Part shown: piece by piece, positions 1 through 64,000 of the stretch
How the letters are laid out: each line of letters starts with the position of its first letter
Numbering within the stretch: the first letter of the stretch is position 1
Assembly (NCBI GenBank): GCA_003134685.1
Contig: PLCA01000002.1
Span: 273,966 to 337,965, forward strand
Direction: 5' to 3'
DNA length: 64,000 bases
Origin: Gemmatimonadota bacterium
Lineage (GTDB): Bacteria > Gemmatimonadota > Gemmatimonadetes > Gemmatimonadales > Gemmatimonadaceae
Notes under the pieces: generated by a model
Databases searched by the model: none
Seen by the model: only the letters and a program-made list of their open reading frames with translations
Told to the model about the DNA's origin: nothing
Program-made: the position numbers and the translations under genes

Positions 1-125
1 TCGTTCACTACAGCGCGATCTCCGGCTCGGGCTTCAAGTCCCTTGCTGAGGGTGATGCTGTAGAGTTCGACATCGTCGAGGGTCAGAAGGGTCCAGCTGC
101 CGAGAACGTGACGAAGGCTTCTTAA
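1..125 (+). CDS. cold-shock protein, CspA family (3' end only)
   Basis: Only the last 40 codons are in the window, read from base 3 to the TAA at 123-125. The visible peptide begins [20 protein letters not shown] and ends NVTKAS. It matches the second half of the CspA single OB-fold and closely resembles the complete cold-shock protein at 25533-25742, with the same [10 protein letters not shown] and QKGP segments. Such proteins bind single-stranded RNA and DNA in the cytoplasm and act as RNA chaperones. An intrinsic terminator follows about 30 bases after the stop. The truncation is due to the window edge. Confidence 0.93.
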
Positions 126-154
126 GCCACGTCCGCTTCACTGGCACAATCTGG

Positions 155-187
155 CGGGGCGTCTCAATCGAGGCGCCCCGTTTTGTT
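155..187 (+). terminator. intrinsic terminator of the cold-shock gene
   Basis: A 10-base stem with one mismatch (CGGGGCGTCT pairing with AGGCGCCCCG, loop CAATCG) is followed by TTTTGTTTT. It lies 30 bases after the cold-shock stop codon. The stop codon of the convergent gene at 164-556 falls inside the hairpin. Confidence 0.8.
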
Positions 188-556
188 TTCCGGGGGACGA
201 CCGCGTCGTGGAACCGGTGCCATCTCCACAGCGTTCTCGAGTCGTTCGAGCAGGCCGGCTATGAGTTCCTCGAGATTCAACTCGAGGCTCACGCCCTGGG
301 GAGACGCGTAGCGCCCGCCGCTGGCGATGAGCTGTCCAGCTATTTCGATCGCTCCCGCCAGCGAGATTCTGAATTCATTGATGAGCACGATTGCGACCGC
401 GAGAATCAGCAACCCATCGATTGTGATGCGACGAGCTACGCCTTGCCTTTCCTGTTGAACGCCCCGGACCATGATGTGGGAAAGTGTATTGTCGAGCCAC
501 TTTACTGGCATTTCCAACGTAAGTGCAGCAGTAGCAATGGTATAGGCGCGAGCCAT
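164..556 (-). CDS. hypothetical protein, 130 aa
   Basis: I do not recognise a named family. The protein is 130 residues long. The N-terminal 75 residues (MARAYTIATAALTLEMPVKW..., then VQQERQGVARRITIDGLL) look like a compact helical domain with a turn before QGVARRIT, which could be a helix-turn-helix of the kind seen in small regulators or antitoxin-like proteins. The middle is hydrophobic (LLILAVAIVLINEF) and the tail is charged and proline-rich. The ATG at 556 has AGGAT about nine bases upstream, and the AT-rich region beyond it (557-595) could hold its promoter. The gene is convergent with the cold-shock gene and its stop overlaps that gene's terminator. Coding status is likely; function is unknown. 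Confidence 0.65.
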   Translation of the reverse strand: MARAYTIATAALTLEMPVKWLDNTLSHIMVRGVQQERQGVARRITIDGLLILAVAIVLINEFRISLAGAIEIAGQLIASGGRYASPQGVSLELNLEELIAGLLERLENAVEMAPVPRRGRPPENKTGRLD

Positions 557-681
557 TAATTATCCTATTAGAAAAGGATCATTAATGCAAGCGCCCGGAC
601 CGCTTACTAGCACTGGCTTGATCATTATATTGCCGCTCCAGTAGGTGACCTTGGCGGCTCCAACACCTTCCAGATAACAGC

Positions 682-1230
682 ATGAAGCGGCTTCTTCGGG
701 CAACACCGATATTTCTTTCCCTCATCCTCTCCGTCTCATCGGCCGCTTTTGGGCAAAAGACGTATGCAGTTGTTTTGGGGGGCGGAGCCGCTATCCCAGT
801 GGCCAAGCTCAACGATCTCCAAAAGACCGGTTACAGCGCCATCGCTGCGCTCGCAATTGGGGTGGCTGACTTGCCGCTCGGTGTGCGCTTCGATGCTGTC
901 TACAACAACCTGCGCGCTAAGACCCAGAGCGGTGCTACAGCCAGTTCGGACTTCCGCGTGATGGGCGCGCTCGCGAATCTGATTTTCGCGTTTCCGGGAA
1001 CGAGTGCGAAGCCCTACGTGATTGTCGGCGGGGGCCTCTATAACTCAAAAGCCGATGTGCCGGGTGCAAGATCGCAAAACAATGTCGGCGTCAACGCCGG
1101 CTTGGGAGCTACCTTCGGCATTGGCCCGTTCGCAATATTTCTCGAATCCAGGTATCACAGCATCTCGCGAGGTGTCAAAAAGGGTGGCGTGTTTCAATTT
1201 GTTCCGATCACTTTTGGTGTGATGTTCTAG
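682..1230 (+). CDS. outer-membrane beta-barrel-like exported protein
   Basis: The protein has 182 residues. A signal peptide spans residues 1-25 (MKRLLRATPIFLSLILSVSSAAFGQ), with a likely cut after AFG. The mature part consists of alternating hydrophobic and polar strands rich in Gly and aromatic residues (VVLGGGAAIPV, PYVIVGGGLYN, NAGLGATFGIGPFAIFLESRYHSI) and ends in an aromatic residue (FGVMF). This is the usual form of small eight-stranded outer-membrane barrels of the OmpW/OmpA-like porin superfamily. No enzymatic motif is visible. The gene stands alone, and a terminator follows within 30 bases. Function beyond an outer-membrane location is not predictable. Confidence 0.8.
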   Translation: MKRLLRATPIFLSLILSVSSAAFGQKTYAVVLGGGAAIPVAKLNDLQKTGYSAIAALAIGVADLPLGVRFDAVYNNLRAKTQSGATASSDFRVMGALANLIFAFPGTSAKPYVIVGGGLYNSKADVPGARSQNNVGVNAGLGATFGIGPFAIFLESRYHSISRGVKKGGVFQFVPITFGVMF

Positions 1231-1256
1231 CAGCTGGTCGATCGTAAGTAAGAAAA

Positions 1257-1284
1257 GGGGGCGCATTGATGCGCTCCCTTTTTT
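1257..1284. terminator. bidirectional intrinsic terminator
   Basis: A nine-pair stem (GGGGGCGCA / TGCGCTCCC, loop TTGA, one G-T pair) is followed by six T on the + strand and preceded by AAAA. It can therefore end both the barrel gene (stop 1230) and the leftward arginine genes ending at argH (stop 1353). Confidence 0.75.
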
Positions 1285-1352
1285 GCTTACGTGTTTCTTT
1301 TTGGCCGGGGCCGTTCCTGATGCGTGTACTAGCGGAACGACATTGAACTGGG

Positions 1353-2783
1353 CTACACGGCGCGAAGAACCAGCTCATTTCCGCGTGCCGCGTCCGTTAC
1401 TGGTCGGAGCGCCTCAGCCGCGGAACGAAGCTGCGCGCTGACGGCGGTCGGCCCCGTACCGCCCGGAACGTCGCGACGGGCCACCGAACGCCCCGGCTCG
1501 AGCCAGTCGAGAACGTCGTCGCCGAATAGTGAATGCGCCGCCTTGAACGAGGCAATGGGCAGAGCATCGAGCTCGCAATCCTCCCGCTCACTCTCGCGGA
1601 TCAGTGACCCGATTGCAGAGTGGGCTTCGCGAAAGGTGGCCCCCTTCTCTACCAGATAGTCGGCGAGGTCAGTCGCCATCATACTGCTCGAGAGCGCGGC
1701 GCGCATTCGCCTGGCGTTGAACCGAATTTCCTGGAGCGCCCCGGCCACGGCCGGCAGCACGAGCAGAATCGTGTCCACCGCGTCGAACAACACCCGCTTG
1801 TCGTCCTGCAGATCCTTGTTATAGCCGCTGGGCAACCCCTTGAGAGTGGCCAGAAGCGTCGTCAGATCACCAATGGCCCGCGCACCCGATCCACGCGCAA
1901 GCTCCAACGCGTCGGGATTGCGCTTCTGCGGCATCATGCTCGAGCCCGTCGTGAACGCGTCACCGAACTGAACGAATCCGAACTCGCTCGAGCCGTAAAT
2001 GATTAGATCTTCGGCGAGTCGCGAGAGATGCGTGGCTGTCATCGCCACCGCGAACAACAACTCGGCCACGAAATCTCTGTCCCCAACGGCGTCGATGCTG
2101 TTCTGCGAGACGGAGCTGAAACCGAGGCTGCCCTGGAGGAGCACTCGCGAGATCGGGAACGCACACCCTGCGATCGCACCAGAACCGAGCGGCAGCACCG
2201 CCGCGCCACGTGACGCCGAAGCAATCCGCGCCCGATCCCGCTCGAGTGGCCAGAAGTGCGACAACATCCAGTGTGCTGCGGATACGGGTTGGGCGCGCTG
2301 CAGATGCGTGTATGCCGGCATCAGCACGTCGCCCAGCTTTGCGGCATGATCGAGCATTACCTGCTGCAGAGCGCGCACGGTGATATCGAGTTTTGTGCAT
2401 GCATCCATTGACCAGAGGCGCGTCGCCGTAGCTACCTGATCATTCCGGCTGCGGCCCGTGTGGAGCTTCGATGCGACGTCGCCTACTTCGTCGTGAAGCA
2501 TCCGGTCGATCAGCGTGTGCACATCCTCATCGGATGAAAGCGGCTGGGCACCGGCCGCGAGCTTCTGGCCGACTATGGTGAGCCCGCGCTCAATTTTTTT
2601 GCTTTCCTCGAGCGACAGGACTCCCGCTCCCCAGAGAGCCACCGCCCAGGCTTGAGATAGATTGATATCGAACGGCCAAAGGCGATAATCGATGCCGATG
2701 GAGCGGTTGAGCGCCTCCAGGGCAGCCGCTGTGGGAGTCGAGAAACGTCCTCCCCAGAGCTTATGCGATGCGTGGTCCGACAT
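1353..2783 (-). CDS. argH: argininosuccinate lyase
   Basis: This cytoplasmic enzyme cleaves argininosuccinate to arginine and fumarate, the last step of arginine synthesis. The protein has 476 residues, the normal family length. It carries the fumarase/aspartase-superfamily signature GSSMMPQKRNPD and the N-terminal LWGGRFS. The HTGRSRNDQVAT segment binds substrate, and ALSSSMMATDLADYLV lies near the C-terminal region. I chose the ATG at 2783 because AAGGAG (2790-2795 on the complement) is correctly spaced in front of it. An in-frame TTG at 2804 would add seven residues and overlap argG. The gene lies 17 bases after argG and is surely co-transcribed with it. Confidence 0.97.
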   Translation of the reverse strand: MSDHASHKLWGGRFSTPTAAALEALNRSIGIDYRLWPFDINLSQAWAVALWGAGVLSLEESKKIERGLTIVGQKLAAGAQPLSSDEDVHTLIDRMLHDEVGDVASKLHTGRSRNDQVATATRLWSMDACTKLDITVRALQQVMLDHAAKLGDVLMPAYTHLQRAQPVSAAHWMLSHFWPLERDRARIASASRGAAVLPLGSGAIAGCAFPISRVLLQGSLGFSSVSQNSIDAVGDRDFVAELLFAVAMTATHLSRLAEDLIIYGSSEFGFVQFGDAFTTGSSMMPQKRNPDALELARGSGARAIGDLTTLLATLKGLPSGYNKDLQDDKRVLFDAVDTILLVLPAVAGALQEIRFNARRMRAALSSSMMATDLADYLVEKGATFREAHSAIGSLIRESEREDCELDALPIASFKAAHSLFGDDVLDWLEPGRSVARRDVPGGTGPTAVSAQLRSAAEALRPVTDAARGNELVLRAV

Positions 2784-2800
2784 GGTGATCTCCTTGCCGG

Positions 2801-4063
2801 TCAAGCCATCGCCAGAGCCGCGGGTTTCTCGGTCTTTACCTCGCCCTTGCGCTGTGCAGCTGCCGCCAGCTCCTGATCGCGGATGGCGCGAACACGCGCT
2901 GAAAGTCCGTAGAGGCGGATGAAGCCGGCAGCGTCGCTCTGCTCGTAAACGTCGTCTTCGCCGAACGTGACGAAACGCTCGTCGTAAAGCGCGTACTCGC
3001 TCTCCCGACCGACCACCGATGCGGATCCCTTGAAGAGTTTGAGTGTCACGGACCCGGTGACGCGCTCCTGTGTTACGTTCACGAAGGCGTCATATGCCTC
3101 GCGCTCGGTGGTCCACCAGCGGCCTTCGTACACGAGATCGGCGTAGCGCGGGGCGATGTTATCCTTGGCGGCAAGCGTGCGGCGATCGAGTACCAACTGC
3201 TCCAACTCGCTGTGTGCGGAGTAGAGCAGGGTACCGCCCGGGGTTTCGTAGACGCCACGCGACTTCATCCCGACGAGGCGATCCTCGACGAGATCGATTC
3301 GTCCGACGCCGTGCCGTCCGCCAATCGTATTGAGGGCAACGACGAGGTCCACCGCGTCGAGCTCGGCACCATTTACCGACACAGGAGTTCCATTGAGGAA
3401 CCCTATTGTGACTTCCTCTGGCTCGTCGGGAGCCTTCTCAGGAGCGGTCGTCAGCATGAAGAGGTCAGCTGGAGGCGCGGCAGCTGGCTGCTCGAGGACG
3501 CCACCTTCGTGGGAGATGTGCCAGATATTCCGATCGCGGGAATAGATCTTATCCCGGGTCGCCGCAACGGGAATCTTGTGGGACTCGGCGTAAGCAATCG
3601 CATCTTCGCGGCTCCGAATGTCCCATTCGCGCCAAGGGGCGATGATCGGGAGGTCAGGCGCAAAGGCGGCGTACGTCAACTCGAAACGAACCTGGTCGTT
3701 TCCTTTGCCGGTGCAGCCGTGCGCAAGCGCGTCGGCCCCGACTTGGCGTGCTATCTCGACTTGCCGGCGCGCGATGAGGGGGCGCCCCATCGATGTGCCG
3801 AGGAGGTACTTCCGACCATAGATCGCGCCAGCGCGGAGGGTGGGCCACACGAACTTCTCCACGAATTCCTGGCGCAGATCTTCGATGTAGCACTCGTCGG
3901 CACCCGATGCGATCGCTTTCGCGCGTACGCCCTCCAATTCGTTTCCCTGGCCAATGTCCGCGGCGATACAGATGACGCGAGCGCCGTAGCGTTCCTTGAG
4001 CCATGGGACGATGATGGATGTGTCGAGCCCACCGGAGTAGGCAAGGGCAATCGTACGGATCAC
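2801..4063 (-). CDS. argG: argininosuccinate synthase
   Basis: The enzyme condenses citrulline and aspartate with ATP to argininosuccinate, the step before ArgH. The protein has 420 residues. The N-terminal PP-loop ATP-binding motif is AYSGGLDTS, followed by [16 protein letters not shown] and the substrate-binding segment [15 protein letters not shown]. Two GTG codons are possible. The one at 4069 overlaps the only Shine-Dalgarno-like GAGG (4069-4072), whereas the GTG at 4063 sits five bases behind that GAGG, so I prefer 4063. An ARG-box-like operator lies immediately upstream (4071-4105), between this gene and argR, which suggests direct control by ArgR. Confidence 0.96.
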
Positions 4064-4070
4064 AGGCACC

Positions 4071-4105
4071 TCAATAAGTATTCAGTATGACTGAATATTT
4101 AATCG
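4071..4105. promoter_or_regulatory. tandem ARG-box-like operator of argG
   Basis: The core is a perfect dyad TATTCAG-N5-CTGAATA (4079-4097). Read as ARG boxes, it gives TCAAT-N4-ATTCA (4071-4084), seven bases, then TGAAT-N4-AATCG (4092-4105). Two boxes of the form TGAAT-N4-ATTCA separated so that the inner halves are seven bases apart is the known arrangement of ArgR hexamer sites in Escherichia coli. The outer halves here are degenerate. The site touches the argG ribosome-binding site. Confidence 0.7.
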
Positions 4106-4127
4106 GTCTGGACAGGCCCGTCAATGC

Positions 4128-4589
4128 TTATCCTGGTTCTCCGGCGAGGGCTTTGAGGCGCCGGAGGACGCGGTCCCGGGCGGCGACTGAGCGACAGATG
4201 ATAAGGATCGTGTCGTCACCGCCGACGGTGCCAAGGACATCGGACCAGCCCTCGCCATCGAGGGCGGCCGCGATGGGCTGAGCGCCTCCGGGGACCGTGC
4301 GCAAAACCAGCATCTCGCCAACGCCATCGATGCGGAGAAAAAGCTGCGGCAGCAGGGTATCGAGCGCTGCCCTGCTTTCCTCTATGCTGCCGTCGGTAAT
4401 TGCGTATCTGGCGCCTTCCGGAGTAGGAACCCGGGCGAGCCGCAATTCCCGGAGGTCGCGGGAGAGCGTCGCCTGCGTCACGTCCCACCCGCGCTGGAGC
4501 AGCATCTTCCGGAGATCTTCCTGGCTGCTCACCACTCGAGCGCCTACGATCTCGAGGATCGTGTCGTGTCGTTCGCGCTTGTTGGCCAC
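4128..4589 (-). CDS. argR: arginine repressor ArgR
   Basis: This is the hexameric arginine-sensing repressor of arginine synthesis. It has 153 residues, the typical length. An N-terminal winged helix-turn-helix spans roughly residues 5-65 (SSQEDLRKMLLQRGWDVTQA, then TLSRDLRELRLARV), with the conserved SRDL recognition segment. The C-terminal oligomerisation and arginine-binding domain contains LVLRTVPGGAQPIAAALD and GTVGGDDTILIICR, the latter matching the conserved GD(D)T arginine-contact region. The start is GTG at 4589. It sits between the two divergent halves of the arginine cluster, 60 bases before argG and 87 bases from argC, so it probably controls both, and its targets lie on either side of it. 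Confidence 0.96.
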   Translation of the reverse strand: MANKRERHDTILEIVGARVVSSQEDLRKMLLQRGWDVTQATLSRDLRELRLARVPTPEGARYAITDGSIEESRAALDTLLPQLFLRIDGVGEMLVLRTVPGGAQPIAAALDGEGWSDVLGTVGGDDTILIICRSVAARDRVLRRLKALAGEPG

Positions 4590-4641
4590 ACGGTGAGTTT
4601 AGCACCGCGGAAAGCATTGCGCGAGCGGACGGCCAGGATCA

Positions 4642-4691
4642 TTGACGAGCAGGGAGTGTAATGTTATGCATTCATTATGCATAAAGTTCCG
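4642..4691 (+). promoter_or_regulatory. argC promoter with ARG-box-like operator over the start codon
   Basis: A perfect dyad TTATGCAT-N5-ATGCATAA spans 4664-4684; its right arm contains the argC ATG (4677-4679). In ARG-box form it reads TGTAA-N4-ATGCA, seven bases, TGCAT-N4-TTCCG (4657-4691). It shares the pattern TAT-x-CA, N7, TG-x-ATA with the argG site. A possible promoter is TTGACG (4642-4647), 17 bases, TATGCA (4665-4670), which would start RNA at about 4677, the first base of the start codon. Confidence 0.65.
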
Positions 4692-5651
4692 GTGGGAGTC
4701 CTAGGTGCGAGCGGATACGCGGGTCGGGAGCTGTGCGGGCTGATCGCACGGCACCCCGGGCTCGAGCTCGCCTTCGCTTCTGCCAACGAACAGCGGGGGC
4801 AGCGCGCGCGCATTGGCGCGACGGAGGTGACTTATGTCGCGACAGAGGACGCGCCCCTGAACACCGCGGAGGTTGTCTTCACGGCGCTTCCGCACGGGGC
4901 ATCGGCCCGGTGGGTTGGAAACGCGCGCGCGACCGGAGCGCGGGTGGTAGATCTGTCATCCGACTTCAGACCGGGGGCCGGCGTGGGAATCAATCAAACT
5001 GAAGCGCCGTATGGTCTTACCGAACTGATGCGCGCAAAGATTCCAGGGGCTGAGATCGTGGCGAATCCAGGTTGCTACCCGACTGCCATCCTGATCGCGA
5101 TCGCGCCGCTACTCAAGGAAGGCTGGGTGGTGCCGGGGGCTACCATAAACGTGTCGGCTGCGAGTGGCGTTACCGGCGCCGGCTATTCCGCTCGTCCCGA
5201 TCTGCAGTTCGCTGAGGTCACGGAGGATTTCCGCGCTTACGCCGTGGGGAACGAGCACCGGCACATCGCCGAAATGCAGGCAGTTGCGAAAGAGCTCGGT
5301 GGCAGGGACAACGATATACTGTTCACACCCCACCTGCTTCCGGTCGCTCGCGGAATTCTGGCGACGATCACCGTCCCGGTGAACGAGTACGCGGAAGATC
5401 CATCCGCGCTCTGGCACGACTGCTATCGTGGGGAACCGTTCATCGAGATCGCGGACCAGCCGCCGTCGCTCCGCGATGTCGTGCGCCGAAACGTCGTGCG
5501 CGTGAGTATTGCCAAGGCAGCCAACGTGCGCCAACCAACGCTCATCATCATCTCGGCGATCGATAACCTGGTAAAAGGTGCTGCGGGTCAGGCGCTGCAA
5601 AACGCGAATGTTCTCCTGGGCCTGAGCGAGCAGGCGGGGTTGCCGGCATGA
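4677..5651 (+). CDS. argC: N-acetyl-gamma-glutamyl-phosphate reductase
   Basis: The enzyme reduces N-acetylglutamyl phosphate with NADPH to the semialdehyde, the third step of arginine synthesis. The protein has 324 residues. The Rossmann glycine motif is GVLGASGYAGREL near residue 10, and the active-site cysteine sits in VANPGCYPTA. Further family segments are GNEHRHIAEM and FTPHLLPVARGI. The ATG at 4677 lies inside an operator-like dyad and has no Shine-Dalgarno within 15 bases, and no other in-frame start is available upstream, so the message may be leaderless. The TGA overlaps the argB start by four bases (ATGA). Confidence 0.96.
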   Translation: MHKVPVGVLGASGYAGRELCGLIARHPGLELAFASANEQRGQRARIGATEVTYVATEDAPLNTAEVVFTALPHGASARWVGNARATGARVVDLSSDFRPGAGVGINQTEAPYGLTELMRAKIPGAEIVANPGCYPTAILIAIAPLLKEGWVVPGATINVSAASGVTGAGYSARPDLQFAEVTEDFRAYAVGNEHRHIAEMQAVAKELGGRDNDILFTPHLLPVARGILATITVPVNEYAEDPSALWHDCYRGEPFIEIADQPPSLRDVVRRNVVRVSIAKAANVRQPTLIIISAIDNLVKGAAGQALQNANVLLGLSEQAGLPA

Positions 5652-6418
5652 CGCGTGTCGTGAAAATCGGAGGACGCGCTCAGACCGATCCGCGTCTGAT
5701 TAACACACTTCGCGAGGCCTGGAATTCCCGTCCGGGGGAGCTTTGCGTGGTGCATGGCGGCGGTGACGAGGTGTCAGCAATGCAGAGAGCTCTGGGAAGG
5801 GAGCCAGCCTTCATCGGCGGACGGCGTGTCACATCAGAGGAAGATCTCGACCTTCTGCGGATGGTGCTGTCAGGCGTCGTCAACAAGCGACTCGTGAATG
5901 CGATGGTTACTGCGGGTCTGCCCGCGGTAGGCATATCGGGAGAAGATGGTGGTCTGATCGGCGCGGAGCTGATCGACGCGGCATCTCTCGGATTCGCGGG
6001 GCAACCGGTCGCTGTAAAGGCGGATCTGCTGCGCACTCTACTGAACGCGGGTTACTTGCCAGTGATCTCGCCGGTTGGGTACGACGCGGGCAGCCAGAAT
6101 GGTGGTTCGCTTAACATAAATGGCGACGATGCCGCCGCCGCGATTGCCGCCGCGCTCGAGGCCGACGAGCTGATCCTGATCGCCGATGTCGAAGGCGTTC
6201 GCGACGGCGAGGGCGAAGTCGTTTCGAATCTGAGCACCGAAACTGCCCGCGAACTGGCCGCGAACGGCATCGCAGTCGGCGGGATGGCGGCCAAGCTCGA
6301 GTCGGCCGAGGCCGCACTCAGCGCCGGAGTTGCCCGTGTGAGAATTTGCGATCTGGCCGGTCTCAGCGATCGTGAGCGCGGCACTTTCATCACTCAATCT
6401 CAGAGCGTTGTCCTATGA
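5648..6418 (+). CDS. argB: acetylglutamate kinase
   Basis: The enzyme phosphorylates N-acetylglutamate with ATP, the second step of arginine synthesis. It has 256 residues and belongs to the amino-acid kinase fold: VVKIGGRA (phosphate-binding lysine and glycines) at the N terminus, VVHGGGDEVSAM, GVVNKRLVNAM, and NINGDDAAAAIAAALEAD, where the conserved N-x-N/DD region binds nucleotide. The N terminus is shorter than in arginine-sensitive hexameric kinases, which carry an extra N-terminal helix, so allosteric inhibition by arginine is less likely (inference from length). It overlaps argC and argD by four bases each, indicating translational coupling in argCBD. Confidence 0.94.
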   Translation: MTRVVKIGGRAQTDPRLINTLREAWNSRPGELCVVHGGGDEVSAMQRALGREPAFIGGRRVTSEEDLDLLRMVLSGVVNKRLVNAMVTAGLPAVGISGEDGGLIGAELIDAASLGFAGQPVAVKADLLRTLLNAGYLPVISPVGYDAGSQNGGSLNINGDDAAAAIAAALEADELILIADVEGVRDGEGEVVSNLSTETARELAANGIAVGGMAAKLESAEAALSAGVARVRICDLAGLSDRERGTFITQSQSVVL

Positions 6419-7629
6419 CCACCGCCACTCTCCCACTTGAAGAGGAAGTCGTGACCATTCCTTCGTCGGAAGCATCCGCCCTCCTTCCGACCTACAAGCG
6501 CGCGCCGATGCAGCTCGTGAAGGGAGAAGGCGTGGAGCTCATCGACTCCGAGGGCAAGCGATATCTCGATTTTGCCAGCGGGATAGCAGTGAACGCGCTC
6601 GGCTACGGAGATGCCGGGATTGCGCAGGTGATCAGCGAGGCGCTGAGCACTGGCTTGATCCACACATCGAACCTCTACCAGACCGCGGCAGGCGAGCAGC
6701 TGGCCGCCAGGCTGATTGAGCGCTCATTCGCGTCGCAGGTGTTTTTCTGCAACTCGGGGGCGGAGGCGAACGAGGGCGCGTTCAAGTTTGCGAGGCGGTG
6801 GGCCCGGAAGACCGGCACCGATGCAAAGGTCGAGATCATCGCGTTGCGTGGAAGCTTTCACGGCAGGCTCTTCGCGTCTCTTGCCGCGACCGACCGTCCC
6901 TCATATCGTGCGCCGTTCCGCCCGCTAGCCGGCGGAGTCTCCATCTGCGAGCGCGACCTCCGTGATCTCGATACCGCGCTCGATGGAGAAACCGTCGCCG
7001 CGGTAATCGTCGAGCCGATCCAGGGTGAGGGCGGAGTGCGCGTACTCGATGCCGATTTTCTTCGCCGCCTGAGGGCAATGACAGCGGAACGCGAGATAGC
7101 TCTCATTTTCGACGAGATTCAATGCGGACTGGGGCGCACCGGATACTTTTTCGCGTACGAAAACGTCGGAGTCGTTCCTGATATGCTGACGATTGCCAAG
7201 CCTCTGGCAGGCGGGTTGCCGATGGGCGCCGTCCTCGTGTCAGGGGAAATCGGAGCGACAATCCAGCCGGGAGATCACGGAACCACCTTTGGTGGCGGAC
7301 CTCTCGTAGCCGCGGTTGCCGGGTACGTCGTCGACCGCCTCTCGGATCCATCTCTGCTGAAAGCCGTTCGTGACAACGGCGCATGGCTCGGGGGGCAGCT
7401 CGATACGGTCGCTCGGCGCTCCGGAAAGGTGCGGGCAATCCGTGGAACCGGCTACATCTGGGGTCTCGATGTGGTCGAATCGGCGAACGAGATCGTGAAG
7501 CGGGGGTGGGACGAGGGTCTGCTCGCCCTTACAGCCGGCGAGCACACACTCCGCATCCTCCCCCCGCTCGTGATGGATAGGGACGATCTGATGCGCGGCG
7601 TGCAGATCCTCGAGAGAATCATCGGCTAA
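6415..7629 (+). CDS. argD: acetylornithine aminotransferase
   Basis: This class III pyridoxal-phosphate aminotransferase converts N-acetylglutamate semialdehyde to N-acetylornithine using glutamate. It has 404 residues. Visible family parts are YLDFASGIAVNALGY, the cofactor-binding FFCNSGAEANEGAFKFAR, IIALRGSFHGR, IFDEIQCGLGRTGYFFAYE, and the cofactor lysine in TIAKPLAGGLPMGAVL. Its start overlaps the argB stop (ATGA). The protein may also act on succinyl-diaminopimelate, as some ArgD enzymes do. No argJ, argF or carbamoyl-phosphate synthase gene follows, so the remaining steps are encoded elsewhere. Confidence 0.95.
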   Translation: MTTATLPLEEEVVTIPSSEASALLPTYKRAPMQLVKGEGVELIDSEGKRYLDFASGIAVNALGYGDAGIAQVISEALSTGLIHTSNLYQTAAGEQLAARLIERSFASQVFFCNSGAEANEGAFKFARRWARKTGTDAKVEIIALRGSFHGRLFASLAATDRPSYRAPFRPLAGGVSICERDLRDLDTALDGETVAAVIVEPIQGEGGVRVLDADFLRRLRAMTAEREIALIFDEIQCGLGRTGYFFAYENVGVVPDMLTIAKPLAGGLPMGAVLVSGEIGATIQPGDHGTTFGGGPLVAAVAGYVVDRLSDPSLLKAVRDNGAWLGGQLDTVARRSGKVRAIRGTGYIWGLDVVESANEIVKRGWDEGLLALTAGEHTLRILPPLVMDRDDLMRGVQILERIIG

Positions 7630-7700
7630 TAGCGGAAAACGGGAGTCGCCAATAGCGGCGTGTCCGGTTAAGATTGCCGGGACATTTTCCGCAGAGATGC

Positions 7701-8189
7701 ATGGCATCTACGAAATTCTCGTCCGGCCGGCTCGTCGCCTTGCTCGTCGCACTAGGGTGCGCACCCACGCCGGCCAATAACGCTCCGTTACCATCGGTGT
7801 CGAGCACGTCCGACACAGTAGGAGCGCGGCGCGTATTCGAAGAAAACATAGACGCGATACACAAACGTGACCGCGCGCGGTATCTCGCTACTTATCTTCA
7901 CACGAGCGGGCTGGGACGCAACGGACCAGCGGGGTTGGAGCTGGGGTACGAAGGCTGGAGTGCGCGCCGCGATTCGACCTGGCCCGACACTCTCGTCGCC
8001 CGGAATCTGCGCGTGCTGCCAATTGCCGCGGGGGTCGTATATGGTACTTACTGCTACACCGTGACGCAGAAGGACACGACCTCGAGTGGCGTCTCCGAGC
8101 GGATCTTCGTGAAGACGCCCGAGGGCTGGAAAATAGCTGTCACGACGGCGTTCGGACTTCCGGCGGGCGCGCCCGCACAGTGCAAGTAA
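7701..8189 (+). CDS. lipoprotein with NTF2-like (DUF4440-type) fold
   Basis: The predicted protein has 162 residues from the ATG at 7701. Residues 1-20 form a lipoprotein signal ending in the lipobox LVALGC, and the next residues are Ala/Pro-rich. The mature part starts with a long helix (TVGARRVFEENIDAIHKRDRARYLATYL) and continues in strands (VVYGTYCYTVTQKDTTSSGVSERIFVKTPEGWKIAVTTAF). This fits the SnoaL/NTF2-like cone fold of small exported proteins of unknown role. An upstream in-frame start at 7674 would put a charged segment before the signal, so I reject it. Placement after argD by 71 bases is probably incidental. Confidence 0.72.
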   Translation: MASTKFSSGRLVALLVALGCAPTPANNAPLPSVSSTSDTVGARRVFEENIDAIHKRDRARYLATYLHTSGLGRNGPAGLELGYEGWSARRDSTWPDTLVARNLRVLPIAAGVVYGTYCYTVTQKDTTSSGVSERIFVKTPEGWKIAVTTAFGLPAGAPAQCK

Positions 8190-8272
8190 GAAAGACAGAG
8201 TATCCCCAGCAAAAACGCTGACCCTCAAGTAAGACCGACACTCCTGCCGTAAGAAAACACAGACTACTCAAG

Positions 8273-9901
8273 ATGGCATCAATGACTCGTCGGCCAAAAT
8301 TCAATCTGTTGTCAATCGTGCTCGTCATTCTGGTTGGCGCGCCCGCGCGATCTCAGGCCCCTGACAGCACAAGGGCCAAGCTCGTGCTGTTCATCACGAT
8401 TGACGCGATGCGGCCAGATTATTTGTCGCGTTTCGAGGCGCGGCTCACGGGCGGGCTTGGCAAACTCTATAGAGATGGCGCCGTCTTCACGAACGCATTT
8501 CAGGATCATGCGATAACAGAGACGGCACCCGGCCACTCCGCGACGATGTCAGGTCGTTTTCCGGTTCACACCGGCATCTCCGCAAATTCAGCCGGCGTGA
8601 ACGACACCACGGTGACGCTCATTGATGCACCGGGTTTGGGAGCATCGCCCTTTCGCTTTCGGGGAACTACGCTCACGGATTGGCTGATCGCGAAAGATCC
8701 GCGCACTCGTGTGCTCTCGGTATCCAGGAAGGACCGCGCCGCGATTCTTCCGATCGGAAGATCGAAACAGCCAGTCTTCTGGTACGCTATAAACGGAATC
8801 TTCACGACGAGCACGTATTACGGCTCTGCTCTTCCTGATTGGGTGAAGGCTTTCAATGCGCGGAGGCTTCCCGCAAGTTTTGCCGGGCGCGCGTGGCAGC
8901 CGTTGTTACCGGAGAGCGCTTATCCCGAACCAGACAGTGTTCCGACTGAGTCTGGCGGGATCGGATTCCTGTTTCCGCACGTTGAGTCATCTTCGCCCGA
9001 CACAGCCGCGCGCGTGCTCGCCGAGTTTCCATGGATGGACGAGGTAACGCTCGATTTCGCACTCGCTGGCGTCAACGCGCTCAAGCTCGGCACGGGCCCG
9101 CAGACCGACGTTCTGGCGATCTCGTTATCGACGACCGATGCGGTCGGTCACCGCTATGGTCCCGATTCCAGGGAGCTGCACGATCAGATACTTCGTCTCG
9201 ATCGGTCCCTGGGCACGTTCCTGGATTCACTCTTCCGCATTCGAAATTCGAACGAAGTCGTCATCGCTCTGACGGCGGATCATGGTCTTACACCGTTTCC
9301 GGAAGTTCACGCGGTCGATCCGAATACGGGGGCGATCCGCGTCAACGTGCGACCAGTCCTGCAGCGGCTGAGCAACTCGCTTTCTGAAGCCGGGGTACCA
9401 GGCTACGGACTCAATTCCGGTTTTGGCGCCTATAGCGGCAATGGTTTTTCGTTCGACGGTGGAGTATTGGATCTCGACCGGCCGGCATTGGCGAAGGCGA
9501 AGATCAATCCGGACTCGCTCGTGCGCCTACTGCGCGCCGAGTTTGTTCGTGTACCGGGAATTGCGCGCGCTGACAGGATTTCCGAGTTAGCGCGGGCCGA
9601 CACCGTGAATGACAGAATCGCCCGCAGATGGCTGCACATGTTTGCAGACGAAGACAAAGCGGCTCTGGTAGTGACGCTGGCGCCTTACAACTATTGGTTT
9701 TCCACCTATCAGGCACAGCACGGAAGCCCCAACGACTCCGACGCGCACGTCCCGATCATCTTCTACGGGAACGGCATCAAGCCTGGACGCTACCCGGAAT
9801 TTGCGAGGGTGGTAGACATGGCCCCGACTCTGGCGGCGATCGTGCGCGTAACACCGCAGGAAAAACTGGATGGGCATATACTTCAGAATGCGATCCGGTA
9901 G
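8273..9901 (+). CDS. exported alkaline-phosphatase-fold phosphohydrolase
   Basis: A 542-residue protein with a signal peptide (residues about 1-26, ending VGAPARSQA). It belongs to the type I phosphodiesterase / nucleotide pyrophosphatase branch of the alkaline phosphatase superfamily. The two-metal site can be traced: Asp in FITIDAMRPDY, the nucleophile Thr in AITETAPGHSATMSG, Asp/His in STTDAVGHRYGPDS, Asp-His in ALTADHGL, and His in DSDAHVPI. A Thr nucleophile within TAPGH is typical of PafA-like phosphate-irrepressible phosphatases. It probably hydrolyses phosphate mono- or diesters in the periplasm. The following Smr-like gene overlaps its 3' end, suggesting coupling. Confidence 0.9.
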   Translation: MASMTRRPKFNLLSIVLVILVGAPARSQAPDSTRAKLVLFITIDAMRPDYLSRFEARLTGGLGKLYRDGAVFTNAFQDHAITETAPGHSATMSGRFPVHTGISANSAGVNDTTVTLIDAPGLGASPFRFRGTTLTDWLIAKDPRTRVLSVSRKDRAAILPIGRSKQPVFWYAINGIFTTSTYYGSALPDWVKAFNARRLPASFAGRAWQPLLPESAYPEPDSVPTESGGIGFLFPHVESSSPDTAARVLAEFPWMDEVTLDFALAGVNALKLGTGPQTDVLAISLSTTDAVGHRYGPDSRELHDQILRLDRSLGTFLDSLFRIRNSNEVVIALTADHGLTPFPEVHAVDPNTGAIRVNVRPVLQRLSNSLSEAGVPGYGLNSGFGAYSGNGFSFDGGVLDLDRPALAKAKINPDSLVRLLRAEFVRVPGIARADRISELARADTVNDRIARRWLHMFADEDKAALVVTLAPYNYWFSTYQAQHGSPNDSDAHVPIIFYGNGIKPGRYPEFARVVDMAPTLAAIVRVTPQEKLDGHILQNAIR

Positions 9902-10499
9902 GGTCTCCCTCCATTCCGTCTGGAAGGCTTTCGACGAGGCCGAGTTTGGGACGAAGAACATTCTGAATCTTCGGGAATCGCTGCCGACCGCCGCCGACGC
10001 GCGCCATCGTGCCGAAGCATGGTTGCGCGAGCGACAAGTCAGCGGGACGAGCGAAGTCCTGTTGATAACCGGACGCGGCAATCAGAGTCCCGGCGGAGTC
10101 TCCGTAGTAAGGGGGGCGATCGTCGCGCTTTTACCGGCATTGCGAAGACGTGGTGTCGTAACGGAATGGCGGGAGCACACACCGGGATCCTTCGTCGTAA
10201 AGCTGGGATCGATCTCGTCTCTTCTCGATGCTCCGAAGCGCAAGCGGGACCGCGCATTGGTTGCCACGCCCTCCGATCCGCGACCGTTGGCGGAGCTGGA
10301 TAGCTCGACTCTGTCACTGCTTCGTCGCCTGGCGGTTCGCTCCCTGGAGTCGCTCGGAGTGCAGCACCCCGAGAAATTCGTGGAAGCAGAGATGTTGATC
10401 AAATTCAATTCACTCGCCGGCGGCGTCGCTCCGGGAGTGGAAGGCGAAGGAAGACTTCGTAAGGCCATCTCCACCGCGCTCGACCAGCTGGACGAATAG
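9870..10499 (+). CDS. Smr-domain-like protein
   Basis: A 209-residue protein. Residues about 30-115 follow the Smr (MutS2 C-terminal) pattern: a helix of the type AADARHRAEAWLRERQVSGT, a strand VLLITGRGNQSPGG matching the TGxG motif, a helix, and a final FVVKL strand. The usual N-terminal LDxH motif is replaced by LNLRE, so nuclease activity may be lost. The C-terminal 90 residues form an added basic and helical domain of no known family. AGGA lies eight bases before the ATG at 9870, which supports this start and a 32-base overlap with the phosphatase gene; an alternative ATG is at 9888. Confidence 0.65.
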   Translation: MGIYFRMRSGRVSLHSVWKAFDEAEFGTKNILNLRESLPTAADARHRAEAWLRERQVSGTSEVLLITGRGNQSPGGVSVVRGAIVALLPALRRRGVVTEWREHTPGSFVVKLGSISSLLDAPKRKRDRALVATPSDPRPLAELDSSTLSLLRRLAVRSLESLGVQHPEKFVEAEMLIKFNSLAGGVAPGVEGEGRLRKAISTALDQLDE

Positions 10500-10548
10500 C
10501 ACCGCTCCTTCAACGGCACTCAGCCCAGACACAGGAATTTGCAAGAGA

Positions 10549-12648
10549 ATGAACAGACATCTCGCGCTCTCCATAACGCTCGTGCTCGCACTTCCGCTCC
10601 GTGCGCAGACGACGCCAGGGTACTCGCCCCGATCGGCGGCGGCTGAACACGCCGCCGAAGCCGATGTAATCAGCCGCCCATCGCCGTCGAGCGCGTCCGT
10701 GCACTCGAAATTTCTTTCGCTCCTGCCTCACATGGCCGGAACACCGGCACAGGCGCGAACCCGCGATTACGTGGTGACTCAGATGAAATCCTGGGGCCTG
10801 GAAACGGAAGTGCGCTCCTACAGCGTGTGGATGCCGCATCCGGTAACCACGCGAATATGGCGCATCGCGCCCGATCCGCTCGAGCTCGATCTACGGGAAG
10901 GCCCAATTCCCGAAGACACGACATCGGTTGCATTTCCGCAGGTGATGGCCTTCAACGGGTATGGGGCAGCCGGAGACGTGCGTGGTGAAGTCGTATACGT
11001 GAACTATGGGCTGATCGAGGACTACGCGCAGCTCGACTCGATGGGCGTCTCGGTGAAGGGAAAAATTGCGATCGCCCGCTATGGCAGATCGTATCGCGGC
11101 ATCAAGGCTCGTGAGGCCGAGAAGCATGGAGCGGTCGGACTGATGATCTACAGCGATCCTGCCGACGATGGCTACGTGCGCGGAGATGTATATCCGGCCG
11201 GTCCGATGAGGCCGTCGCAAGGAATCCAGCGCGGAAGCGTTATGAACCCGAATGGCGATCCGAGTACGCCGGGATATCCCAGCACGGCCAACGCGAAGCG
11301 GATCCCTCTGTCGCAGATGGACGTGCCTCACATTCCAGTGCTGCCCATCTCTTACGGAAACGCCGCCGAGCTTCTTCGAGGGCTAATGGGCAATTCAATC
11401 CCGCAGCCGTGGCAGGGGGGCCTGGCTTTCCGGTACCATGTCGGGCCGGGTCCGGTGCAAGCCCGGATGGCGGTGACGACAGACGCCACGACGAATCCTT
11501 ACAAGCAAATATGGGACACATTCGGGATCGTGCGTGGAAGCGAATTCCCGGATGAAATCGTGATGATCGGCGGGCATCGCGATGCGTGGGGACCAGGCGC
11601 CGCGGACAATGTGAGCGGTACCGTGAGCGTGCTGGAAGCGGCGCGCGCGATCGCGGAGCAGGTGAAGGCGGGGAAGCGACCGAAGCGGACAATAGTGTTC
11701 GCGACTTGGGACGCGGAAGAGTGGGGATTGGTCGGATCGACGGAGTACGTGGAAGATGATTCGCTGCGGTTGAGTAAGAACGCCGTCGCCTATCTCAACC
11801 AGGACGACGTGGCGCAGGGCCCGAACTTCAGCAGCGGGGGATCACCATCACTTCGCGCGCTGCTGCGGGATGTCGCGAAGGAGGTTCCGGATCCGAGTCG
11901 CCAGGGTAGCGTGTACGAGGTGTGGAGGAAACGCGCCAACCTCGCGGCGGATTCACTCGAGCCGCAAATGGGCGATCCGGGTGGTGGCTCCGACTTCGCC
12001 GGATTCTACAATCATCTGGGCATTCCGATCGCCGATTGGGGTTTTGGCGGACCAACGGGCGTCTATCACTCGGCGTACGATTCGTATCATTGGATGTCGA
12101 AGTTCGGCGACCCGAACTTCGAGGTTCACGCGACCACTGCCCGTATCGGAGCCGCGATGCTGTTGCGCATTGCGAACGCCGAGATCCTGCCGTACGACTA
12201 CGTGGAATTCGCGCGGACGATGCGACGGTTCGGGTCGCAGGTTGACCAGGCAATCGCCGACAAGCGCTGGAAAATCTCCGCCGCCGGCCTGTCCACCGCG
12301 ATCGGGAGAATGGAGGATGCGGCGGTGGCATTCAATGCCGCGCGTGACCGAGCTCTTACGGCTCAGCTGGCTCCGGGAGTCGGGAAGCAGGTCAATGCAA
12401 GTCTGCTCGAAGTTGAACGCCGGCTTACAAGACCACAGGGCCTTGTGACTCGACCCTGGTTCAGGAACCTCATTTACGCCGCCGACGAGAACAACGGGTA
12501 TTCCACGATGGTCCTGCCGTCGGTGAATGAAGCGATCCGGCTCGGTGACCAAACTGCGGTCGGGCAGGAGCTGACGGATCTTGCCCAACGTTTTGATGCC
12601 GCCACGCGCGCGTTGCAGGTGGCGACGGAATTGCTAGGGAAAACCTGA
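10549..12648 (+). CDS. exported M28-family metallopeptidase (glutamate carboxypeptidase II-like)
   Basis: A 699-residue protein with a signal peptide (MNRHLALSITLVLALPLRAQ). It has the full architecture of the transferrin-receptor / PSMA group: a PA domain (about residues 110-270, VVYVNYGLIEDYAQLDSMGV and KIAIARYGRSYRGIKA), an M28 dizinc domain, and a C-terminal helical dimerisation domain. Zinc ligands are visible as His and Asp in GGHRDAWGPGAADN, the Glu pair in TWDAEEWGLVGS, Asp in NQDDVA, and His in VYHSAYDSYHW. It should cleave C-terminal residues such as glutamate from peptides in the periplasm or outside. Such peptidases are numerous in Gemmatimonadota and Acidobacteria. No operon partner is evident. 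Confidence 0.93.
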   Translation: MNRHLALSITLVLALPLRAQTTPGYSPRSAAAEHAAEADVISRPSPSSASVHSKFLSLLPHMAGTPAQARTRDYVVTQMKSWGLETEVRSYSVWMPHPVTTRIWRIAPDPLELDLREGPIPEDTTSVAFPQVMAFNGYGAAGDVRGEVVYVNYGLIEDYAQLDSMGVSVKGKIAIARYGRSYRGIKAREAEKHGAVGLMIYSDPADDGYVRGDVYPAGPMRPSQGIQRGSVMNPNGDPSTPGYPSTANAKRIPLSQMDVPHIPVLPISYGNAAELLRGLMGNSIPQPWQGGLAFRYHVGPGPVQARMAVTTDATTNPYKQIWDTFGIVRGSEFPDEIVMIGGHRDAWGPGAADNVSGTVSVLEAARAIAEQVKAGKRPKRTIVFATWDAEEWGLVGSTEYVEDDSLRLSKNAVAYLNQDDVAQGPNFSSGGSPSLRALLRDVAKEVPDPSRQGSVYEVWRKRANLAADSLEPQMGDPGGGSDFAGFYNHLGIPIADWGFGGPTGVYHSAYDSYHWMSKFGDPNFEVHATTARIGAAMLLRIANAEILPYDYVEFARTMRRFGSQVDQAIADKRWKISAAGLSTAIGRMEDAAVAFNAARDRALTAQLAPGVGKQVNASLLEVERRLTRPQGLVTRPWFRNLIYAADENNGYSTMVLPSVNEAIRLGDQTAVGQELTDLAQRFDAATRALQVATELLGKT

Positions 12649-12670
12649 AAACGCGACGTCGTCACTCGTG

Positions 12671-12688
12671 ATGTCCGGGCCCGGACAT
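12671..12688. promoter_or_regulatory. 18-base perfect palindrome upstream of the Crp/Fnr gene
   Basis: ATGTCCGGGCCCGGACAT is exactly self-complementary over 18 bases. It lies 22 bases after the M28 peptidase stop and 30 bases before the preferred start of the Crp/Fnr-type regulator. It lacks a T tract, so a terminator is unlikely. A role as an operator, perhaps autoregulatory, is inferred from symmetry and position only. Confidence 0.5.
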
Positions 12689-12718
12689 TGCGTTAAACGA
12701 CCGCTCGACGAGAAACGA

Positions 12719-13453
12719 ATGAAAGACAGCCAGGCGAGAAACGGGCATGTAGGAGTGCGACGCTCACGTCTCACTTCCGAAGAAGTAGCGCCCATCGGCG
12801 CATACGGCGCGAAGGCAAGCTGGCCTCCCGGGTTTCAACTCTATCAGCGCGGCGTTCCGGCAGACGGCGTCTTCATCGTTCTCGAGGGACACGTCGTTCT
12901 GCGCAACAAGATAAAGGTTGGACGTGGATTCGTTCCTGTCATCGCCACCGCAGGACAGACATTTGGAAGCGAAGGACTGTCTCCGAACAGTCACTACGTC
13001 ACGGACGCGAACGCATCGGAAGAAACGCAGACCATGTTCTTGAGTGGAGCGCAATTCCGTGCCTTCGTGAGAGAGCGTCCCGCCCAGACGATTCCCTTAC
13101 TGTCCCAGATAATGTCGGAGCGAGCGTATCTGCTCGAGAAACTGCACGAACTTGCCGCGTTGAACGTCGATCAGCGTCTGATATCCACGCTGTCGCATCT
13201 CAGCACCGACCGCAGCTTCACGACGTCAGACGGCCGCCTCAAATTGGAGAACACGCATCATCGACTGCTCTGCGAAATGGTCGGTGCCACGAGAGAGTCG
13301 ATAGCATTGGCTCTTAGCCGCCTGGTGTCGGCTGGAATCGCCGAGAGAAAGGGCATGACTTTCCTGATAGAGCCCGGTTCACTGATGTCCTCATTCGGCG
13401 AGAACGGGAACGGCGATTCCACGGTTCCCATTACGAGAGAGATGTCCCAATAA
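12719..13453 (+). CDS. Crp/Fnr-family transcriptional regulator
   Basis: About 244 residues from the ATG at 12719. An N-terminal cyclic-nucleotide-binding beta-barrel (WPPGFQLYQRGVPADGVFIV, LEGHVVLRNKI) is followed by the long dimer helix (LLEKLHELAALNVDQRLIST) and a winged helix-turn-helix with the recognition helix in VGATRESIALALSRLVSAGI and the wing ERKGMTFLI. No Fnr-type cysteine cluster is present and the phosphate-binding RxS of Crp is not evident, so the ligand is unknown. In-frame GTG/ATG codons at 12668 and 12671 are less likely because the palindrome at 12671-12688 lies there. The hydrolase that follows six bases later is probably co-transcribed. Confidence 0.88.
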   Translation: MKDSQARNGHVGVRRSRLTSEEVAPIGAYGAKASWPPGFQLYQRGVPADGVFIVLEGHVVLRNKIKVGRGFVPVIATAGQTFGSEGLSPNSHYVTDANASEETQTMFLSGAQFRAFVRERPAQTIPLLSQIMSERAYLLEKLHELAALNVDQRLISTLSHLSTDRSFTTSDGRLKLENTHHRLLCEMVGATRESIALALSRLVSAGIAERKGMTFLIEPGSLMSSFGENGNGDSTVPITREMSQ

Positions 13454-13459
13454 TGAAGA

Positions 13460-14275
13460 ATGGTCGATCGGCGAGACGCTGACGCAGCCGCCGTACGGAA
13501 GGGGGCTGAGACGATTGACCTGCAGGAGGAGGGCTCACACGGAGTTCTCCTCCTGCATGGTTTTGGAGACACTCCTCAGACGCTCTCCCTGCTTGCCCGG
13601 AGGTTACACAAGGCCGGGTACGGCGTATTCGTCCCGCTGCTGCCAGGACACGGACGCACCATGGACGCCTTCACTCGATCCCGCGCCGACGAATGGATCG
13701 ATGCCGCAAGGAGCTCGCTCCTCGAGGTGCGTAACCGGAACAACGGTGTCAGTGTCGTCGGACTTTCGATGGGCGGGGCGCTCGCTGTGCTGCTTGCGGC
13801 GGAAGTCCGGGACATTTCAGCTCTGGTTCTGATCGCGCCTTATCTGGGCATGCCGCGGTTGCTCAGCCTCGCGGCGGCAACGCACTGGCTCTGGGGAAGA
13901 CTGGCTGGAGAACTAAACGGCAGGAATCCCCGCTCGATTCATGATCCTGTCGAGCGCGAAAAAAACCTCGCTTACGGTGCCGTAACTGGGCGCGCGCTGT
14001 TCGAGCTCTCGAAGGTGATGATCCGCGCCAGAAAAGCTCTTCCCGGAGTGACTGCCCCGACTCTGATAGTGCAGTCGCGAGAAGACCCGCGCGTTGCTCC
14101 CGAAGTAGCGCGATTTGCCCTAGAGGAGCTTGGGGCGAAAGAAAAAAAGCTCGTCTGGACTGAAGGCGCGGGACATATCATAACCGTCGACTACGGCCGC
14201 GAGCGGGTGTTCAGCGAAGTTGAGAAGTGGCTGCGCGAACACGACAGCCGTAGCGCGACAGCCGCCGCCGAGTAG
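13460..14275 (+). CDS. alpha/beta hydrolase (carboxylesterase / monoacylglycerol-lipase-like)
   Basis: A 271-residue cytoplasmic hydrolase. The oxyanion-hole segment is VLLLHGFGDTPQ. The nucleophile elbow GLSMGG supplies Ser, Asp is in QSREDPRVAP, and His is in GAGHIITVD. The arrangement and the lid region (about residues 130-180) resemble the bacterial carboxylesterase Est30 and monoacylglycerol lipases, which cleave short- to medium-chain esters. It starts six bases after the regulator gene stop and may be its target or partner. No signal peptide is present. The substrate is not predictable. Confidence 0.88.
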   Translation: MVDRRDADAAAVRKGAETIDLQEEGSHGVLLLHGFGDTPQTLSLLARRLHKAGYGVFVPLLPGHGRTMDAFTRSRADEWIDAARSSLLEVRNRNNGVSVVGLSMGGALAVLLAAEVRDISALVLIAPYLGMPRLLSLAAATHWLWGRLAGELNGRNPRSIHDPVEREKNLAYGAVTGRALFELSKVMIRARKALPGVTAPTLIVQSREDPRVAPEVARFALEELGAKEKKLVWTEGAGHIITVDYGRERVFSEVEKWLREHDSRSATAAAE

Positions 14276-14302
14276 CAGAGCGGCTGTCGAACGACCCTGG
14301 AG

Positions 14303-14659
14303 CTAGAAGCGGTCCTGGACGAACTCAGTAACGGTGTCGACCGCGCGCTCACCCAAGTCTGCAGCCTGGTGAACGACCCCGCTGGCAACGCGCTTCACGC
14401 GAGCCACGGGAGACTGGGATCTACGACGACTACGACGGCTGCTCTTGCGCGCTGCACCTTTTCGCTTCGCGGCTTTGCGTCCGCTGCCTTTGCGCTTGGC
14501 CGAGGACTTCCGAGCGCCGCGGCGCGGCGATTTGCGCGCGCTTGTAGAGCGTCGTTTGGTGGCGCGCTTCTTTGCACCTCCACGCTTACGTCCAGAGGAT
14601 CCCGACCGCGACCTCTTTCTACCGCTCTTTGAACGACTGGACTTCTTGGCTGCAGCCAT
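14303..14659 (-). CDS. histone H1-like lysine/arginine-rich DNA-binding protein
   Basis: A 118-residue, extremely basic protein. Residues 1-80 are made almost only of Lys, Arg, Ser, Ala and Gly in short repeats of the type KRKGxxRK (SAKRKGSGRKAAKRKGAARK), like the HC1/HC2 histone-like proteins and the C-terminal tail of eukaryotic H1. Residues 85-118 (VARVKRVASGVVHQAADLGE, ending FVQDRF) form a short amphipathic helix that could mediate oligomerisation. It should bind DNA without sequence specificity and compact the nucleoid. The gene is alone, convergent with the hydrolase. Low-complexity sequence makes homology claims weak, but coding status is convincing because the opposite frames show no domain. 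Confidence 0.8.
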   Translation of the reverse strand: MAAAKKSSRSKSGRKRSRSGSSGRKRGGAKKRATKRRSTSARKSPRRGARKSSAKRKGSGRKAAKRKGAARKSSRRSRRRSQSPVARVKRVASGVVHQAADLGERAVDTVTEFVQDRF

Positions 14660-14771
14660 TGGAATGCTCCGCGTAGGAAGGTTTCGTTAGAACCGATAGC
14701 AAGATTCGCGCACAACAAAGCTGCCACATTCCTCATCATGTGCAAGCACAAACCTCGGCGACGCGCGGTGA

Positions 14772-15782
14772 CTATCCGATTGTGCGCGTCTCACCGTGTC
14801 GCATGATCCAGAGGTCGGTGCTTTCGAGACCGGATGCCCGCCATTGTTCACGCATTTTGGCTGGTGGCTCGTCCATCGGCTCGTCGGTGAGCTTGAACGT
14901 TCCCCAATGCGCGGCGGCCATTATAAGGCGTTTGCCGCTCTGTGCCGCTGAAAGCTGGGCGACCGCTTTCATGCAGTCTTCGGGATTCATGTGGACGGGG
15001 CCCATAAACCATCGAGGCTCGTAGGCTCCAATCGGGAGGATCGCCGCATCGAACGGTCCACAGTGCTTGGCGATGGCCTCGAACTCGGGATGCAAAGCCG
15101 TATCGCCAGCGAAAAACAGGGCCTGGTATTGGGAACGGAACGTCCACCCGCACCAGAGAGTGTTGTTGCGCTTGCCGAGAGTTCTGCCGGAAAAGTGCTG
15201 AGCTGGAACGCAAGTAAGGCGCAGCGCTCCGATGGCACCCTCCTGCCACCAATCTCGTTCCGTAACCTCGCGTGCACCACGTTGGCGAAGAATCTCCCCT
15301 ACTCCCAGAGGCGCGTACCACACTGCCGCTGGATAACGCCGGGCGATGCGTGAGATGGTAGCGGCATCGAGGTGATCGTAATGGTCGTGCGAGAGCACTA
15401 CGGCGTCAATCGGGGGCAACCGGTCGAACTCCACGGCTGCCGGGACCCAGCGCCGAGGCCCGAGGAACTGAACCGGGGAAGCTCGCTCGCTCCAGATGGG
15501 GTCGATGAGGATGTTGAGCCCCGCGATCTGGATCAGGAAGGTCGTGTGTCCGACCCACGTCATCGTCAGCTGGTCCGGCGCGGCACGTGGCACCACAAAC
15601 TCCGGAGCTACTCGCGCGAATATGCCGGGGTCGGGATCAGGGCGACGTGGGTTTCGCCGCCGCTCGGCCAATGTCCACTTCAAGAAATCCATGAATCCGT
15701 GCAGCTGGGCGGATGGCCACGGGTTTCTGAACCCCCCTTCCGGCCGATGATGAACCGGTGTTCCCGTTGCCTGTTGAGTCAT
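14772..15782 (-). CDS. MBL-fold metal-dependent hydrolase (UlaG / NAPE-PLD-like)
   Basis: A 336-residue protein from the ATG at 15782. The metallo-beta-lactamase fold is clear: TMTWVGHTTFLIQIAGLNIL, LIDPIWSERASP, the metal motif HDHYDHLD (HxHxDH), VPAQHFSGRT, and LFFAGDTALHPEF. The tail contains PIGAYEPRWFMGPVHMNPED and AHWGTFKLTDEP, which place it with the N-acyl-phosphatidylethanolamine phospholipase D-like and UlaG-like group. It probably hydrolyses a phosphodiester or lactone in the cytoplasm. Reading further upstream in frame would overlap the aldo/keto reductase gene by some 90 codons of unconvincing sequence, so I use the later start. It follows the reductase by 14 bases on the same strand. 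Confidence 0.88.
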   Translation of the reverse strand: MTQQATGTPVHHRPEGGFRNPWPSAQLHGFMDFLKWTLAERRRNPRRPDPDPGIFARVAPEFVVPRAAPDQLTMTWVGHTTFLIQIAGLNILIDPIWSERASPVQFLGPRRWVPAAVEFDRLPPIDAVVLSHDHYDHLDAATISRIARRYPAAVWYAPLGVGEILRQRGAREVTERDWWQEGAIGALRLTCVPAQHFSGRTLGKRNNTLWCGWTFRSQYQALFFAGDTALHPEFEAIAKHCGPFDAAILPIGAYEPRWFMGPVHMNPEDCMKAVAQLSAAQSGKRLIMAAAHWGTFKLTDEPMDEPPAKMREQWRASGLESTDLWIMRHGETRTIG

Positions 15783-15796
15783 TCCGATCAAAATCG

Positions 15797-16900
15797 CTAG
15801 ATGATACTGGGCGGCGCGAGGTTTTCCTCGAGGTGCGAGAGCGACTTCATTCCAACCAGCGCCGCCGCAACCGGGAGCGACTGCGAAAAAGCTATCGCGC
15901 GCCTGGCGTCGGTCCTGAATCCAGGAAAGGCGGTGTGCACCTGTTCCGGGAGCGCTCGCGACAGCTGGGATTGCATCAGCGTCGCACTCCCGACCACCGA
16001 AATGGCGAGCCGGCTGGCGGCTTCGAGCAAAGGAACGCGATCGCCTCCCACGCATTGAGTGGGTGCCCTTACCGCTTCAGTCATCGCCAGGTTGATCGGA
16101 AGCTGGACGACTCTGAAGTGATGGTCCTCACCGGCGACTTCCCGCGCAATCGCCACCAACTCTTCGAGACTCAAATAGTTTCGCGATTCCGGCGGGACCC
16201 TGAGTCCATTCCACGTTGCGCACCCATAGCTTCCGATGACTCCTCGGCTGACGTGTTTCTCCAGCGTCGAAAACGCATCCCGCATGACAGTCAGAAACCT
16301 CTCGCGAGGAAGCACATCCAGCTGCTGCTCGGGATTGTGGAGATAGTAGATGTCAATGACGGCGAGCCCGAGATTCTTTCTGCTGCGCTCGACCTGATCG
16401 TCCAGATAGCGTGGCGCCAGGCAGTGGCCGCCGGAGACGACGTCGGCGGGCTTCATCACGCCGGGCCCGTAGTATTCGCTGTCCAGGAAGCCCCGATATC
16501 CCTCCTTGGTGGCGGGAGGAGTTCTATCGAGCGGGATGTACCCCCCTTTGGTGCAGACGACAACTTCTTCCCGCTTGACGGCACCGGTCGCGACACTGGT
16601 GCGGACAGCTTGCCCAATCGCGCGCTCAGAGCGCTGACACCTGTAGTTGATCGCCGTGTCCAGCAGGTTCAAGCCCTTCTCCAGCGCGGCCCTGGTGGTT
16701 GACGTGTACCGTGCGTCCTCCGAGTCGTCGCAGTCGCCGAGATAGGTACCAAGGCCGAGCGATGACACGATGGTGCCGTCCGAAATGGGCCGATAGAAAT
16801 GATCCGGCTGAGTCCTGGCGAATCGCTGTTGAAAGCGCCGCGTACCTTCCGGTGTTGCGTGTCCCTCCAGGAGGGATTCCAAGACTTTCGGACGAGCCAT
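15797..16900 (-). CDS. aldo/keto reductase
   Basis: About 367 residues from the ATG at 16900. The TIM-barrel oxidoreductase signatures are present: SSLGLGTYLG at the first strand, LLDTAINYRCQRSERAIGQ with catalytic Asp and Tyr, VVVCTKGGY with the catalytic Lys, and IDIYYLHNPE with His. The region RGVIGSYGCATWNGLR corresponds to a later barrel strand. It is longer than most aldo/keto reductases, with an insertion after the third strand (DSEYYGPGVMKPADVVSGGH). It probably reduces an aldehyde or ketone with NADPH. The in-frame GTG/ATG region upstream of 16900 is not needed. It is divergent from the M1 peptidase and lies 14 bases before the MBL hydrolase. Confidence 0.88.
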   Translation of the reverse strand: MARPKVLESLLEGHATPEGTRRFQQRFARTQPDHFYRPISDGTIVSSLGLGTYLGDCDDSEDARYTSTTRAALEKGLNLLDTAINYRCQRSERAIGQAVRTSVATGAVKREEVVVCTKGGYIPLDRTPPATKEGYRGFLDSEYYGPGVMKPADVVSGGHCLAPRYLDDQVERSRKNLGLAVIDIYYLHNPEQQLDVLPRERFLTVMRDAFSTLEKHVSRGVIGSYGCATWNGLRVPPESRNYLSLEELVAIAREVAGEDHHFRVVQLPINLAMTEAVRAPTQCVGGDRVPLLEAASRLAISVVGSATLMQSQLSRALPEQVHTAFPGFRTDARRAIAFSQSLPVAAALVGMKSLSHLEENLAPPSII

Positions 16901-17020
16901 TGCGGAGAGGCTATCGGCAGCACCCGAGTATTGCAAGGTACACGCGAGGAGCATTGGCCCTTACGTTGCTTGACACGAGGGTACAGCTTGCGAGACTGTC
17001 TCCAACAACGGCGCTCGAAA

Positions 17021-19024
17021 GTGAAATCATACGCTTTGGTGTTCATAGCACTGACTGCGTGCGCGCAGCAGCGTCCAGTGCAGCTCGCCCCAGTACAAAT
17101 GGATACCCTGGCGGGCGACCCATCAGCGGCGGCACTGCGCCCGCGCCCGGTGTTCGACACGCAGCGCGATGATCCATTCGCGACGACAAACCGCATCGAC
17201 TGGCCTGGGCCAAACCGGTATCGCTCGGCGAGCGGCGCTCCGGGCCCTGATTACTGGCAGCAGCGTGCGGATTACACGATCGTCGCCACTCTCGACACCG
17301 GGACCCCCGAGCTCACCGGGTCAGTGGAGATCCGGTACACCAACAACTCTCCCGACACGCTCCGCTACGTCTGGATCCAGGTGGATCAGAATCTCTATCG
17401 CACCGGCAGCAAAGGCTCGGCGCTCTTCCCTGCCGATTCGCGTTGGGGGGTGAGAGGGTTCGAAGGTGGATATAACCTGAGCGACGTGCGCGTGAACGGC
17501 GCACTCGTGCGCCCCAGAATCAACGACACGATGATGCGTCTCGATCTTGCCTCTCCGCTGGCGCCGCTTGGGGGGAAGGCGACGATCTCGATCCACTTCT
17601 CGTTCAGAGTCCCGGAACACGGATCGGATCGAATGGGACGGGACAGCACCCTCTACGAAATTGCGCAGTGGTATCCGCGGATGGCCGTGTATGACGATGT
17701 CCGGGGTTGGAACACAGATCCGTATCTGGGGCAGGGGGAGTTCTATCTCGAGTACGGCGACTTCGATTACTCGGTCACAGTGCCGGCCGGATACGTGGTC
17801 GCCGGCAGCGGGGTGCTCCAGAATCCCGAAGATGTTCTAACCTCCGAACAGCGGCGCAGGCTGTCGACCGCGGCAAGTAGCAGCAGCGTAGTTCAGATCA
17901 TCACGCAGGCGGAGGCAGCTGCCGCGAAGACCCGGCCGAAGGCGGGGACCAGGACGTGGCGGTTCCGGGCGCGGAATGTCCACGACGTCGCATGGGCAGG
18001 CGCCCCGGACTTTAGATGGGATGCAACGAGCTGGAACGGAATTCTGGCCCAAGCCTACTACGAATTCCCGAAAGCCGGAAAGGCCTGGGAACAGGGCGCA
18101 GAGCAGACGCAGTGGACGATCAGACAGTACTCGCAGCTCTTTTTCCCGTTCCCTTATCCGCAGGCGACGAGCGTCGCCGGACCGGTCGGTGGAATGGAAT
18201 ACCCGATGTTCGTAATGGTGCACTATGGCAACGATGATCCGTCGTCGATCTTCGGGACCATCAATCACGAGCACGGGCACGAATGGTTTCCAATGGTTGT
18301 CGGGTCAAACGAACGCCGCTACGCCTGGATGGACGAAGGATTCAACACGTATCTCAACGCATTCGCCGCCGAGGCGCGCTATCCAGGGCAGAGCGCGTAC
18401 GCCGGCTACCTGCGAAACTGGGCCGACGCCGTAACGCAGAGAACTCAATCTCCACTGATGACGGCACCCGACAACATCGACCCTTCAGCACTCGGAGCGA
18501 TCGGTTATCGCAAACCGGCTGTGGTCATGCTGACCCTGCGCAATCACGTGATCGGGCCCGAAATGTTCGATACGTCGTTCCGCGAGTATATCCGGGCCTG
18601 GGCGTTCAAGCATCCCACGCCTGGAGACTTCTTTCGCAGTATAGAGAATTCGGCGGGAGAGGATCTCTCCTGGTTCTGGCGCAGCTTCTTCTATACGACG
18701 GATGTCCTCGACATCGGCATCGACGGCGTGTCGACGCGAACTTCGGAGGGACAGACATTCGCAACGATAGCGCTGCACCGGTTCACATCAGTTCCATTTC
18801 CGGTGCGACTGCGCGTTGCTTATGCCGACGGAACGACGCAGGACTTCTCACTGCCTGTGAATATCTGGGCACGGAGCAATCGCTTCAATGCGGTGATCTC
18901 GGTGCGTGGAAATGTCGTCGGGGTGCGGCTCTGGCCCGATCCGTCGGTTCCCGACTGGAATTCCTCAAACGATACGTGGGGCAAACCACCCAACGCGAAC
19001 CCGCCCGGGCCCGTTACGAGATAG
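17021..19024 (+). CDS. M1-family metallopeptidase lipoprotein
   Basis: The mature enzyme is a zinc aminopeptidase of the M1 family. From the GTG at 17021 the protein has 667 residues and begins VKSYALVFIALTACAQQ, a lipoprotein signal with lipobox LTAC; an open frame extends upstream to 16799 but overlaps the divergent reductase and destroys the signal. The zinc motif HEHGHEWFP (HExxH) is followed 18 residues later by the third ligand in WMDEGFNTYLN. The exopeptidase motif GGMEYPM (GxMEN-like, with Tyr for Asn) precedes it. The N-terminal saddle domain is at about residues 60-270. The enzyme is probably anchored in the outer membrane and trims peptides for uptake. Confidence 0.9.
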   Translation: MKSYALVFIALTACAQQRPVQLAPVQMDTLAGDPSAAALRPRPVFDTQRDDPFATTNRIDWPGPNRYRSASGAPGPDYWQQRADYTIVATLDTGTPELTGSVEIRYTNNSPDTLRYVWIQVDQNLYRTGSKGSALFPADSRWGVRGFEGGYNLSDVRVNGALVRPRINDTMMRLDLASPLAPLGGKATISIHFSFRVPEHGSDRMGRDSTLYEIAQWYPRMAVYDDVRGWNTDPYLGQGEFYLEYGDFDYSVTVPAGYVVAGSGVLQNPEDVLTSEQRRRLSTAASSSSVVQIITQAEAAAAKTRPKAGTRTWRFRARNVHDVAWAGAPDFRWDATSWNGILAQAYYEFPKAGKAWEQGAEQTQWTIRQYSQLFFPFPYPQATSVAGPVGGMEYPMFVMVHYGNDDPSSIFGTINHEHGHEWFPMVVGSNERRYAWMDEGFNTYLNAFAAEARYPGQSAYAGYLRNWADAVTQRTQSPLMTAPDNIDPSALGAIGYRKPAVVMLTLRNHVIGPEMFDTSFREYIRAWAFKHPTPGDFFRSIENSAGEDLSWFWRSFFYTTDVLDIGIDGVSTRTSEGQTFATIALHRFTSVPFPVRLRVAYADGTTQDFSLPVNIWARSNRFNAVISVRGNVVGVRLWPDPSVPDWNSSNDTWGKPPNANPPGPVTR

Positions 19025-19098
19025 CGCTGTGGTCGTTTGGATTGTGGGTGCTGTCCGGGTAGATTGCAGGTGCAAGCCTTAGATAAACGGAGTAAGTA

Positions 19099-19848
19099 AT
19101 GCCGGATTTTGGAAGTTGGGCGACGGCGTGGTGGAAGCCGATTCTGTTCGTGATTGTAGCGGGACATCTCACCAATGTGTCCGTCACCCTGTTCCTTCAC
19201 CGCGCTCAAACCCACCGCGGCGTCAAGCTGCACTATCTCGCTGCACTGCCGATGAGAATCTGGCTGTGGCTTTCCACGGCGATCGTGACCAAGGAATGGG
19301 TTGCCTGTCATCGTAAGCATCACGCGTTTGCCGACCGCGAGGGCGATCCACATAGCCCGTTGATGGAAGGACTCAAGAACATCATTCTCAAGGGCGCCTT
19401 CTACTATAGAAAGGCTGTTCGCCAGCCAGGCATGCTCGACAAGTATGGAAAGGGGACGCCAAATGATTGGCTCGAGCGCCATCTCCTGTCGCCGCTGAAC
19501 TGGGTTGGCATCCTCGTAATGCTCGTGGTTGATGTTTATCTGTTCGGATTCTTCGTCGGACCGCTCGTTTGGGGTGTACAGATGATCTGGATCCCGTTCT
19601 GGGCTGCCGGAATCATCAACGGCGTCGGCCACGCGGTCGGCTATCGGAACTTCAACGTCAAAGACGAAAGCCGGAACATCTCACCCATCGCAATCTGGCT
19701 CGGCGGCGAGGAGTTGCACAACAATCACCACGCCGATCCCCACTCTCCCAAGTTCAAGACGAAGTGGTATGAGCTTGACATCGGCTGGGTCTATCTCCGG
19801 CTTCTCTCGATTTTCGGCCTGGCTGAAATCTCGTACTCACGCAGGTAG
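19099..19848 (+). CDS. acyl-CoA/acyl-lipid fatty-acid desaturase
   Basis: A 249-residue integral-membrane di-iron desaturase of the delta-9 family. Three histidine clusters are visible: HRAQTHRG (about residue 34), HRKHHAFAD (about residue 73) and HNNHHADPHSPKF (about residue 213). Hydrophobic spans occur near residues 10-30, 50-65 and 140-180. A GGAG Shine-Dalgarno precedes the ATG by about six bases. It introduces a double bond into membrane fatty acids, for instance to maintain fluidity. The YggX-like gene begins eight bases later, and the GH3 gene after it overlaps, so the three genes probably form one transcript. Confidence 0.92.
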   Translation: MPDFGSWATAWWKPILFVIVAGHLTNVSVTLFLHRAQTHRGVKLHYLAALPMRIWLWLSTAIVTKEWVACHRKHHAFADREGDPHSPLMEGLKNIILKGAFYYRKAVRQPGMLDKYGKGTPNDWLERHLLSPLNWVGILVMLVVDVYLFGFFVGPLVWGVQMIWIPFWAAGIINGVGHAVGYRNFNVKDESRNISPIAIWLGGEELHNNHHADPHSPKFKTKWYELDIGWVYLRLLSIFGLAEISYSRR

Positions 19849-19856
19849 CTTCGAGC

Positions 19857-20138
19857 GTGCCTGAGACAGTAACCTGCGCGCGTTGCGGACAGACGCGCGT
19901 GGGATTCGTAAAGCCTCCCTTTCCCGGTCCGATCGGGGTACGCGTCGTCGAGGGAATCTGCACACAGTGCTGGGCAGACTGGCTTAAACAGCAGACGATG
20001 CTGATCAATCACTATGGGCTTAACGTGATGGATCCGCAGGCACGGGCGTTCCTCACGAAGAACATGACCGCGTTCTTCTTCAAGACCGGCGACTCGGCCG
20101 ACATCGACACCAGCAAGAAGGGCACGATAAGCCATTGA
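19857..20138 (+). CDS. YggX-like iron-trafficking / oxidative-damage protection protein
   Basis: A 93-residue protein starting at GTG 19857. The pattern PPFPGPIGVRVVEGICTQCW, then WLKQQTMLINHYGLNVMDPQ followed by ARAFLTKNM, matches the YggX family (PxPG.LG..I.. C..CW..W...QT.LINE..L...DP.AR). YggX helps protect or repair Fe-S clusters. Oddly, this version carries two CxxC pairs (CARCG near residue 7 and CTQC near residue 36), so it may bind zinc or iron as a ribbon, whereas the classical protein has a single functional N-terminal cysteine. The stop TGA overlaps the next ATG by one base. Confidence 0.8.
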   Translation: MPETVTCARCGQTRVGFVKPPFPGPIGVRVVEGICTQCWADWLKQQTMLINHYGLNVMDPQARAFLTKNMTAFFFKTGDSADIDTSKKGTISH

Positions 20139-21928
20139 TGATGCACAAGTCGAAGGCATTACCTGTCTTAGCGTTCGTTGGCCTGGCGGCGGGCTGCACA
20201 ACGATGGGCACCAACGCAGGCGGCTCCGGAAAAACGCAGGCGACTTCGGCACGCTGGACCGACTCGGTTCTTGCCTCGATGACCTTGCGCGAGAAAGCCG
20301 CACAAATCGTGTGGCCGAGCCTGTTCGGCGATTACGTATCCGGCGATTCGCCACAATGGCGGCGACTGTCGCAATACATCCAGCAAGACAAAGTCGGAGG
20401 CTTCACAATCTCCGTCGGATCCCCCATCGAAGTCGCGGCAAAGCTGAACGCGTTGCAATCGATGAGCAACATTCCCCTTCTGTTCGGGGCGGATCTCGAG
20501 GCCGGCGCCGGATTTCGCGCGCGCGGCGGATACTTCGTTCCCAACGCCATCGACCTGGGAGGGGCGATCGTCTTCCCGCCGGAGATGGCAATTGGCGCAA
20601 CGCGAGACACCACGCTCGCTTATGAACAGGGACGTCTAACCGCACTCGAAGGGCGCGCGCTCGGAATTCACATCGCGTATGCGCCGGTGCTCGACGTCAA
20701 CAACAATCCCGACAATCCCGTCATCAATACGCGCTCCTATGGCGAGGACCCTCAGCTCGCGGCGCGGATGGGTGTCGCTTTCATTCATGGCCTGCAGGAT
20801 CACGGCATGATTGCGACAGGGAAGCACTTCCCCGGTCACGGCGACACTGGCGTCAACTCACACCTGGCGCTGCCAGTGGTGACGGCGAGCAGAAGCCGGC
20901 TCGATACGGTGGAGCTCGTGCCGTTCCGGGCGGCGGTCAATGGTGGCGTGGGCGCGATCATGTCGTTTCATGGAGCGATGCCCGCGCTCGATTCCTCCGG
21001 CGTGCCTGGGACGCTCTCGTCCAAGGTTTTGACCGGTCTCCTTCGTGGCGAGATGGGATTTCGCGGGATCATCATCTCCGACGCGATGGACATGCGCGGG
21101 GTCCTGGATCAGTTCGGCGCGTCAGAGGCAGTGAAGCGGGCGGTCGCGGCGGGAATCGATGTTCTCATTCAGCCGCTCGATGTGACGCAGACGATTGATG
21201 CGGTTGTCGCGGGCGTGAAGGAAGGGCGGTACACGGAAGCGCGTCTCGATTCGTCCGTGCGCAGGGTACTCGAGACAAAGCGCAAACTGGGACTCGCGCA
21301 GAGCAAGCTGGTAGACCTAAGCGCGTTGCGCTTTCTTGTCGGGGACAGCTCCAACGTCCAGATCGCTCGGCGGGTCGCCGAGAAGTCGATCACGCTCGTC
21401 AAAGACTCGCTCGGGCAGGTTCCCCTCACCGTGCCCAGCGCGCGAGTGCTCTCGATCACCGTTGCGCGGCGAGCGGATCTTCCGGCTGGGAACGCATTTA
21501 ATGCGGAGCTGCGGACAGGCCTGCCAAATCTGCGGACCGAATTTGTGGCGACCGAGGACGCTACTCTCAACTATCCGCGATTGATCGCGGCGGCCGACTC
21601 CTCTGATGTAACGATCGTCAGCTCCTACGTGGGGCAGAGCTGGGATGCGCTTACAGCAAGCGCGCCGCAGGCGTTCACGGATTTCGTTCAGACCCTCGTT
21701 CAGCGGGGGCGAAAACCGATCGTGGTCGCGTTTGGGAATCCTTACATGTTGCAGCAGTTGCCGTGGGTAAGCGCCTATCTCGTTGCCTGGGGTGGATTTC
21801 CGGTTTCGCAGACCGCGGCAGCGCGAGCATTGCTTGGAACTTCGGCGATCTCCGGTCACTTGCCGATCAGCATACCGCCATACGTGAGCCGCGGCAGAGG
21901 CGAGGAGAGAGCGGTGCGAGCCCCCTGA
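20138..21928 (+). CDS. glycoside hydrolase family 3 lipoprotein (NagZ-like beta-N-acetylhexosaminidase)
   Basis: About 596 residues with a lipoprotein signal (lipobox LAAGC). The GH3 barrel covers roughly residues 45-390. The NagZ signature KHFPGHGDTGVNSHLALP supplies the catalytic His of the flexible loop, and the nucleophile Asp lies in GIIISDAMDMRG. A second alpha/beta domain (residues about 400-590, VLSITVARRADLP, VAFGNPYMLQQLP) is present, as in two-domain enzymes of Bacteroides and Bacillus. It should release N-acetylglucosamine from peptidoglycan fragments outside the cytoplasm. The ATG at 20138 overlaps the preceding stop by one base. A second ATG follows directly. Confidence 0.92.
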   Translation: MMHKSKALPVLAFVGLAAGCTTMGTNAGGSGKTQATSARWTDSVLASMTLREKAAQIVWPSLFGDYVSGDSPQWRRLSQYIQQDKVGGFTISVGSPIEVAAKLNALQSMSNIPLLFGADLEAGAGFRARGGYFVPNAIDLGGAIVFPPEMAIGATRDTTLAYEQGRLTALEGRALGIHIAYAPVLDVNNNPDNPVINTRSYGEDPQLAARMGVAFIHGLQDHGMIATGKHFPGHGDTGVNSHLALPVVTASRSRLDTVELVPFRAAVNGGVGAIMSFHGAMPALDSSGVPGTLSSKVLTGLLRGEMGFRGIIISDAMDMRGVLDQFGASEAVKRAVAAGIDVLIQPLDVTQTIDAVVAGVKEGRYTEARLDSSVRRVLETKRKLGLAQSKLVDLSALRFLVGDSSNVQIARRVAEKSITLVKDSLGQVPLTVPSARVLSITVARRADLPAGNAFNAELRTGLPNLRTEFVATEDATLNYPRLIAAADSSDVTIVSSYVGQSWDALTASAPQAFTDFVQTLVQRGRKPIVVAFGNPYMLQQLPWVSAYLVAWGGFPVSQTAAARALLGTSAISGHLPISIPPYVSRGRGEERAVRAP

Positions 21929-21993
21929 GCCGATCCGCTCCAAGGCAAAAGCGTTGAGGCGCCAACAAAGAAAAGAACTTTCCGAATTTTCTG

Positions 21994-22123
21994 TTGACGA
22001 TTCGATTGAAGCATTGTTATATCACTAGTTGCCCGCCTCCCGACGATCGCCGCTGAGCGCCGACGTCATTCCAACGAAAATACATCTTGCGCGGCCTTGA
22101 CTTTAGTCACACAAAGTGACTAA
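21994..22123 (+). promoter_or_regulatory. promoter region and NrtR-type operator
   Basis: A good promoter candidate is TTGACG (21994-21999) with TATATC (22018-22023) at 18 bases. Closer to the gene a perfect dyad TTAGTCAC-N5-GTGACTAA occupies 22103-22123, ending 11 bases before the ATG. It lies just after TTGACT (22097-22102), and TAATTC (22121-22126) could be the matching -10 box, so the dyad would sit between -35 and -10. This is the expected place for an operator of the adjacent NrtR-like regulator. Confidence 0.65.
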
Positions 22124-22134
22124 TTCGCAAGACG

Positions 22135-22806
22135 ATGCGCGAACGCCCTTCCAGACCCGCCCTTTATACTGTTGATGCAGTTCTGGTGACGGCGATGGGA
22201 AACGAGCTGGCGATCCTGTTGGTGCGCAACTCGAGTGATCGGGAGCGATGGTCGCTTCCATGGCGAATTCCTCAAACCGGCGAAACGCTCGAGGCGGCCG
22301 CGGCCACAACCGCCAAAGATGCGATCGGCGAGCTGCCCACTTGGGTGGAACAGATTGGCGCATTCGGCGACGGGAAGCGGCACCCGAGCGAAGCTGATGT
22401 GTCCGTCGCCTATGTTGGGCTCATTCCCCATCAGACGGCGTCACCCCGCGCTGGCCACACATGGTTCCCGGTTGCGAATCCGCCACCGCTCGCTCCCCGG
22501 CAACGCGCGATGGTCGACGCCGCGACTAAGACCCTCCAAAGCAGCCTCGACCAGGCTCCGATCGCCTTCAGGCTTCTTCCGGCGACGTTTACGCTCAGCG
22601 AGCTGCAACAGATGTATGAGTTGCTGCTGGGTAAACGCCTGCACAAAGCGAGTTTCAGGCGTGCCCTTCAGGCCGCCTGGCTCGTCGAACCTATGGACGA
22701 ATGGCGTAGCGAGGGCAGGGGTAGACCGGCTCAACTTTTCCGGTATTTACCGAAGAAAAAGCGTAGGCCACACCGGGGTGTGAGGTTCGATTTCCTCTAC
22801 CCCTGA
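22135..22806 (+). CDS. NrtR-like transcriptional regulator (degenerate Nudix domain plus winged helix)
   Basis: A 223-residue protein. Residues about 10-135 form a Nudix fold (YTVDAVLVTAMGNELAILLV, then RWSLPWRIPQTGETLEAAAA). The catalytic Nudix box GX5EX7REUXEEXGU is lost: the glutamates and arginine are replaced (ETLEAAAATTAKDAIG). Residues about 145-215 form a winged helix (FTLSELQQMYELLLGKRLHK, then SFRRALQAAWLVEP and GRPAQLFRY). This is the arrangement of NrtR, which senses ADP-ribose-type ligands and represses NAD or sugar genes. No NAD gene is adjacent, and the only palindrome seen is in front of the gene itself, so autoregulation is likely and other targets lie elsewhere. Confidence 0.85.
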   Translation: MRERPSRPALYTVDAVLVTAMGNELAILLVRNSSDRERWSLPWRIPQTGETLEAAAATTAKDAIGELPTWVEQIGAFGDGKRHPSEADVSVAYVGLIPHQTASPRAGHTWFPVANPPPLAPRQRAMVDAATKTLQSSLDQAPIAFRLLPATFTLSELQQMYELLLGKRLHKASFRRALQAAWLVEPMDEWRSEGRGRPAQLFRYLPKKKRRPHRGVRFDFLYP

Positions 22807-22925
22807 GACCCGTAACAGCTAGGTATCTACCCCGGCTAGCCTCCGGAACCTCTTGCGGTAATGGGGTATTAGTTGCAATGTGTACCTAAGGCTAAAACAC
22901 CCTGAACTGGGAGCCCGGTAGATAT

Positions 22926-23234
22926 ATGCTCGCTTATCTCGACAGTTTGTGCGCGGCACTGCTCGCACGAGACAGCACAGAGATACAGCGTCTTCTTGCA
23001 CTTCCGGCGGCGCGGGATCTTCCCCGTCGAGTGCGTGAGGAGGCCGTCGCGATATCTCGCGCCGGTAACCGCAGCTTCATGGCTCCGATTCATTCACTCC
23101 ACTTCTATTACAAGCTCACTCACATGGTTGACGAGTCGAGCGATCCGATCTTCGGAGATGCTTCGAAACACGGAGAAGCTGAGGGCGGACAGATGGAGCT
23201 GCCACTCCGCAAAGTCGGAAACAGCGGCCGCTAA
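22926..23234 (+). CDS. hypothetical protein, 102 aa
   Basis: I do not recognise a family. The protein is 102 residues long, without signal or membrane segment. The first 60 residues are helical and charged (MLAYLDSLCAALLARDSTEI, RLLALPAARDLPRRVREEAV). A patterned segment FMAPIHSLHFYYKLTHMVDE follows, and the tail is acidic then basic. The AT-containing leader (22880-22925) includes GGGAG 14 bases before the ATG. It follows the NrtR-like gene by 119 bases on the same strand and precedes the convergent ligD; it could be under the same control, but this is speculation. Confidence 0.55.
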   Translation: MLAYLDSLCAALLARDSTEIQRLLALPAARDLPRRVREEAVAISRAGNRSFMAPIHSLHFYYKLTHMVDESSDPIFGDASKHGEAEGGQMELPLRKVGNSGR

Positions 23235-23256
23235 TTAGCTCTACCGCTAGAACGCT

Positions 23257-25362
23257 CTAGACGAGCGCGCGAAGCGAATTCTTTTTCCCCATCGCTTCGT
23301 TCCAGATATCGCCCACTTTTTCAAAGCGCTCGGCTGCATTGCCGAGATGGAAGTCTCGGGGATCGAGGTCATCGGTCAGCTCTGCCCGCTTAAGTGGGGT
23401 CGAGACCGGGGCTCCGGGCTTTGCCCGAACGCAATAGGCACCGGCGACTGTTTTCCCCTGGATGTTCTGCAGGTAGTCGACGTAGACCGTTGCGGCTCCC
23501 CGCGCTTTGACGAACCGCTCTGTCGTTGCTTCCCGGGGATGAGCATCCGCCACCTTCGTCGCAATCACCTGCGCGACGAGAGTCGCCGCCTCGTTGGGCG
23601 TTTTGGGCGGGAGCGGTAGATAGATATGCAACCCGGTCGACCCGGACGTCTTGATTGCGGCGTGGAGCCCGAATCCATCAATCACCTCCTGGGTCCAGAG
23701 CGCGACCTGAACCACGCGGGCGAAATTCGCGCGCGCCCCCGGATCCAGATCAATGATCGTGTAGTCGGCGTGCTCCAACGACTGAACGCGTGAATGCCAA
23801 GGATCGACCGAGATCGCGCCGAGCTGGATCGTGTAAAGCAGCGTGAGCAGGTCTCCGCCGATGATCCGAGGCTGGTTCTCTTCGCCCTCGGTTTCTATTG
23901 CCTCGACCCGGATCTCGGGCGGCGTAGTCTCGGAAGGTTTGTGCTGGTAGAAGCTCTCTCCGGCTATTCCGTTGGGGAATCGCTTCAGAACGAGTGGGCG
24001 ATCCTGAATCGTCGGGAGAATGAAGCCAGCAATGCGAGTGTAGTACCGCATCACATCTCCCTTCGTGTACTTCTCCTTGGGGAAAAAGATCTTGTCGAGG
24101 TTGGAAACCTTCAGCGCTTTTCCGCCTCCGAGGTCGAGTATTCCGCCTCCGCCCGCCTCTTCAATGGCCGAGAGCTGCCCGATAATGCCGCTCTTATCCA
24201 TTTTTTGGATCTGACTGACAGACGCAGCGCGACGTCTGGTTTTCGGGATCGAGGTCTTTGCGGAGCTTTTTGCCCGCGCGTTGACCCTCAGCCGGGCCGG
24301 GCGTTTCGCTCTGGAGCCGCCTCGGATTTCCCTTCGCTGCACGCTGGGAGCCTCGATTTCCACGTCCTTAGCGTCCTTGTCGTCGCGGACCCCAACGAAA
24401 ATGGGCTGCCTCAGGCGGCGATCAGCGGTCCATTCGCTGAACTTCACCTCAACCACGACTTCAGGCTTGACCCAATGAGCCTTCTCATTGGTCTTCGAGG
24501 TCTCTTCAAACGGAGATGTTTTTCTTTTCAGCGGCCTGAGGCGCCTGGACATGTCGTTCAGCTCCTCTCGGGTGAAGCCTCCGCCGGTGTGACCGACGTA
24601 GATGAAGCGGTCTCCGTCGAAGTAGCCGAGCAGCAATGCGCCGATATGCTCACGGCTGTTTCGCGGCTCGGTGTAGCCTCCGACCACAAACTCTTCCCGA
24701 AATTCTATCTTGAGCTTGAGCCATGATCGCGTTCGTTTGCCGGGTTCGTAGCGGGAATCCATGCGCTTGGCGATCACACCTTCCCACCCCTGCCGGCGGG
24801 CTTTCTCGAGCATCTTCTTTCCATTACCCTCGATGGATTCGGTTACGCGTAGGTGTGTCGATGTGCGCTTGCTAACTCGTTTCAGCAGCCGCGCGCGCCG
24901 TTCCGTCCACGGCTCCCCGATGAGACCATCATCGCCATCCATGAGGATGTCGAAAAGGATCAGTGCGGCGGGCGTGGCAACCGAGAGTCGCTGGATCATC
25001 TTCGGTTCCTTGACGTGCATGCGGCCCTGCAGCTCTTGGAACCTCGCCGGCTCTTCGTCGACCAGCGCAACGATCTCGCCGTCGAGGACGAGTGGGCGTT
25101 TTGTCTGTGATGCAAGCTTCTTCAGCGCGGCGACGACCTCTGGGAATTGCGCCGCTTTGTCATTACCGTTTCGGGTAACGAGCTTTACATCGGCCGGCGT
25201 CGCATACGCGAGAACGCGGATTCCATCGTACTTGGGCTCGAAGGTCCAACCCTTATCAGGAATCTCGGTGCCGATACTGGCGTACATCGGCTCGGGCGAC
25301 TTGAGTGAAAGCTTTGGCGCGGGTGACGCCGGCTCAATTTTCTTCGTGGCGGACGACCTCAC
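23257..25362 (-). CDS. ligD: ATP-dependent DNA ligase LigD (ligase-polymerase form)
   Basis: This multifunctional enzyme acts in bacterial non-homologous end joining. It has 701 residues. The N-terminal ligase domain covers about residues 20-330: motif I EPKYDGIR with catalytic Lys44, LDGEIVAL, ILFDILM, GWEGVIAKR and SWLKLKI, then an OB fold (FVVGGYTEPRNSREHIGALL). A basic linker follows at about residues 345-385. The C-terminal LigD-type primase/polymerase domain covers about residues 415-690 (VSNLDKIFFPKEKYTKGDVM; metal-binding DLDPG; STGLHIYLPLP). There is no phosphoesterase domain. The order ligase-polymerase resembles the Bacillus form. No ku gene is in the window. The start is GTG at 25362. 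Confidence 0.94.
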   Translation of the reverse strand: MRSSATKKIEPASPAPKLSLKSPEPMYASIGTEIPDKGWTFEPKYDGIRVLAYATPADVKLVTRNGNDKAAQFPEVVAALKKLASQTKRPLVLDGEIVALVDEEPARFQELQGRMHVKEPKMIQRLSVATPAALILFDILMDGDDGLIGEPWTERRARLLKRVSKRTSTHLRVTESIEGNGKKMLEKARRQGWEGVIAKRMDSRYEPGKRTRSWLKLKIEFREEFVVGGYTEPRNSREHIGALLLGYFDGDRFIYVGHTGGGFTREELNDMSRRLRPLKRKTSPFEETSKTNEKAHWVKPEVVVEVKFSEWTADRRLRQPIFVGVRDDKDAKDVEIEAPSVQRREIRGGSRAKRPARLRVNARAKSSAKTSIPKTRRRAASVSQIQKMDKSGIIGQLSAIEEAGGGGILDLGGGKALKVSNLDKIFFPKEKYTKGDVMRYYTRIAGFILPTIQDRPLVLKRFPNGIAGESFYQHKPSETTPPEIRVEAIETEGEENQPRIIGGDLLTLLYTIQLGAISVDPWHSRVQSLEHADYTIIDLDPGARANFARVVQVALWTQEVIDGFGLHAAIKTSGSTGLHIYLPLPPKTPNEAATLVAQVIATKVADAHPREATTERFVKARGAATVYVDYLQNIQGKTVAGAYCVRAKPGAPVSTPLKRAELTDDLDPRDFHLGNAAERFEKVGDIWNEAMGKKNSLRALV

Positions 25363-25483
25363 TGCGCGTTTCTTTCGGCTCGCGGTTGCTTCTCCAGACC
25401 TTGCTCTTGCCCGTCGCGATCTCGTCCATAGTACGTCCGGATTCGACTGATGTCACGTTCTCGGCAACGACCCTTGTCGGTGC

Positions 25484-25510
25484 AAAAAAGCCCCGCTGCG
25501 CGGGGCCTTT
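25484..25510 (-). terminator. intrinsic terminator of the cold-shock gene
   Basis: On the minus strand a stem GCCCCGC / GCGGGGC (minimal loop) is followed by six T (AAAAAA at 25484-25489 on the plus strand). It lies 23 bases after the cold-shock stop at 25533. Confidence 0.85.
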
Positions 25511-25532
25511 CCTGGAATGCAACCGAGCGCAG

Positions 25533-25742
25533 TCAGCTCGCTTTGGTGACGTCGGCGGCCTGAGGTCCCTTCTGACCCTGAACCACCTCGAACTCGACCT
25601 TATCGCCCTCAGCGAGAGATTTGAAACCGGCTCCACTGATCGCGCTGAAATGGACAAAGACGTCCGGGCCACCCTCGCGTGAAATGAAGCCAAATCCCTT
25701 GGCGTCGTTGAACCATTTGACCGTTCCAGTGATGCGTGCCAT
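25533..25742 (-). CDS. cold-shock protein, CspA family
   Basis: A complete 69-residue single OB-fold protein. Both RNA-binding motifs are present: KGFGFISRE (RNP1) and VFVHFSAI (RNP2), with the typical start [15 protein letters not shown]. It acts as an RNA chaperone and antiterminator in the cytoplasm. It closely resembles the partial protein at the left window edge, so the genome holds at least two copies. A long upstream region (25743-25909) precedes it and contains two interlocking inverted repeats that could form a regulatory 5' leader. A strong terminator follows. Confidence 0.96.
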
Positions 25743-25818
25743 TGAACTAATCCTCTCTCTCCCACGCAGGGCGAATCTGTGAAGCGTTTACGACAGGCCG
25801 GCGACGACTGTGCAGAGC

Positions 25819-25868
25819 ATGCGTCGCTTCGCCGGATGCTCGTCCGCGTGACGCATTATCCATCCGGC
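25819..25868 (-). promoter_or_regulatory. interlocked inverted repeats upstream of the cold-shock gene
   Basis: Two perfect complementary pairs interlock. ATGCGTC (25819-25825) pairs with GACGCAT (25850-25856), and GCCGGATG (25831-25838) pairs with CATCCGGC (25861-25868). In a minus-strand transcript this is the topology of an H-type pseudoknot, located 77-126 bases before the start codon. If transcription starts inside the element, for example from GATAAT at 25855-25860, only one stem would form. Confidence 0.4.
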
Positions 25869-25909
25869 ATTCGCAGAGGAGGGCAAGTTTTGTGCAACAG
25901 GCCGTGTGG

Positions 25910-26119
25910 CTAGGCTGCCCCTGCGACGTAGTGCGCTGAGCGTCCGCAGCTCTGGCAGCGGAGAGTCACGTGCGTGTAGGGAGGTGGGGGAATCTGTCGC
26001 GGATCGCGCTCGATTGATCCGGCGCACGACGGGCAGCTGAGTGGAGATCCGTGGCGGTCGTTGCTAATGAGAAACAAGGCTTGGGCGGGATTGTACGCGT
26101 TCGGACGTGGCTTGCGCAT
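25910..26119 (-). CDS. small zinc-ribbon protein, 69 aa
   Basis: A 69-residue protein with two CxxC pairs, CPSC near residue 29 and CQSC near residue 54, separated by about 22 residues, giving a four-cysteine zinc ribbon. The N terminus is basic and proline-rich (MRKPRPNAYNP). GGAGAG stands three bases before the ATG, a good ribosome-binding site. There is no further domain. Such ribbons often bind nucleic acid or serve as protein adaptors. The gene lies on the same strand as, and upstream of, the cold-shock gene, but the 167 bases between them suggest separate promoters. Confidence 0.65.
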   Translation of the reverse strand: MRKPRPNAYNPAQALFLISNDRHGSPLSCPSCAGSIERDPRQIPPPPYTHVTLRCQSCGRSAHYVAGAA

Positions 26120-26195
26120 GAGCTCTCCAGTTACTCGAAACGGCGCTGCGCGGTAGGCGTCGCATGGTGAGGTGGACGTTCTTGACGGCTATCCA

Positions 26196-26918
26196 ATGAG
26201 AAAAAGAGCCATCGAGATTCGCGAGCGGATCTGCGTCGGGCTGGCCCTGGGCTTTATTACCGCCTGCGGCCCGCATGCTCACATACCGCTCCGACCGGCC
26301 AATCTGCCTGACGCCCTTGTACCAACGGACAGCGGAGCACTCCTGGCAAGGCGCCTGGCACCGGTCTTATACCTACAGCCGGATGAAACGTTCCCGCTCG
26401 AGCGGGTGGTGGCCGTTCGCACCCTATCCGGCGGGTAGTCGCCTACCATTTGCTTTGGCGTGACGATGTCCACGGGTCGTGGATTCCGTTCGGTACCGAC
26501 CGATGAGGAGGTCCTATGGGTAGGCTACGACTCGACTTACGCGCCAACTGACGTCTGGACTTACTGGCACGGTCAAATCCTTCACACCGCATGGCCCCGG
26601 TCTCAGGTCGTGATCGACGTTCAATGGGGGAAGCACAGAAGTCTCCCCCGAAACGTTCGACAAAGCGACCTTCCCAGACCGCGCACACTCAATTTTTTCT
26701 ACGCCATGACGATCTTCGGGGAGCCCGACATTCTGTTGGGAGACATCACCCGCAAAGGACCGCTCTGCTTTTGTCACGGCTACCGAAGGTACCGACAGTT
26801 CACCCGGCCAATCGTCCTTGCCGGCAGGCTGGACGCCGTTGTGCGAACGGAGGATCCGAAGTCTACCCTGCTCGAGGTATTCGGCAGCAAATACTCGAAC
26901 AAGCATCGCTGGCCCTAG
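26196..26918 (+). pseudogene. frameshifted lipoprotein gene, unknown family
   Basis: Three collinear pieces of one protein are split by two compensating frameshifts. Piece 1 (26196 to about 26417) begins with a lipoprotein signal, GLALGFITAC, and runs to LAPVLYLQPDETFPLERVVA. Piece 2 lies in another frame (26420-26494) and reads HPIRRVVAYHLLWRDDVHGS then WIPFG. Piece 3 returns to the first frame (about 26495-26918) with PTDEEVLWVGYDSTYAPTDV and WGKHRSLPRNVR. The first frame alone meets a TAG at 26436. The joined protein would be about 240 residues and secreted. LAPVLYLQPDE distantly recalls proteins with an APxxxxxPDE start, but I cannot name the family. Two nearby indels could also be sequencing errors. 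Confidence 0.7.
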
Positions 26919-26921
26919 ATG

Positions 26922-26957
26922 AAAAAAAGCTCCGGCGGGACATTCCCGCCGGAGCCT
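26922..26957 (-). terminator. strong intrinsic terminator of the S41 protease gene
   Basis: A perfect 12-pair stem (GCTCCGGCGGGA / TCCCGCCGGAGC, loop of three) is followed on the minus strand by seven T. It lies 34 bases after the stop of the S41 peptidase (26991). It may also slow transcription coming from the pseudogene on the other strand. Confidence 0.9.
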
Positions 26958-26990
26958 TCAATTTGGTCTTTCCGTTCAGCGACGTTGCAA

Positions 26991-28595
26991 TTATTGACGA
27001 GCCGAGGCGGACGCAGCGGTCGCCTGCTCCCGCTGAGCGATGGTGAAGAGATCCTTCTGAGACGCGCTCTGCTTGAGAACCTGCAGCGCGTGCATCAGCT
27101 GATTGTCCTCCGGGACGCTGCGCCGCTTGGCCGTGGAATCACCGAACGCCAACCGCGCGACGGTATTGCTGAGCAGTCGATCGATCTCTGAACCAGCCTG
27201 TTCATATTGTGCGTGATCGATGGTGACGCCCTTCGCCTGGAGGCGGCGATAGAACTCTTCGCGCCACGTCGAAGGCACTGTGAAATCAGGGCGGACCGTT
27301 TTCTTCAGCTCGAGCGAGTAGTCCATGAGCGTCGCTCTCACATCGGCCGTCTTCGGAGCGAAGGCGTTGAACACCTTCTGTTCCGCGGTGGTCAATGTGT
27401 CTGGGCGAACGATGATGTCGGGCGTGATGGCGCCGCCACCGTAGACGATGCGGCCGGCGTCGGATTTGAACGCGGGTCGTGAGCGACGGGCCGAGTCGGT
27501 CTCCAGAGAATCGGGCATCACTTCCACGAACTCACCACTGGGAAGAAGCTTGCGCTCCTTCTGAATAGAGCGGCCGTTCGGCGTGTACCACTTCGCCGTC
27601 GTCATCTTGAGCGCATAACCGCCTTCGAGTGGGAATACCGACTGCACGAGGCCTTTTCCGAAGGAAGTAGTGCCGACGATCAGCGCGCGGTCGTGGTCCT
27701 GGAGAGCACCGGCAACGATCTCGGAAGCCGAAGCGCTTCTTCCGTCGGTCAGAAGCACCAGCGGGATCGTCGGCGCTACTGGATCATCGCTGGCGACGAA
27801 ACTCTGGTTCTCACCGTTGCGGGCGCGGATGCTCGAGATCTGCTGCCCCTTCTTGAGGAAGAGGTTGCTGACGCTCAACGACTGATCGAGGATGCCGCCC
27901 GGATTTCCGCGGAGATCAATGACGATTCCCCGTGCGCCCTCGCGTGACAAGCGGGTAATGGAGGTTTCGAGCTCGTCTCTCGCGCTTTCGTTGAACTGGA
28001 GAAGGGGGACGTAGCCCACCTTGTTGTCGAGCATTATCGCGTAAGGAACGGCGGGGATGTTGACGACGGCGCGTGTGAAAGTGATCGGTATCAGCTCAGG
28101 CACGCCGGGGCGTGAGAACTTGACCAGAACCTTGCTGCCAGGATTTCCCTTCAGCGCATCAGAGGTCTGCGAGACAGTCCAGCCGCGGGTATTGGTCGTG
28201 TCGACGAAGTTGATGCGATCGCCCTCCTGCACGCCGGCCTGCTCGGCTGGTGTATGCGGGAATACGCGCTGCACGCTGATGAAGCCCTGCGTCTCGGCGA
28301 TCTCCATTCCGATGCCGGCGTAGCGTCCGTTCGTCTGCGCGTTGAAGGAAGAAAGCTCTTTCGGCGAGAGCAGGATGCTGTAGGGGTCATTCAGCTCGTG
28401 AACGAGTCCACGAGCGGCCTTTTCGTAAAGAGTTGCGGCGTCGACGGTGTCGACGAAGCGGCTGGAAACAATGTTAAGGACCTGGTCGAGCAAGCGAGCG
28501 CCTTGTTGGCTCTCGTGCTGCTGAAATACGAAGCCGCCGGCCATCAATGGAATCAGTGCGAGGCCGAGCAGCAAACTTATTCTGGGTCGGGACAT
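26991..28595 (-). CDS. S41-family C-terminal processing peptidase (CtpA/Prc-like)
   Basis: A 534-residue protein with an N-terminal membrane anchor or signal (residues about 5-25, ISLLLGLALIPLMAGGFVF). An S41 N-terminal cap is followed by a PDZ domain (about residues 85-170, GRYAGIGMEIAETQGFISVQ, PAEQAGVQEGDRI), and then the protease core with the Ser/Lys dyad: Ser in DGRSASASEIVAGAL and Lys in TSFGKGLVQ. It cleaves C-terminal tails of periplasmic or lipoprotein substrates. The C-terminal 150 residues (after the VVRPDTLT-like segment) form an extra helical domain found in the longer CtpA subfamily. It has its own strong terminator. Confidence 0.92.
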   Translation of the reverse strand: MSRPRISLLLGLALIPLMAGGFVFQQHESQQGARLLDQVLNIVSSRFVDTVDAATLYEKAARGLVHELNDPYSILLSPKELSSFNAQTNGRYAGIGMEIAETQGFISVQRVFPHTPAEQAGVQEGDRINFVDTTNTRGWTVSQTSDALKGNPGSKVLVKFSRPGVPELIPITFTRAVVNIPAVPYAIMLDNKVGYVPLLQFNESARDELETSITRLSREGARGIVIDLRGNPGGILDQSLSVSNLFLKKGQQISSIRARNGENQSFVASDDPVAPTIPLVLLTDGRSASASEIVAGALQDHDRALIVGTTSFGKGLVQSVFPLEGGYALKMTTAKWYTPNGRSIQKERKLLPSGEFVEVMPDSLETDSARRSRPAFKSDAGRIVYGGGAITPDIIVRPDTLTTAEQKVFNAFAPKTADVRATLMDYSLELKKTVRPDFTVPSTWREEFYRRLQAKGVTIDHAQYEQAGSEIDRLLSNTVARLAFGDSTAKRRSVPEDNQLMHALQVLKQSASQKDLFTIAQREQATAASASARQ

Positions 28596-28698
28596 ACGGC
28601 TCTAGGTAGAGAGAAGAAGGCGGTAACGTAATAGATACGCCTTCGGCCAGTCAGTGTTCCTCCAGGACGCACAAAGGGCACCAGCGGAACATCGCCGC

Positions 28699-29550
28699 TC
28701 AGGCGGCGCGGGAGGCCAGCACGTAGTCCACGAGCCAGTCGCGGTTTAGCTGCCTGAAGGTGGCATCGCGGAGGAGCCCGGCCGCGAGCAGCATCTCGTG
28801 GGCGGGCTGGAGCACTCGTTGCAAATGGGAGGGATACCGCTGGGTCAGAGGAAGCTGCTCGGCGAGGGACGCGAGGGGTACTCTCCACGTTACCATTCCC
28901 TCCTCTCTCGCGACTTCTAGCAGCCGGTAGAGCCTTCTGGCAACGGGATTGGTGAGAGACATGTAGTGGGTCGAAGAGAGCGTCACGGTGTGTCCCGCCG
29001 CGATGTTCGCGCGGATTGTTGGACCGATCGTTATGTGTGCGTCGCCCGGCTCCGAAGCGGTGAGCACGGGAAACAGCGTGAATTGTTCGCGCTCCGCCAT
29101 TCGTCGGCGCGCGATGGAAACCGAGGAGAGAATGGTAAAGCGTCCTTCTAGCGGCTGTCCTTCTTTTGCCGCAACGTACACTCCGCTCGACTCGAGAGTA
29201 GTCCGCTCGAGTCGAGTCAGTGCGGATCGTAGCTGCTCGTATGTTCTGCCGTCAACGCGCCGACCGATGGAGCGGAGGAAGGCGTGGAGCGTAAAGCTTA
29301 TCACTCCGTCTTCGGGAGCTCCCGCCTCGTGGTAACGATGGAGGAGCTCGATGTACACGTCCTGATCGAAGGTTCCGGGCAAGCGGTCGCCCGGGCTGGG
29401 CAGCACACGCCACCGCCCGCCGCTCTCGGGAGAGAAGGAAATTGCCGTGTCCTCGGCGGAATCGCTCAGTCGGAAGATCGGGAGCGCTTCGAGGGAGCGG
29501 TCGAGAACGATAGCACGCGTCGCGATTCGTCGACGGGCCACGAAGGTCAT
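28699..29550 (-). CDS. replication initiator protein A (RPA)-like protein
   Basis: About 283 residues from the ATG at 29550; a GTG at 29568 is also in frame. The protein resembles the RPA family of plasmid and chromosomal initiator-like proteins: PGTFDQDVYIELLHRYHEAG, GVISFTLHAFLRSIGRRVDG, then YEQLRSALTRLERTTLES, and a second winged-helix-like region TNPVARRLYRLLEVAREEGM with PLTQRYPSHLQRVLQPAHEM. RPA proteins bind iterons to start plasmid replication. Here it sits among chromosomal housekeeping genes and no iterons are visible nearby, so it may be a domesticated regulator. Its start is only 11 bases from the divergent cardiolipin synthase start. Confidence 0.75.
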   Translation of the reverse strand: MTFVARRRIATRAIVLDRSLEALPIFRLSDSAEDTAISFSPESGGRWRVLPSPGDRLPGTFDQDVYIELLHRYHEAGAPEDGVISFTLHAFLRSIGRRVDGRTYEQLRSALTRLERTTLESSGVYVAAKEGQPLEGRFTILSSVSIARRRMAEREQFTLFPVLTASEPGDAHITIGPTIRANIAAGHTVTLSSTHYMSLTNPVARRLYRLLEVAREEGMVTWRVPLASLAEQLPLTQRYPSHLQRVLQPAHEMLLAAGLLRDATFRQLNRDWLVDYVLASRAA

Positions 29551-29561
29551 GCAGAGAGAAT

Positions 29562-30860
29562 ATGTCACTGATCAAGTACATAGCAATCGCGGCGCTCAGT
29601 CTGTTCGGGCTGGTTCTGGCGCTTATCGGCATTTTGTCGGTGACTCACGACACGCCGGTTACGAGCGTAATCGCGGAAGGCGACAAGGACGGGCCGCCGA
29701 GCGTCGAGGATCCGCTGTTTGCCCGGAGCATCGAGCTGTTCACGGGAACGCACATCGACCCCGGCAACAGCGTGCAGATTCTGCTGAACGGAAACGGCAC
29801 GTACCCTCTACTATGGAAGGATATCGGCTCCGCCCAGCGCACCTTGACGGTGCAGATGTACTACTCGCAGCCAGGCGCGGTCGCCGACACGATGGCGAAG
29901 TATCTGATGGATCGCGCGCAGCACAAGGTGCGCGTGCTGCTGCTGCTCGATGCGTTTGGGTCCCAGCCGCTCAAGCGGGAGTGGCTTGACAGTCTCAAGC
30001 GCGCCGGCGTCGAGGTCAGGTGGCTGAGACCTCTTCGCTGGTACACACTCCAGAAGGCAGCCCAGCGATCGCACGTTCGCGTGGTCGTGGTCGATGGAAA
30101 GATCGGCTACACCGGAGGGTTCGGGCTAGCCGACTATTGGCTGGGAGACGGCCATCACGCGGACCAATGGCGCGAGACCAACGTGCGATTCGAGGGGCCG
30201 ACGGTGTCAGCGCTGCAAGCAGCGTTTGCGGCGGCTTGGGCTGAAGCGACGGGCGAACTGCTGACGGGCGACCTGTTCTTTCCAAAGAGTTCTTTTGCCG
30301 ATGTCGGAGACGTGCAGGCCGGCCTGATGTACAGCATTCCCAGCACCGGAAGCACGCCGGCGGAAAGATTTCTGGCGCTGTCGATCGCAGGCGCCAGAAA
30401 AACGCTCTACATCAGCAACTCATACTTCGTTCCGGGCGAGAATTTCATGCAGCTGCTTCTGGCGGCAGCGAAAAGGGGTGTCGACGTTCGGGTTATCACG
30501 GTGGGCGACAAGACCGATGTGAAGACGACCTGGTACGCGGGGCGAACCTACTACGAGAAGCTCCTCGAGGGCGGCGTGAAGATCTACGAGTACCAACCGA
30601 CGATGATGCACGCGAAGAGCATTGTAGTGGACGGCATCTGGTCTTACATGGGATCCATGAACTTCGACAACCGTTCGCTGTCCTTCAACAACGAGTCGCT
30701 ATTGGTGTCGCTCGACCGCCACGTTGGAGCACAAATGGACTCGATCTTCATTGATGACATAAAATGGTCCAAGGAGATCAAGCTCGACGAGTTCAGAAAG
30801 CGGCCACTCTCGGGGAGGATTCTGGAGTGGGGAGCGCAGAAACTGAGGCGCGTACTCTAG
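29562..30860 (+). CDS. cardiolipin synthase (phospholipase D family)
   Basis: A 432-residue protein with one N-terminal membrane span (residues about 5-25, ALSLFGLVLALIGILSV). Two phospholipase D repeats are present. The second motif is canonical (HAKSIVVDGIWSYMGSMNFD, HxKxxxxD). The first reads HVRVVVVDGKIGYTGG, with Arg instead of the usual Lys. The enzyme joins two phosphatidylglycerols, or phosphatidylglycerol and phosphatidylethanolamine, into cardiolipin at the inner membrane. An AGAGAG stretch lies upstream of the ATG. Downstream of the stop, 80 bases separate it from the convergent MerR-like gene. Confidence 0.9.
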   Translation: MSLIKYIAIAALSLFGLVLALIGILSVTHDTPVTSVIAEGDKDGPPSVEDPLFARSIELFTGTHIDPGNSVQILLNGNGTYPLLWKDIGSAQRTLTVQMYYSQPGAVADTMAKYLMDRAQHKVRVLLLLDAFGSQPLKREWLDSLKRAGVEVRWLRPLRWYTLQKAAQRSHVRVVVVDGKIGYTGGFGLADYWLGDGHHADQWRETNVRFEGPTVSALQAAFAAAWAEATGELLTGDLFFPKSSFADVGDVQAGLMYSIPSTGSTPAERFLALSIAGARKTLYISNSYFVPGENFMQLLLAAAKRGVDVRVITVGDKTDVKTTWYAGRTYYEKLLEGGVKIYEYQPTMMHAKSIVVDGIWSYMGSMNFDNRSLSFNNESLLVSLDRHVGAQMDSIFIDDIKWSKEIKLDEFRKRPLSGRILEWGAQKLRRVL

Positions 30861-30942
30861 AAGCCCGCCGGAAACGCCGCTTGGCCCTCATCCTGACGCG
30901 TGGCGGCCGCGGAGAAATCCGCGCGCTATCTGATGTAGGAGC

Positions 30943-31488
30943 TCAGCGGATGTCGCCGCGGCCCAGCGCCGCGCGCACCGCTTCGCGCATTGCGATCACG
31001 GCTTCCTCGCGGGCGGCGGGAGAATCTTCACGAACGTGAAGCTCGATCCCATCGGCAACAGGAAGACGGTGCCAGCGCAGTGAGATATCGTCGTCGTGGG
31101 CGACGGCTTCGTATCCGCCGGAGTCGAGCGCCGGGGCGAGCGACGTTGCGATCTTCCGCTCGAGCGCATCGCCAGTGACATCGCGCATCTCGCCCCGGAT
31201 GGTGTCGAGGCTCTGTCCCTCGCGCTGGCGGATCTTGATGGACAGCAGCTGGAGGAGATGCCGGTACCCGTAGGTCGCGCCCGTGCCAGTGCCCTCGGGC
31301 CGGTCGAGCAGTCCACTCGCCACGTAAAACCGAACTGCTCGCGCGCTCGGCGCCGCTCGCGCCGAGGCATTGGTTGGTCGAACTCCGGCTGCGTCTACAA
31401 GAGCTGTTGCGTGGGCTGCAAGTCCGCGGGCGTTCCAGGGAGCATGTCGAGCGTGGGCGCGGAGGAGAGCGACAGGCGATTCAGCCAT
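30943..31488 (-). CDS. MerR-family transcriptional regulator
   Basis: A 181-residue protein. Residues about 45-110 match the MerR winged helix (SARAVRFYVASGLLDRPEGT, YGYRHLLQLLSIKIRQREGQ, SLDTIRGEM). The N-terminal 45 residues are Ala-rich and the conserved first helix-turn is poorly kept, so the true start may be internal. The C-terminal half has no metal-binding cysteines, and a strand-rich segment (DISLRWHRLPVADGIELHVR) may sense an unknown ligand or pair with partner proteins. The gene overlaps the 3' end of the upstream hydrolase gene by 94 bases in another frame, so the two are probably co-transcribed. A perfect palindrome lies before the hydrolase. Confidence 0.72.
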   Translation of the reverse strand: MAESPVALLRAHARHAPWNARGLAAHATALVDAAGVRPTNASARAAPSARAVRFYVASGLLDRPEGTGTGATYGYRHLLQLLSIKIRQREGQSLDTIRGEMRDVTGDALERKIATSLAPALDSGGYEAVAHDDDISLRWHRLPVADGIELHVREDSPAAREEAVIAMREAVRAALGRGDIR

Positions 31489-32435
31489 GTGGATAGGATA
31501 ACATTAAAGTCTTCCGCTCGCTCGTCGTGCGGAAGGTCGCCCGCTGGAGACAAGACGGAAATCTCGAAATCGCGCTTGATCTCGCGAAAGCCGCGAAATT
31601 CCTCGACGGGTGCAGTGGACCCCTCCTCACCCCACACGAGCAGGGCTGGCTGGCTCAGACGGCGCAAGGCATTTCGCACGTCGATGTTGAGATGGCCGGA
31701 CAGAAATGCCGCTGGCGCGTGGCGTGCGCCGCGCTGGTGGGAAGTCGCGTAATAGATCTCGACCAGCTCGCGGGTGACGAGTGAATCGTTCGAGTACGCG
31801 TTGTTCAAGTAGCGTCGCAGCTGCGGCCGCGAAACGACGGCGTTGAACATGGCAGTGCCGGCGATCGGCGTGTCGACGGCGAGTCGGCTCGCTTCACCAC
31901 CCAAGCCTACGGGCTCGTTGAGGCGTACCAGTCCGGATGGCGCAATGAGAGCCACGGCGGGAAAGCGAAGCGGGTCGCGCGCCGCGAGCACAATCGCATA
32001 CGCGCCTGAGAGCGAGGTCGCGACGAGAACGGTGGGCTCGTCGATCACTCTGCTCACGAAATCGGAGATGAGCGAGATATAGAGGCGCGCCGAGTACCGG
32101 ATCGCTGGACGTTCAGACATGCCGAATCCAAGCAAGTCGAGGGTGTAGACGGTGTTCGTTCGCGCGAGCGCGTCCACGTTGTTTCTCCATTCATAGGACC
32201 ACGCGGCCGCATGAATGCCGTGGATCAGGAGAATTGGCGGACCCTTGCCGCGCTTGGTGAACGCGACCCTTCTGTCGCGCCAGTCAAACCCGCCCTCTTC
32301 GCCACCAATCAGGTTGGTGAGCTGGTCGACGCCCTTTCGGGCAAAAGCGTTGTAGGCAGCGGCCGCGCCCAGGATCGCACCGCCGGACAGAAGAATTCGT
32401 CGCCAGGGACCTTCTCGCTCGTCGTTGTCCTGCAT
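31395..32435 (-). CDS. alpha/beta hydrolase
   Basis: A 346-residue protein from the ATG at 32435, which has GAGG four bases upstream. An N-terminal hydrophobic segment (ILLSGGAILGAAAAYNAFA) may anchor it or be a signal. The hydrolase core shows ILLIHGIHAAAW (oxyanion hole), the nucleophile elbow ATSLSGAYA, which has Ser in place of the usual G-x-S-x-G first Gly, and the acid segment LLVWGEEGS. The catalytic His is probably in GDLPHDERAEDF. It resembles haloalkane dehalogenase-like or epoxide-hydrolase-like enzymes of unknown substrate. It overlaps the MerR-like gene and is preceded by an 18-base dyad. Confidence 0.85.
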   Translation of the reverse strand: MQDNDEREGPWRRILLSGGAILGAAAAYNAFARKGVDQLTNLIGGEEGGFDWRDRRVAFTKRGKGPPILLIHGIHAAAWSYEWRNNVDALARTNTVYTLDLLGFGMSERPAIRYSARLYISLISDFVSRVIDEPTVLVATSLSGAYAIVLAARDPLRFPAVALIAPSGLVRLNEPVGLGGEASRLAVDTPIAGTAMFNAVVSRPQLRRYLNNAYSNDSLVTRELVEIYYATSHQRGARHAPAAFLSGHLNIDVRNALRRLSQPALLVWGEEGSTAPVEEFRGFREIKRDFEISVLSPAGDLPHDERAEDFNVILSTWLNRLSLSSAPTLDMLPGTPADLQPTQQLL

Positions 32436-32468
32436 CACACCTCAGTTCGGTCAGTCACGGAAAAGCGT

Positions 32469-32486
32469 GGTTACTTGAGAGTAACC
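32469..32486. promoter_or_regulatory. 18-base palindrome upstream of the hydrolase-MerR pair
   Basis: The dyad GGTTACT-TGAG-AGTAACC has perfect seven-base arms and lies 34 bases upstream of the hydrolase ATG. MerR-family operators are typically 18-20-base dyads of this kind, located between the promoter boxes. I cannot identify a clear -35/-10 pair around it, so the assignment is by symmetry and neighbourhood. Confidence 0.5.
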
Positions 32487-32529
32487 GCGCCTAGGGTACT
32501 GCGCACGGGGGCAGGGGAAACTATTGCCC

Positions 32530-33282
32530 CTAGCGCTTCCGCTTGCGGGTCCCGCCGCTCTTTGCGCGCGCCTTCGACCCCGCTTTGGGAGCCTTCCGAC
32601 TACCCGGCTTTTTGGCCGTGGCTTTACGTCCAGCAGCCTTCTTGGCTGGCTTCCGCGTTCCGGAAGACTTTTTCTTGGCCGGCTTCTTCCCGCCAGAAGA
32701 CTTGGATGAGCTCTTCGCGGCTTTCTTTTTTGCGCCGCCAGCCGCTTTGCCGGCCCCGGCACGGCTTGCGGAGGTAGACGTTGCCACCGGTCGTGCGGCA
32801 GGGGAAGCTGGCCCACCGCCGAATGAGCTGGTCCGTGCCGCTCCCGGCGAGGTGCTTCCACCGCCGAATCCCCCGCTTGACCCCGTTGAGGGCGGGCTGC
32901 CAAAACCCGAGGCGCCGCCCATCCCGCCGGCTCCGCCAACGGGCCCGCCGCCGCCGAGGGTCGATTCCTGCTTCTTCCCCGATCCCTTGGGCCGGCCCCT
33001 TCTTCCTCTTGGAGCGCCCCCGCCGAATAGATCTTCCTCTTCGTCCTCTTCGTCCTCTTCGCCTTCGCTTACTACCGTAGCGTCGGAATCGACCTCTTCG
33101 TCATCATCCGCGTCTTCAGCGCTGTCCCACAGGCGGTCGCTGTGATCCTCATTGATCGCCCAGCCACCATCTTCGTCGTCGTCATCGTCGTAGGAACGCT
33201 TGCCGCGACTGAAGCCACCGAGATCGTCCGCATCGTCGTCGTCCGCAAAACGCAATGGCTCCACTGATTCACCGCTCGGCAT
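32530..33282 (-). CDS. composite acidic / AT-hook / lysine-rich nucleoid protein
   Basis: About 250 residues from the ATG at 33282, which has GGGAGG three bases upstream; the in-frame ATG at 33294 lies before that ribosome-binding site. Order of segments: an acidic region (about residues 12-85, with runs of Asp and Glu such as DDDDDEDGG and EGEEDEEDEEEDLFGG); an AT-hook-like RGRRGRPKGSGKK (about residues 90-103); a Gly/Ser-rich spacer (about residues 105-150); and a Lys/Ala tail (about residues 165-250, KKPAKKKSSGTRKPAKKAAG). The tail is histone H1-like and the hook should bind AT-rich minor grooves, while the acidic part could act like a histone-chaperone tail. I know of no named family with this combination. 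Confidence 0.75.
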   Translation of the reverse strand: MPSGESVEPLRFADDDDADDLGGFSRGKRSYDDDDDEDGGWAINEDHSDRLWDSAEDADDDEEVDSDATVVSEGEEDEEDEEEDLFGGGAPRGRRGRPKGSGKKQESTLGGGGPVGGAGGMGGASGFGSPPSTGSSGGFGGGSTSPGAARTSSFGGGPASPAARPVATSTSASRAGAGKAAGGAKKKAAKSSSKSSGGKKPAKKKSSGTRKPAKKAAGRKATAKKPGSRKAPKAGSKARAKSGGTRKRKR

Positions 33283-33443
33283 TAGTCCTCCCATAGAATG
33301 TCAGCACTCGCGCTGGTAGCGCGGAATTTTCTGAGTTTCGCCCGCTGCACGTCGCGTGCCTTATGCGCCAGCGCCGAAAGCTCTCTACTCTGGACACCGA
33401 ATACAACTCCGGTGACGCGACGTCAAGGAGCGACTTTCCGCGC

Positions 33444-34484
33444 CTAGCTGGATGCCGTGGATTGGGACGTTACTCGTCTGGTTATGACGCTTACCAGCGC
33501 ATCGTAGACACGCGGGTCAAATTGCTTTCCCGCATCGGCGCGGAGATGATCGAGGGCCGCCAAGGGCTCCAATGGCTCGCGGTAGGCGCGCTTGGATGTA
33601 AGTGCGTCGAACGTGTCGGCTGCGCAGAGGATTCTGGCGCCCAGAGGAATCGCTTCGCCCGACAGACCGAGTGGATAGCCGACTCCGTCCCAACGCTCGT
33701 GGTGGTGCTCGACGTACTTGAGCGGCTGCTTGATGTGAAAGAGAGGCGCGAGGATGTCGAGCCCTATCCGCACGTGTTGCTTGACGTGTTCGAACTCATC
33801 GGCGGTGAGTCGTCCAGGCTTGTTGAGGATTGTCTCGCTTATGCCAATCTTGCCCACGTCGTGAAGACGGCCCGCAACTCTCAGGTCCTCGCACGTCTTT
33901 TCCTCGAGGCCCAATTCCTGGGCAAGCTGTCCCGCCAGCTCGGCGACGCGTTGAGAATGGCCTCGCAGGTAGAGATCCTTGGCTTCCATGGCGTTGATCA
34001 GCGTCTCGGCGATGCTGGTGGACATGAGCCGCAGGGATTCTTTTTCCCGCTCGAGCTCGGCGGTCCGGAGCGCAACCTCTTCGCGAATGAGCTTGTCGAG
34101 GCGGCGCTGCTCCATCAGCTCCGAGCGCTTGTGGAGGGCGCGATCGACGGCTTGCTGGAGATCGGCGAGCTCGACGGGCTTCATCAGATAGTCCGTCGCG
34201 CCGGAAGACAAGACCTCCGTCGCTGTAGCCGCATCGTTGACGGCGGTCAACATGATGATCGCCAGGTCCTGATCCCGTTCTATCGCCTGGGGAACGATCT
34301 GGACTCCGGTCATTCCGGGCATGCGGACATCGCACAGCATGAGGGCGAAGGACTCCTTTTCAAGCAGCTGGAGCGCGTGATCACCGGAGCCGGCGATCAC
34401 GACCTCGTAGCCGCGGGATCGGAGGAATTTGCGCAGTGCGAGGCGAATGGTTTCCTCGTCGTCCACGACCAGAATCCGGGTCAC
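33444..34484 (-). CDS. response regulator with HD-GYP domain
   Basis: A 346-residue protein. The receiver domain covers residues 1-120: acidic pair VVDDEE, phosphoacceptor Asp52 in LCDVRMPGMTG, Lys102 in YLMKPV. A coiled-coil linker (about residues 115-160) is followed by the HD-GYP domain (residues about 160-340): HD at 208-209 in GRLHDVGKIG, HHERWDGVGYP at about 261-271. The family hydrolyses cyclic di-GMP. It overlaps the histidine kinase gene by four bases (ATGA), so the two form a two-component pair that links the kinase signal to second-messenger breakdown. The GYP tripeptide is intact, so the domain is probably active. Confidence 0.94.
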   Translation of the reverse strand: MTRILVVDDEETIRLALRKFLRSRGYEVVIAGSGDHALQLLEKESFALMLCDVRMPGMTGVQIVPQAIERDQDLAIIMLTAVNDAATATEVLSSGATDYLMKPVELADLQQAVDRALHKRSELMEQRRLDKLIREEVALRTAELEREKESLRLMSTSIAETLINAMEAKDLYLRGHSQRVAELAGQLAQELGLEEKTCEDLRVAGRLHDVGKIGISETILNKPGRLTADEFEHVKQHVRIGLDILAPLFHIKQPLKYVEHHHERWDGVGYPLGLSGEAIPLGARILCAADTFDALTSKRAYREPLEPLAALDHLRADAGKQFDPRVYDALVSVITRRVTSQSTASS

Positions 34485-36580
34485 TTCGACGCGTCGCTGT
34501 AGAGCGGGAGAAGGATCGTGAACGTCGTCCCGACTTCAGGCGTGCTTTCCACCGAGATCGTTCCGTCGTGCGCCTGAATGATGCCGTAGCTCACGCTGAG
34601 GCCCAATCCCGTTCCCTCACCGGGAGGCTTGGTGGTGAAGAAGGGCTCGAATACCCGCTGGCTCACGGATAACGGCATTCCGTGCCCAGTGTCCGAAATC
34701 ACGATCTGCACGGTGCCGCTCTTGCGCTGGGTCGTCAGCGAGAGGTGACGGAGCTGCGTTCCCTGCATCGCCGACTCGGCGTTCACAAGAACGTTGAGCA
34801 GAACCTGCTGCAGCTTCTGTTCGTCGCCGCGAGCACGGGGATTGGATTCATCCAGGCGCATGTGAACTTCGATGCCGCCCGATCGGGACGCGAGGGCGCG
34901 AAGCCGCACGGTGTGCTTGACGATGGTGTTGATGTCGACCGGTACGGCACGCGCATCGGTCTTGCGCGCGAAGAGGAGGAGATCGCGAATCACTCCAATC
35001 GCCCGATCGGCTTCGCGCTTGATCAGGCTCACCGACTCGAACTGCTCACCCTGCAGATTGTCCTCGAGCAGGAGCTGCGCGAAGGTCGAGATGCCGGTGA
35101 GCGGATTGTTCAGCTCGTGCGCGACGCCGGCGACGAGCTCTCCGATGGCAGCGAGCTTTTCGGTCCGACCGAGGTGATCGGCGACCTTTCGCTCTTCGGT
35201 GAGATTTCTGATGCCGATCACGAGACCAACGATGTTGTCGCTCCCGTCGCGAATGTGGCTCAGGGTCACGGCAGCCGGGAACTCCGTCCCATCCCTTCTC
35301 CGATGAACGTGCTCACCGGTCCAGAGCTGCATGTCCTGCGGGATTGCGGGAATGGTCTGGCGGGGAGAGTGCTGGGCGGAGGCAACGACGAAATCGTCGA
35401 CACTCAAGCCGGCGATCTCATTTGCCTCGTAGCGATATTCCTTGATCGCAGCGGTGTTGGCGTATTGAACTTTCGCATCTACGCCAAGTATCAACACCGG
35501 CTGATCCATGGTCGCCAGCGCCGCCGCGAGTGTTCGCTCGCGCGCATGGGTTCGATGCTCGTCTTCGCTGAGGAGCAGTACGTCGATCGCCAGCGCGACC
35601 GCGGCCGCGAGACGCATCAGCGCATCGACGTGCGGGCCAGTTTGCAACTGCGCGGTCGGAGACGTTACGACAAGGACGCCGAGTCGACGACTGCTCGCGA
35701 TGAGCGGGATCGTGATGGCGGGCCCCTCCGGAATCCGGTCAGGGTTGTGAGCCAGCTCGCGGAGATTCTCGACGAAGGTTGGCTCCTCCGTTGCCCAGGC
35801 CGCGCGAACCGCGCTGTTCTCTACGGGAGCCGTCATGCCTTCCATCTGTTCGCAAGTACCAAGGGCTGCAACGCAGGATATGGTGGTTCCATCGGGGGAG
35901 ATGATGCCAATTGCCTTTCCGCTCGATGGGACGACGTCGTCGAGAATTGCGAGGATGTTGTGGCTTGCCTCCGCGACGGTCACCTTGCGAAGCGCCACGC
36001 GCGCGATCTCAGCCGCGGCTTGGGTCTGCCTCTGCTCACCGCGCTGCGCATCGAAGAGTCGCGCGTTCTCGATAGCGACAGCCGCCTGGCGCGCGATCAG
36101 CATGATGAGATCCAGATCGTGCCCGTCGTACGCGTCGGTCTTGTACGAGAGGACCTGCATTACCCCCACCGTCCGGTCGCGGTAGGTGAGGGGCGCCGTA
36201 ATCTCGCTCTTCACTTCCCGCTTCGACGCCACCTGGAAGATCGTTCCCTTCCACCAACGCTCCGGCTTCGAAGAAATGATCGGCACGCCAGAATGGAAAA
36301 CCTTGGCGATCGTCTCCGTTCCATTCGGGAAATCGAGGACACTCTCCCCCTCGCGCTCCTCGGAATCGACGATGATGCATTGCGCATTGAACTTCTCACG
36401 CAGGGAGTCAGCAATCATGAGCGCGAAGCAAGGAGCGTCCACCACCGACGCGACCGCCTTGTAGATCTCTCGGTACGCTTCGTTCAACGAGATCGTGGCC
36501 GAGATGGCCTGCTGCACCGTCGCGACCGCCGCGAATCGCGCGGCGCGACGCTCAAGCTCGGCGACGAGCTCAGTCGTCAA
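34481..36580 (-). CDS. multi-sensor histidine kinase (GAF-GAF-PAS-HisKA-HATPase)
   Basis: A 699-residue cytoplasmic kinase without membrane segments. Two GAF domains cover about residues 15-180 and 195-345 (VVDAPCFALMIADSLREKFN; ISPDGTTISCVAALGTCEQM). A PAS domain lies at about residues 355-470 (VLILGVDAKVQYANTAAIKE; GLVIGIRNLTEERKVADHLG). The H box is GELVAGVAHELNNPLTGIST, the N box LLNVLVNAESAM, and G boxes VISDTGHGMP and GEGTGLGLSVSYGI. The start is TTG at 36580 with GGAG four bases before it; the gene overlaps mqnD by 11 bases. The downstream HD-GYP regulator overlaps and is the likely partner. Soluble GAF domains suggest an internal small-molecule or redox signal. Confidence 0.93.
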   Translation of the reverse strand: MTTELVAELERRAARFAAVATVQQAISATISLNEAYREIYKAVASVVDAPCFALMIADSLREKFNAQCIIVDSEEREGESVLDFPNGTETIAKVFHSGVPIISSKPERWWKGTIFQVASKREVKSEITAPLTYRDRTVGVMQVLSYKTDAYDGHDLDLIMLIARQAAVAIENARLFDAQRGEQRQTQAAAEIARVALRKVTVAEASHNILAILDDVVPSSGKAIGIISPDGTTISCVAALGTCEQMEGMTAPVENSAVRAAWATEEPTFVENLRELAHNPDRIPEGPAITIPLIASSRRLGVLVVTSPTAQLQTGPHVDALMRLAAAVALAIDVLLLSEDEHRTHARERTLAAALATMDQPVLILGVDAKVQYANTAAIKEYRYEANEIAGLSVDDFVVASAQHSPRQTIPAIPQDMQLWTGEHVHRRRDGTEFPAAVTLSHIRDGSDNIVGLVIGIRNLTEERKVADHLGRTEKLAAIGELVAGVAHELNNPLTGISTFAQLLLEDNLQGEQFESVSLIKREADRAIGVIRDLLLFARKTDARAVPVDINTIVKHTVRLRALASRSGGIEVHMRLDESNPRARGDEQKLQQVLLNVLVNAESAMQGTQLRHLSLTTQRKSGTVQIVISDTGHGMPLSVSQRVFEPFFTTKPPGEGTGLGLSVSYGIIQAHDGTISVESTPEVGTTFTILLPLYSDASK

Positions 36581-37412
36581 TGAACTCCACCGTCACCGGG
36601 CGCGTGATCACGCCGGCCCTGACGCCTTCGTCGAGGAAGAGCCGGATTGCCGCGCGGCCGCGCTCGCCGTAGTCGAGCGTCCAGTCGTTCACGTACATCC
36701 CGACGAACGTGTCGGCCTTGCTCCGATCGAGTCCGCGCGCATAGCGCATCGCGTGGTCGAGCGCATTCTTGCGATGATCGAGTCCGTACGCAATGCTCTC
36801 CCGAAGGTGCCGGGAGACCTTTTTCTGGATGTCGCGTGGCATGGCCTTCCGGATGACGTTACCGCCGAGCGGAAGCGGCAGTCCCGTTTTCTCGAGCCAC
36901 CACGCGCCCATGTCGGCAACGAGATGCAATCCCTCGTCCTTGTAAGTGAGCTGGCCCTCGTGAATCAGGAGTCCTGCATCGACGTCGTCGCCGAGGACGG
37001 CTTGCTCGATCTGATCGAAAGGGACGACAACCGGAATGAAATCCGGCTGAAAGAGCCTCAGCGCCAGGTACGCGCTCGTCATCAGTCCAGGCACGGCGAC
37101 CCGCTTGCCGGCAATGTCTTCGCGCGTCATCGGCCGCTTCGACACGAGCATCGGTCCGTAGCCATCGCCCATCGACGCGCCGTGGGGGAGGAGAGCGTAC
37201 AATTCGGAGAGATACGCATAAGCGTGAATCGAGACCGCAGTAACGTCGAGCTCTCCGCGCAGCGCGCGGCCGTTCAGGGTCTCGATGTCCTGGAGCTCAT
37301 GGACATAGCTGATTCCCTGGGTATCGATCTGTCCGTCGGCGAGCGCGTAGAACATGAACGCATCGTCCGAGTCAGGGCTGTGGGCCAGATGAATTGTGCT
37401 GGGGGATGTCAT
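36570..37412 (-). CDS. mqnD: 1,4-dihydroxy-6-naphthoate synthase
   Basis: This enzyme acts in the futalosine route to menaquinone, converting cyclic dehypoxanthinyl futalosine to 1,4-dihydroxy-6-naphthoate. It has 280 residues with a periplasmic-binding-protein-like fold. Family marks are the N-terminal LAHSPDSDDAFMFYAL, ELDVTAVSIHAYAYL, the segment GYGPMLVSKRP, and GDDVDAGLLIHEGQLTYKDE. Presence of MqnD implies the organism makes menaquinone without the Men pathway. It overlaps the zinc-ribbon gene by four bases upstream and the histidine kinase by 11 bases downstream, so the four genes from 38245 down to 33444 are probably one operon. Confidence 0.93.
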   Translation of the reverse strand: MTSPSTIHLAHSPDSDDAFMFYALADGQIDTQGISYVHELQDIETLNGRALRGELDVTAVSIHAYAYLSELYALLPHGASMGDGYGPMLVSKRPMTREDIAGKRVAVPGLMTSAYLALRLFQPDFIPVVVPFDQIEQAVLGDDVDAGLLIHEGQLTYKDEGLHLVADMGAWWLEKTGLPLPLGGNVIRKAMPRDIQKKVSRHLRESIAYGLDHRKNALDHAMRYARGLDRSKADTFVGMYVNDWTLDYGERGRAAIRLFLDEGVRAGVITRPVTVEFIDD

Positions 37413-38245
37413 GACTTCATTCCAAGGCTTTTCCGTGCCTGCGATAGAGCGTTCGTGATGTCGTCCTGGTGCCGGGTGTACTCTTCGCGTTTCTTCGCCA
37501 GCTCCGCTTTTTGCGCGGCGATGAGCCTTCGCTCGTAGGAATGGAGCTGAGTGGTGTCGCCAGCGAGGGTAGCTAGCCGCGCCTCCAGAATCAGTCCAAG
37601 AAGGTGATTTGGATTCTCGCGCAGAATGGTGTCAGCCTGCGCCTTTGCGAGTGGAAGCGCTCCCGCCACCTCGCCGATCCGCCCCATATCGTAGCGCTGA
37701 TCCGCGTTGAGCGGCGAGAGCATCTGATAGGCGGTCAAAGCCATCGGCGCAAAGAACTGAACGCTGTCGATCTTTCCCTGTGTGGCGAGCAACATTACAC
37801 GATTGTAAAGGCGATCGGCGCGCTCCTGCGGCGACAGGCTCGAGATGTCGGGGGCGCGAACTCCGGCCGATTGATCATCGGCTGCGGTCCCTCGATCGTC
37901 GAGTCCAGTCTGTGGCAACGCATTTTGCGAACCGTCAACGGTGCTTCCGCGGGTGGCATTGAAGCCGCGACCAGCCGCCATTGCGAACAGAGCGAGAAAC
38001 GCCAGCGCAGCCACGACCCACGGCAGCGCGTTCGTTCTCGCCTCGCGCGCGACAGGTGCGGCAGCTCCGACCGGGGTTCCGCAGCGGTGACAGAACTTCG
38101 CGCCGGGGCTTAGATCAGCAGCACAAGAGGCACAAGTGGCGCCTGCCATTGGGGCGCCACAGCTCGCGCAGTATCGACCAGTTGCTGCTGCGCCGCAGGA
38201 AGGACAGGCTGTCGTTTGGTCGGAGGGGGAAGACGGGGAGGGCAT
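37409..38245 (-). CDS. zinc-ribbon membrane protein with helical periplasmic or cytoplasmic domain
   Basis: A 278-residue protein. Residues about 10-65 contain two zinc ribbons built from CxxC pairs (CPSCG, CASCG, CASC, CHRCG). One membrane span follows (about residues 73-93, LPWVVAALAFLALFAMAAG), then a flexible Thr/Ser/Asp-rich segment, and from about residue 135 a helical, TPR-like region (SPQERADRLYNRVMLLATQG and VAGALPLAKAQADTILRENP). No family name is certain. The ribbon resembles those in bacterial double-zinc-ribbon membrane proteins. It is the first gene of the operon with mqnD and the two-component genes. Confidence 0.78.
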   Translation of the reverse strand: MPSPSSPSDQTTACPSCGAAATGRYCASCGAPMAGATCASCAADLSPGAKFCHRCGTPVGAAAPVAREARTNALPWVVAALAFLALFAMAAGRGFNATRGSTVDGSQNALPQTGLDDRGTAADDQSAGVRAPDISSLSPQERADRLYNRVMLLATQGKIDSVQFFAPMALTAYQMLSPLNADQRYDMGRIGEVAGALPLAKAQADTILRENPNHLLGLILEARLATLAGDTTQLHSYERRLIAAQKAELAKKREEYTRHQDDITNALSQARKSLGMKS

Positions 38246-38416
38246 GCGTGAAATTAGTCGGCCGTCGCTCCGTACGCATCGATGGACTGAAATCGACGCT
38301 GGAATGACGGTGTAGTACGCTGCCGCCAGCTTCCCGCTGCACGCTATTCGCCGTGCGCTAACTGCTTCGTTACAGATCCCGAGCGGTTTACGGTAAAGCT
38401 AAGCGCCTGGCCCGAA

Positions 38417-40642
38417 TCAAACCGGGAAGAGCATCTCCCGGTACTTGGGCAGCGGCCAGTAATCGTCTCCGACTGACAGCTCCAGCGCGTCGCACGCCTT
38501 TCGCACTTCCGCCATGGCGTCGGCTCCCTCCGATGTGAGCATCTCCGCCTGCCCGGTCGGATCATCATGCTTGGCCTCGACGCGAGCGATGACATTGCTC
38601 ATGTCTTCGCGAAATTCCTGGAGCTCCTGCACCAGCTCGCCCACCTGATTTGCCGTGACTATCTGCGGAATCACCGCGATGCCTGCCGCCTTCGACTGTG
38701 AAGCAGCCTTGGAAAGCAGTCCGAGATAGCCATAAGCCGCCGGAATCACCATTGTGTCCACGATCTCGCGCATGGTGTGCAACTCGATCAGCATGTCCTT
38801 CACGTAGCGCTCGACGCGGACGTGATAGCGGGACTCCAGCTCCTCCTTGGTGAGGACGCCGAGCTTCGTAAGGAGCGCCCGCGACTGCTTCGACACGAGC
38901 TCCTTCAGAGCCTCGGGAGTCCGACGCAGGTTTGGAAGGCCACGCTTCTTCGCCTCAACCACCCACTCCTCCGAATAGTTGTTTCCCTCGAATCGAATCG
39001 CCGATGTGTCCTTGAACACCTCTCGAACGACTTTGAGCACCGCGTCGTCCACCGACTTGGTCTTCTTGAGGGTCTCGCGGAGCGAGTCCGTGATCTCGCC
39101 AATCGAGTCCGCGACAACGGTATTCAGCAGCGCGACCGGAAATGCGATCGACGCCGAAGATCCAACGGCGCGGAACTCGAACTTCTGACCAGTGAATGCG
39201 AACGGAGAAGTGCGATTGCGATCGGTGTTGTCGCGCTGAACTTCCGGCAGTTTTGCGACGCCCAGCTTGATCATCTGCTGCTCGGCGGTCCCGGAACTCT
39301 TTCCGGCGGCAATTTCCTCAATGACCTTGGTGAGCATGTCGCCCATGAAAACAGAGATGATCGCTGGTGGCGCCTCGTTGGCTCCGAGCCGGTGCTCGTT
39401 GCCCGAGGTCGCGATTCCGGCGCGAAGCAGTCCCGAGTGCTTGTGGACTCCCCTGAGCACAGCGGCGAGGAAGACGAGGAAGCGAATGTTGTGGTGAGGC
39501 GTCTTTCCGGGCTTGAGGAGGTTCAAGCCGTCAAGGTCGGACGAGTCGGCGATCACCGACATCGACCAGTTGCAGTGCTTTCCCGAGCCGTTGATGCCCG
39601 CGAAAGGTTTCTCGTGCAATAGCGCCTGGAGACCGTGCCTGAGCGCTACGCGTCGCAATGTCGCCATCACGAGCATGTTGTGATCGACGGCAAGATCGGT
39701 TTCCTCGAAATACGGTGCCATCTCGAATTGGCAGGGCGCGACTTCGTTGTGACGAGTAGTGATGGGCACCCCAAGCTTGTAAAGCTCGAACTCCGCCTCG
39801 GAAATGCATCCCTGAATGCGTTCCGGAATTCCGCCGAAGTAGTGATCCTCCAGCTGCTGCCCGCGCGGCGGTGGAGCGCCGATGAGAGTGCGACCGCCCA
39901 TCACCAGATCCGGGCGCATCGCAAAGTGCGAGCGATCGATGAGGAAATATTCCTGCTCGGGTCCCAACGTCGTGAAGACGCGTTGCACGCCTTTGTCGCC
40001 GAGTAGCTCGAGCAGCTCGATGGACTTCTGCGACAGCACATCGGAGCTTCTGAGAAGCGGAGTCATTTCATCGAGCGCTTCCCCGTTGTATCCGATGAAG
40101 ACCGAGGGAATGCAGAGAGTACGGGCGCCGGTCGACTCAACAATGAAAACCGGGCTGGCGGGATTCCAGGCCGTATAACCCCGGGCTTCCCACGTTGCAC
40201 GCAGTCCGCCGGATGGGAAACTCGAGGCGTCGGGCTCGCTCTGAATCAGCTGGTCGCCGGTAAAGGACTCCATCGGCTGCCGGTCGTCATCGAACGCGAA
40301 AAACGCATCGTGTTTTTCGGCTGTCAGCCCGGTCTGGGGCTGAAACCAGTGGGTGAAGTGGGTGACGCCGCGCGAGACCGCCCACTCCTTGATGACCTGC
40401 GCGACGACCGGTGCGATGGCGCGATCGAGCTTCTTGCCGTGACGGATGGATGCGGCGAGGCTGCCGAAGACTTCTCGTGGAAGCTTGTCGCGCAGCTGCC
40501 TGACGCCCAGAATGTTGACGCCGAAGTACTGGGAAGTCGGCCCGGGTATTCCGTCCTTGCTGAAGCCGGGAGCGATTCGCGGCTCCCGGTTGGAGATCTC
40601 GTTCAGAAGAGCTTTACGCGAAGTGATGGCGGCGGCTGTCAT
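38417..40642 (-). CDS. glnN: glutamine synthetase, type III
   Basis: The enzyme makes glutamine from glutamate, ammonia and ATP. It has 741 residues, the size of GSIII. The N-terminal region carries GSIII-specific VTHFTHWFQPQTGLTAEKHD and RATWEARGYTAWNPASPVFI. The catalytic core has LGPEQEYFLID, HNEVAPCQFEMAPYFEE, GINGSGKHCNWSMS, and NRTSPFAFTG. The C-terminal region (about residues 560-741) is helical, as in GSIII dodecamers. The gene is divergent from a type I enzyme (40795), with 152 bases between the starts. On the minus strand TTGACT about 24 bases before the start, with GACTAT close to the ATG, is a weak promoter candidate. Confidence 0.96.
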   Translation of the reverse strand: MTAAAITSRKALLNEISNREPRIAPGFSKDGIPGPTSQYFGVNILGVRQLRDKLPREVFGSLAASIRHGKKLDRAIAPVVAQVIKEWAVSRGVTHFTHWFQPQTGLTAEKHDAFFAFDDDRQPMESFTGDQLIQSEPDASSFPSGGLRATWEARGYTAWNPASPVFIVESTGARTLCIPSVFIGYNGEALDEMTPLLRSSDVLSQKSIELLELLGDKGVQRVFTTLGPEQEYFLIDRSHFAMRPDLVMGGRTLIGAPPPRGQQLEDHYFGGIPERIQGCISEAEFELYKLGVPITTRHNEVAPCQFEMAPYFEETDLAVDHNMLVMATLRRVALRHGLQALLHEKPFAGINGSGKHCNWSMSVIADSSDLDGLNLLKPGKTPHHNIRFLVFLAAVLRGVHKHSGLLRAGIATSGNEHRLGANEAPPAIISVFMGDMLTKVIEEIAAGKSSGTAEQQMIKLGVAKLPEVQRDNTDRNRTSPFAFTGQKFEFRAVGSSASIAFPVALLNTVVADSIGEITDSLRETLKKTKSVDDAVLKVVREVFKDTSAIRFEGNNYSEEWVVEAKKRGLPNLRRTPEALKELVSKQSRALLTKLGVLTKEELESRYHVRVERYVKDMLIELHTMREIVDTMVIPAAYGYLGLLSKAASQSKAAGIAVIPQIVTANQVGELVQELQEFREDMSNVIARVEAKHDDPTGQAEMLTSEGADAMAEVRKACDALELSVGDDYWPLPKYREMLFPV

Positions 40643-40759
40643 TGATAGTCTGCGCAGATGAGAATGTAAGTCAAAAAGTGCACAACCGGCACATTTGAAC
40701 GATCATATTCGCCATTTCGATCATTAAATGCAAGGAATGGGCGAGCTGAAGTGCGCAAT

Positions 40760-40788
40760 TTGCAAAAATCTGCCAAGCGGACTACGTT
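40760..40788 (+). promoter_or_regulatory. candidate glnA promoter giving a leaderless mRNA
   Basis: TTGCAA (40760-40765) and TACGTT (40783-40788) are exactly 17 bases apart. RNA would start about seven bases after the -10 box, at the ATG (40795). No Shine-Dalgarno is visible before that ATG. The same spacing to the start codon is seen at argC. Confidence 0.4.
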
Positions 40789-40794
40789 CAGCCA

Positions 40795-42156
40795 ATGCCT
40801 CGACATCGCTCCCAGATTCCCGACACGTCCGGCGCCACGGCCCAGGACATTCTGGACCTCGCCACCACCAACAACGTCCGCTTCCTCAGACTGCAATTCA
40901 CGGACATTCTCGGCATCAACAAGAACGTCGAGATCCCCGCGTCGCAATTCGAGAAAGCGCTGGCGGGGGACATCATGTTCGACGGCTCCTCGATCGAAGG
41001 GTTCGTTCGGATCGAGGAATCGGACATGCTGCTGGCGCCGGATTTCGGCACGTTTCAAATATTCCCCTGGGGTGACGAAAAGAGTCGCGTTGCAAGGCTG
41101 ATCTGCGACATTAACACTCCTGACGGCAATCCCTTTGCCGGAGACCCGCGGGGAGTGCTCAAGAAAACGATCGCCCGCGCGGCCAAGCTCGGATACACGA
41201 TGAACGCCGGGATGGAAGCCGAGTTCTTCATGTTCAAGCCGCGGCCGGACGAGGAGCCGTCGACGGTCACGCACGATGTCGGATCGTATTTCGACCTCGC
41301 GCCGGCTGATCTGGGCGAAGATGCGCGGCGCGCGATCGTGGATATCCTCGAGCAAATGGGATTCGAGGTCGAAGCCGCGCACCACGAGGTTGCGCATGGC
41401 CAGCACGAGATCGATTTCAGATACGGCGAGGCACTGAAGACGGCGGATAACATCGCGACGTTCCGGTTCGTTGTGAAATACGTCGCACGGACATTCGGGC
41501 TCACCGCGTCGTTCATGCCGAAGCCGATCTTCGGACAGAATGGAAGCGGCATGCACACCCATCAATCGCTTTTCCGCGGGAAGAAGAACGCCTTCTGGGA
41601 CGAAAAGGCGGAGTGGGAGCTTTCCAGCACGGCGCTCCACTACATCGGAGGCCTGCTCAGACACGCGCGCGGCTTCACCGCGATAACGAATCCTCTCGTC
41701 AACTCGTACAAGAGGCTCGTCCCGGGTTTTGAAGCGCCGGTCAACGTAGCGTGGTCGATGCGCAACCGTTCGCCGATGATCCGGATTCCCGATCGTCGCG
41801 GCTCAGGGACCAGAATCGAGCTGCGGATTCCGGATCCGGCCGCGAATCCGTATCTGGCGCTGGCGGTGCAACTGGCTGCCGGACTCGATGGCATCGCGAC
41901 CAAGGCCGATCCTCGCGAGCCGGTGAACAGCAACATCTGGGAGATGTCGCATCGGGAGAAGCGTCGCCTCAGGATCGACGACCTGCCGCACAATCTGGGA
42001 GAAGCGTGCAACGAGCTGGAAAACGACGATGTGATCACCGAAGCCCTCGGCGAGCACATCACGACTCAGTTTCTCGTCGCGAAACGCCTCGAGTGGCAGG
42101 AGTACATCACGCAGGTCTCGCAGTGGGAACTCGATAACTATCTCGCCAAGTACTGA
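40795..42156 (+). CDS. glnA: glutamine synthetase, type I
   Basis: A 453-residue glutamine synthetase. Family motifs in order: FDGSSIEGF, GMEAEFFMF, AHHEVAHGQHEIDFR, KPIFGQNGSGMHTHQS, NSYKRLVPGFEAPVNVAWSM, and NRSPMIRIPDRRGSGTRIEL. The length and the C-terminal region (NIWEMSHREKRRLRIDDLPH) lack the adenylylation-site tyrosine region of the enteric GSI-beta form, so it resembles the shorter GSI-alpha type controlled by feedback inhibition. It is divergent from the type III enzyme. No Shine-Dalgarno is seen, and a promoter candidate places the RNA start at the ATG. Confidence 0.96.
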   Translation: MPRHRSQIPDTSGATAQDILDLATTNNVRFLRLQFTDILGINKNVEIPASQFEKALAGDIMFDGSSIEGFVRIEESDMLLAPDFGTFQIFPWGDEKSRVARLICDINTPDGNPFAGDPRGVLKKTIARAAKLGYTMNAGMEAEFFMFKPRPDEEPSTVTHDVGSYFDLAPADLGEDARRAIVDILEQMGFEVEAAHHEVAHGQHEIDFRYGEALKTADNIATFRFVVKYVARTFGLTASFMPKPIFGQNGSGMHTHQSLFRGKKNAFWDEKAEWELSSTALHYIGGLLRHARGFTAITNPLVNSYKRLVPGFEAPVNVAWSMRNRSPMIRIPDRRGSGTRIELRIPDPAANPYLALAVQLAAGLDGIATKADPREPVNSNIWEMSHREKRRLRIDDLPHNLGEACNELENDDVITEALGEHITTQFLVAKRLEWQEYITQVSQWELDNYLAKY

Positions 42157-42216
42157 GACGACACACGGCAGCACAGGGCGAGTTAGCTATTTATCTAATC
42201 TAACGACGAGTCCGCC

Positions 42217-42456
42217 TCAGCGGCTACGTTTCCTTCCTCCGGAGCTCTTTGGCTCCGTGCGCTGGCGGGGGACCTTCGCGCCCTTCTTTCGCGCCTCGGA
42301 CAGCCCGATGGCGATTGCCTGCTTCCGGCTCTTCACGGTCCGTCCGCTCGTTCCGGATTTGAGCGTTCCCTTTTTCCTCCTCCGCATCGCGCTCTCGACG
42401 CGCTTCGACGCGGCCTTGCCGTATTTCCGGCGGCTTGAAGATTTCCGCGCAGTCAT
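42217..42456 (-). CDS. small basic protein, DUF6496-like
   Basis: A 79-residue, strongly basic protein from the ATG at 42456, which has GGAGG six bases upstream. An open frame extends further upstream but is not needed. The core KYGKAASKRVESAMRRRKKG and TLKSGTSGRTVKSRKQAIAI, then GLSEARKKGAKVP, matches a short conserved family of unknown function seen in rhizobia and other soil bacteria (recalled as DUF6496). The SRKQAIAIGLSEARKKG portion looks like a helix suited to nucleic-acid binding. It is the third lysine/arginine-rich small protein in the window. Expression timing is unknown. Confidence 0.8.
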   Translation of the reverse strand: MTARKSSSRRKYGKAASKRVESAMRRRKKGTLKSGTSGRTVKSRKQAIAIGLSEARKKGAKVPRQRTEPKSSGGRKRSR

Positions 42457-42571
42457 TCTACTCCTCCGTTTTGATAGTCGTGGTGTCTGTTCCCGGACGG
42501 GCTGGCGCGTGTTGTGCCTAAAAGAATCCGCGTCGATCGAGCTGTGGTCGTCCATCTCAAATCACACCGAT

Positions 42572-42958
42572 ATGAGCAGTCGGACCGGCATGGAAGCGGA
42601 AGCGATCACACGTCTCACAGACGGCTTGCAACCACCGGCGATTCGGGCAATTCTCGTGCAATGCCTGGTCGGAGAGCTCGCTCCGTCGGCTGCAATTGCC
42701 CGGATGCTCGCGGTAGAAGGTGCGTCCACCGTGCGCGCGGCAATCGACGATGTCACGCATCGCGCGGCTACCATCTCGCGAGCCAGTGACATGCTCGTTC
42801 ACGACAGGGTTGACGAGCTGACGCAGATCTTCGTCGAGAAAATCTCCGAGCTTGCCGACGTTGGGGATGACACGAACAGCCGGAGTGGGTACGGGTTGGG
42901 GCCGGCATCTCGCCCTTCAAAATCCGGGGATCGCGACGAACCCCGAGTGTCCGAATAG
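42572..42958 (+). CDS. hypothetical protein, 128 aa
   Basis: I do not recognise a family. From the ATG at 42572 the protein has 128 residues (a later ATG at 42590 is possible). Residues about 8-90 are predicted helical and contain a regular Ala/Ile/Val pattern (LQPPAIRAILVQCLVGELAP, AAIARMLAVEGASTVRAAID, ATISRASDMLVHDRVDELTQ). The last 35 residues are polar and probably disordered. The open frame continues upstream to 42257, but that part is the antisense of the basic protein at 42217-42456. No signal or membrane segment is seen. Confidence 0.5.
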   Translation: MSSRTGMEAEAITRLTDGLQPPAIRAILVQCLVGELAPSAAIARMLAVEGASTVRAAIDDVTHRAATISRASDMLVHDRVDELTQIFVEKISELADVGDDTNSRSGYGLGPASRPSKSGDRDEPRVSE

Positions 42959-43030
42959 GCTCCAGCGTCGGACAACAGGCGCCGGCACGCCTGAGTAGCC
43001 AGGTGCAGGCCTGATTCGCTCTATCAAAAC

Positions 43031-43285
43031 TCAGGGCGAAGTGGTGTCCTTTTCATCGCGGCGGTCGGCGTGCCTGCGATCATTACCTCTTCGATCTTTG
43101 CGCGACCGCGCCCGAAGCCAACGCCAGGTGAGGTAGAACGCGACGGCCAGTATGATCCAGTAAAAGGGCATCAGCAGCTCATGCAGCGCGGGAGCGCTGT
43201 ACTCGAGCCAATAGATCAGGGCAATTGACCCCAACGACATGCCCCAGACGACGAGCAACTGCCGCGGCCTGCGACCGTAGATCAT
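43031..43285 (-). CDS. small membrane protein, 84 aa
   Basis: An 84-residue protein with two hydrophobic spans (about residues 8-27 LLVVWGMSLGSIALIYWLEY, and about residues 36-55 LLMPFYWIILAVAFYLTWRW), followed by a highly charged tail (RARSRKDRRGNDRRHADRRD). The topology would leave both ends in the cytoplasm. The family is unknown to me. Its start overlaps the stop of the GNAT gene by four bases, so the two are co-translated. Confidence 0.7.
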   Translation of the reverse strand: MIYGRRPRQLLVVWGMSLGSIALIYWLEYSAPALHELLMPFYWIILAVAFYLTWRWLRARSRKDRRGNDRRHADRRDEKDTTSP

Positions 43286-43785
43286 TTCTCCGCGCCGGCT
43301 ACATGGGCGAGCGCGTCACCGGTAAGCCGGAATGTCGTCCAGTTGTCCATGGGTTTCGCGCCGATCCGCTTGTAAAATGAGATCGCCAACTCGTTCCAGT
43401 TGAGCACTGACCAGTCCATACGGCCGCAATCGCGCTCGAGTGCGATGCGCGCGAGCTCTCGCAACAGGGCAAAGCCAATGCCGTGCTTCCGCGCGGCGGG
43501 TCGTACGAAAAGATCCTCCAGAAAGATTCCGCGCTTGCCGAGCCAGGTCGAATAGTTGTGGAAAAAAAGGGCAAAGCCAGCGGGCTCGTCGCCCAGGTAG
43601 GCAATGAGGACTTCGGCCGCCGGTTTCTTTCCGAACAGAGTTCCGGCCAGATCCTTCTCTGTAACTGGCGCCTCTCCCGGAAGCGCGCGTTCGTACTCGG
43701 CGAGCTCCAGGATGAGCTCGCGAATGAGCGTGATGTCTTTCTTTGTTGCCGGTACAATCCGAGGCTTTACCAGAGTGGTACGCAT
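43282..43785 (-). CDS. GNAT-family N-acetyltransferase (diamine acetyltransferase-like)
   Basis: A 167-residue acetyl-CoA-dependent transferase. The GNAT fold is clear: IRELILELAEYERAL in the first helices, YLGDEPAGFALFFHNYSTWL, the strand and loop IFLEDLFVRPAARKHGIGFA (acetyl-CoA pyrophosphate loop RKHGIG), and LNWNELAISFYKRIGAKPMD. The combination STW...GIFLEDLFV and NWNEPAI.FY is typical of the spermidine/spermine and thialysine acetyltransferase group, so a polyamine or related diamine is the probable substrate (inference). It overlaps the small membrane protein gene by four bases. Confidence 0.9.
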   Translation of the reverse strand: MRTTLVKPRIVPATKKDITLIRELILELAEYERALPGEAPVTEKDLAGTLFGKKPAAEVLIAYLGDEPAGFALFFHNYSTWLGKRGIFLEDLFVRPAARKHGIGFALLRELARIALERDCGRMDWSVLNWNELAISFYKRIGAKPMDNWTTFRLTGDALAHVAGAEK

Positions 43786-43835
43786 TGGCGGAGTATCAGA
43801 CTGGCAGAATCGGGTGTCAATGCCATCTTATCCTG

Positions 43836-46298
43836 ATGAACTCATTCATCCGTCTATTCGCGCTCACGCTCATCGTGAGCGCGTGCGGCTCACCATCCCC
43901 ACAAGTTGAAGCGGCCATTTCGGCACAGGACCCGTCGGGAGCACGGCGCCTTCCGACCGGGGCTCGACTCGATCCCGCTGGAGTCTCGTACGATTTGGGC
44001 TCGATGCCACTGGCGATGACGCTCTCGCCTGAAAAAAATCGCGTGATCGTGCTGCTCAACGGCTGGCGAGAGCAGGGCATCCAGGTTGTCGACAGAGCGT
44101 CCGGACGGGTGCTCCAAAAAATCCCCCTTCCCGCCGTGTTTCTCGGCATCGCGTTCAGCCCGGACGGAAAATCGTTGTATGTGTCGGGAGGGGACGAGGA
44201 TGTCGTCTATCGGTTTGACTGGCAGGGAGGCCAGGCGACACTCGCGGACTCCATCGCGCTCGCGGTGAAGCAGAAGGGGAAGAGCGGGACGCGCTATCCC
44301 GCGGGAGTCGCGATCTCGCGCGATGGGCGGACGCTTTATGTCGCCGAGAACCTCGGCGATTCACTGGCGGTGGTGGACCTCGTAGCACGGCGCGTCGTGC
44401 AGAGGCTGGCGACGGAGCGGTATCCGTATGGAGTCGTCGCAGGGCCCGATGGAACCGTATATGTCTCCGCGTGGGGCGGGTTTACGGTGTCGGCTTTTCC
44501 GACGCGGGCGAATGGAACACTGGAAGCGGGAACGCGGATCCGCGTGGCAAGACATCCGTCGGCACTGCTCCTCAGCACCGACGGATCACGGCTTTTTACC
44601 GCGTCGGGAAGCACGGACAGAGTGAGCGTAATTGACACTCGCAGTCAGCGTGTCGTCGCCACGCTCAACGATGCTTCGCCGGCGGCGACCGGCGAGGGCA
44701 GCACACCCAACGCTCTGGCTCTTTCTCCGGACGGCGAGCGACTGTTCGTAGCCGAGGCCGACAACAATGCCGTCGCCCTATTCGATCTATCGGCATCGAC
44801 ATCCGGAGTTTCAGGAGCAACCGGTAGCGACGGGCTGGCGGGAAGAATTCCAGTGGGCTGGTATCCATCGGCGGTGGCGGCGGACGTCGGCGATCTCATT
44901 GTCGTCAACGGCAAAGGGCGCGGCACCGCGCCCAATGTTGGACACTGGCAGGCGGGTCAGTCGAGGCCTGCCCACAGTCCGGACTATACGCTCGGACAAA
45001 TCAACGGGACGCTGACGATCCTTCCAATGGTCAGGGTAAACGGGGCAGAGCTCGGCGGCTTCTCCAATCGCGTTGCTTCAGCGAACGGATGGAATTCCGC
45101 GCAGCAGGCGAAAAAGTATCCACCGTTCGAGCACGTGATCTACATCATCAAGGAGAACCGGACCTACGATCAGGTCTTCGGCGATCTCAGGCAGGCTGAC
45201 GGGGATTCATCGCTCGTTTTCTTTCCGCGCAGCGTATCGCCAAACCATCACGCTCTCGCCGAGCGGTTCGGGATCTTCGACCGGTTCTTCGTCAACGCTG
45301 AAGTGAGTCCCGATGGGCACAACTGGTCGACGGCGGCCTTTGTGACTGATTACGCCGAGAAGACGATACCCAGCAATTACTCGGGTAGGGGACGGAGCTA
45401 CGACTATCAGGGACTCAATCGTGGCAAGATCCCGGATGACGACGTTTCGGAGCCAGCGAGCGGATACCTGTGGAATCTCGCCGATCGGGCGGGAATTACT
45501 TACAGGGACTACGGCGAATTCGTCGACGAAGCGGACGACGCTCCTGGAGCGAACGTGCGCGTGTCCACCACGGCAACCAAAGCCGCTTTGATCGGCCACA
45601 CAAATACTGCGTATTCGGGATGGAATCTGGACATTCCCGATCAGGCACGCGCCGACGTTTGGATCACGGAGTTTCAGGAGTTCGTGCGAGCGGGAAAGAT
45701 GCCGGCGCTCGAGATACTCACCCTTCCTAACGACCATACGTCTGGCGCTCAGGCCGGCAAGCCAACGCCGCGCGCCTACATGGCGGACAACGACCTCGCG
45801 CTGGGAAGAATTGTCGAGGCTCTGTCGAGGAGCCCGTTCTGGAAGAATACCGTGGTGTTCGTGCTCGAGGACGATGCGCAGGACGGCCCGGATCACGTCG
45901 ACTCGCATCGATCTCCGGTGCTCGTGATTTCAGCGTACAACAGGGGGAAGGTGTTCCATCGATTCGCCAACACCACGGACGTACTCGCGACGATCGAGGA
46001 CATTCTCGGGCTTGGCCGGATGTCGCAGTTCGATCACTATGGTCGGCCATTCCGTGAGATCTGGGAGAGCACGCCGGATCTCACTCCTTATGTTGCGCTC
46101 AAGTCAGTGGTGCCGCTCGACGAGAAGAACCCACCGCGCGGGGCGTTGGCCGAGGCTTCAAAGAAGCTGGCGCTGGAAAAGGAAGACCTGTCGAACGACG
46201 ATCTATTCAATCGCATTCTGTGGGGCGCAATAAAGGGCGACAAGCCTTATCCGGGTCCGACGCGAATGTCGGCACTTGAGGCAAAGCTGTCACGATGA
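43836..46298 (+). CDS. lipoprotein: YncE-like beta-propeller fused to phosphoesterase domain
   Basis: About 820 residues from the ATG at 43836. A lipoprotein signal (MNSFIRLFALTLIVSACG, lipobox VSAC) is followed by a seven-bladed YncE-type propeller (about residues 40-390, with repeats such as GIAFSPDGKSLYVSGG and GVAISRDGRTLYVAEN). Next is a phosphoesterase domain of the phospholipase C / acid phosphatase type (about residues 425-800): IYIIKENRTYDQVFGDL, SPNHHALAERFGIFDRFFVN, SPDGHNWSTAAFVTDY, LPNDHTSG, VFVLEDDAQDGPDHVDSHRS. It probably hydrolyses a phosphoester outside the cytoplasm. A DUF4112 gene overlaps its stop by four bases. Confidence 0.9.
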   Translation: MNSFIRLFALTLIVSACGSPSPQVEAAISAQDPSGARRLPTGARLDPAGVSYDLGSMPLAMTLSPEKNRVIVLLNGWREQGIQVVDRASGRVLQKIPLPAVFLGIAFSPDGKSLYVSGGDEDVVYRFDWQGGQATLADSIALAVKQKGKSGTRYPAGVAISRDGRTLYVAENLGDSLAVVDLVARRVVQRLATERYPYGVVAGPDGTVYVSAWGGFTVSAFPTRANGTLEAGTRIRVARHPSALLLSTDGSRLFTASGSTDRVSVIDTRSQRVVATLNDASPAATGEGSTPNALALSPDGERLFVAEADNNAVALFDLSASTSGVSGATGSDGLAGRIPVGWYPSAVAADVGDLIVVNGKGRGTAPNVGHWQAGQSRPAHSPDYTLGQINGTLTILPMVRVNGAELGGFSNRVASANGWNSAQQAKKYPPFEHVIYIIKENRTYDQVFGDLRQADGDSSLVFFPRSVSPNHHALAERFGIFDRFFVNAEVSPDGHNWSTAAFVTDYAEKTIPSNYSGRGRSYDYQGLNRGKIPDDDVSEPASGYLWNLADRAGITYRDYGEFVDEADDAPGANVRVSTTATKAALIGHTNTAYSGWNLDIPDQARADVWITEFQEFVRAGKMPALEILTLPNDHTSGAQAGKPTPRAYMADNDLALGRIVEALSRSPFWKNTVVFVLEDDAQDGPDHVDSHRSPVLVISAYNRGKVFHRFANTTDVLATIEDILGLGRMSQFDHYGRPFREIWESTPDLTPYVALKSVVPLDEKNPPRGALAEASKKLALEKEDLSNDDLFNRILWGAIKGDKPYPGPTRMSALEAKLSR

Positions 46299-46822
46299 GC
46301 AGAACGAACCCACGGCTCGTCGTTCCAGCGAGGCAGGGCATTCTCGCTGATGACCCTGCGAGCCGGACCAGACGCGTACAGGTATTGGCAAAGCTGCTCG
46401 ACGATTCCATTTCGATTCCAGGCACTCCCTGGAAGATCGGTTTTGATCCAATCATCGGACTGATTCCAGGAATCGGCGATCTGATTGGCGCGGTGCTGTC
46501 AGGCTACATCGTTCTGGAAGCGGTGCGGGCCGAGGTGCCAGCGTTCACACTGGCAAGGATGCTGGCAAACGTCGGGATCGACACATTACTTGGCGCCGTT
46601 CCAGCCGTTGGCGATGTGTTCGATGCGGCATGGAAGTCGAACACGATGAACGTAGCGCTGCTTGAGCGTCATCTGGCGGCGACCGGAGGTGCTCCGCCCA
46701 AGCGACGCAATGTGCTCGGGCTCATGGCGATCGCGGTCATCGTCCTCGTTCTTATTCTCGGCGCTGGATTAGCGCTCGGCATCTTCGCGGCCCGATTGCT
46801 CTGGGGGCTCTGGACCGGATAA
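46295..46822 (+). CDS. DUF4112-type membrane protein
   Basis: A 175-residue protein. The central region RRVQVLAKLLDDSISIPGTP, WKIGFDPIIGLIPGIGDLIG, RMLANVGIDTLLGAVPAVGD and VFDAAWKSNTMNVALLERHL is the DUF4112 pattern, a membrane-associated family of unknown role with two GDxI/GDVF motifs. A clear membrane helix lies near residues 145-170 (LMAIAVIVLVLILGAGLALG). The start overlaps the phosphoesterase stop (ATGA), so the two genes are coupled. tRNA-Cys follows 12 bases after the stop. Confidence 0.85.
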   Translation: MSRTNPRLVVPARQGILADDPASRTRRVQVLAKLLDDSISIPGTPWKIGFDPIIGLIPGIGDLIGAVLSGYIVLEAVRAEVPAFTLARMLANVGIDTLLGAVPAVGDVFDAAWKSNTMNVALLERHLAATGGAPPKRRNVLGLMAIAVIVLVLILGAGLALGIFAARLLWGLWTG

Positions 46823-46833
46823 CTTTGTCGCAC

Positions 46834-46905
46834 GGCGCCGTGGCCAAGTGGTAAGGCGGCAGACTGCAAATCTGCTATTCGTCAGTTCGATTCTGACCGG
46901 CGCCT
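46834..46905 (+). tRNA. tRNA-Cys (anticodon GCA)
   Basis: A full cloverleaf can be drawn. The acceptor stem is GGCGCCG / CGGCGCC, the D arm includes GCCAAGTGGTAAGGC, the anticodon stem-loop GCAGA-CTGCAAA-TCTGC carries GCA, and the T arm is GTCAG-TTCGATT-CTGAC. The discriminator base is T (U73), the cysteine identity base. CCA is not encoded. It is the only tRNA I find in the window. Confidence 0.97.
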
Positions 46906-47287
46906 CTTTGTACGACAACGACTTAGCGCATTCGTGGAACTCTGGCTGTCTGTGGCTGGACACGAAAGTGGACACAACGGGAGAGGAACTGCATCGTCAC
47001 AGGGCTCTCTCTGCCGGTGACGGTACAATGAGGGAGTGGTTAGTGAGTGACGATACCGGTCGGACACGGCTGACCCGCGCCTGACGCGCGGCAAGACTAT
47101 CACACCTGAATGGGGTGAAGCCAGCCCCCACCAGAACGGCAGCGCGCGGTTATTCGCGTGAACGGTAGCATCGACTGGGAATCGCGCCCAGCTGACAGAC
47201 CTGAGTTGCGGCGTTGCTGCGCAAACTTCAGGGACCAATATCAGGGAGTAACGGAGGCTCCTCCTCACTTTTCGGATGGAGAATCCC
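46906..47287. other. non-coding stretch downstream of tRNA-Cys
   Basis: About 380 bases without a convincing gene. Frames here are short or run through the tRNA. The segment just behind the tRNA contains a near-repeat GGACACGAAAGTGGACAC (46955-46972) of the type GGACAC-N6-GGACAC. Composition is less GC-rich than neighbouring genes. It may be the scar of an element inserted at the tRNA 3' end, but no integrase or duplicate of the tRNA end is visible. Confidence 0.35.
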
Positions 47288-47959
47288 TCAGCGCGCCGCA
47301 TTTGCGCTGTTTGTTTTAGCGTGAACGTGCGACCACTCCACAAGCTCATCGACTACCTCTAGCCTTCGAAGCCAAAGGTCGCACAAGACTGAAACAAGCG
47401 CGATGTAGCACATAACGCCTATGTCGGCCAAGTCAAAGTGGCCGTGCGTTTTATGGTCGTCAAGCATGTCGTAGAGGAAGAACCATTCTAGGAATAGCAA
47501 GGCGATGATTGGAATCACCCAGAAGTGGCCTCGCGTCCATCGCCTCAGACGCCCTAGCCTCTCCCGCTCCCGGCGTGCTATGAGTCCTCTGTACGTGAAT
47601 TCACCGCAATCCCACCGTACGTGCGTAGCGGCTTGACCGATCTCTGGCATAGTGAATCGCCCATTGGATTCCCTCCAGAACGCCGTGAGAGCGGCCCTGC
47701 AACCGGCCTCCGCACGCGCTCCGAACGTGGTCTCGAATACAAGAGCATGACGCGCCTCCGAGACTAATTGCTTCAGCTCGGGATCGGTTTCGATGGCCTG
47801 GGAAAAGTTGGTTGAGGAAAGCACTTCAAGTTCTCGCGGGGATCGCTTTTTTCGGATGCCCGGAAACCCTTTTCCGGAGCGGTTCAGCCAAGCAAGTAAC
47901 AAGGCGGGTATGCCCAGTTCTTGGATCCAGGGGAGCATAGCGTCTGGGGAGGGTAGCAT
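47288..47959 (-). CDS. hypothetical membrane protein, accessory-type
   Basis: A 223-residue protein of no family I can name. The N-terminal third contains a hydrophobic stretch (IQELGIPALLLAWLNRSG). The middle is soluble and charged (LVFETTFGARAEAGCRAALT). Two or three membrane helices follow (about residues 146-165 FWVIPIIALLFLEWFFLYDM, and about residues 178-195 DIGVMCYIALVSVLCDLWLR). Base composition is visibly less GC-rich than surrounding housekeeping genes, and the gene lies in the segment next to tRNA-Cys, so recent acquisition is plausible. An alternative start is the ATG at 47938. Confidence 0.55.
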   Translation of the reverse strand: MLPSPDAMLPWIQELGIPALLLAWLNRSGKGFPGIRKKRSPRELEVLSSTNFSQAIETDPELKQLVSEARHALVFETTFGARAEAGCRAALTAFWRESNGRFTMPEIGQAATHVRWDCGEFTYRGLIARRERERLGRLRRWTRGHFWVIPIIALLFLEWFFLYDMLDDHKTHGHFDLADIGVMCYIALVSVLCDLWLRRLEVVDELVEWSHVHAKTNSANAAR

Positions 47960-48108
47960 CGCAGGACACCGTGGTTGAGGCCTAACGCGTTATTAACGCC
48001 GCAAAAGACGTTACTCCTATCGGGGCGAGGCCGTAAGCTACTTGGGGCAACGGAAAGCTGAGTGCCTCGTGTTGGCGGTCGAAATCAGCGATTGATTTTC
48101 GACAGAAT

Positions 48109-48801
48109 TCAAGAAGTGGGTGGCTCTCGCCGCGTTGGAGCGTCGTTCGGCCGTAGCACCCGCACGTGCCACGTGAGGTCCAGCTCGTTCGTCACGGCGG
48201 TGGAATGCACGATCTCCGCAACGTTCTCCAGCGCAGTCCAGATCGATCCCTGCCAGCGGTTCTGGCACATCGACACGATCATCACACCGTCGGGTGTCAA
48301 CGCGCTCATGTAACGGCGCAACACTTCCTCTGGCCTCGGCGCGTAGTAGATCGACTCGCTGAAGATGATCACGTCGTAGCGATCCGGCGGAATGAACTCC
48401 TCGAAGTCGACACGCTCGAATCGCGCACCACCGCTCGCGAGCGAATGTCCTCGCTCAATGGCCTCGGCGGAAAAATCCACGCCCAGGTAACTCTTGAACG
48501 GATACGGCTCTAGCAGTTGAAGGAGCCGCCCATGTCCACAACCCACATCGAGTATCGCCGGGTTCGCGCAAAAGTGCTGCACATAGCCCACGATCACCAT
48601 GTAGTGCGCGATCTCGGAGGCGGAGTCGAGGTAGTTCCAGACACCGCAGCGATACTGTTCTTCCCACAGCTCACGCGGCCTGGGAGTACCGCGGCCGAGG
48701 AGGCCCCCAATTGCGAACTTCGTCTCGTGCACCCTCTGCGCGACCGCTTCCAGAATGCTACTGCCGAACGACCGACGCTCAGGTTCCGCGGTATTCGCCA
48801 T
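48109..48801 (-). CDS. class I SAM-dependent methyltransferase
   Basis: A 230-residue Rossmann-fold methyltransferase. Motif I is AILDVGCGHGRLLQLLEP, motif II lies around YLGVDFSAEAIERG, the acidic loop region is RFERVDFEEFIPP, and the post-I strand and motif are DVIIFSESIYYAPRPEEVLR, followed by LTPDGVMIVSM. The N-terminal 60 residues add a helical cap (VHETKFAIGGLLGRG, ELWEEQYRCGVWNYLDSASE) like that of methyltransferases found in polysaccharide clusters. The methyl acceptor cannot be predicted. It ends just right of the accessory segment and lies seven bases after the kinase gene on the same strand, so they may share a transcript. Confidence 0.87.
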   Translation of the reverse strand: MANTAEPERRSFGSSILEAVAQRVHETKFAIGGLLGRGTPRPRELWEEQYRCGVWNYLDSASEIAHYMVIVGYVQHFCANPAILDVGCGHGRLLQLLEPYPFKSYLGVDFSAEAIERGHSLASGGARFERVDFEEFIPPDRYDVIIFSESIYYAPRPEEVLRRYMSALTPDGVMIVSMCQNRWQGSIWTALENVAEIVHSTAVTNELDLTWHVRVLRPNDAPTRREPPTS

Positions 48802-48808
48802 TGAGTCG

Positions 48809-51538
48809 CTACTTGCTTGCGGCGATGCGCGCGCGAAGCTGCGCGATCCAGTTCGCAGTCACGACGAGCTGTACACGACTGTCGCCTTCGGCGAACATCA
48901 CGGCGTGTGAGCCGTCGGGACTGATATCGTAGACACCGCCTTCCCCCAGTGCTGCAACTCGCTGCGGTTGCTGGACAGTGATGCCACTCGGAGTCGCCTT
49001 GGTACGAGCGAGGAACAGGGAGCCGCGCCCGAGCGCTGACTCGACCTGCCGGTAGTAGACTCGGCTCCCATCGCGTGACCATCGCGGAGTGTCACCGCCT
49101 GCCGGCGATACCTGTACCTGTGAGCCGGCGCTCCGGAATGGACGGACATAGACCTTGGGTTTCTCAGCTTCGTTCGCTACGTACGCGAGCCATCGTCCAT
49201 CCGGCGATACCCGGCCGTCACATCCAAACCCGAAAGGTCCGGCAATCCGCTGCGGCTTTCTTTCGCCAGCAAGAGGCAGATAGAAAAGATCAGAGTTTCC
49301 CAGAAGATCGGTGACCTTGCAGAAAACGATGCCCTGGCCGTCGGGCGTGACGTTGGGGTTGCGCACAACCTGCCCGTCGGGCAACTCGAGAATCTTTTCG
49401 GCTGGTTGGCTTCCGTCCGCGACCTGTCCCCAGATCGTCGGTTTCTTCTCGTACCAAGTTGTGAACACGACACGCCGCCCGTCCGGAGTCCATTCGGGGG
49501 CGACGAAGTTACCAAGCGATGTGAGCGGCGTGAACGTTCGAGTGACTACATCGAGTATCCAGATGTCGGAGCTCGTCGTATCGCCCCGCAATGTGATGAC
49601 GGTTACTGCGACGCGGCGGCCGTCGGGCGAGAAGCGCGGGCCGCCGCTCCACGGCGAAAGATGGTCCCGGTCTTCTGATGTGAGCGACGCGGTTTGATTC
49701 CCGGCCAAATCGACGGAGACGAGATGCTGCGTCGGCCGGCCTCGCGTGTAGACCAGAGTCCCGTTCGATGATAGACCGGCGAGCGTGTGAGGGCTGTCGC
49801 CGAGCAGTCCACGATTGTCGGCGCCGACGCCCTCCATCACGCGTATCGGGTCGCCGGTAATCCGTCGGCTGCCAGCGTCGAACGGAACCGCCATAATCGC
49901 GCCGCTGGCGCTGACGTAGACAATTCTCCCGTCGACAATTCCAATCGGCTGAACCGCGAGCAGCGGCGTCGTGACGAACTCTCCGCTCGAGAGCGACCCG
50001 ATCGCGAGAAAGTCGTCTTCGGTGAACGCCGGTCCCCAGTCCTCGAAGAGCAGCGTCTCGCCATCCGGTCCAACCAACGGCATGCCGTGCGATCCGAGTC
50101 GGGTCGCTGGTCTTGTGAGAGGACGCACGGCACCGCTCGACGTCGCCAGAAGGCCGAGGCCGTTGCGCGCGACGGACGCGCCTCCCACGACCAACGCTTG
50201 CGGGTTCGCCCAGGTCAGCGAGCCGAAGTACTTCAAGCCGTCCGCAATCGTAATCATCGAGCTTCCATCGAGCTGTGCCTTTCGTAAAGCGCCACCTGTC
50301 GTCGCAAAGGTTAGCCAAGTTCCATCAGGTGAGAACGCCACATCCATCGCGCCGTTCGTTCCGGGGACGAGTCGCGTCTCGAGGTCTTCTACACGCCGCA
50401 CGTGGACATGCGAGGTGGAATCAGACTGAGCGACAAACGCGACGGTCCTTCCGTCGGGCGAGATTGCCACGCTTCCGACTCGCTCGCGCACGCCGTGTGA
50501 CATGGGCAGGTCGACGAAGAAGCTCGCCACCGAAGTGCCGCTGCCCTTTTCCGTCGACTTTCGCCAGGGCGCCAGAGCTGCGACGACGGCGAGCACGCCA
50601 GCAACAACGCCCGCCACAATGATTATGAGCTTCCGTCGCCTCGTTGCTGGCGTAGTCCCAATGCGGGAAACGGCTTCCGGAGCGGAAGTCTCGTAAGTGA
50701 TCGCGACCCCTTTTCCCTGCAGCGCCGCGCCGAATTCGCGCGCCGTGTGAAATCTGTCTGCGGGAAGCTTGGCGAGCGCGCGCGACACCGCTGCTTCCAC
50801 GTGAGGGGGAATAGTGTCCCGCAACAACCGCATGCTCCGCGGGCGATCCATGACGACTTTCGCAATCGTGGCCTGCGTGGTCCTGCCGGTGTGCGGAGGC
50901 TCGCCGGTCAGCATCTCGTAGGTGATGACGCCGAGCGAATAGATGTCGCTGCGCCCGTCCACCGTGCGGTCGCCCGTCGCCTGCTCGGGAGACATGTACT
51001 GCGGGGTGCCGAGGGAAATGCCGGTTTGCGTGATGCGTTGGTCGGATGCCTTGCTCATCGCGAGCGCGATGCCGAAATCGGCAACGAGCGGCTGCTCCTC
51101 GTGCAGGAGAATATTTTCGGGCTTGAGATCGCGGTGGATCACACCGTGCCGGTGAGCGTAGTCGAGCGCGGACGCGATCGCCACTGCGATCTGCACGGCT
51201 TCGTCCACCGGAAGCTGCTTCTCCCGAGTAAGCTTGGCGCGCAACGACTCGCCCTCGACGTAGGGCATGACGTAGTAGAGCAGACCGTCCGCTTCACCAC
51301 TGTCGAACAAGGGGAGAAGGTTCGGATGGTGAAGGTTCGCGGTCACCTCGATCTCCGCGAGGAACCGCTCGGCGCCTATGACAGCGCCGAGCTCGGGATC
51401 GAGAAGCTTCAGCGCGACTTTTCGGTTGTGCTTGATGTCGCGCGCCAGATAGACCGTCGCCATTCCTCCGGTGCCGATCTCACGCTCGATCAAATACCGA
51501 TCGGCCAAACCTTCACGAAGGTTGTCGACGCCCTTCAC
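48809..51538 (-). CDS. serine/threonine protein kinase with TolB-like propeller
   Basis: A 909-residue membrane protein. The Hanks-type kinase covers about residues 14-280: glycine loop IGTGGMATVYLA, VALKLL with Lys44, catalytic HRDLKPEN (Asp137), DFG at 154-156, and the activation loop GTPQYMSPEQ. One membrane helix covers about residues 303-324. The exported C-terminal half is a PD40/WD40-like propeller (VGSVAISPDGRTVAFVAQSD; DVAFSPDGTWLTFATTGG; FSPDGRRVAVTVITLRGDTT; VSPDGRWLAYVANEAEKPKV). The propeller probably binds an extracytoplasmic ligand and tunes the kinase. This fusion is abundant in Gemmatimonadota and Acidobacteria. The start is GTG at 51538. Confidence 0.95.
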   Translation of the reverse strand: MKGVDNLREGLADRYLIEREIGTGGMATVYLARDIKHNRKVALKLLDPELGAVIGAERFLAEIEVTANLHHPNLLPLFDSGEADGLLYYVMPYVEGESLRAKLTREKQLPVDEAVQIAVAIASALDYAHRHGVIHRDLKPENILLHEEQPLVADFGIALAMSKASDQRITQTGISLGTPQYMSPEQATGDRTVDGRSDIYSLGVITYEMLTGEPPHTGRTTQATIAKVVMDRPRSMRLLRDTIPPHVEAAVSRALAKLPADRFHTAREFGAALQGKGVAITYETSAPEAVSRIGTTPATRRRKLIIIVAGVVAGVLAVVAALAPWRKSTEKGSGTSVASFFVDLPMSHGVRERVGSVAISPDGRTVAFVAQSDSTSHVHVRRVEDLETRLVPGTNGAMDVAFSPDGTWLTFATTGGALRKAQLDGSSMITIADGLKYFGSLTWANPQALVVGGASVARNGLGLLATSSGAVRPLTRPATRLGSHGMPLVGPDGETLLFEDWGPAFTEDDFLAIGSLSSGEFVTTPLLAVQPIGIVDGRIVYVSASGAIMAVPFDAGSRRITGDPIRVMEGVGADNRGLLGDSPHTLAGLSSNGTLVYTRGRPTQHLVSVDLAGNQTASLTSEDRDHLSPWSGGPRFSPDGRRVAVTVITLRGDTTSSDIWILDVVTRTFTPLTSLGNFVAPEWTPDGRRVVFTTWYEKKPTIWGQVADGSQPAEKILELPDGQVVRNPNVTPDGQGIVFCKVTDLLGNSDLFYLPLAGERKPQRIAGPFGFGCDGRVSPDGRWLAYVANEAEKPKVYVRPFRSAGSQVQVSPAGGDTPRWSRDGSRVYYRQVESALGRGSLFLARTKATPSGITVQQPQRVAALGEGGVYDISPDGSHAVMFAEGDSRVQLVVTANWIAQLRARIAASK

Positions 51539-51667
51539 GTTCCGCCCGATTAGGAAGAAGCTCTAATGTAAGGAAGAACTGAGCGGGCGGCCAATCATAT
51601 GTTTGGTGAGGCCGGTACAGTTTCCACACAAGCGTCAACGTCTTTTTGGACGCAGTGAGGTTTCGTC

Positions 51668-51705
51668 AAGAAAAAGAGGAGCCCGGCAAAGTCGCCAGGC
51701 TCCTC
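51668..51705 (-). terminator. orphan intrinsic terminator on the minus strand
   Basis: On the minus strand the 12-pair stem GAGGAGCCTGGC / GCCGGGCTCCTC (one T-G pair, six-base loop GACTTT) is followed by TTTTTCTTG. It is a strong terminator for leftward transcripts. The nearest leftward gene ends 400 bases upstream, at 52107, so either a long 3' tail or an unannotated short RNA ends here. Confidence 0.8.
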
Positions 51706-51745
51706 CGTGTTGACCTGGACCACAATCGGTTTATCGACTCCGCTA

Positions 51746-52099
51746 ATGCTGACCGTCGCCACGCTCATGCTCGCCGTCGTCCCGGTCGCGCGGCGTCAAC
51801 ACAGAATTCCCGCGGTCCCACCCCCTGCCAAACAGGGCATCTCGAAGCTTTCAACCTATGAACGAGCTGAGATGATGTCTGAGATGCCGGAAGAATCGCT
51901 CAAAGAGCTAGTTCAAAGTGGGGCTGTCTGCGCGACGTGTTTTGGATCAGTGCGTGGCTGGATGCAAGCCGAGCTTTCAAACGCCCCTGCCGGAGAGGCG
52001 GCGCTCAAAGTCGACGAAGTCAACGACGTTATCCTCCAAGTCGCCGCAAATCGGTCCGAGGCGAGAACTGTCAGAGAAACGCCAGCTCAATCTCGTTAG
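51746..52099 (+). CDS. doubtful hypothetical protein, about 117 aa
   Basis: The frame open to 52099 includes an ATG at 51746 (a further in-frame start is at 51707). The protein would start with a hydrophobic segment (MLTVATLMLAVVPVA), which may be a membrane anchor, then a Pro-rich stretch and a soluble part (YERAEMMSEMPEESLKELVQ, AVCATCFGSVRGWMQAELSN). No ribosome-binding site and no family are recognised. The sequence is less GC-rich than its neighbours. The opposite strand carries the orphan terminator near its 5' end. It could be chance; I include it because otherwise 567 bases (51539-52106) hold no gene. Confidence 0.3.
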   Translation: MLTVATLMLAVVPVARRQHRIPAVPPPAKQGISKLSTYERAEMMSEMPEESLKELVQSGAVCATCFGSVRGWMQAELSNAPAGEAALKVDEVNDVILQVAANRSEARTVRETPAQSR

Positions 52100-52106
52100 G
52101 ACAGTC

Positions 52107-53282
52107 TCAGATGTAGCGCATCCACGGTGTCGGATTTGTCGCCTTTCTTCGCGCGTACCAGCGGCACGGCACATAGAGCGCCGCAACCACGACGAAGAAC
52201 ACCGTGTAGAGCAGCGCGAGGCTCCAGGTGTAGCCCTCGGGCGGCGGCGGATTCATCATCGGGTGATTCGCGAAGAGCCAGGGATCTACTCTTCCTTCCC
52301 GGACAAGCGAGACGATCACAGCAGCCAGGTGGATAATCGGAATGTGTATCAGGTAGTAGAACATCGGCACTCGGCCGAAGATCGTGAAGATCTCTCCGAT
52401 CTTGCCCCGGGCCCGTTCTGCGAGGGGCAGCAGGAGAATCACAGGCCCGAGCGTCATTAGCAGAAACTGTAGCGATGCCGGATACTTGCTGGTGTTGATG
52501 AAGCGAAACAAGACGGGCGCAGGGCTGGCTCCCGCTGCGTGCCAGTGGCGGGGATCACCGTAGACATCGATCGCTCGAAGCGCGAGAAAGAGCACGATCG
52601 CTCCCGCGCCAAGCGCGACGCAAATCCTGTTTCGCCGCCCCGGCTCCATCACCATCACCGCGCCAAACGCGTAGCCCGCGGCCATCACGCCGATCCACGG
52701 CACGATCGAATACAGCACCATGAGTGTTGGACCGTTTTGTCCGAGCTGTATCGGCCCGCCGAAGTAGAGGATCTGCCAGAGCCAGCTCAGGGCGCTCTGT
52801 TGAAGTGCCTCGCCCGCCGCGGGTGACAGAAAGTCCATCAAGTTGTGCAAGCAGACCACGGCTACACCGAATGCGCCGATGGCCGTTATCGGCAGCCAGA
52901 TGAGCGCGGCGAGCAGCACCATGCACCACCCGAGCATCCAGATGACGCCGGCCAGGAGGTAGTGCCCGAAATCAAAGTTAAAGGTCCATGCCACGCGTAT
53001 GACTGTGAGCTCGAGCAACACCAGTATCAGCCCGCGAGACACGAGGTACCGTGACAGCGTCCTGCGATCGCCCATCCGGCGGCCGAGGAGGTATGCAGAC
53101 GTACCGGCGAAGAAGGCGAATGCCGGCGCGACGAAGTTGGTAATCCAGCGGGTGAAGAAGACACCGGGTCTCGGCCCACCCGGAGGCACCCCGGCATAGA
53201 CGCGCACGTGATCGATGGCCATGAGGACCATCACGACGCCTCGTGTGACGTCAATGGAGCGGATGCGCCGGTCTGTTTGCAT
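52107..53282 (-). CDS. DUF1624 / heparan-alpha-glucosaminide acetyltransferase-like membrane protein
   Basis: About 391 residues from the ATG at 53282, which has GGAGAG nine bases upstream. The N terminus RIRSIDVTRGVVMVLMAIDH, GPRPGVFFTRWITNFVAPAF and AFFAGTSAYLLGRRMGDRRT is the DUF1624 signature. About ten membrane helices follow, ending with MFYYLIHIPIIHLAAVIVSL. The family is related to acetyltransferases that move an acetyl group from cytoplasmic acetyl-CoA to a sugar outside. The conserved His in LMAIDHVRVYAG fits the catalytic position. The sugar substrate is unknown. Confidence 0.88.
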   Translation of the reverse strand: MQTDRRIRSIDVTRGVVMVLMAIDHVRVYAGVPPGGPRPGVFFTRWITNFVAPAFAFFAGTSAYLLGRRMGDRRTLSRYLVSRGLILVLLELTVIRVAWTFNFDFGHYLLAGVIWMLGWCMVLLAALIWLPITAIGAFGVAVVCLHNLMDFLSPAAGEALQQSALSWLWQILYFGGPIQLGQNGPTLMVLYSIVPWIGVMAAGYAFGAVMVMEPGRRNRICVALGAGAIVLFLALRAIDVYGDPRHWHAAGASPAPVLFRFINTSKYPASLQFLLMTLGPVILLLPLAERARGKIGEIFTIFGRVPMFYYLIHIPIIHLAAVIVSLVREGRVDPWLFANHPMMNPPPPEGYTWSLALLYTVFFVVVAALYVPCRWYARRKATNPTPWMRYI

Positions 53283-53600
53283 GGCGGGATCTCTCCGCAA
53301 GCAAGGGAACGTGCGCAGAATCTGTCTACTCTGGCCGGTTTTTCAATCCCTGAAGCCTTTTTCCCTTATCGAGCGTCCAACCCTGTTATCGGAGATAGCA
53401 GCTACGGCCCGCCAGCACGGACTCCGACTCCATTCGGAGAGGGCCGTATATGGATCAGACCTCATTTGCCGCCATCGAATCCGGGTGCTGGATTCGATTC
53501 CACCACGGCCGCGACATATCGCGATTCGGGAAGATCAGGATAGACGCCACGAACGGACTGTTCTCGGTGGGCGAATAGGCGATTAGCAACCGCTCCGGCG
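53283..53600. other. intergenic stretch without a recognised gene
   Basis: About 318 bases between two leftward genes. A hairpin CGAATCC / GGATTCG (53476-53496, seven-base loop) is present without a T tract. Short open frames here are not supported by start signals. The part nearest 53282 should contain the promoter of the DUF1624 gene. I see no tRNA or repeat. Confidence 0.4.
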
Positions 53601-54602
53601 TTACTCCACGCTCTTCAAGACGGCGGAGAAGAGGCTCGAGTCGACATTTCCGCCCGACAAAACCACGGCCACTTTGCGGCCGCGCATTCTCTCTTTTTCC
53701 TGAAGCAGAGCGGCAAGCCCCGCAGCGCCGCCGCCCTCGGCGGTGTTGTGGGTGTCCGAGAACAAAGCTCGCATTGCCGACTCCACTTCATCGTCGGTCA
53801 CCAGGACTACGCGCTCAACGCCACGTCTCACGATGGCAAGTGCCGCTGCTACCGGAGTGCGACACGCCATCCCGTCGGCGATTCGGGTAGTTGCGTCGTG
53901 AGAAACAATGCGACCCTGTTCGTAAGACAACGCGAATGCGGGGGCGCGCTCAGAGACGACGGCTACCACGCGGGTGCGGAGTCGAAGGGCGTCGCGCGCT
54001 GCAATCACACCACAGACGCCGCTACCCATTCCTACCGGGACGTAAACCGTATCGAGATCAGGAACAGCGCGGAGCAGCTCGAGCGCATAGGTGCCGACGC
54101 CGCGCACCAGCGACGGGTGAAACGATGGGAACCGGTGCCATCCACGGTCCATCGCAATCTTGTCAGCGACCTCGGCGGCGGCCTGAAAATCATGGCCTTG
54201 CTCGATGACTTCAACGCCGAGAGATCGCATCGCGGCATTTTTCTCGACGCTGTTTCCGAACGGGACGACAACCGCAGCCGGGATTCCGTACTGACGAGCG
54301 GCAAATCCCACGGACTGGCCGTGATTCCCCCGCGTCGCGGAGATAACTCCGTCCGGATTCGCCCCGGTGCGACAGAGCTCGTCGAGGTATACGAGCCCGC
54401 CACGCACCTTGAACGCACCGGTAGGCGTATGGTTTTCGTGCTTTACCCAGACGGTCGTCCCGACCCGCGCTTCGAGGAGAGGCCACCGATACTGCGGGGT
54501 CGGCGGCATCGACTGGTAAATGAGAGACGCGGCAGCCTCGAGAGCGTCGAGCGATGGCTGATCATCGGGTACGGTGTCTTTCATCTCGAGGGTAAATGCC
54601 AT
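53601..54602 (-). CDS. threonine dehydratase-like PLP enzyme (no ACT domain)
   Basis: A 333-residue fold-type II pyridoxal-phosphate enzyme. The cofactor lysine is Lys65 in TGAFKVRGG. The phosphate-binding glycine loop is VPVGMGSGVCGVIAARDAL, and the substrate loop is SATRGNHGQSVGFAARQYG. The C-terminal strand LSGGNVDSSLFSAVL is family-typical. The size and absence of a C-terminal ACT domain point to a catabolic-type threonine ammonia-lyase or threo-hydroxyaspartate dehydratase, and not the isoleucine-regulated form. It releases ammonia and 2-oxobutyrate from threonine. Starts at 54602 or 54584 are possible. It is divergent from the DUF5916 gene. Confidence 0.9.
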   Translation of the reverse strand: MAFTLEMKDTVPDDQPSLDALEAAASLIYQSMPPTPQYRWPLLEARVGTTVWVKHENHTPTGAFKVRGGLVYLDELCRTGANPDGVISATRGNHGQSVGFAARQYGIPAAVVVPFGNSVEKNAAMRSLGVEVIEQGHDFQAAAEVADKIAMDRGWHRFPSFHPSLVRGVGTYALELLRAVPDLDTVYVPVGMGSGVCGVIAARDALRLRTRVVAVVSERAPAFALSYEQGRIVSHDATTRIADGMACRTPVAAALAIVRRGVERVVLVTDDEVESAMRALFSDTHNTAEGGGAAGLAALLQEKERMRGRKVAVVLSGGNVDSSLFSAVLKSVE

Positions 54603-54753
54603 TGCGAAGCTAAGGTGATGAGTAAATGCGCCCCAGCAGTTCAGTAAGATGCGCTTACCCGTAGGCGAACGTCACCCGCCGCGGCGAAACAGAATTCAAA
54701 CCCCCTCGTAGGTATAGTTGTCCAATTGGTACTACCGTCCCTAGCTGGCCTCG

Positions 54754-57558
54754 ATGTCAAAATCCTATTTCAGCCAGCCCGGCTCGAATCGTAAGACCGG
54801 TCTGGCCCCCATTCGGCGCCGGAGCAAAGTCCACGCGGTCCGCGCGGCTTCGTTTATTCTTTGCGCAGGGAGCGTCGGACTTGGCGCGCAGACCGTCCCG
54901 GCCAGCTCGGCGCCACTGCCAAATGCGGCCGCGGCATCAGTGACGGGAACGATCACCATCGACGGCAAGCTCGATGAGAGCGCGTGGGCCAAGGCTACTC
55001 CGATTACTGATTTCCGACAGCAACAGCCGCAGGAAGGCGCGCAGGCGAGCCAGCGCACCGAAGTGCGAGTGCTTTACGGCGCGCGCGCTCTCTACATCGG
55101 AGCGCGCATGTACGACTCGCTGGGTGCCCGCGGGATCCGGGCTCCGCTGGCGAGACGGGATCAGCTCCTCGATTCGAACGGCAACAACGGGTCGTTCAAC
55201 TCACTGACAACCGATAAGATCATCGTCATCCTCGATCCGTACCACAACCACATCGACGAGGCGTGGTTCGAGATCAACCCAGTGGGAGTTCGCGGAGACC
55301 AGTTCAACGGTGATCCGTCGTGGGATCCCATCTGGCAGGCCGCTACGCAAATCGATTCGCTCGGATGGACGGCCGAGCTCCGCATTCCGTACTCGCAGCT
55401 TCGTTTTTCGCGCGACAGTCTGCAAACGTGGGGAATGCAGATCTGGCGCTACACCGATCGGCTCAATGAGCAGGACATGTGGTCATTCCGGCGGAAAAGC
55501 GAGTCAGGAGGGGCGATGTATTTCGGATCGCTGAACGGACTCGTCCTCGAGGCACAGCCCCATCAGCTCGAGATCCTTCCGTACGTTGAATCGCGCCAGC
55601 AGTTCAAGTTCGCGCAACCCGCCGATCCCTATCACAACAGCAGCTACAGCAGCGTGAGCGCCGGCGCCGACATGAAATACCTGCTGACGTCGAGCCTCGC
55701 TCTGGATGCGACGGTCAATCCGGATTTCGGACAGGTGGAGGTGGATCCCGCCACGATCAACCTGTCGGCGTACGAGACCTTCTACTCGGAGAAGCGGCCA
55801 TTTTTCGTCGCTGGTAGCAACGCGTTCGACTTCGGCAACTTCAACTGCAATTTCTGCAGCAATACATCGAGCCTCGACATCTTCTACTCTCGCCGCATCG
55901 GTCGTCCGCCACAGCTCAATGGGTATGTCGGCAACATCGCGGATTTCGCCGATACGCCCGACAACACGACGATTCTCGGGGCCGCGAAGATTACCGGACG
56001 CACAAAGGGTGGATTCACGCTGGGGGTTCTCGACGCGCTGACGAATCGAGAGACAGCGCGCTATATACCGGCCGGTGGCGCGTCGGAACAGACGCAGGAA
56101 GTAGAGCCACTCAGCAACTACTTCGTCGGACGGATCAAGAAAGACTTGAATCAGGGAGCAACGACGATCGGCGGAGCGTTCACGTCGACGCTCCGTCAGA
56201 TGAACGACACCATTGTCTCCGACAGACTTCGCAGTCGAGCCGAGGCGGGCGGAATTGATTTCAATCACACGTGGCACCAGCGCCAGTATTCCTGGATTGG
56301 CTCGGTGCTCTTCTCGGATGTCGGCGGCACGTCATCAGTCATCGATCAGACTGAACAGTCCAGCGCGCACTACTTCCAACGTCCCGACCGTCGCGTAACC
56401 AGCGACGGACTCTTTGATGCCAAGTACGATCCCAACGCTACATCGCTTCAGGGCTACGGTTTCTATACACGACTAGGAAAGGGCGGCGGCGACTGGTTCT
56501 GGGAGACAGCGCAGAACTGGCGTAGTCCCGGCTTCGAGACGAACGACCTGTCATTCCTCGATCGCGCCGATTACAAGTGGATGAACGCGAACGTGGGTCG
56601 CCAGTGGAACACTCCGGGACGCTGGTATCGCAATGCTGTAATCCTTGGCGGCGGGCAGCAGCAGTTCAATTACGATGGCGACAAGACCGATCTCCAGACG
56701 CAGCTCTACGCAGGCAGTCAGTTCCTGAACTACTGGAATCTGCGGAGTTTCGTCATTCACCATCCAACGGTTCTCGATGATCGACTGACACGTGGCGGAC
56801 CGGTCGTGATGCGAAACGGCTACAACTACGCCGAGGTTGAAGTATCGACCGATGCAAGGCAGCGCGCCGTGTTCGATTTCGACGTGTCGGGCTCGAGGAG
56901 TATAGGATCGGATACCCACACCCTGACTATTCGGCCCGGTGTCGCCCTCAAGCCTGCGGCGAATATCTTCGTCAGCCTCACGCCGAGCTTTTCCGCGGAT
57001 CAAGACCCTGCCCAGTACGTGACGACGGTTACGGATCCGACCGCGACAGGCTTCTTCGGGAAACGCTACGTCTTTGCGTTCATCAAGGCGCGGACGCTCT
57101 CTCTCGACACGAGGGTGAACTGGACGTTCAATCCAAACCTCACGCTCCAGCTCTTCGCACAGCCGTTCATCGCGAGCGGAGCTTACTCCTCGTTCCGCGA
57201 GTTCGCGGCGCCGCGCACAGCGCAAAAGGTGATTTACGGGCAGGACATCGGGACGATCACCCGCACACCCGCGACAGCTACGAGCAGTGCGACCTACACG
57301 GTAGATCCGGACGGCGCGGGACCAGCGCCCCCCTTTTCATTCGGCGACCCAGACTTCACTTTCAGGTCTCTGATCGGCAACGCCGTAGTGCGGTGGGAAT
57401 ATCGGCCGGGTTCAACGGTGTTCTTCGTATGGACGCAGAGCCGGACAGGCAACGATCCCAACGGCAATTTCGATTTCGGTGCGCAGAGGAGCGCGATCTT
57501 CCGCGACCGGCCGACGAACGTGTTTCAGGTCAAGGTGAACTACTGGATCGGTCGTTGA
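54754..57558 (+). CDS. exported DUF5916 protein with N-terminal CBM9-like domain
   Basis: A 934-residue protein. A signal-like segment (about residues 28-46, VRAASFILCAGSVGLGAQ) follows a basic N terminus. Residues about 60-245 form a carbohydrate-binding module family 9-like sandwich (TITIDGKLDESAWAKATPIT, VRVLYGARALYIGARMYDS, WTAELRIPYSQLRF). The rest is the DUF5916 region, rich in aromatic beta-strands and starting DATVNPDFGQVEVDPATINL and YETFYSEKRPFFVAGSNAFD, ending FQVKVNYWIGR, which resembles an outer-membrane barrel end. Family members are common in Gemmatimonadota and Bacteroidota, of unknown function, possibly polysaccharide-related transport. It stands alone. Confidence 0.9.
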   Translation: MSKSYFSQPGSNRKTGLAPIRRRSKVHAVRAASFILCAGSVGLGAQTVPASSAPLPNAAAASVTGTITIDGKLDESAWAKATPITDFRQQQPQEGAQASQRTEVRVLYGARALYIGARMYDSLGARGIRAPLARRDQLLDSNGNNGSFNSLTTDKIIVILDPYHNHIDEAWFEINPVGVRGDQFNGDPSWDPIWQAATQIDSLGWTAELRIPYSQLRFSRDSLQTWGMQIWRYTDRLNEQDMWSFRRKSESGGAMYFGSLNGLVLEAQPHQLEILPYVESRQQFKFAQPADPYHNSSYSSVSAGADMKYLLTSSLALDATVNPDFGQVEVDPATINLSAYETFYSEKRPFFVAGSNAFDFGNFNCNFCSNTSSLDIFYSRRIGRPPQLNGYVGNIADFADTPDNTTILGAAKITGRTKGGFTLGVLDALTNRETARYIPAGGASEQTQEVEPLSNYFVGRIKKDLNQGATTIGGAFTSTLRQMNDTIVSDRLRSRAEAGGIDFNHTWHQRQYSWIGSVLFSDVGGTSSVIDQTEQSSAHYFQRPDRRVTSDGLFDAKYDPNATSLQGYGFYTRLGKGGGDWFWETAQNWRSPGFETNDLSFLDRADYKWMNANVGRQWNTPGRWYRNAVILGGGQQQFNYDGDKTDLQTQLYAGSQFLNYWNLRSFVIHHPTVLDDRLTRGGPVVMRNGYNYAEVEVSTDARQRAVFDFDVSGSRSIGSDTHTLTIRPGVALKPAANIFVSLTPSFSADQDPAQYVTTVTDPTATGFFGKRYVFAFIKARTLSLDTRVNWTFNPNLTLQLFAQPFIASGAYSSFREFAAPRTAQKVIYGQDIGTITRTPATATSSATYTVDPDGAGPAPPFSFGDPDFTFRSLIGNAVVRWEYRPGSTVFFVWTQSRTGNDPNGNFDFGAQRSAIFRDRPTNVFQVKVNYWIGR

Positions 57559-57681
57559 GGAAGGAAGAACCACGCTGATTTCTGGCTGCGGCCCCTTGTA
57601 GTCTCCACATCCGATTTCGAAGTTTGGGCACTGCGATCAGTTCCGGTCGCCGATATTGAAGGTCATTCCTTCCAATCGCCC

Positions 57682-58365
57682 ATGCTCAGCCTCATCGGGA
57701 TCGTCATTGTCGTCATCGGATTCGTCCTCCGGATAAATCCGCTCCTCGTAGTAACGGTCGCGGGGATCGCGACCGGTATTGCCAGTGGGCTCGCTCCACT
57801 GGAAGTGGTGGCAGCGTTTGGAAAGGCGTTCATCACGAGCCGGTACGTGGCGATTGTGTGGCTGGTTCTGCCCGTGATCGGCTTGCTCGAGCACGCGGGG
57901 CTCAAGGAGCGGGCGCGAGCCGTCGTCGCTGGACTTCGCGCCGCCACGGCACCGCGGGTGCTGCTCGCGTATTTCGCCATCCGTCAGATCACAGCCGCGC
58001 TGGGCCTCACATCACTCGGCGGGCACGCGCAGATGGTGCGACCCCTGATCGCGCCGATGGCGGAGGGGGCAGCGGAGAATCAGTACGGCGATCTGCCGCA
58101 ATCGGTGCGATACACGATCCGGGCGCACACCGCCGCGGTCGACAACATCGCCCTCTTCTTCGGTGAAGACATCTTCATCGCGATCGGGTCGATTCTGCTG
58201 ATCAGAGGCTTTCTCGATCAGAACGGAATCCACGTCGAGCCGGCGCAGCTGGCGATCTGGGCGATTCCAACCGCCATCTGCGCGTTCGTGATACACTGCA
58301 CGCGACTCTTGCTACTCGACCGTAAACTGCGCGCGGAGCTCGCGCAGAAAACAGAGCAAGTGTGA
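57682..58365 (+). CDS. DUF969 membrane transporter subunit
   Basis: A 227-residue membrane protein with about six helices (first: LSLIGIVIVVIGFVLRINPL, then LLVVTVAGIATGIASGL). The conserved LTSLGGHAQMVRPLIAPMAE and HTAAVDNIALFFGEDIFIAI are DUF969 features. DUF969 and DUF979 proteins occur as neighbours, and I recall public annotation calling them subunits of a 5-oxoproline transporter; I cannot verify that here. The stop overlaps the start of the DUF979 gene by four bases, consistent with a two-subunit complex. Confidence 0.88.
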   Translation: MLSLIGIVIVVIGFVLRINPLLVVTVAGIATGIASGLAPLEVVAAFGKAFITSRYVAIVWLVLPVIGLLEHAGLKERARAVVAGLRAATAPRVLLAYFAIRQITAALGLTSLGGHAQMVRPLIAPMAEGAAENQYGDLPQSVRYTIRAHTAAVDNIALFFGEDIFIAIGSILLIRGFLDQNGIHVEPAQLAIWAIPTAICAFVIHCTRLLLLDRKLRAELAQKTEQV

Positions 58366-59318
58366 TAACCCTCGAGCACATCTACTGGCTCAGTGGTCTC
58401 ATGATGGCGGGGGTCGCCATCGTCAACTGGCGCGACCGGAGCAACCCGCGACGCTTGAACAACACGGCCTTCTGGGGCATCTACGCGATCACTTTCTTGG
58501 CGGGCTCGTATCTTCCCGATCTCGCGAATGGCTCTCTCGTGATAGCGATGGTTCTCGTGGCGAGCATCCGAGGTCTCGGACAGGGCAAGCAGGAGAGCGC
58601 CACGCGCGAGGAGCGTGAGGCCAGCGCTCGCCGCTGGGGAAACAAGCTCTTCGTTCCGGCCCTTGCGATTCCGCTCATCACGGTGCTTGGCACTCTGCTG
58701 TTCAAGAAGATCATCATCAACGGCATGCCGGTAGTGGATGTCACGCAGGTGACGGTGATTTCGTTGGGGATCGCAACGCTCGTCGCGCTGGCGACGGGGA
58801 TGATCATGCTCAGGCCACCGCTGCTCGCACCGATCAGAGAGGCGCGCCGGCTGCTCGACGCAGTCGGCTGGGCTGCCGTACTCCCTCAAATGCTCGCGGC
58901 ACTCGGGGCGCTGTTTGCGATTGCGGGCGTTGGCAATGTTGTGTCCGGCCTGGCGCAGCGCTGGATCCCCCTCGACAACCCGTTTGTAGTCGTGACGACT
59001 TACGCCTTGGGGATGGCCGTGTTCACGATGATCATGGGCAATGCGTTCGCCGCCTTTCCCGTAATGACAGCGGGGATCGGCCTGCCGCTCATCGTTCAGA
59101 AGTTCGGCGGCGACCCTGCCGTCATGGCCGCGATCGGGATGCTCTCGGGATACTGCGGCACGCTGATGACTCCGATGGCGGCGAACTTCAACATCGTGCC
59201 GACTGCCCTGCTCGAGCTCCCGGATGAGAATGCCGTGATCAAAGTCCAGATTCCGACCGCGCTCATGCTGCTGGGAACGAACATTCTGCTCATGAACTTT
59301 CTCGTTTTCCGCCGCTGA
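58362..59318 (+). CDS. DUF979 membrane transporter subunit
   Basis: A 318-residue membrane protein starting at GTG 58362, inside the end of the DUF969 gene. It has about nine helices, with IYWLSGLMMAGVAIVNWRDR and LNNTAFWGIYAITFLAGSYL at the N terminus and MTAGIGLPLIVQKFGGDPAV, GMLSGYCGTLMTPMAANFNI near the C terminus, the DUF979 pattern. It should form the permease together with the DUF969 protein. The stop TGA shares a base with the ATG of the DUF2891 gene, so three genes are translationally linked. Confidence 0.88.
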   Translation: MITLEHIYWLSGLMMAGVAIVNWRDRSNPRRLNNTAFWGIYAITFLAGSYLPDLANGSLVIAMVLVASIRGLGQGKQESATREEREASARRWGNKLFVPALAIPLITVLGTLLFKKIIINGMPVVDVTQVTVISLGIATLVALATGMIMLRPPLLAPIREARRLLDAVGWAAVLPQMLAALGALFAIAGVGNVVSGLAQRWIPLDNPFVVVTTYALGMAVFTMIMGNAFAAFPVMTAGIGLPLIVQKFGGDPAVMAAIGMLSGYCGTLMTPMAANFNIVPTALLELPDENAVIKVQIPTALMLLGTNILLMNFLVFRR

Positions 59319-60331
59319 TGACCGCTTCCGCATCGCTCACCCCGGCGCTCGCCCGGACGTTTGCGCGGATCGCCCTGTCTCACGTGTCACAGGAATACCC
59401 GAACAAGCTCGATCACGTGCTGAACAAGCGGGCCGATCTCAAGGCACCGAGCGAGCTGCATCCGGTTTTCTTCGGCAGCTTCGACTGGCATTCGTGCGTG
59501 CACGGATACTGGCTTCTGGCGACTCTGCTGAGGCTCTTTCCCGAGATGCGCGAGGCTAGGAAAATCGAAGAGCTGCTCGATGCTCAGCTCACGCCCGCGA
59601 ACGTGAGAGCGGAAGTCAGATATCTGGGCCAACCGTTGCGCGCGACGTTCGAGCGGCCATACGGCTGGGCGTGGCTGCTGATGTTGTCGGCAGAGCTGAA
59701 TCGACATGCGAGCAAGAATGGAAAGCGCTGGAGTGACGCGCTCGCGCCGCTCGCTGACGCATTCACTCAGCGCTTCCTCGATTTCCTTCCGAGGGCGACT
59801 TACCCGACTCGCGTAGGGACTCACTTCAACAGCGCCTTCGCCATCGCTCTTGTGCTCGAGTACGCGGAGGTCGCGAGCAATGACACTCTTCGGAAAGCCC
59901 TGGTCAAAAAGGCCCGCGCCTGGTACTCGAAGGATTCGGACTGCCAGGCGTGGGAGCCGGGCGGAGATGATTTTCTGTCCTCGGCTCTGATGGAAGCGGA
60001 GTGCATGCGCAGAGTGCTGAAGGCGAGCGATTTCTCGGGCTGGGTCGATCGGTTTCTTCCCAGGCTTGCGGTGCGGGAGCCGGCGACCTTGTTCACGCCC
60101 GCCATCGTGAGCGATCGCACCGATGGCAAGATCGCTCACCTCGACGGGTTGAATCTGAGCCGCGCCTGGTGCTGGCGTTCGCTCGCCGCGACGTGGCCCG
60201 CGAGCGATGCGCGCCGAGGAGTAGCGCTCGAGGCGGCTGAGACACATTTCGCCGCCAGCCTTCCACACGTTGCGGGCGACTACATGGGAGCGCATTGGCT
60301 GGCTACGTTTGCCCTGCTGGCCCTTCTCTAA
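59318..60331 (+). CDS. DUF2891 family protein
   Basis: A 337-residue soluble protein. The DUF2891 features are HPVFFGSFDWHSCVHGYWLL, PYGWAWLLMLSAELNRH, GTHFNSAFAIALVLEYAEVA, then FLSSALMEAECMRRVL and LDGLNLSRAWCWRSLA. The repeated helical pairs suggest an alpha/alpha-toroid like glycosidases, and the conserved FDWHSxxH may be catalytic or metal-binding. The function is unknown. Overlap with the DUF979 gene by one base puts it in the transport operon, so it probably acts on the transported compound or its precursor. Confidence 0.9.
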   Translation: MTASASLTPALARTFARIALSHVSQEYPNKLDHVLNKRADLKAPSELHPVFFGSFDWHSCVHGYWLLATLLRLFPEMREARKIEELLDAQLTPANVRAEVRYLGQPLRATFERPYGWAWLLMLSAELNRHASKNGKRWSDALAPLADAFTQRFLDFLPRATYPTRVGTHFNSAFAIALVLEYAEVASNDTLRKALVKKARAWYSKDSDCQAWEPGGDDFLSSALMEAECMRRVLKASDFSGWVDRFLPRLAVREPATLFTPAIVSDRTDGKIAHLDGLNLSRAWCWRSLAATWPASDARRGVALEAAETHFAASLPHVAGDYMGAHWLATFALLALL

Positions 60332-60343
60332 CGTGAGCCACGC

Positions 60344-60904
60344 GTGAACGAGCTACCCGAATCAAAGGCGGGCGCCACGGCGGATGTTGCTGCGAACCCC
60401 ACCGGAGACGCCACAAGGAACGCGGCGCTCATCGCGCTTTTTGTCGGAATAGTCGCGATCGCGGGTGGATATGCCGCGGCGTTCAGTAGTGGTGGCACGC
60501 CGGTATGGGCGGCCTGGCTTCTCGCTCTCGGAATTCCGGTTGCGCTCGCCGCCATCATGATCCTCGGCGCCGCGCGTGGGCGCCGCGGGATCGGGCCGCT
60601 CAAACTTCCGTTCGCCTTCGTCGCCCTGATATTGGTGATTGGCTTCGGCGCAGCGCTGGCGCTGCCGGCCACTGAAGGTCCCCTCAGCACGCTCTGGCTC
60701 GGATTGCCGGCGCGAGCCGCGATCGTGATCTACGGGGTGGGACTGCTCCCGATCGTCGTGCTGCCCATCGCCTATGCGTTGACGTTCGAGACGCAGACGC
60801 TGAGCGCCGAAGATATCGAGCGCGTGCGTGCGCTTGCGCGCGAGAATCAAGCGGCCATTGAGAGCGGTGCGCGAGAGCAACTGGACGACCAGCGTCGCGG
60901 ATGA
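60344..60904 (+). CDS. small membrane protein preceding a symporter
   Basis: A 186-residue protein starting at GTG 60344, 13 bases after the DUF2891 stop. It has four hydrophobic segments (about residues 25-45 AALIALFVGIVAIAGGYAAA, about 53-73 WAAWLLALGIPVALAAIMIL, about 88-107 LPFAFVALILVIGFGAALAL and about 121-146 AAIVIYGVGLLPIVVLPIAY) and a charged helical tail (SAEDIERVRALARENQAAIE). I know no family name. Its stop overlaps the SSS symporter start by four bases, so it may be a small accessory subunit, similar in position to the DUF4212-type partners of some SSS transporters. Confidence 0.72.
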   Translation: MNELPESKAGATADVAANPTGDATRNAALIALFVGIVAIAGGYAAAFSSGGTPVWAAWLLALGIPVALAAIMILGAARGRRGIGPLKLPFAFVALILVIGFGAALALPATEGPLSTLWLGLPARAAIVIYGVGLLPIVVLPIAYALTFETQTLSAEDIERVRALARENQAAIESGAREQLDDQRRG

Positions 60905-62421
60905 TTCAAACCGCAAGCGTGAGTGCGCTCCTCCAGGTCGCTTTACCGAATGCCGCTCGACCCGCTGTCGTAGCAGTCGGCATTCTTTACTTCGCCGTGG
61001 TCCTCGGCATCAGCGTCTGGGCGGCGCGGAGAACACGAACAGCGAGAGATTTTTTTGTCGCCGGAAAGGGAATCGGGCTCGTCGCACTCACCGTTGCTTC
61101 GGTGTCGGTGTCCGTTTCCGGATTTGCATTCATCGGCGGCCCGGGGTTCATCTATGCCGTCGGCCTGGGCGCGATGTACATCGTGCTCCCCGCCGCCGTC
61201 ACGAATGTCATGGGTGCATGGGTGCTGGCGAAGCGCATGCGGCTGCTCGGTGAAGCTCGCGCTCTCATAACGATCCCCGACGCAATCGGCGCCCGTTATC
61301 GCTCGCGGGCCGCGCAGGGATTGTCGGCCGTCGCGATTCTGGTCGGGATCGTCGGATACATGGCGACGAACGCGTTGGCGATGGGAGTCGTGATCAATTC
61401 CATCTTTGGAGTGGGCCTCGGCTGGGGAATCTGGATCGGAATGGGTGTGACGCTCGCGTATTCCGCATCGGGCGGCATTCTCGCCGGCATTTACAACGAT
61501 GTCTTTCAGGGAACGCTGATGGCACTGGCATCTGTGCTGGTTTTCATTTTTGTGCTTCAATTCAGCGGCGGGCTTGGCGAAATCTCACGCACAATACTCG
61601 CGCACGACCCCACGTTTCTTGGCCCCTGGGGAAAGCTCACTCCACTGGCGGCGCTTTCATTCTTCTTCGTGTTTTCGATGGGCTCACTCGGCCAGCCGCA
61701 GGCTGTGCACAAATACTACATGCTGCGTGACCCTTTGCAGCTCAAATGGTATCCGCTGCTCAAGACACTGGGCCTGGTGCTGGTTCTATTGCTGTACTTC
61801 AGTGTGGGGGTGGGCGTGAAGTCATTCGTGCTGAGCGGTCGCCTGGCTCCGCTGGCGAGCCCCGACCAGGCGACGCCGGCTTTGCTGCTCAATGTGACGC
61901 CGATAATTCTCGCTGCGCTGGTATTCTCGGGCGTCGCGGCCGCGACCATGAGCGCGGCAAACTCATTCATAAATATTGGTGCCGCGGCGGTCACGCACGA
62001 TTTGCCGGTGGCTTTCGGCCGGCGCGTCAAAAACGAGCTGCGATGGGGAAGAGCCGTGACGGTTTTGATCGCCATCGCGGCCGCAATCACCGCGCAGCGA
62101 TCGGGGACGATGGTGGCATTCCTCGGGATTTTCGGATGGGGTTTGTTCGCCTCGACCCTGGTACCGGCGCTGGCGATTGGACTCAACTGGCAGGGCGCCA
62201 CGCGTGCGGGAGCGATGGCGTCGATCGCAACGGGACTGATCGTTACGCTGGCGCTCGAAACCGTTGCTTACTGGAAGGTCTTCACATTCCCCGCGGGCGT
62301 GACTGCGTCGGCGGTCGCAATGGTGTCTTCGTTTCTGGTGTTTTTCGTCGTGTCGTGGCTCACGCGACGCACCGCGCCGATGGAGATAGACCCCGATGTG
62401 AGGCTAGTGATGGAGCTCTGA
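60901..62421 (+). CDS. sodium:solute symporter (SSS family)
   Basis: A 506-residue transporter with about 13 membrane helices. SSS features are RRTRTARDFFVAGKGIGLVA after the first helix, SVSVSVSGFAFIGGPGFIYA, TIPDAIGARYRSRAAQGLSA, and GGILAGIYNDVFQGTLMALA. A core Na+ site helix appears in FSGVAAATMSAANSFINIGA. The substrate cannot be read; monocarboxylates, sugars, amino acids or vitamins are possible. It overlaps the small membrane protein gene by four bases and belongs to the same rightward operon as the DUF969/DUF979/DUF2891 genes. Confidence 0.92.
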   Translation: MIQTASVSALLQVALPNAARPAVVAVGILYFAVVLGISVWAARRTRTARDFFVAGKGIGLVALTVASVSVSVSGFAFIGGPGFIYAVGLGAMYIVLPAAVTNVMGAWVLAKRMRLLGEARALITIPDAIGARYRSRAAQGLSAVAILVGIVGYMATNALAMGVVINSIFGVGLGWGIWIGMGVTLAYSASGGILAGIYNDVFQGTLMALASVLVFIFVLQFSGGLGEISRTILAHDPTFLGPWGKLTPLAALSFFFVFSMGSLGQPQAVHKYYMLRDPLQLKWYPLLKTLGLVLVLLLYFSVGVGVKSFVLSGRLAPLASPDQATPALLLNVTPIILAALVFSGVAAATMSAANSFINIGAAAVTHDLPVAFGRRVKNELRWGRAVTVLIAIAAAITAQRSGTMVAFLGIFGWGLFASTLVPALAIGLNWQGATRAGAMASIATGLIVTLALETVAYWKVFTFPAGVTASAVAMVSSFLVFFVVSWLTRRTAPMEIDPDVRLVMEL

Positions 62422-63819
62422 TCACTCCGTCGCGGACTTCTTCGCCTTTTGATTCTCCACCACACGGACGCTTTTGATGTTCACGAACTCGTGGATGCCG
62501 AACTCGCCGAGCTCGCGACCGAATCCCGAGTTCTTGACGCCGCCAAAGGGAAGCCGCGCGTCAGATACAACCATGCCGTTGATGAAGAGAAGCCCCGACT
62601 CGATCTCGGCGATGAGCTGATTGCGTTCGGCGTCGTCGCGGGTCCACGCCGCCGCGCCCAGTCCGAAGGTGGTGCCGTTGGCGATGCGGATCGCGTCGGC
62701 GAGATCCTTCGCCTTGAAGACCGACGCAACCGGCCCGAATAGCTCTTCGCTCGCCGCGGGCGCGCCGGGTGGGATGTCGGTGAGAACGGTCGGCGCGTAG
62801 AAGTATCCTTCGCGATCGAGTTTGTTTCCGCCCGTGGCAAGCTTTGCTCCTGCCGCGACAGATGCCTTCACTTGCTGATCGAGCTGGTCGCGGATCGCCG
62901 CCGTCGCCTGTGGTCCGAGCTCGGTCCTTTCATCCATCGGGTCCCCGATCCGCATCGCGGAAACACCCGCGACGAATCTCTTGAGGAATTCGTCGTAGAC
63001 CTTCTCGTGGACTATGAATCTCTTGGCGGCGATGCACGACTGGCCGTTGTTGATCATCCGTGCCGCCACCGCCGTCGACACCGCGTTTTCCAGATCCGCG
63101 CTCGGCATCACCACGAACGGGTCGCTGCCGCCGAGCTCGATGACAGACTTCTTGAGATTCTTGCCGGCGGCACTGGCGACCGATCGACCAGCTCCTTCGC
63201 TGCCGGTGAGTGTGACGGCGGCGACGCGACGGTCGGCGATGACTCCCTCAACCAGGTCTGAACCGATGAGGAGAGTCTGAAAAACGCCATCGGCGAATCC
63301 AGCGCGGCGAAAAATGTCTTCGATGGCCAGGGCGCACTGTGGAACGTTCGACGCGTGCTTGAGGGCGCCGACATTACCAGCCATGAGCGCCGGAGCCGCA
63401 AAACGGAAAACCTGCCAGAATGGAAAATTCCACGGCATGATTGCAAGCACGACTCCGATAGGCTGAAATGCGACCCAGCTCTTGCCGCCTTCCATCTCGA
63501 CAGGCCGGTCGGCGAGAAACCGCTCCGCGTTGTCGGCGTAGTAGCGGCACGCGGTCGCACATTTCTCTGCTTCGGCGATGGCGGCCTTGAGGGGCTTCCC
63601 CATCTCGAGCGTCATGAGCTGTCCGAGCTGGCGCGATTCCGCCGTCAGGATTGCGGCGGCCTTGCGCATGTGGGTCGCGCGGTCGGCGAAGGATGTGCGG
63701 CGGTGCTGGCGATACGCTGCCACACCTCGATCCAATGCCTCGCTGACTTTCGCCGCTGAGTACGCCTCGAAAGTGCGAATGGTCTTTCCGGTCGCGGGAT
63801 TCGTAGTCGATATGCTCAT
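62422..63819 (-). CDS. NAD(P)-dependent succinate-semialdehyde dehydrogenase
   Basis: About 465 residues from the ATG at 63819. Aldehyde dehydrogenase motifs are present: PIGVVLAIMPWNFPFWQVFR, the coenzyme-binding TLTGSEGAGRSVAS, the general base Glu in VIELGGSDPFVV, and the nucleophile Cys in NNGQSCIAAKRF. The start TTNPATGKTIRTFE and LFINGMVVSDARLPFGGVKN match the Sad/GabD-type succinate-semialdehyde dehydrogenases. It oxidises succinate semialdehyde to succinate in 4-aminobutyrate or related catabolism. It is convergent with the SSS symporter; the two coding regions abut with no gap, so no room exists for a separate terminator. Confidence 0.92.
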   Translation of the reverse strand: MSISTTNPATGKTIRTFEAYSAAKVSEALDRGVAAYRQHRRTSFADRATHMRKAAAILTAESRQLGQLMTLEMGKPLKAAIAEAEKCATACRYYADNAERFLADRPVEMEGGKSWVAFQPIGVVLAIMPWNFPFWQVFRFAAPALMAGNVGALKHASNVPQCALAIEDIFRRAGFADGVFQTLLIGSDLVEGVIADRRVAAVTLTGSEGAGRSVASAAGKNLKKSVIELGGSDPFVVMPSADLENAVSTAVAARMINNGQSCIAAKRFIVHEKVYDEFLKRFVAGVSAMRIGDPMDERTELGPQATAAIRDQLDQQVKASVAAGAKLATGGNKLDREGYFYAPTVLTDIPPGAPAASEELFGPVASVFKAKDLADAIRIANGTTFGLGAAAWTRDDAERNQLIAEIESGLLFINGMVVSDARLPFGGVKNSGFGRELGEFGIHEFVNIKSVRVVENQKAKKSATE

Positions 63820-63943
63820 GATCAAACGCTTCGCTTCACTTAGCGTGCCCGGGAATCACGTTCTGCGCGGTGACCGCAGAGGGAAGAGAGAAACAAGACG
63901 GCGAAGAACCGTTTGAGGCTCTTCTGATTTACATTGTTGTCCT

Positions 63944-64000
63944 ATGCCCAAGAACAAAGTCTGCGCACTGGTCCTTTCACTTTTCATGCTCGCCGCTTTC
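63944..64000 (+). CDS. start of an exported protein (5' end only)
   Basis: Nineteen codons are visible from the ATG at 63944 to the window edge: a Lys-containing N terminus (MPKNK) followed by a hydrophobic run (VCALVLSLFMLAAF), typical of a signal peptide or lipoprotein signal. Nothing can be said about the mature protein. The region 63826-63943 between it and the divergent dehydrogenase should contain both promoters. Confidence 0.6.
   Translation, partial: MPKNKVCALVLSLFMLAAF

Follow-up and report, generated by a model that had tools for sequence, protein, structure and literature searches.

The closest known system to the protein described here is the C-terminal domain of CarD from Myxococcus xanthus. 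This domain is disordered and consists of an acidic segment followed by RGRP AT-hooks (PMC4374960, PMC8156234, PMC9304148). In the CarD orthologues of Anaeromyxobacter and Vulgatibacter, a tail resembling histone H1 replaces the hooks, and in CarD the two kinds of DNA-binding module, AT-hooks and H1-like tails, are interchangeable (PMC8156234, PMC9304148). AlgP and PhaF from Pseudomonas have a disordered, Lys/Ala/Pro-rich, H1-like C-terminal tail, and AlgP tails of the KPAA type bind DNA (PMC9239181). In eukaryotes, AT-hooks and an acidic segment are combined in the disordered HMGA proteins, as described for HMGA2 (PMC4482583). HMGA proteins carry three hooks, and their acidic segment is located at the C-terminus.

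Chlamydial Hc1 and Hc2 and similar bacterial H1-like proteins are basic, lysine-rich and of low complexity. This composition is shared by an intrinsically disordered protein of 250 amino acids encoded on the minus strand (32530..33282, -) of the window, the whole stretch of 64,000 nucleotides analyzed here from a genome of the Gemmatimonadaceae. The acidic head, Trp motif and AT-hook of the 250-aa protein are absent from Hc1 and Hc2. A Hc1/Hc2-type profile was not matched in Pfam at E values up to 1, a search in which such profiles detect low-complexity tails poorly.

An acidic segment followed by an AT-hook or an H1-like tail, all of it disordered, occurs in the same order in CarD and in the 250-aa protein, and inside the Gemmatimonadaceae, too, the basic tail occurs now with a hook and now without one. 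The preliminary description knew of no named family with this order, for which the CarD C-terminal domain provides a precedent (PMC4374960, PMC8156234, PMC9304148). In CarD, however, the domain is fused to an N-terminal domain that binds RNA polymerase and CarG and that the 250-aa protein lacks in Pfam. The RNA-polymerase-binding domain PF02559 is absent from it at E values up to 1, and for this reason the protein is not a CarD; it is a stand-alone counterpart of the CarD C-terminal domain. Moreover, CarD has three or four hooks, whereas nearly all Gemmatimonadaceae members have one at most; no Trp motif has been described in CarD, which belongs to a different phylum. CarD is encoded in an operon with carG; next to the gene studied here, the constant neighbors are a MerR-type gene, a response regulator, MqnA and others. 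The only CarD_TRCF match of the genome (G000:C16:132231-132398) lies inside an ORF of 1166 aa, presumably Mfd, and no stand-alone CdnL was found there by the PF02559 search.

The likeness to AlgP and PhaF concerns the tail; their N-terminal domain is helical, in contrast to the acidic disordered head found here, and no AT-hook has been described in them. Compared with HMGA, the acidic segment comes first and is followed by a single hook and an H1-like tail. The hook RGRPKGS resembles those of HMGA, in what would be a likeness and not necessarily homology. No Pfam family was matched by the protein at E values up to 1, and a profile search of solved structures gave no match. A match in NCBIfam to the tail of a valyl-tRNA ligase was rejected as reflecting composition only (24.8 bits, with a cut-off of 1783). 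In the open-access literature, no paper was found describing the protein or its expression in Gemmatimonas, and no proteomic, transcript or ChIP data for it.

The gene and the anatomy of its product

The reading frame extends on the minus strand from an ATG at 33282 to a stop at 32530. The preliminary description had given exactly these limits, leaving the strand unstated; the plus-strand reading of the interval contains six stops. A Shine-Dalgarno sequence, GGGAGGA (33286..33292, -), precedes the start, and a similar sequence is located 5' of 105 of 108 homologous starts. An upstream ATG at 33294 was discarded as a start because it overlaps the Shine-Dalgarno sequence. A promoter scan for the gene found none. 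An antisense ORF of 200 aa (32543-33145, +) overlaps the gene, and the two frames cannot be told apart from GC content at codon positions. The minus strand is favored because of selection and the Shine-Dalgarno sequence, and the 250-aa ORF is, as judged from sequence evidence, a real gene.

Translation bears out the succession of acidic head, AT-hook, Gly/Ser linker and H1-like Lys tail proposed in the preliminary description, which overlooked a conserved Trp motif inside the head. The head (residues 1-90; 33013..33282, -) has an Asp plus Glu fraction of 0.43 and a net charge of about -34. It includes the Trp motif GGWAINEDHSDRLWDSA (residues 39-55; 33118..33168, -), whose version in the window is GGWAINEDHSDRLWDS. 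The AT-hook RGRRGRPKGSGKK (residues 92-104; 32971..33009, -) contains RGRRGRPKG, an RGRP core with basic residues and Pro on its flanks, in the window and in 16 congeners. It is followed by a poorly conserved linker rich in Gly, Ser and Ala (residues 105-175; 32758..32970, -) and by the Lys/Arg-rich, H1-like tail (residues 176-250; 32533..32757, -), in which composition is kept and sequence is not. In three homologous loci (L107, L109 and L113) the acidic head is longer, and a second acidic stretch lies beyond the AT-hook.

The last 80 residues of the protein contain no acidic residue, and the charge of -34 in the head is opposed by +39 in the remainder. Across 76 members the means are -34 and +41, and a test for compensation between head and tail charge gave only a weak correlation (r = -0.32). 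Charge segregation reaches 0.54, against 0.18 +/- 0.03 in shuffled versions with a maximum of 0.27. The window contains 134 ORFs with a length of 150 aa or more, of which this one alone exceeds the threshold for acidic residues or that for lysine. Self-inhibition and phase separation, both suggested earlier, would fit such charge blocks.

Comparison with six congeners gave dN/dS values of 0.02-0.09 for the head. Residues 91-104, which include the hook, show no amino-acid change, with synonymous differences of 0.09-0.93 per site. Head and hook are thus, on the pattern of substitutions, under strong purifying selection, and the linker and tail sequences drift quickly. An acidic head and a basic tail are features of nearly all members of the family. 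Within the head, (L/I)W(D/E) is present in 106 of 108 homologues, and nine residues separate it from G(W/Y) in 92 of 101 matched members, eight in the remaining nine. The comparison of homologues indicates that the family signature is G(W/Y)-x9-(L/I)W(D/E) and not the AT-hook.

An AlphaFold run with a 27-row alignment yielded a mean pLDDT of 47.5, with no residue at 70 or above. A single helix of six residues was predicted (residues 48-53), located on the Trp motif, and no structured helical N-terminal domain of the AlgP/PhaF type. The low confidence fits a disordered protein, and the predicted helix is no more than a hint of folding upon binding.

Distribution, AT-hook turnover and neighborhood

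One copy is present in the genome of the window (3.6 Mb, 98% complete), and nearly all genomes with a match are single copy. Among 60 related genomes searched with the single sequence, matches were obtained in 17 of 18 other genomes of the same genus, in 11 of 18 from the rest of the Gemmatimonadaceae (one of them weak and broken) and in none of 24 from two other families of the order. A profile covering the N-terminal 100 residues (A2), with only first-look candidates scored, matched in 118 of 395 Gemmatimonadota genomes, all of them in the Gemmatimonadaceae. At least 20 genomes of this family gave no match, so that the lineage does not strictly depend on the protein, unless copies there escaped the search, which may have missed some. 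A wider scan of genome contigs recovered at least three relatives among the matches listed, titled Gemmatimonadaceae or Gemmatimonadetes; none were found on plasmids or viral contigs. From 108 homologues extracted for comparison, the complete order of head, AT-hook, linker and Lys tail was recognized in about 13 Gemmatimonadaceae genera, including Gemmatimonas-type genomes (L131); homologues with the same order, whose lack the preliminary description had named as grounds for rejecting its reading, therefore exist. Most of the genomes surveyed are drafts, and low-complexity tails allow frameshift or assembly errors. At one locus (L150, in G106, a single contig of 5,179,092 bases) the Lys tail is apparently frame-shifted, and the ORF continues into the downstream histidine kinase to a total of 792 aa. 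The cause could be an error in sequencing, slippage within the repeats or a genuine fusion, and a frameshift or assembly error is likely.

The AT-hook is less regular. In 106 members, called by pattern and not by binding, the GRP core is intact in 59, altered to GR[RKQ]P in 22 and absent from 25; among the weakest calls is the doubtful SGGAGRP of L031. The hook noted in the preliminary description is therefore present in the window, without being a universal part of the family. Its absence or alteration in 47 of the 106 rules out minor-groove binding as the core function. A genome search with the Pfam AT_hook model PF02178 was silent, as were its controls, and is uninformative. The state of the hook is uniform within most genera. 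On the tree of the neighboring MerR-type gene, the GRP core requires nine parsimony changes, far fewer than in shuffles, and at least four of them are forced by well-supported branches. This tree is a quick one with many weak forks, for which reason gains and losses of the hook are indistinguishable.

The MerR-type gene, which encodes a helix-turn-helix protein (30943..31488, -; Pfam MerR_1), is the most constant neighbor. Of 80 loci with a length of up to 10 kb, some of them truncated at contig ends, 62 contain it, invariably downstream and in the same orientation. Its product shows 64-79% identity among the loci of the family that were compared. In the genus of the window, an alpha/beta hydrolase gene lies between the two. 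The upstream neighbors are either MqnA, a menaquinone gene, or a histidine kinase together with an HD-domain response regulator; the MerR-type gene is often followed by genes for an RPA-type replication initiator and for a CtpA-like protease of type S41. Within 1.5 kb of the MerR-type gene, no such disordered protein was detected in the genomes without a match or in two other families of the order.

The gene is on the origin side of the chromosome. Its distance to dnaA is about 75 kb in its own genome and 58-113 kb in seven others; three genomes of the Gemmatimonas-type genus have it at 238-329 kb, and one genome at 687 kb. RPA-type initiators (PF10134) are known from plasmids. The one in the window (28699-29568, -) is chromosomal, about 71 kb from dnaA. 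PF10134 matched in 36 of 37 Gemmatimonadaceae genomes and in none of 24 from two other families, the same span as the gene of the disordered protein.

Proposed function and rival explanations

It is reasonably probable that the protein is a disordered, stand-alone nucleoid-associated protein of the Gemmatimonadaceae, working like an HMGA joined to a histone H1 tail. This reading is favored because of the single copy, occurrence of all matches in one family, constraint, charge segregation, predicted disorder, origin-side position and the CarD and AlgP analogies. A bacterial chromatin factor, as proposed in the preliminary description, thus stands as the best-supported interpretation, without the hook as a fixed part. 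We infer DNA binding, autoinhibition, partner docking and a nucleoid role as follows. The Lys/Arg tail would bind DNA phosphates without sequence specificity, and the AT-hook, where present, may give an extra minor-groove foothold on AT-rich tracts. The acidic head would compete with DNA for the basic tail, so that binding stays dynamic. The head would also present the Trp motif, probably as a docking site that folds when its one conserved partner binds. Against a nucleoid role, the basic tail could equally bind RNA or polyphosphate.

The head might instead dock RNA polymerase, a sigma factor or the neighboring MerR-type regulator, with hook and tail anchoring the complex on promoter DNA. Such a CarD-like transcription cofactor would be in keeping with the acidic segment followed by a hook or H1-like tail common to CarD (PMC4374960, PMC9304148), with the MerR-type gene being downstream on the same strand wherever it was found, and with a genome that has no stand-alone CdnL and whose only CarD_TRCF match is in the 1166-aa ORF. 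It is doubtful, however, given that the RNA-polymerase-binding domain is lacking, that the MerR-type gene also occurs without an adjoining 250-aa protein in other families of the order, and that the HMGA-like domain of CarD is inactive on its own (PMC4374960). A role as a chaperone for basic proteins (HU or ribosomal proteins, for example), which the acidic head would shield, or as an RNA-side factor with a tail that binds RNA, appears unlikely: an AT-hook unchanged within the genus points to DNA, and no ribosomal or RNA-function gene is a constant neighbor. Eukaryotic histone chaperones nevertheless use acidic blocks with aromatic residues, and one HU is encoded in the genome.

A tether between granule and nucleoid like AlgP and PhaF, with the tail holding DNA or polyphosphate and the head a granule protein, is quite unlikely. 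Polyphosphate does accumulate in Gemmatimonas aurantiaca, but granule genes are not among the constant neighbors. AlgP, which has an H1-like KPAA tail, resides on polyphosphate granules, whose spacing requires it, yet its N-terminal domain is predicted to be helical (PMC9239181) and the head studied here is predicted to be disordered and is acidic. It is highly improbable that the frame is merely non-functional, low-complexity sequence in GC-rich DNA, as the overlapping antisense ORF, the failure of codon-position GC to tell the frames apart and the quick drift of tail and linker might suggest. Purifying selection on head and hook refutes it, and the SD-like sequence at 105 of 108 homologous starts and the synteny across many genera also speak against it.

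Significance for the Gemmatimonadaceae

The protein of the window looks like an apparently uncharacterised chromatin protein of one soil-bacterial family, and offers a concrete candidate for a factor that structures the chromosome in Gemmatimonadota. For the chromosome architecture of this phylum, a dependence on nucleoid structure has been proposed (PMC11237797). More tentatively, a family-specific chromatin protein with an acidic, partner-docking head may have arisen beside the RPA gene of the same span in an origin-side block and contribute to the unusual chromosome organization reported for Gemmatimonadota. As the Trp motif is fixed, a search for the partner would be straightforward. If the 250-aa protein is a nucleoid protein, the turnover of its AT-hook would serve as a natural experiment in how a basic tail gains from a hook, and the family would offer a bacterial equivalent of HMGA and H1 domains that stands alone and occurs in the culturable Gemmatimonas.
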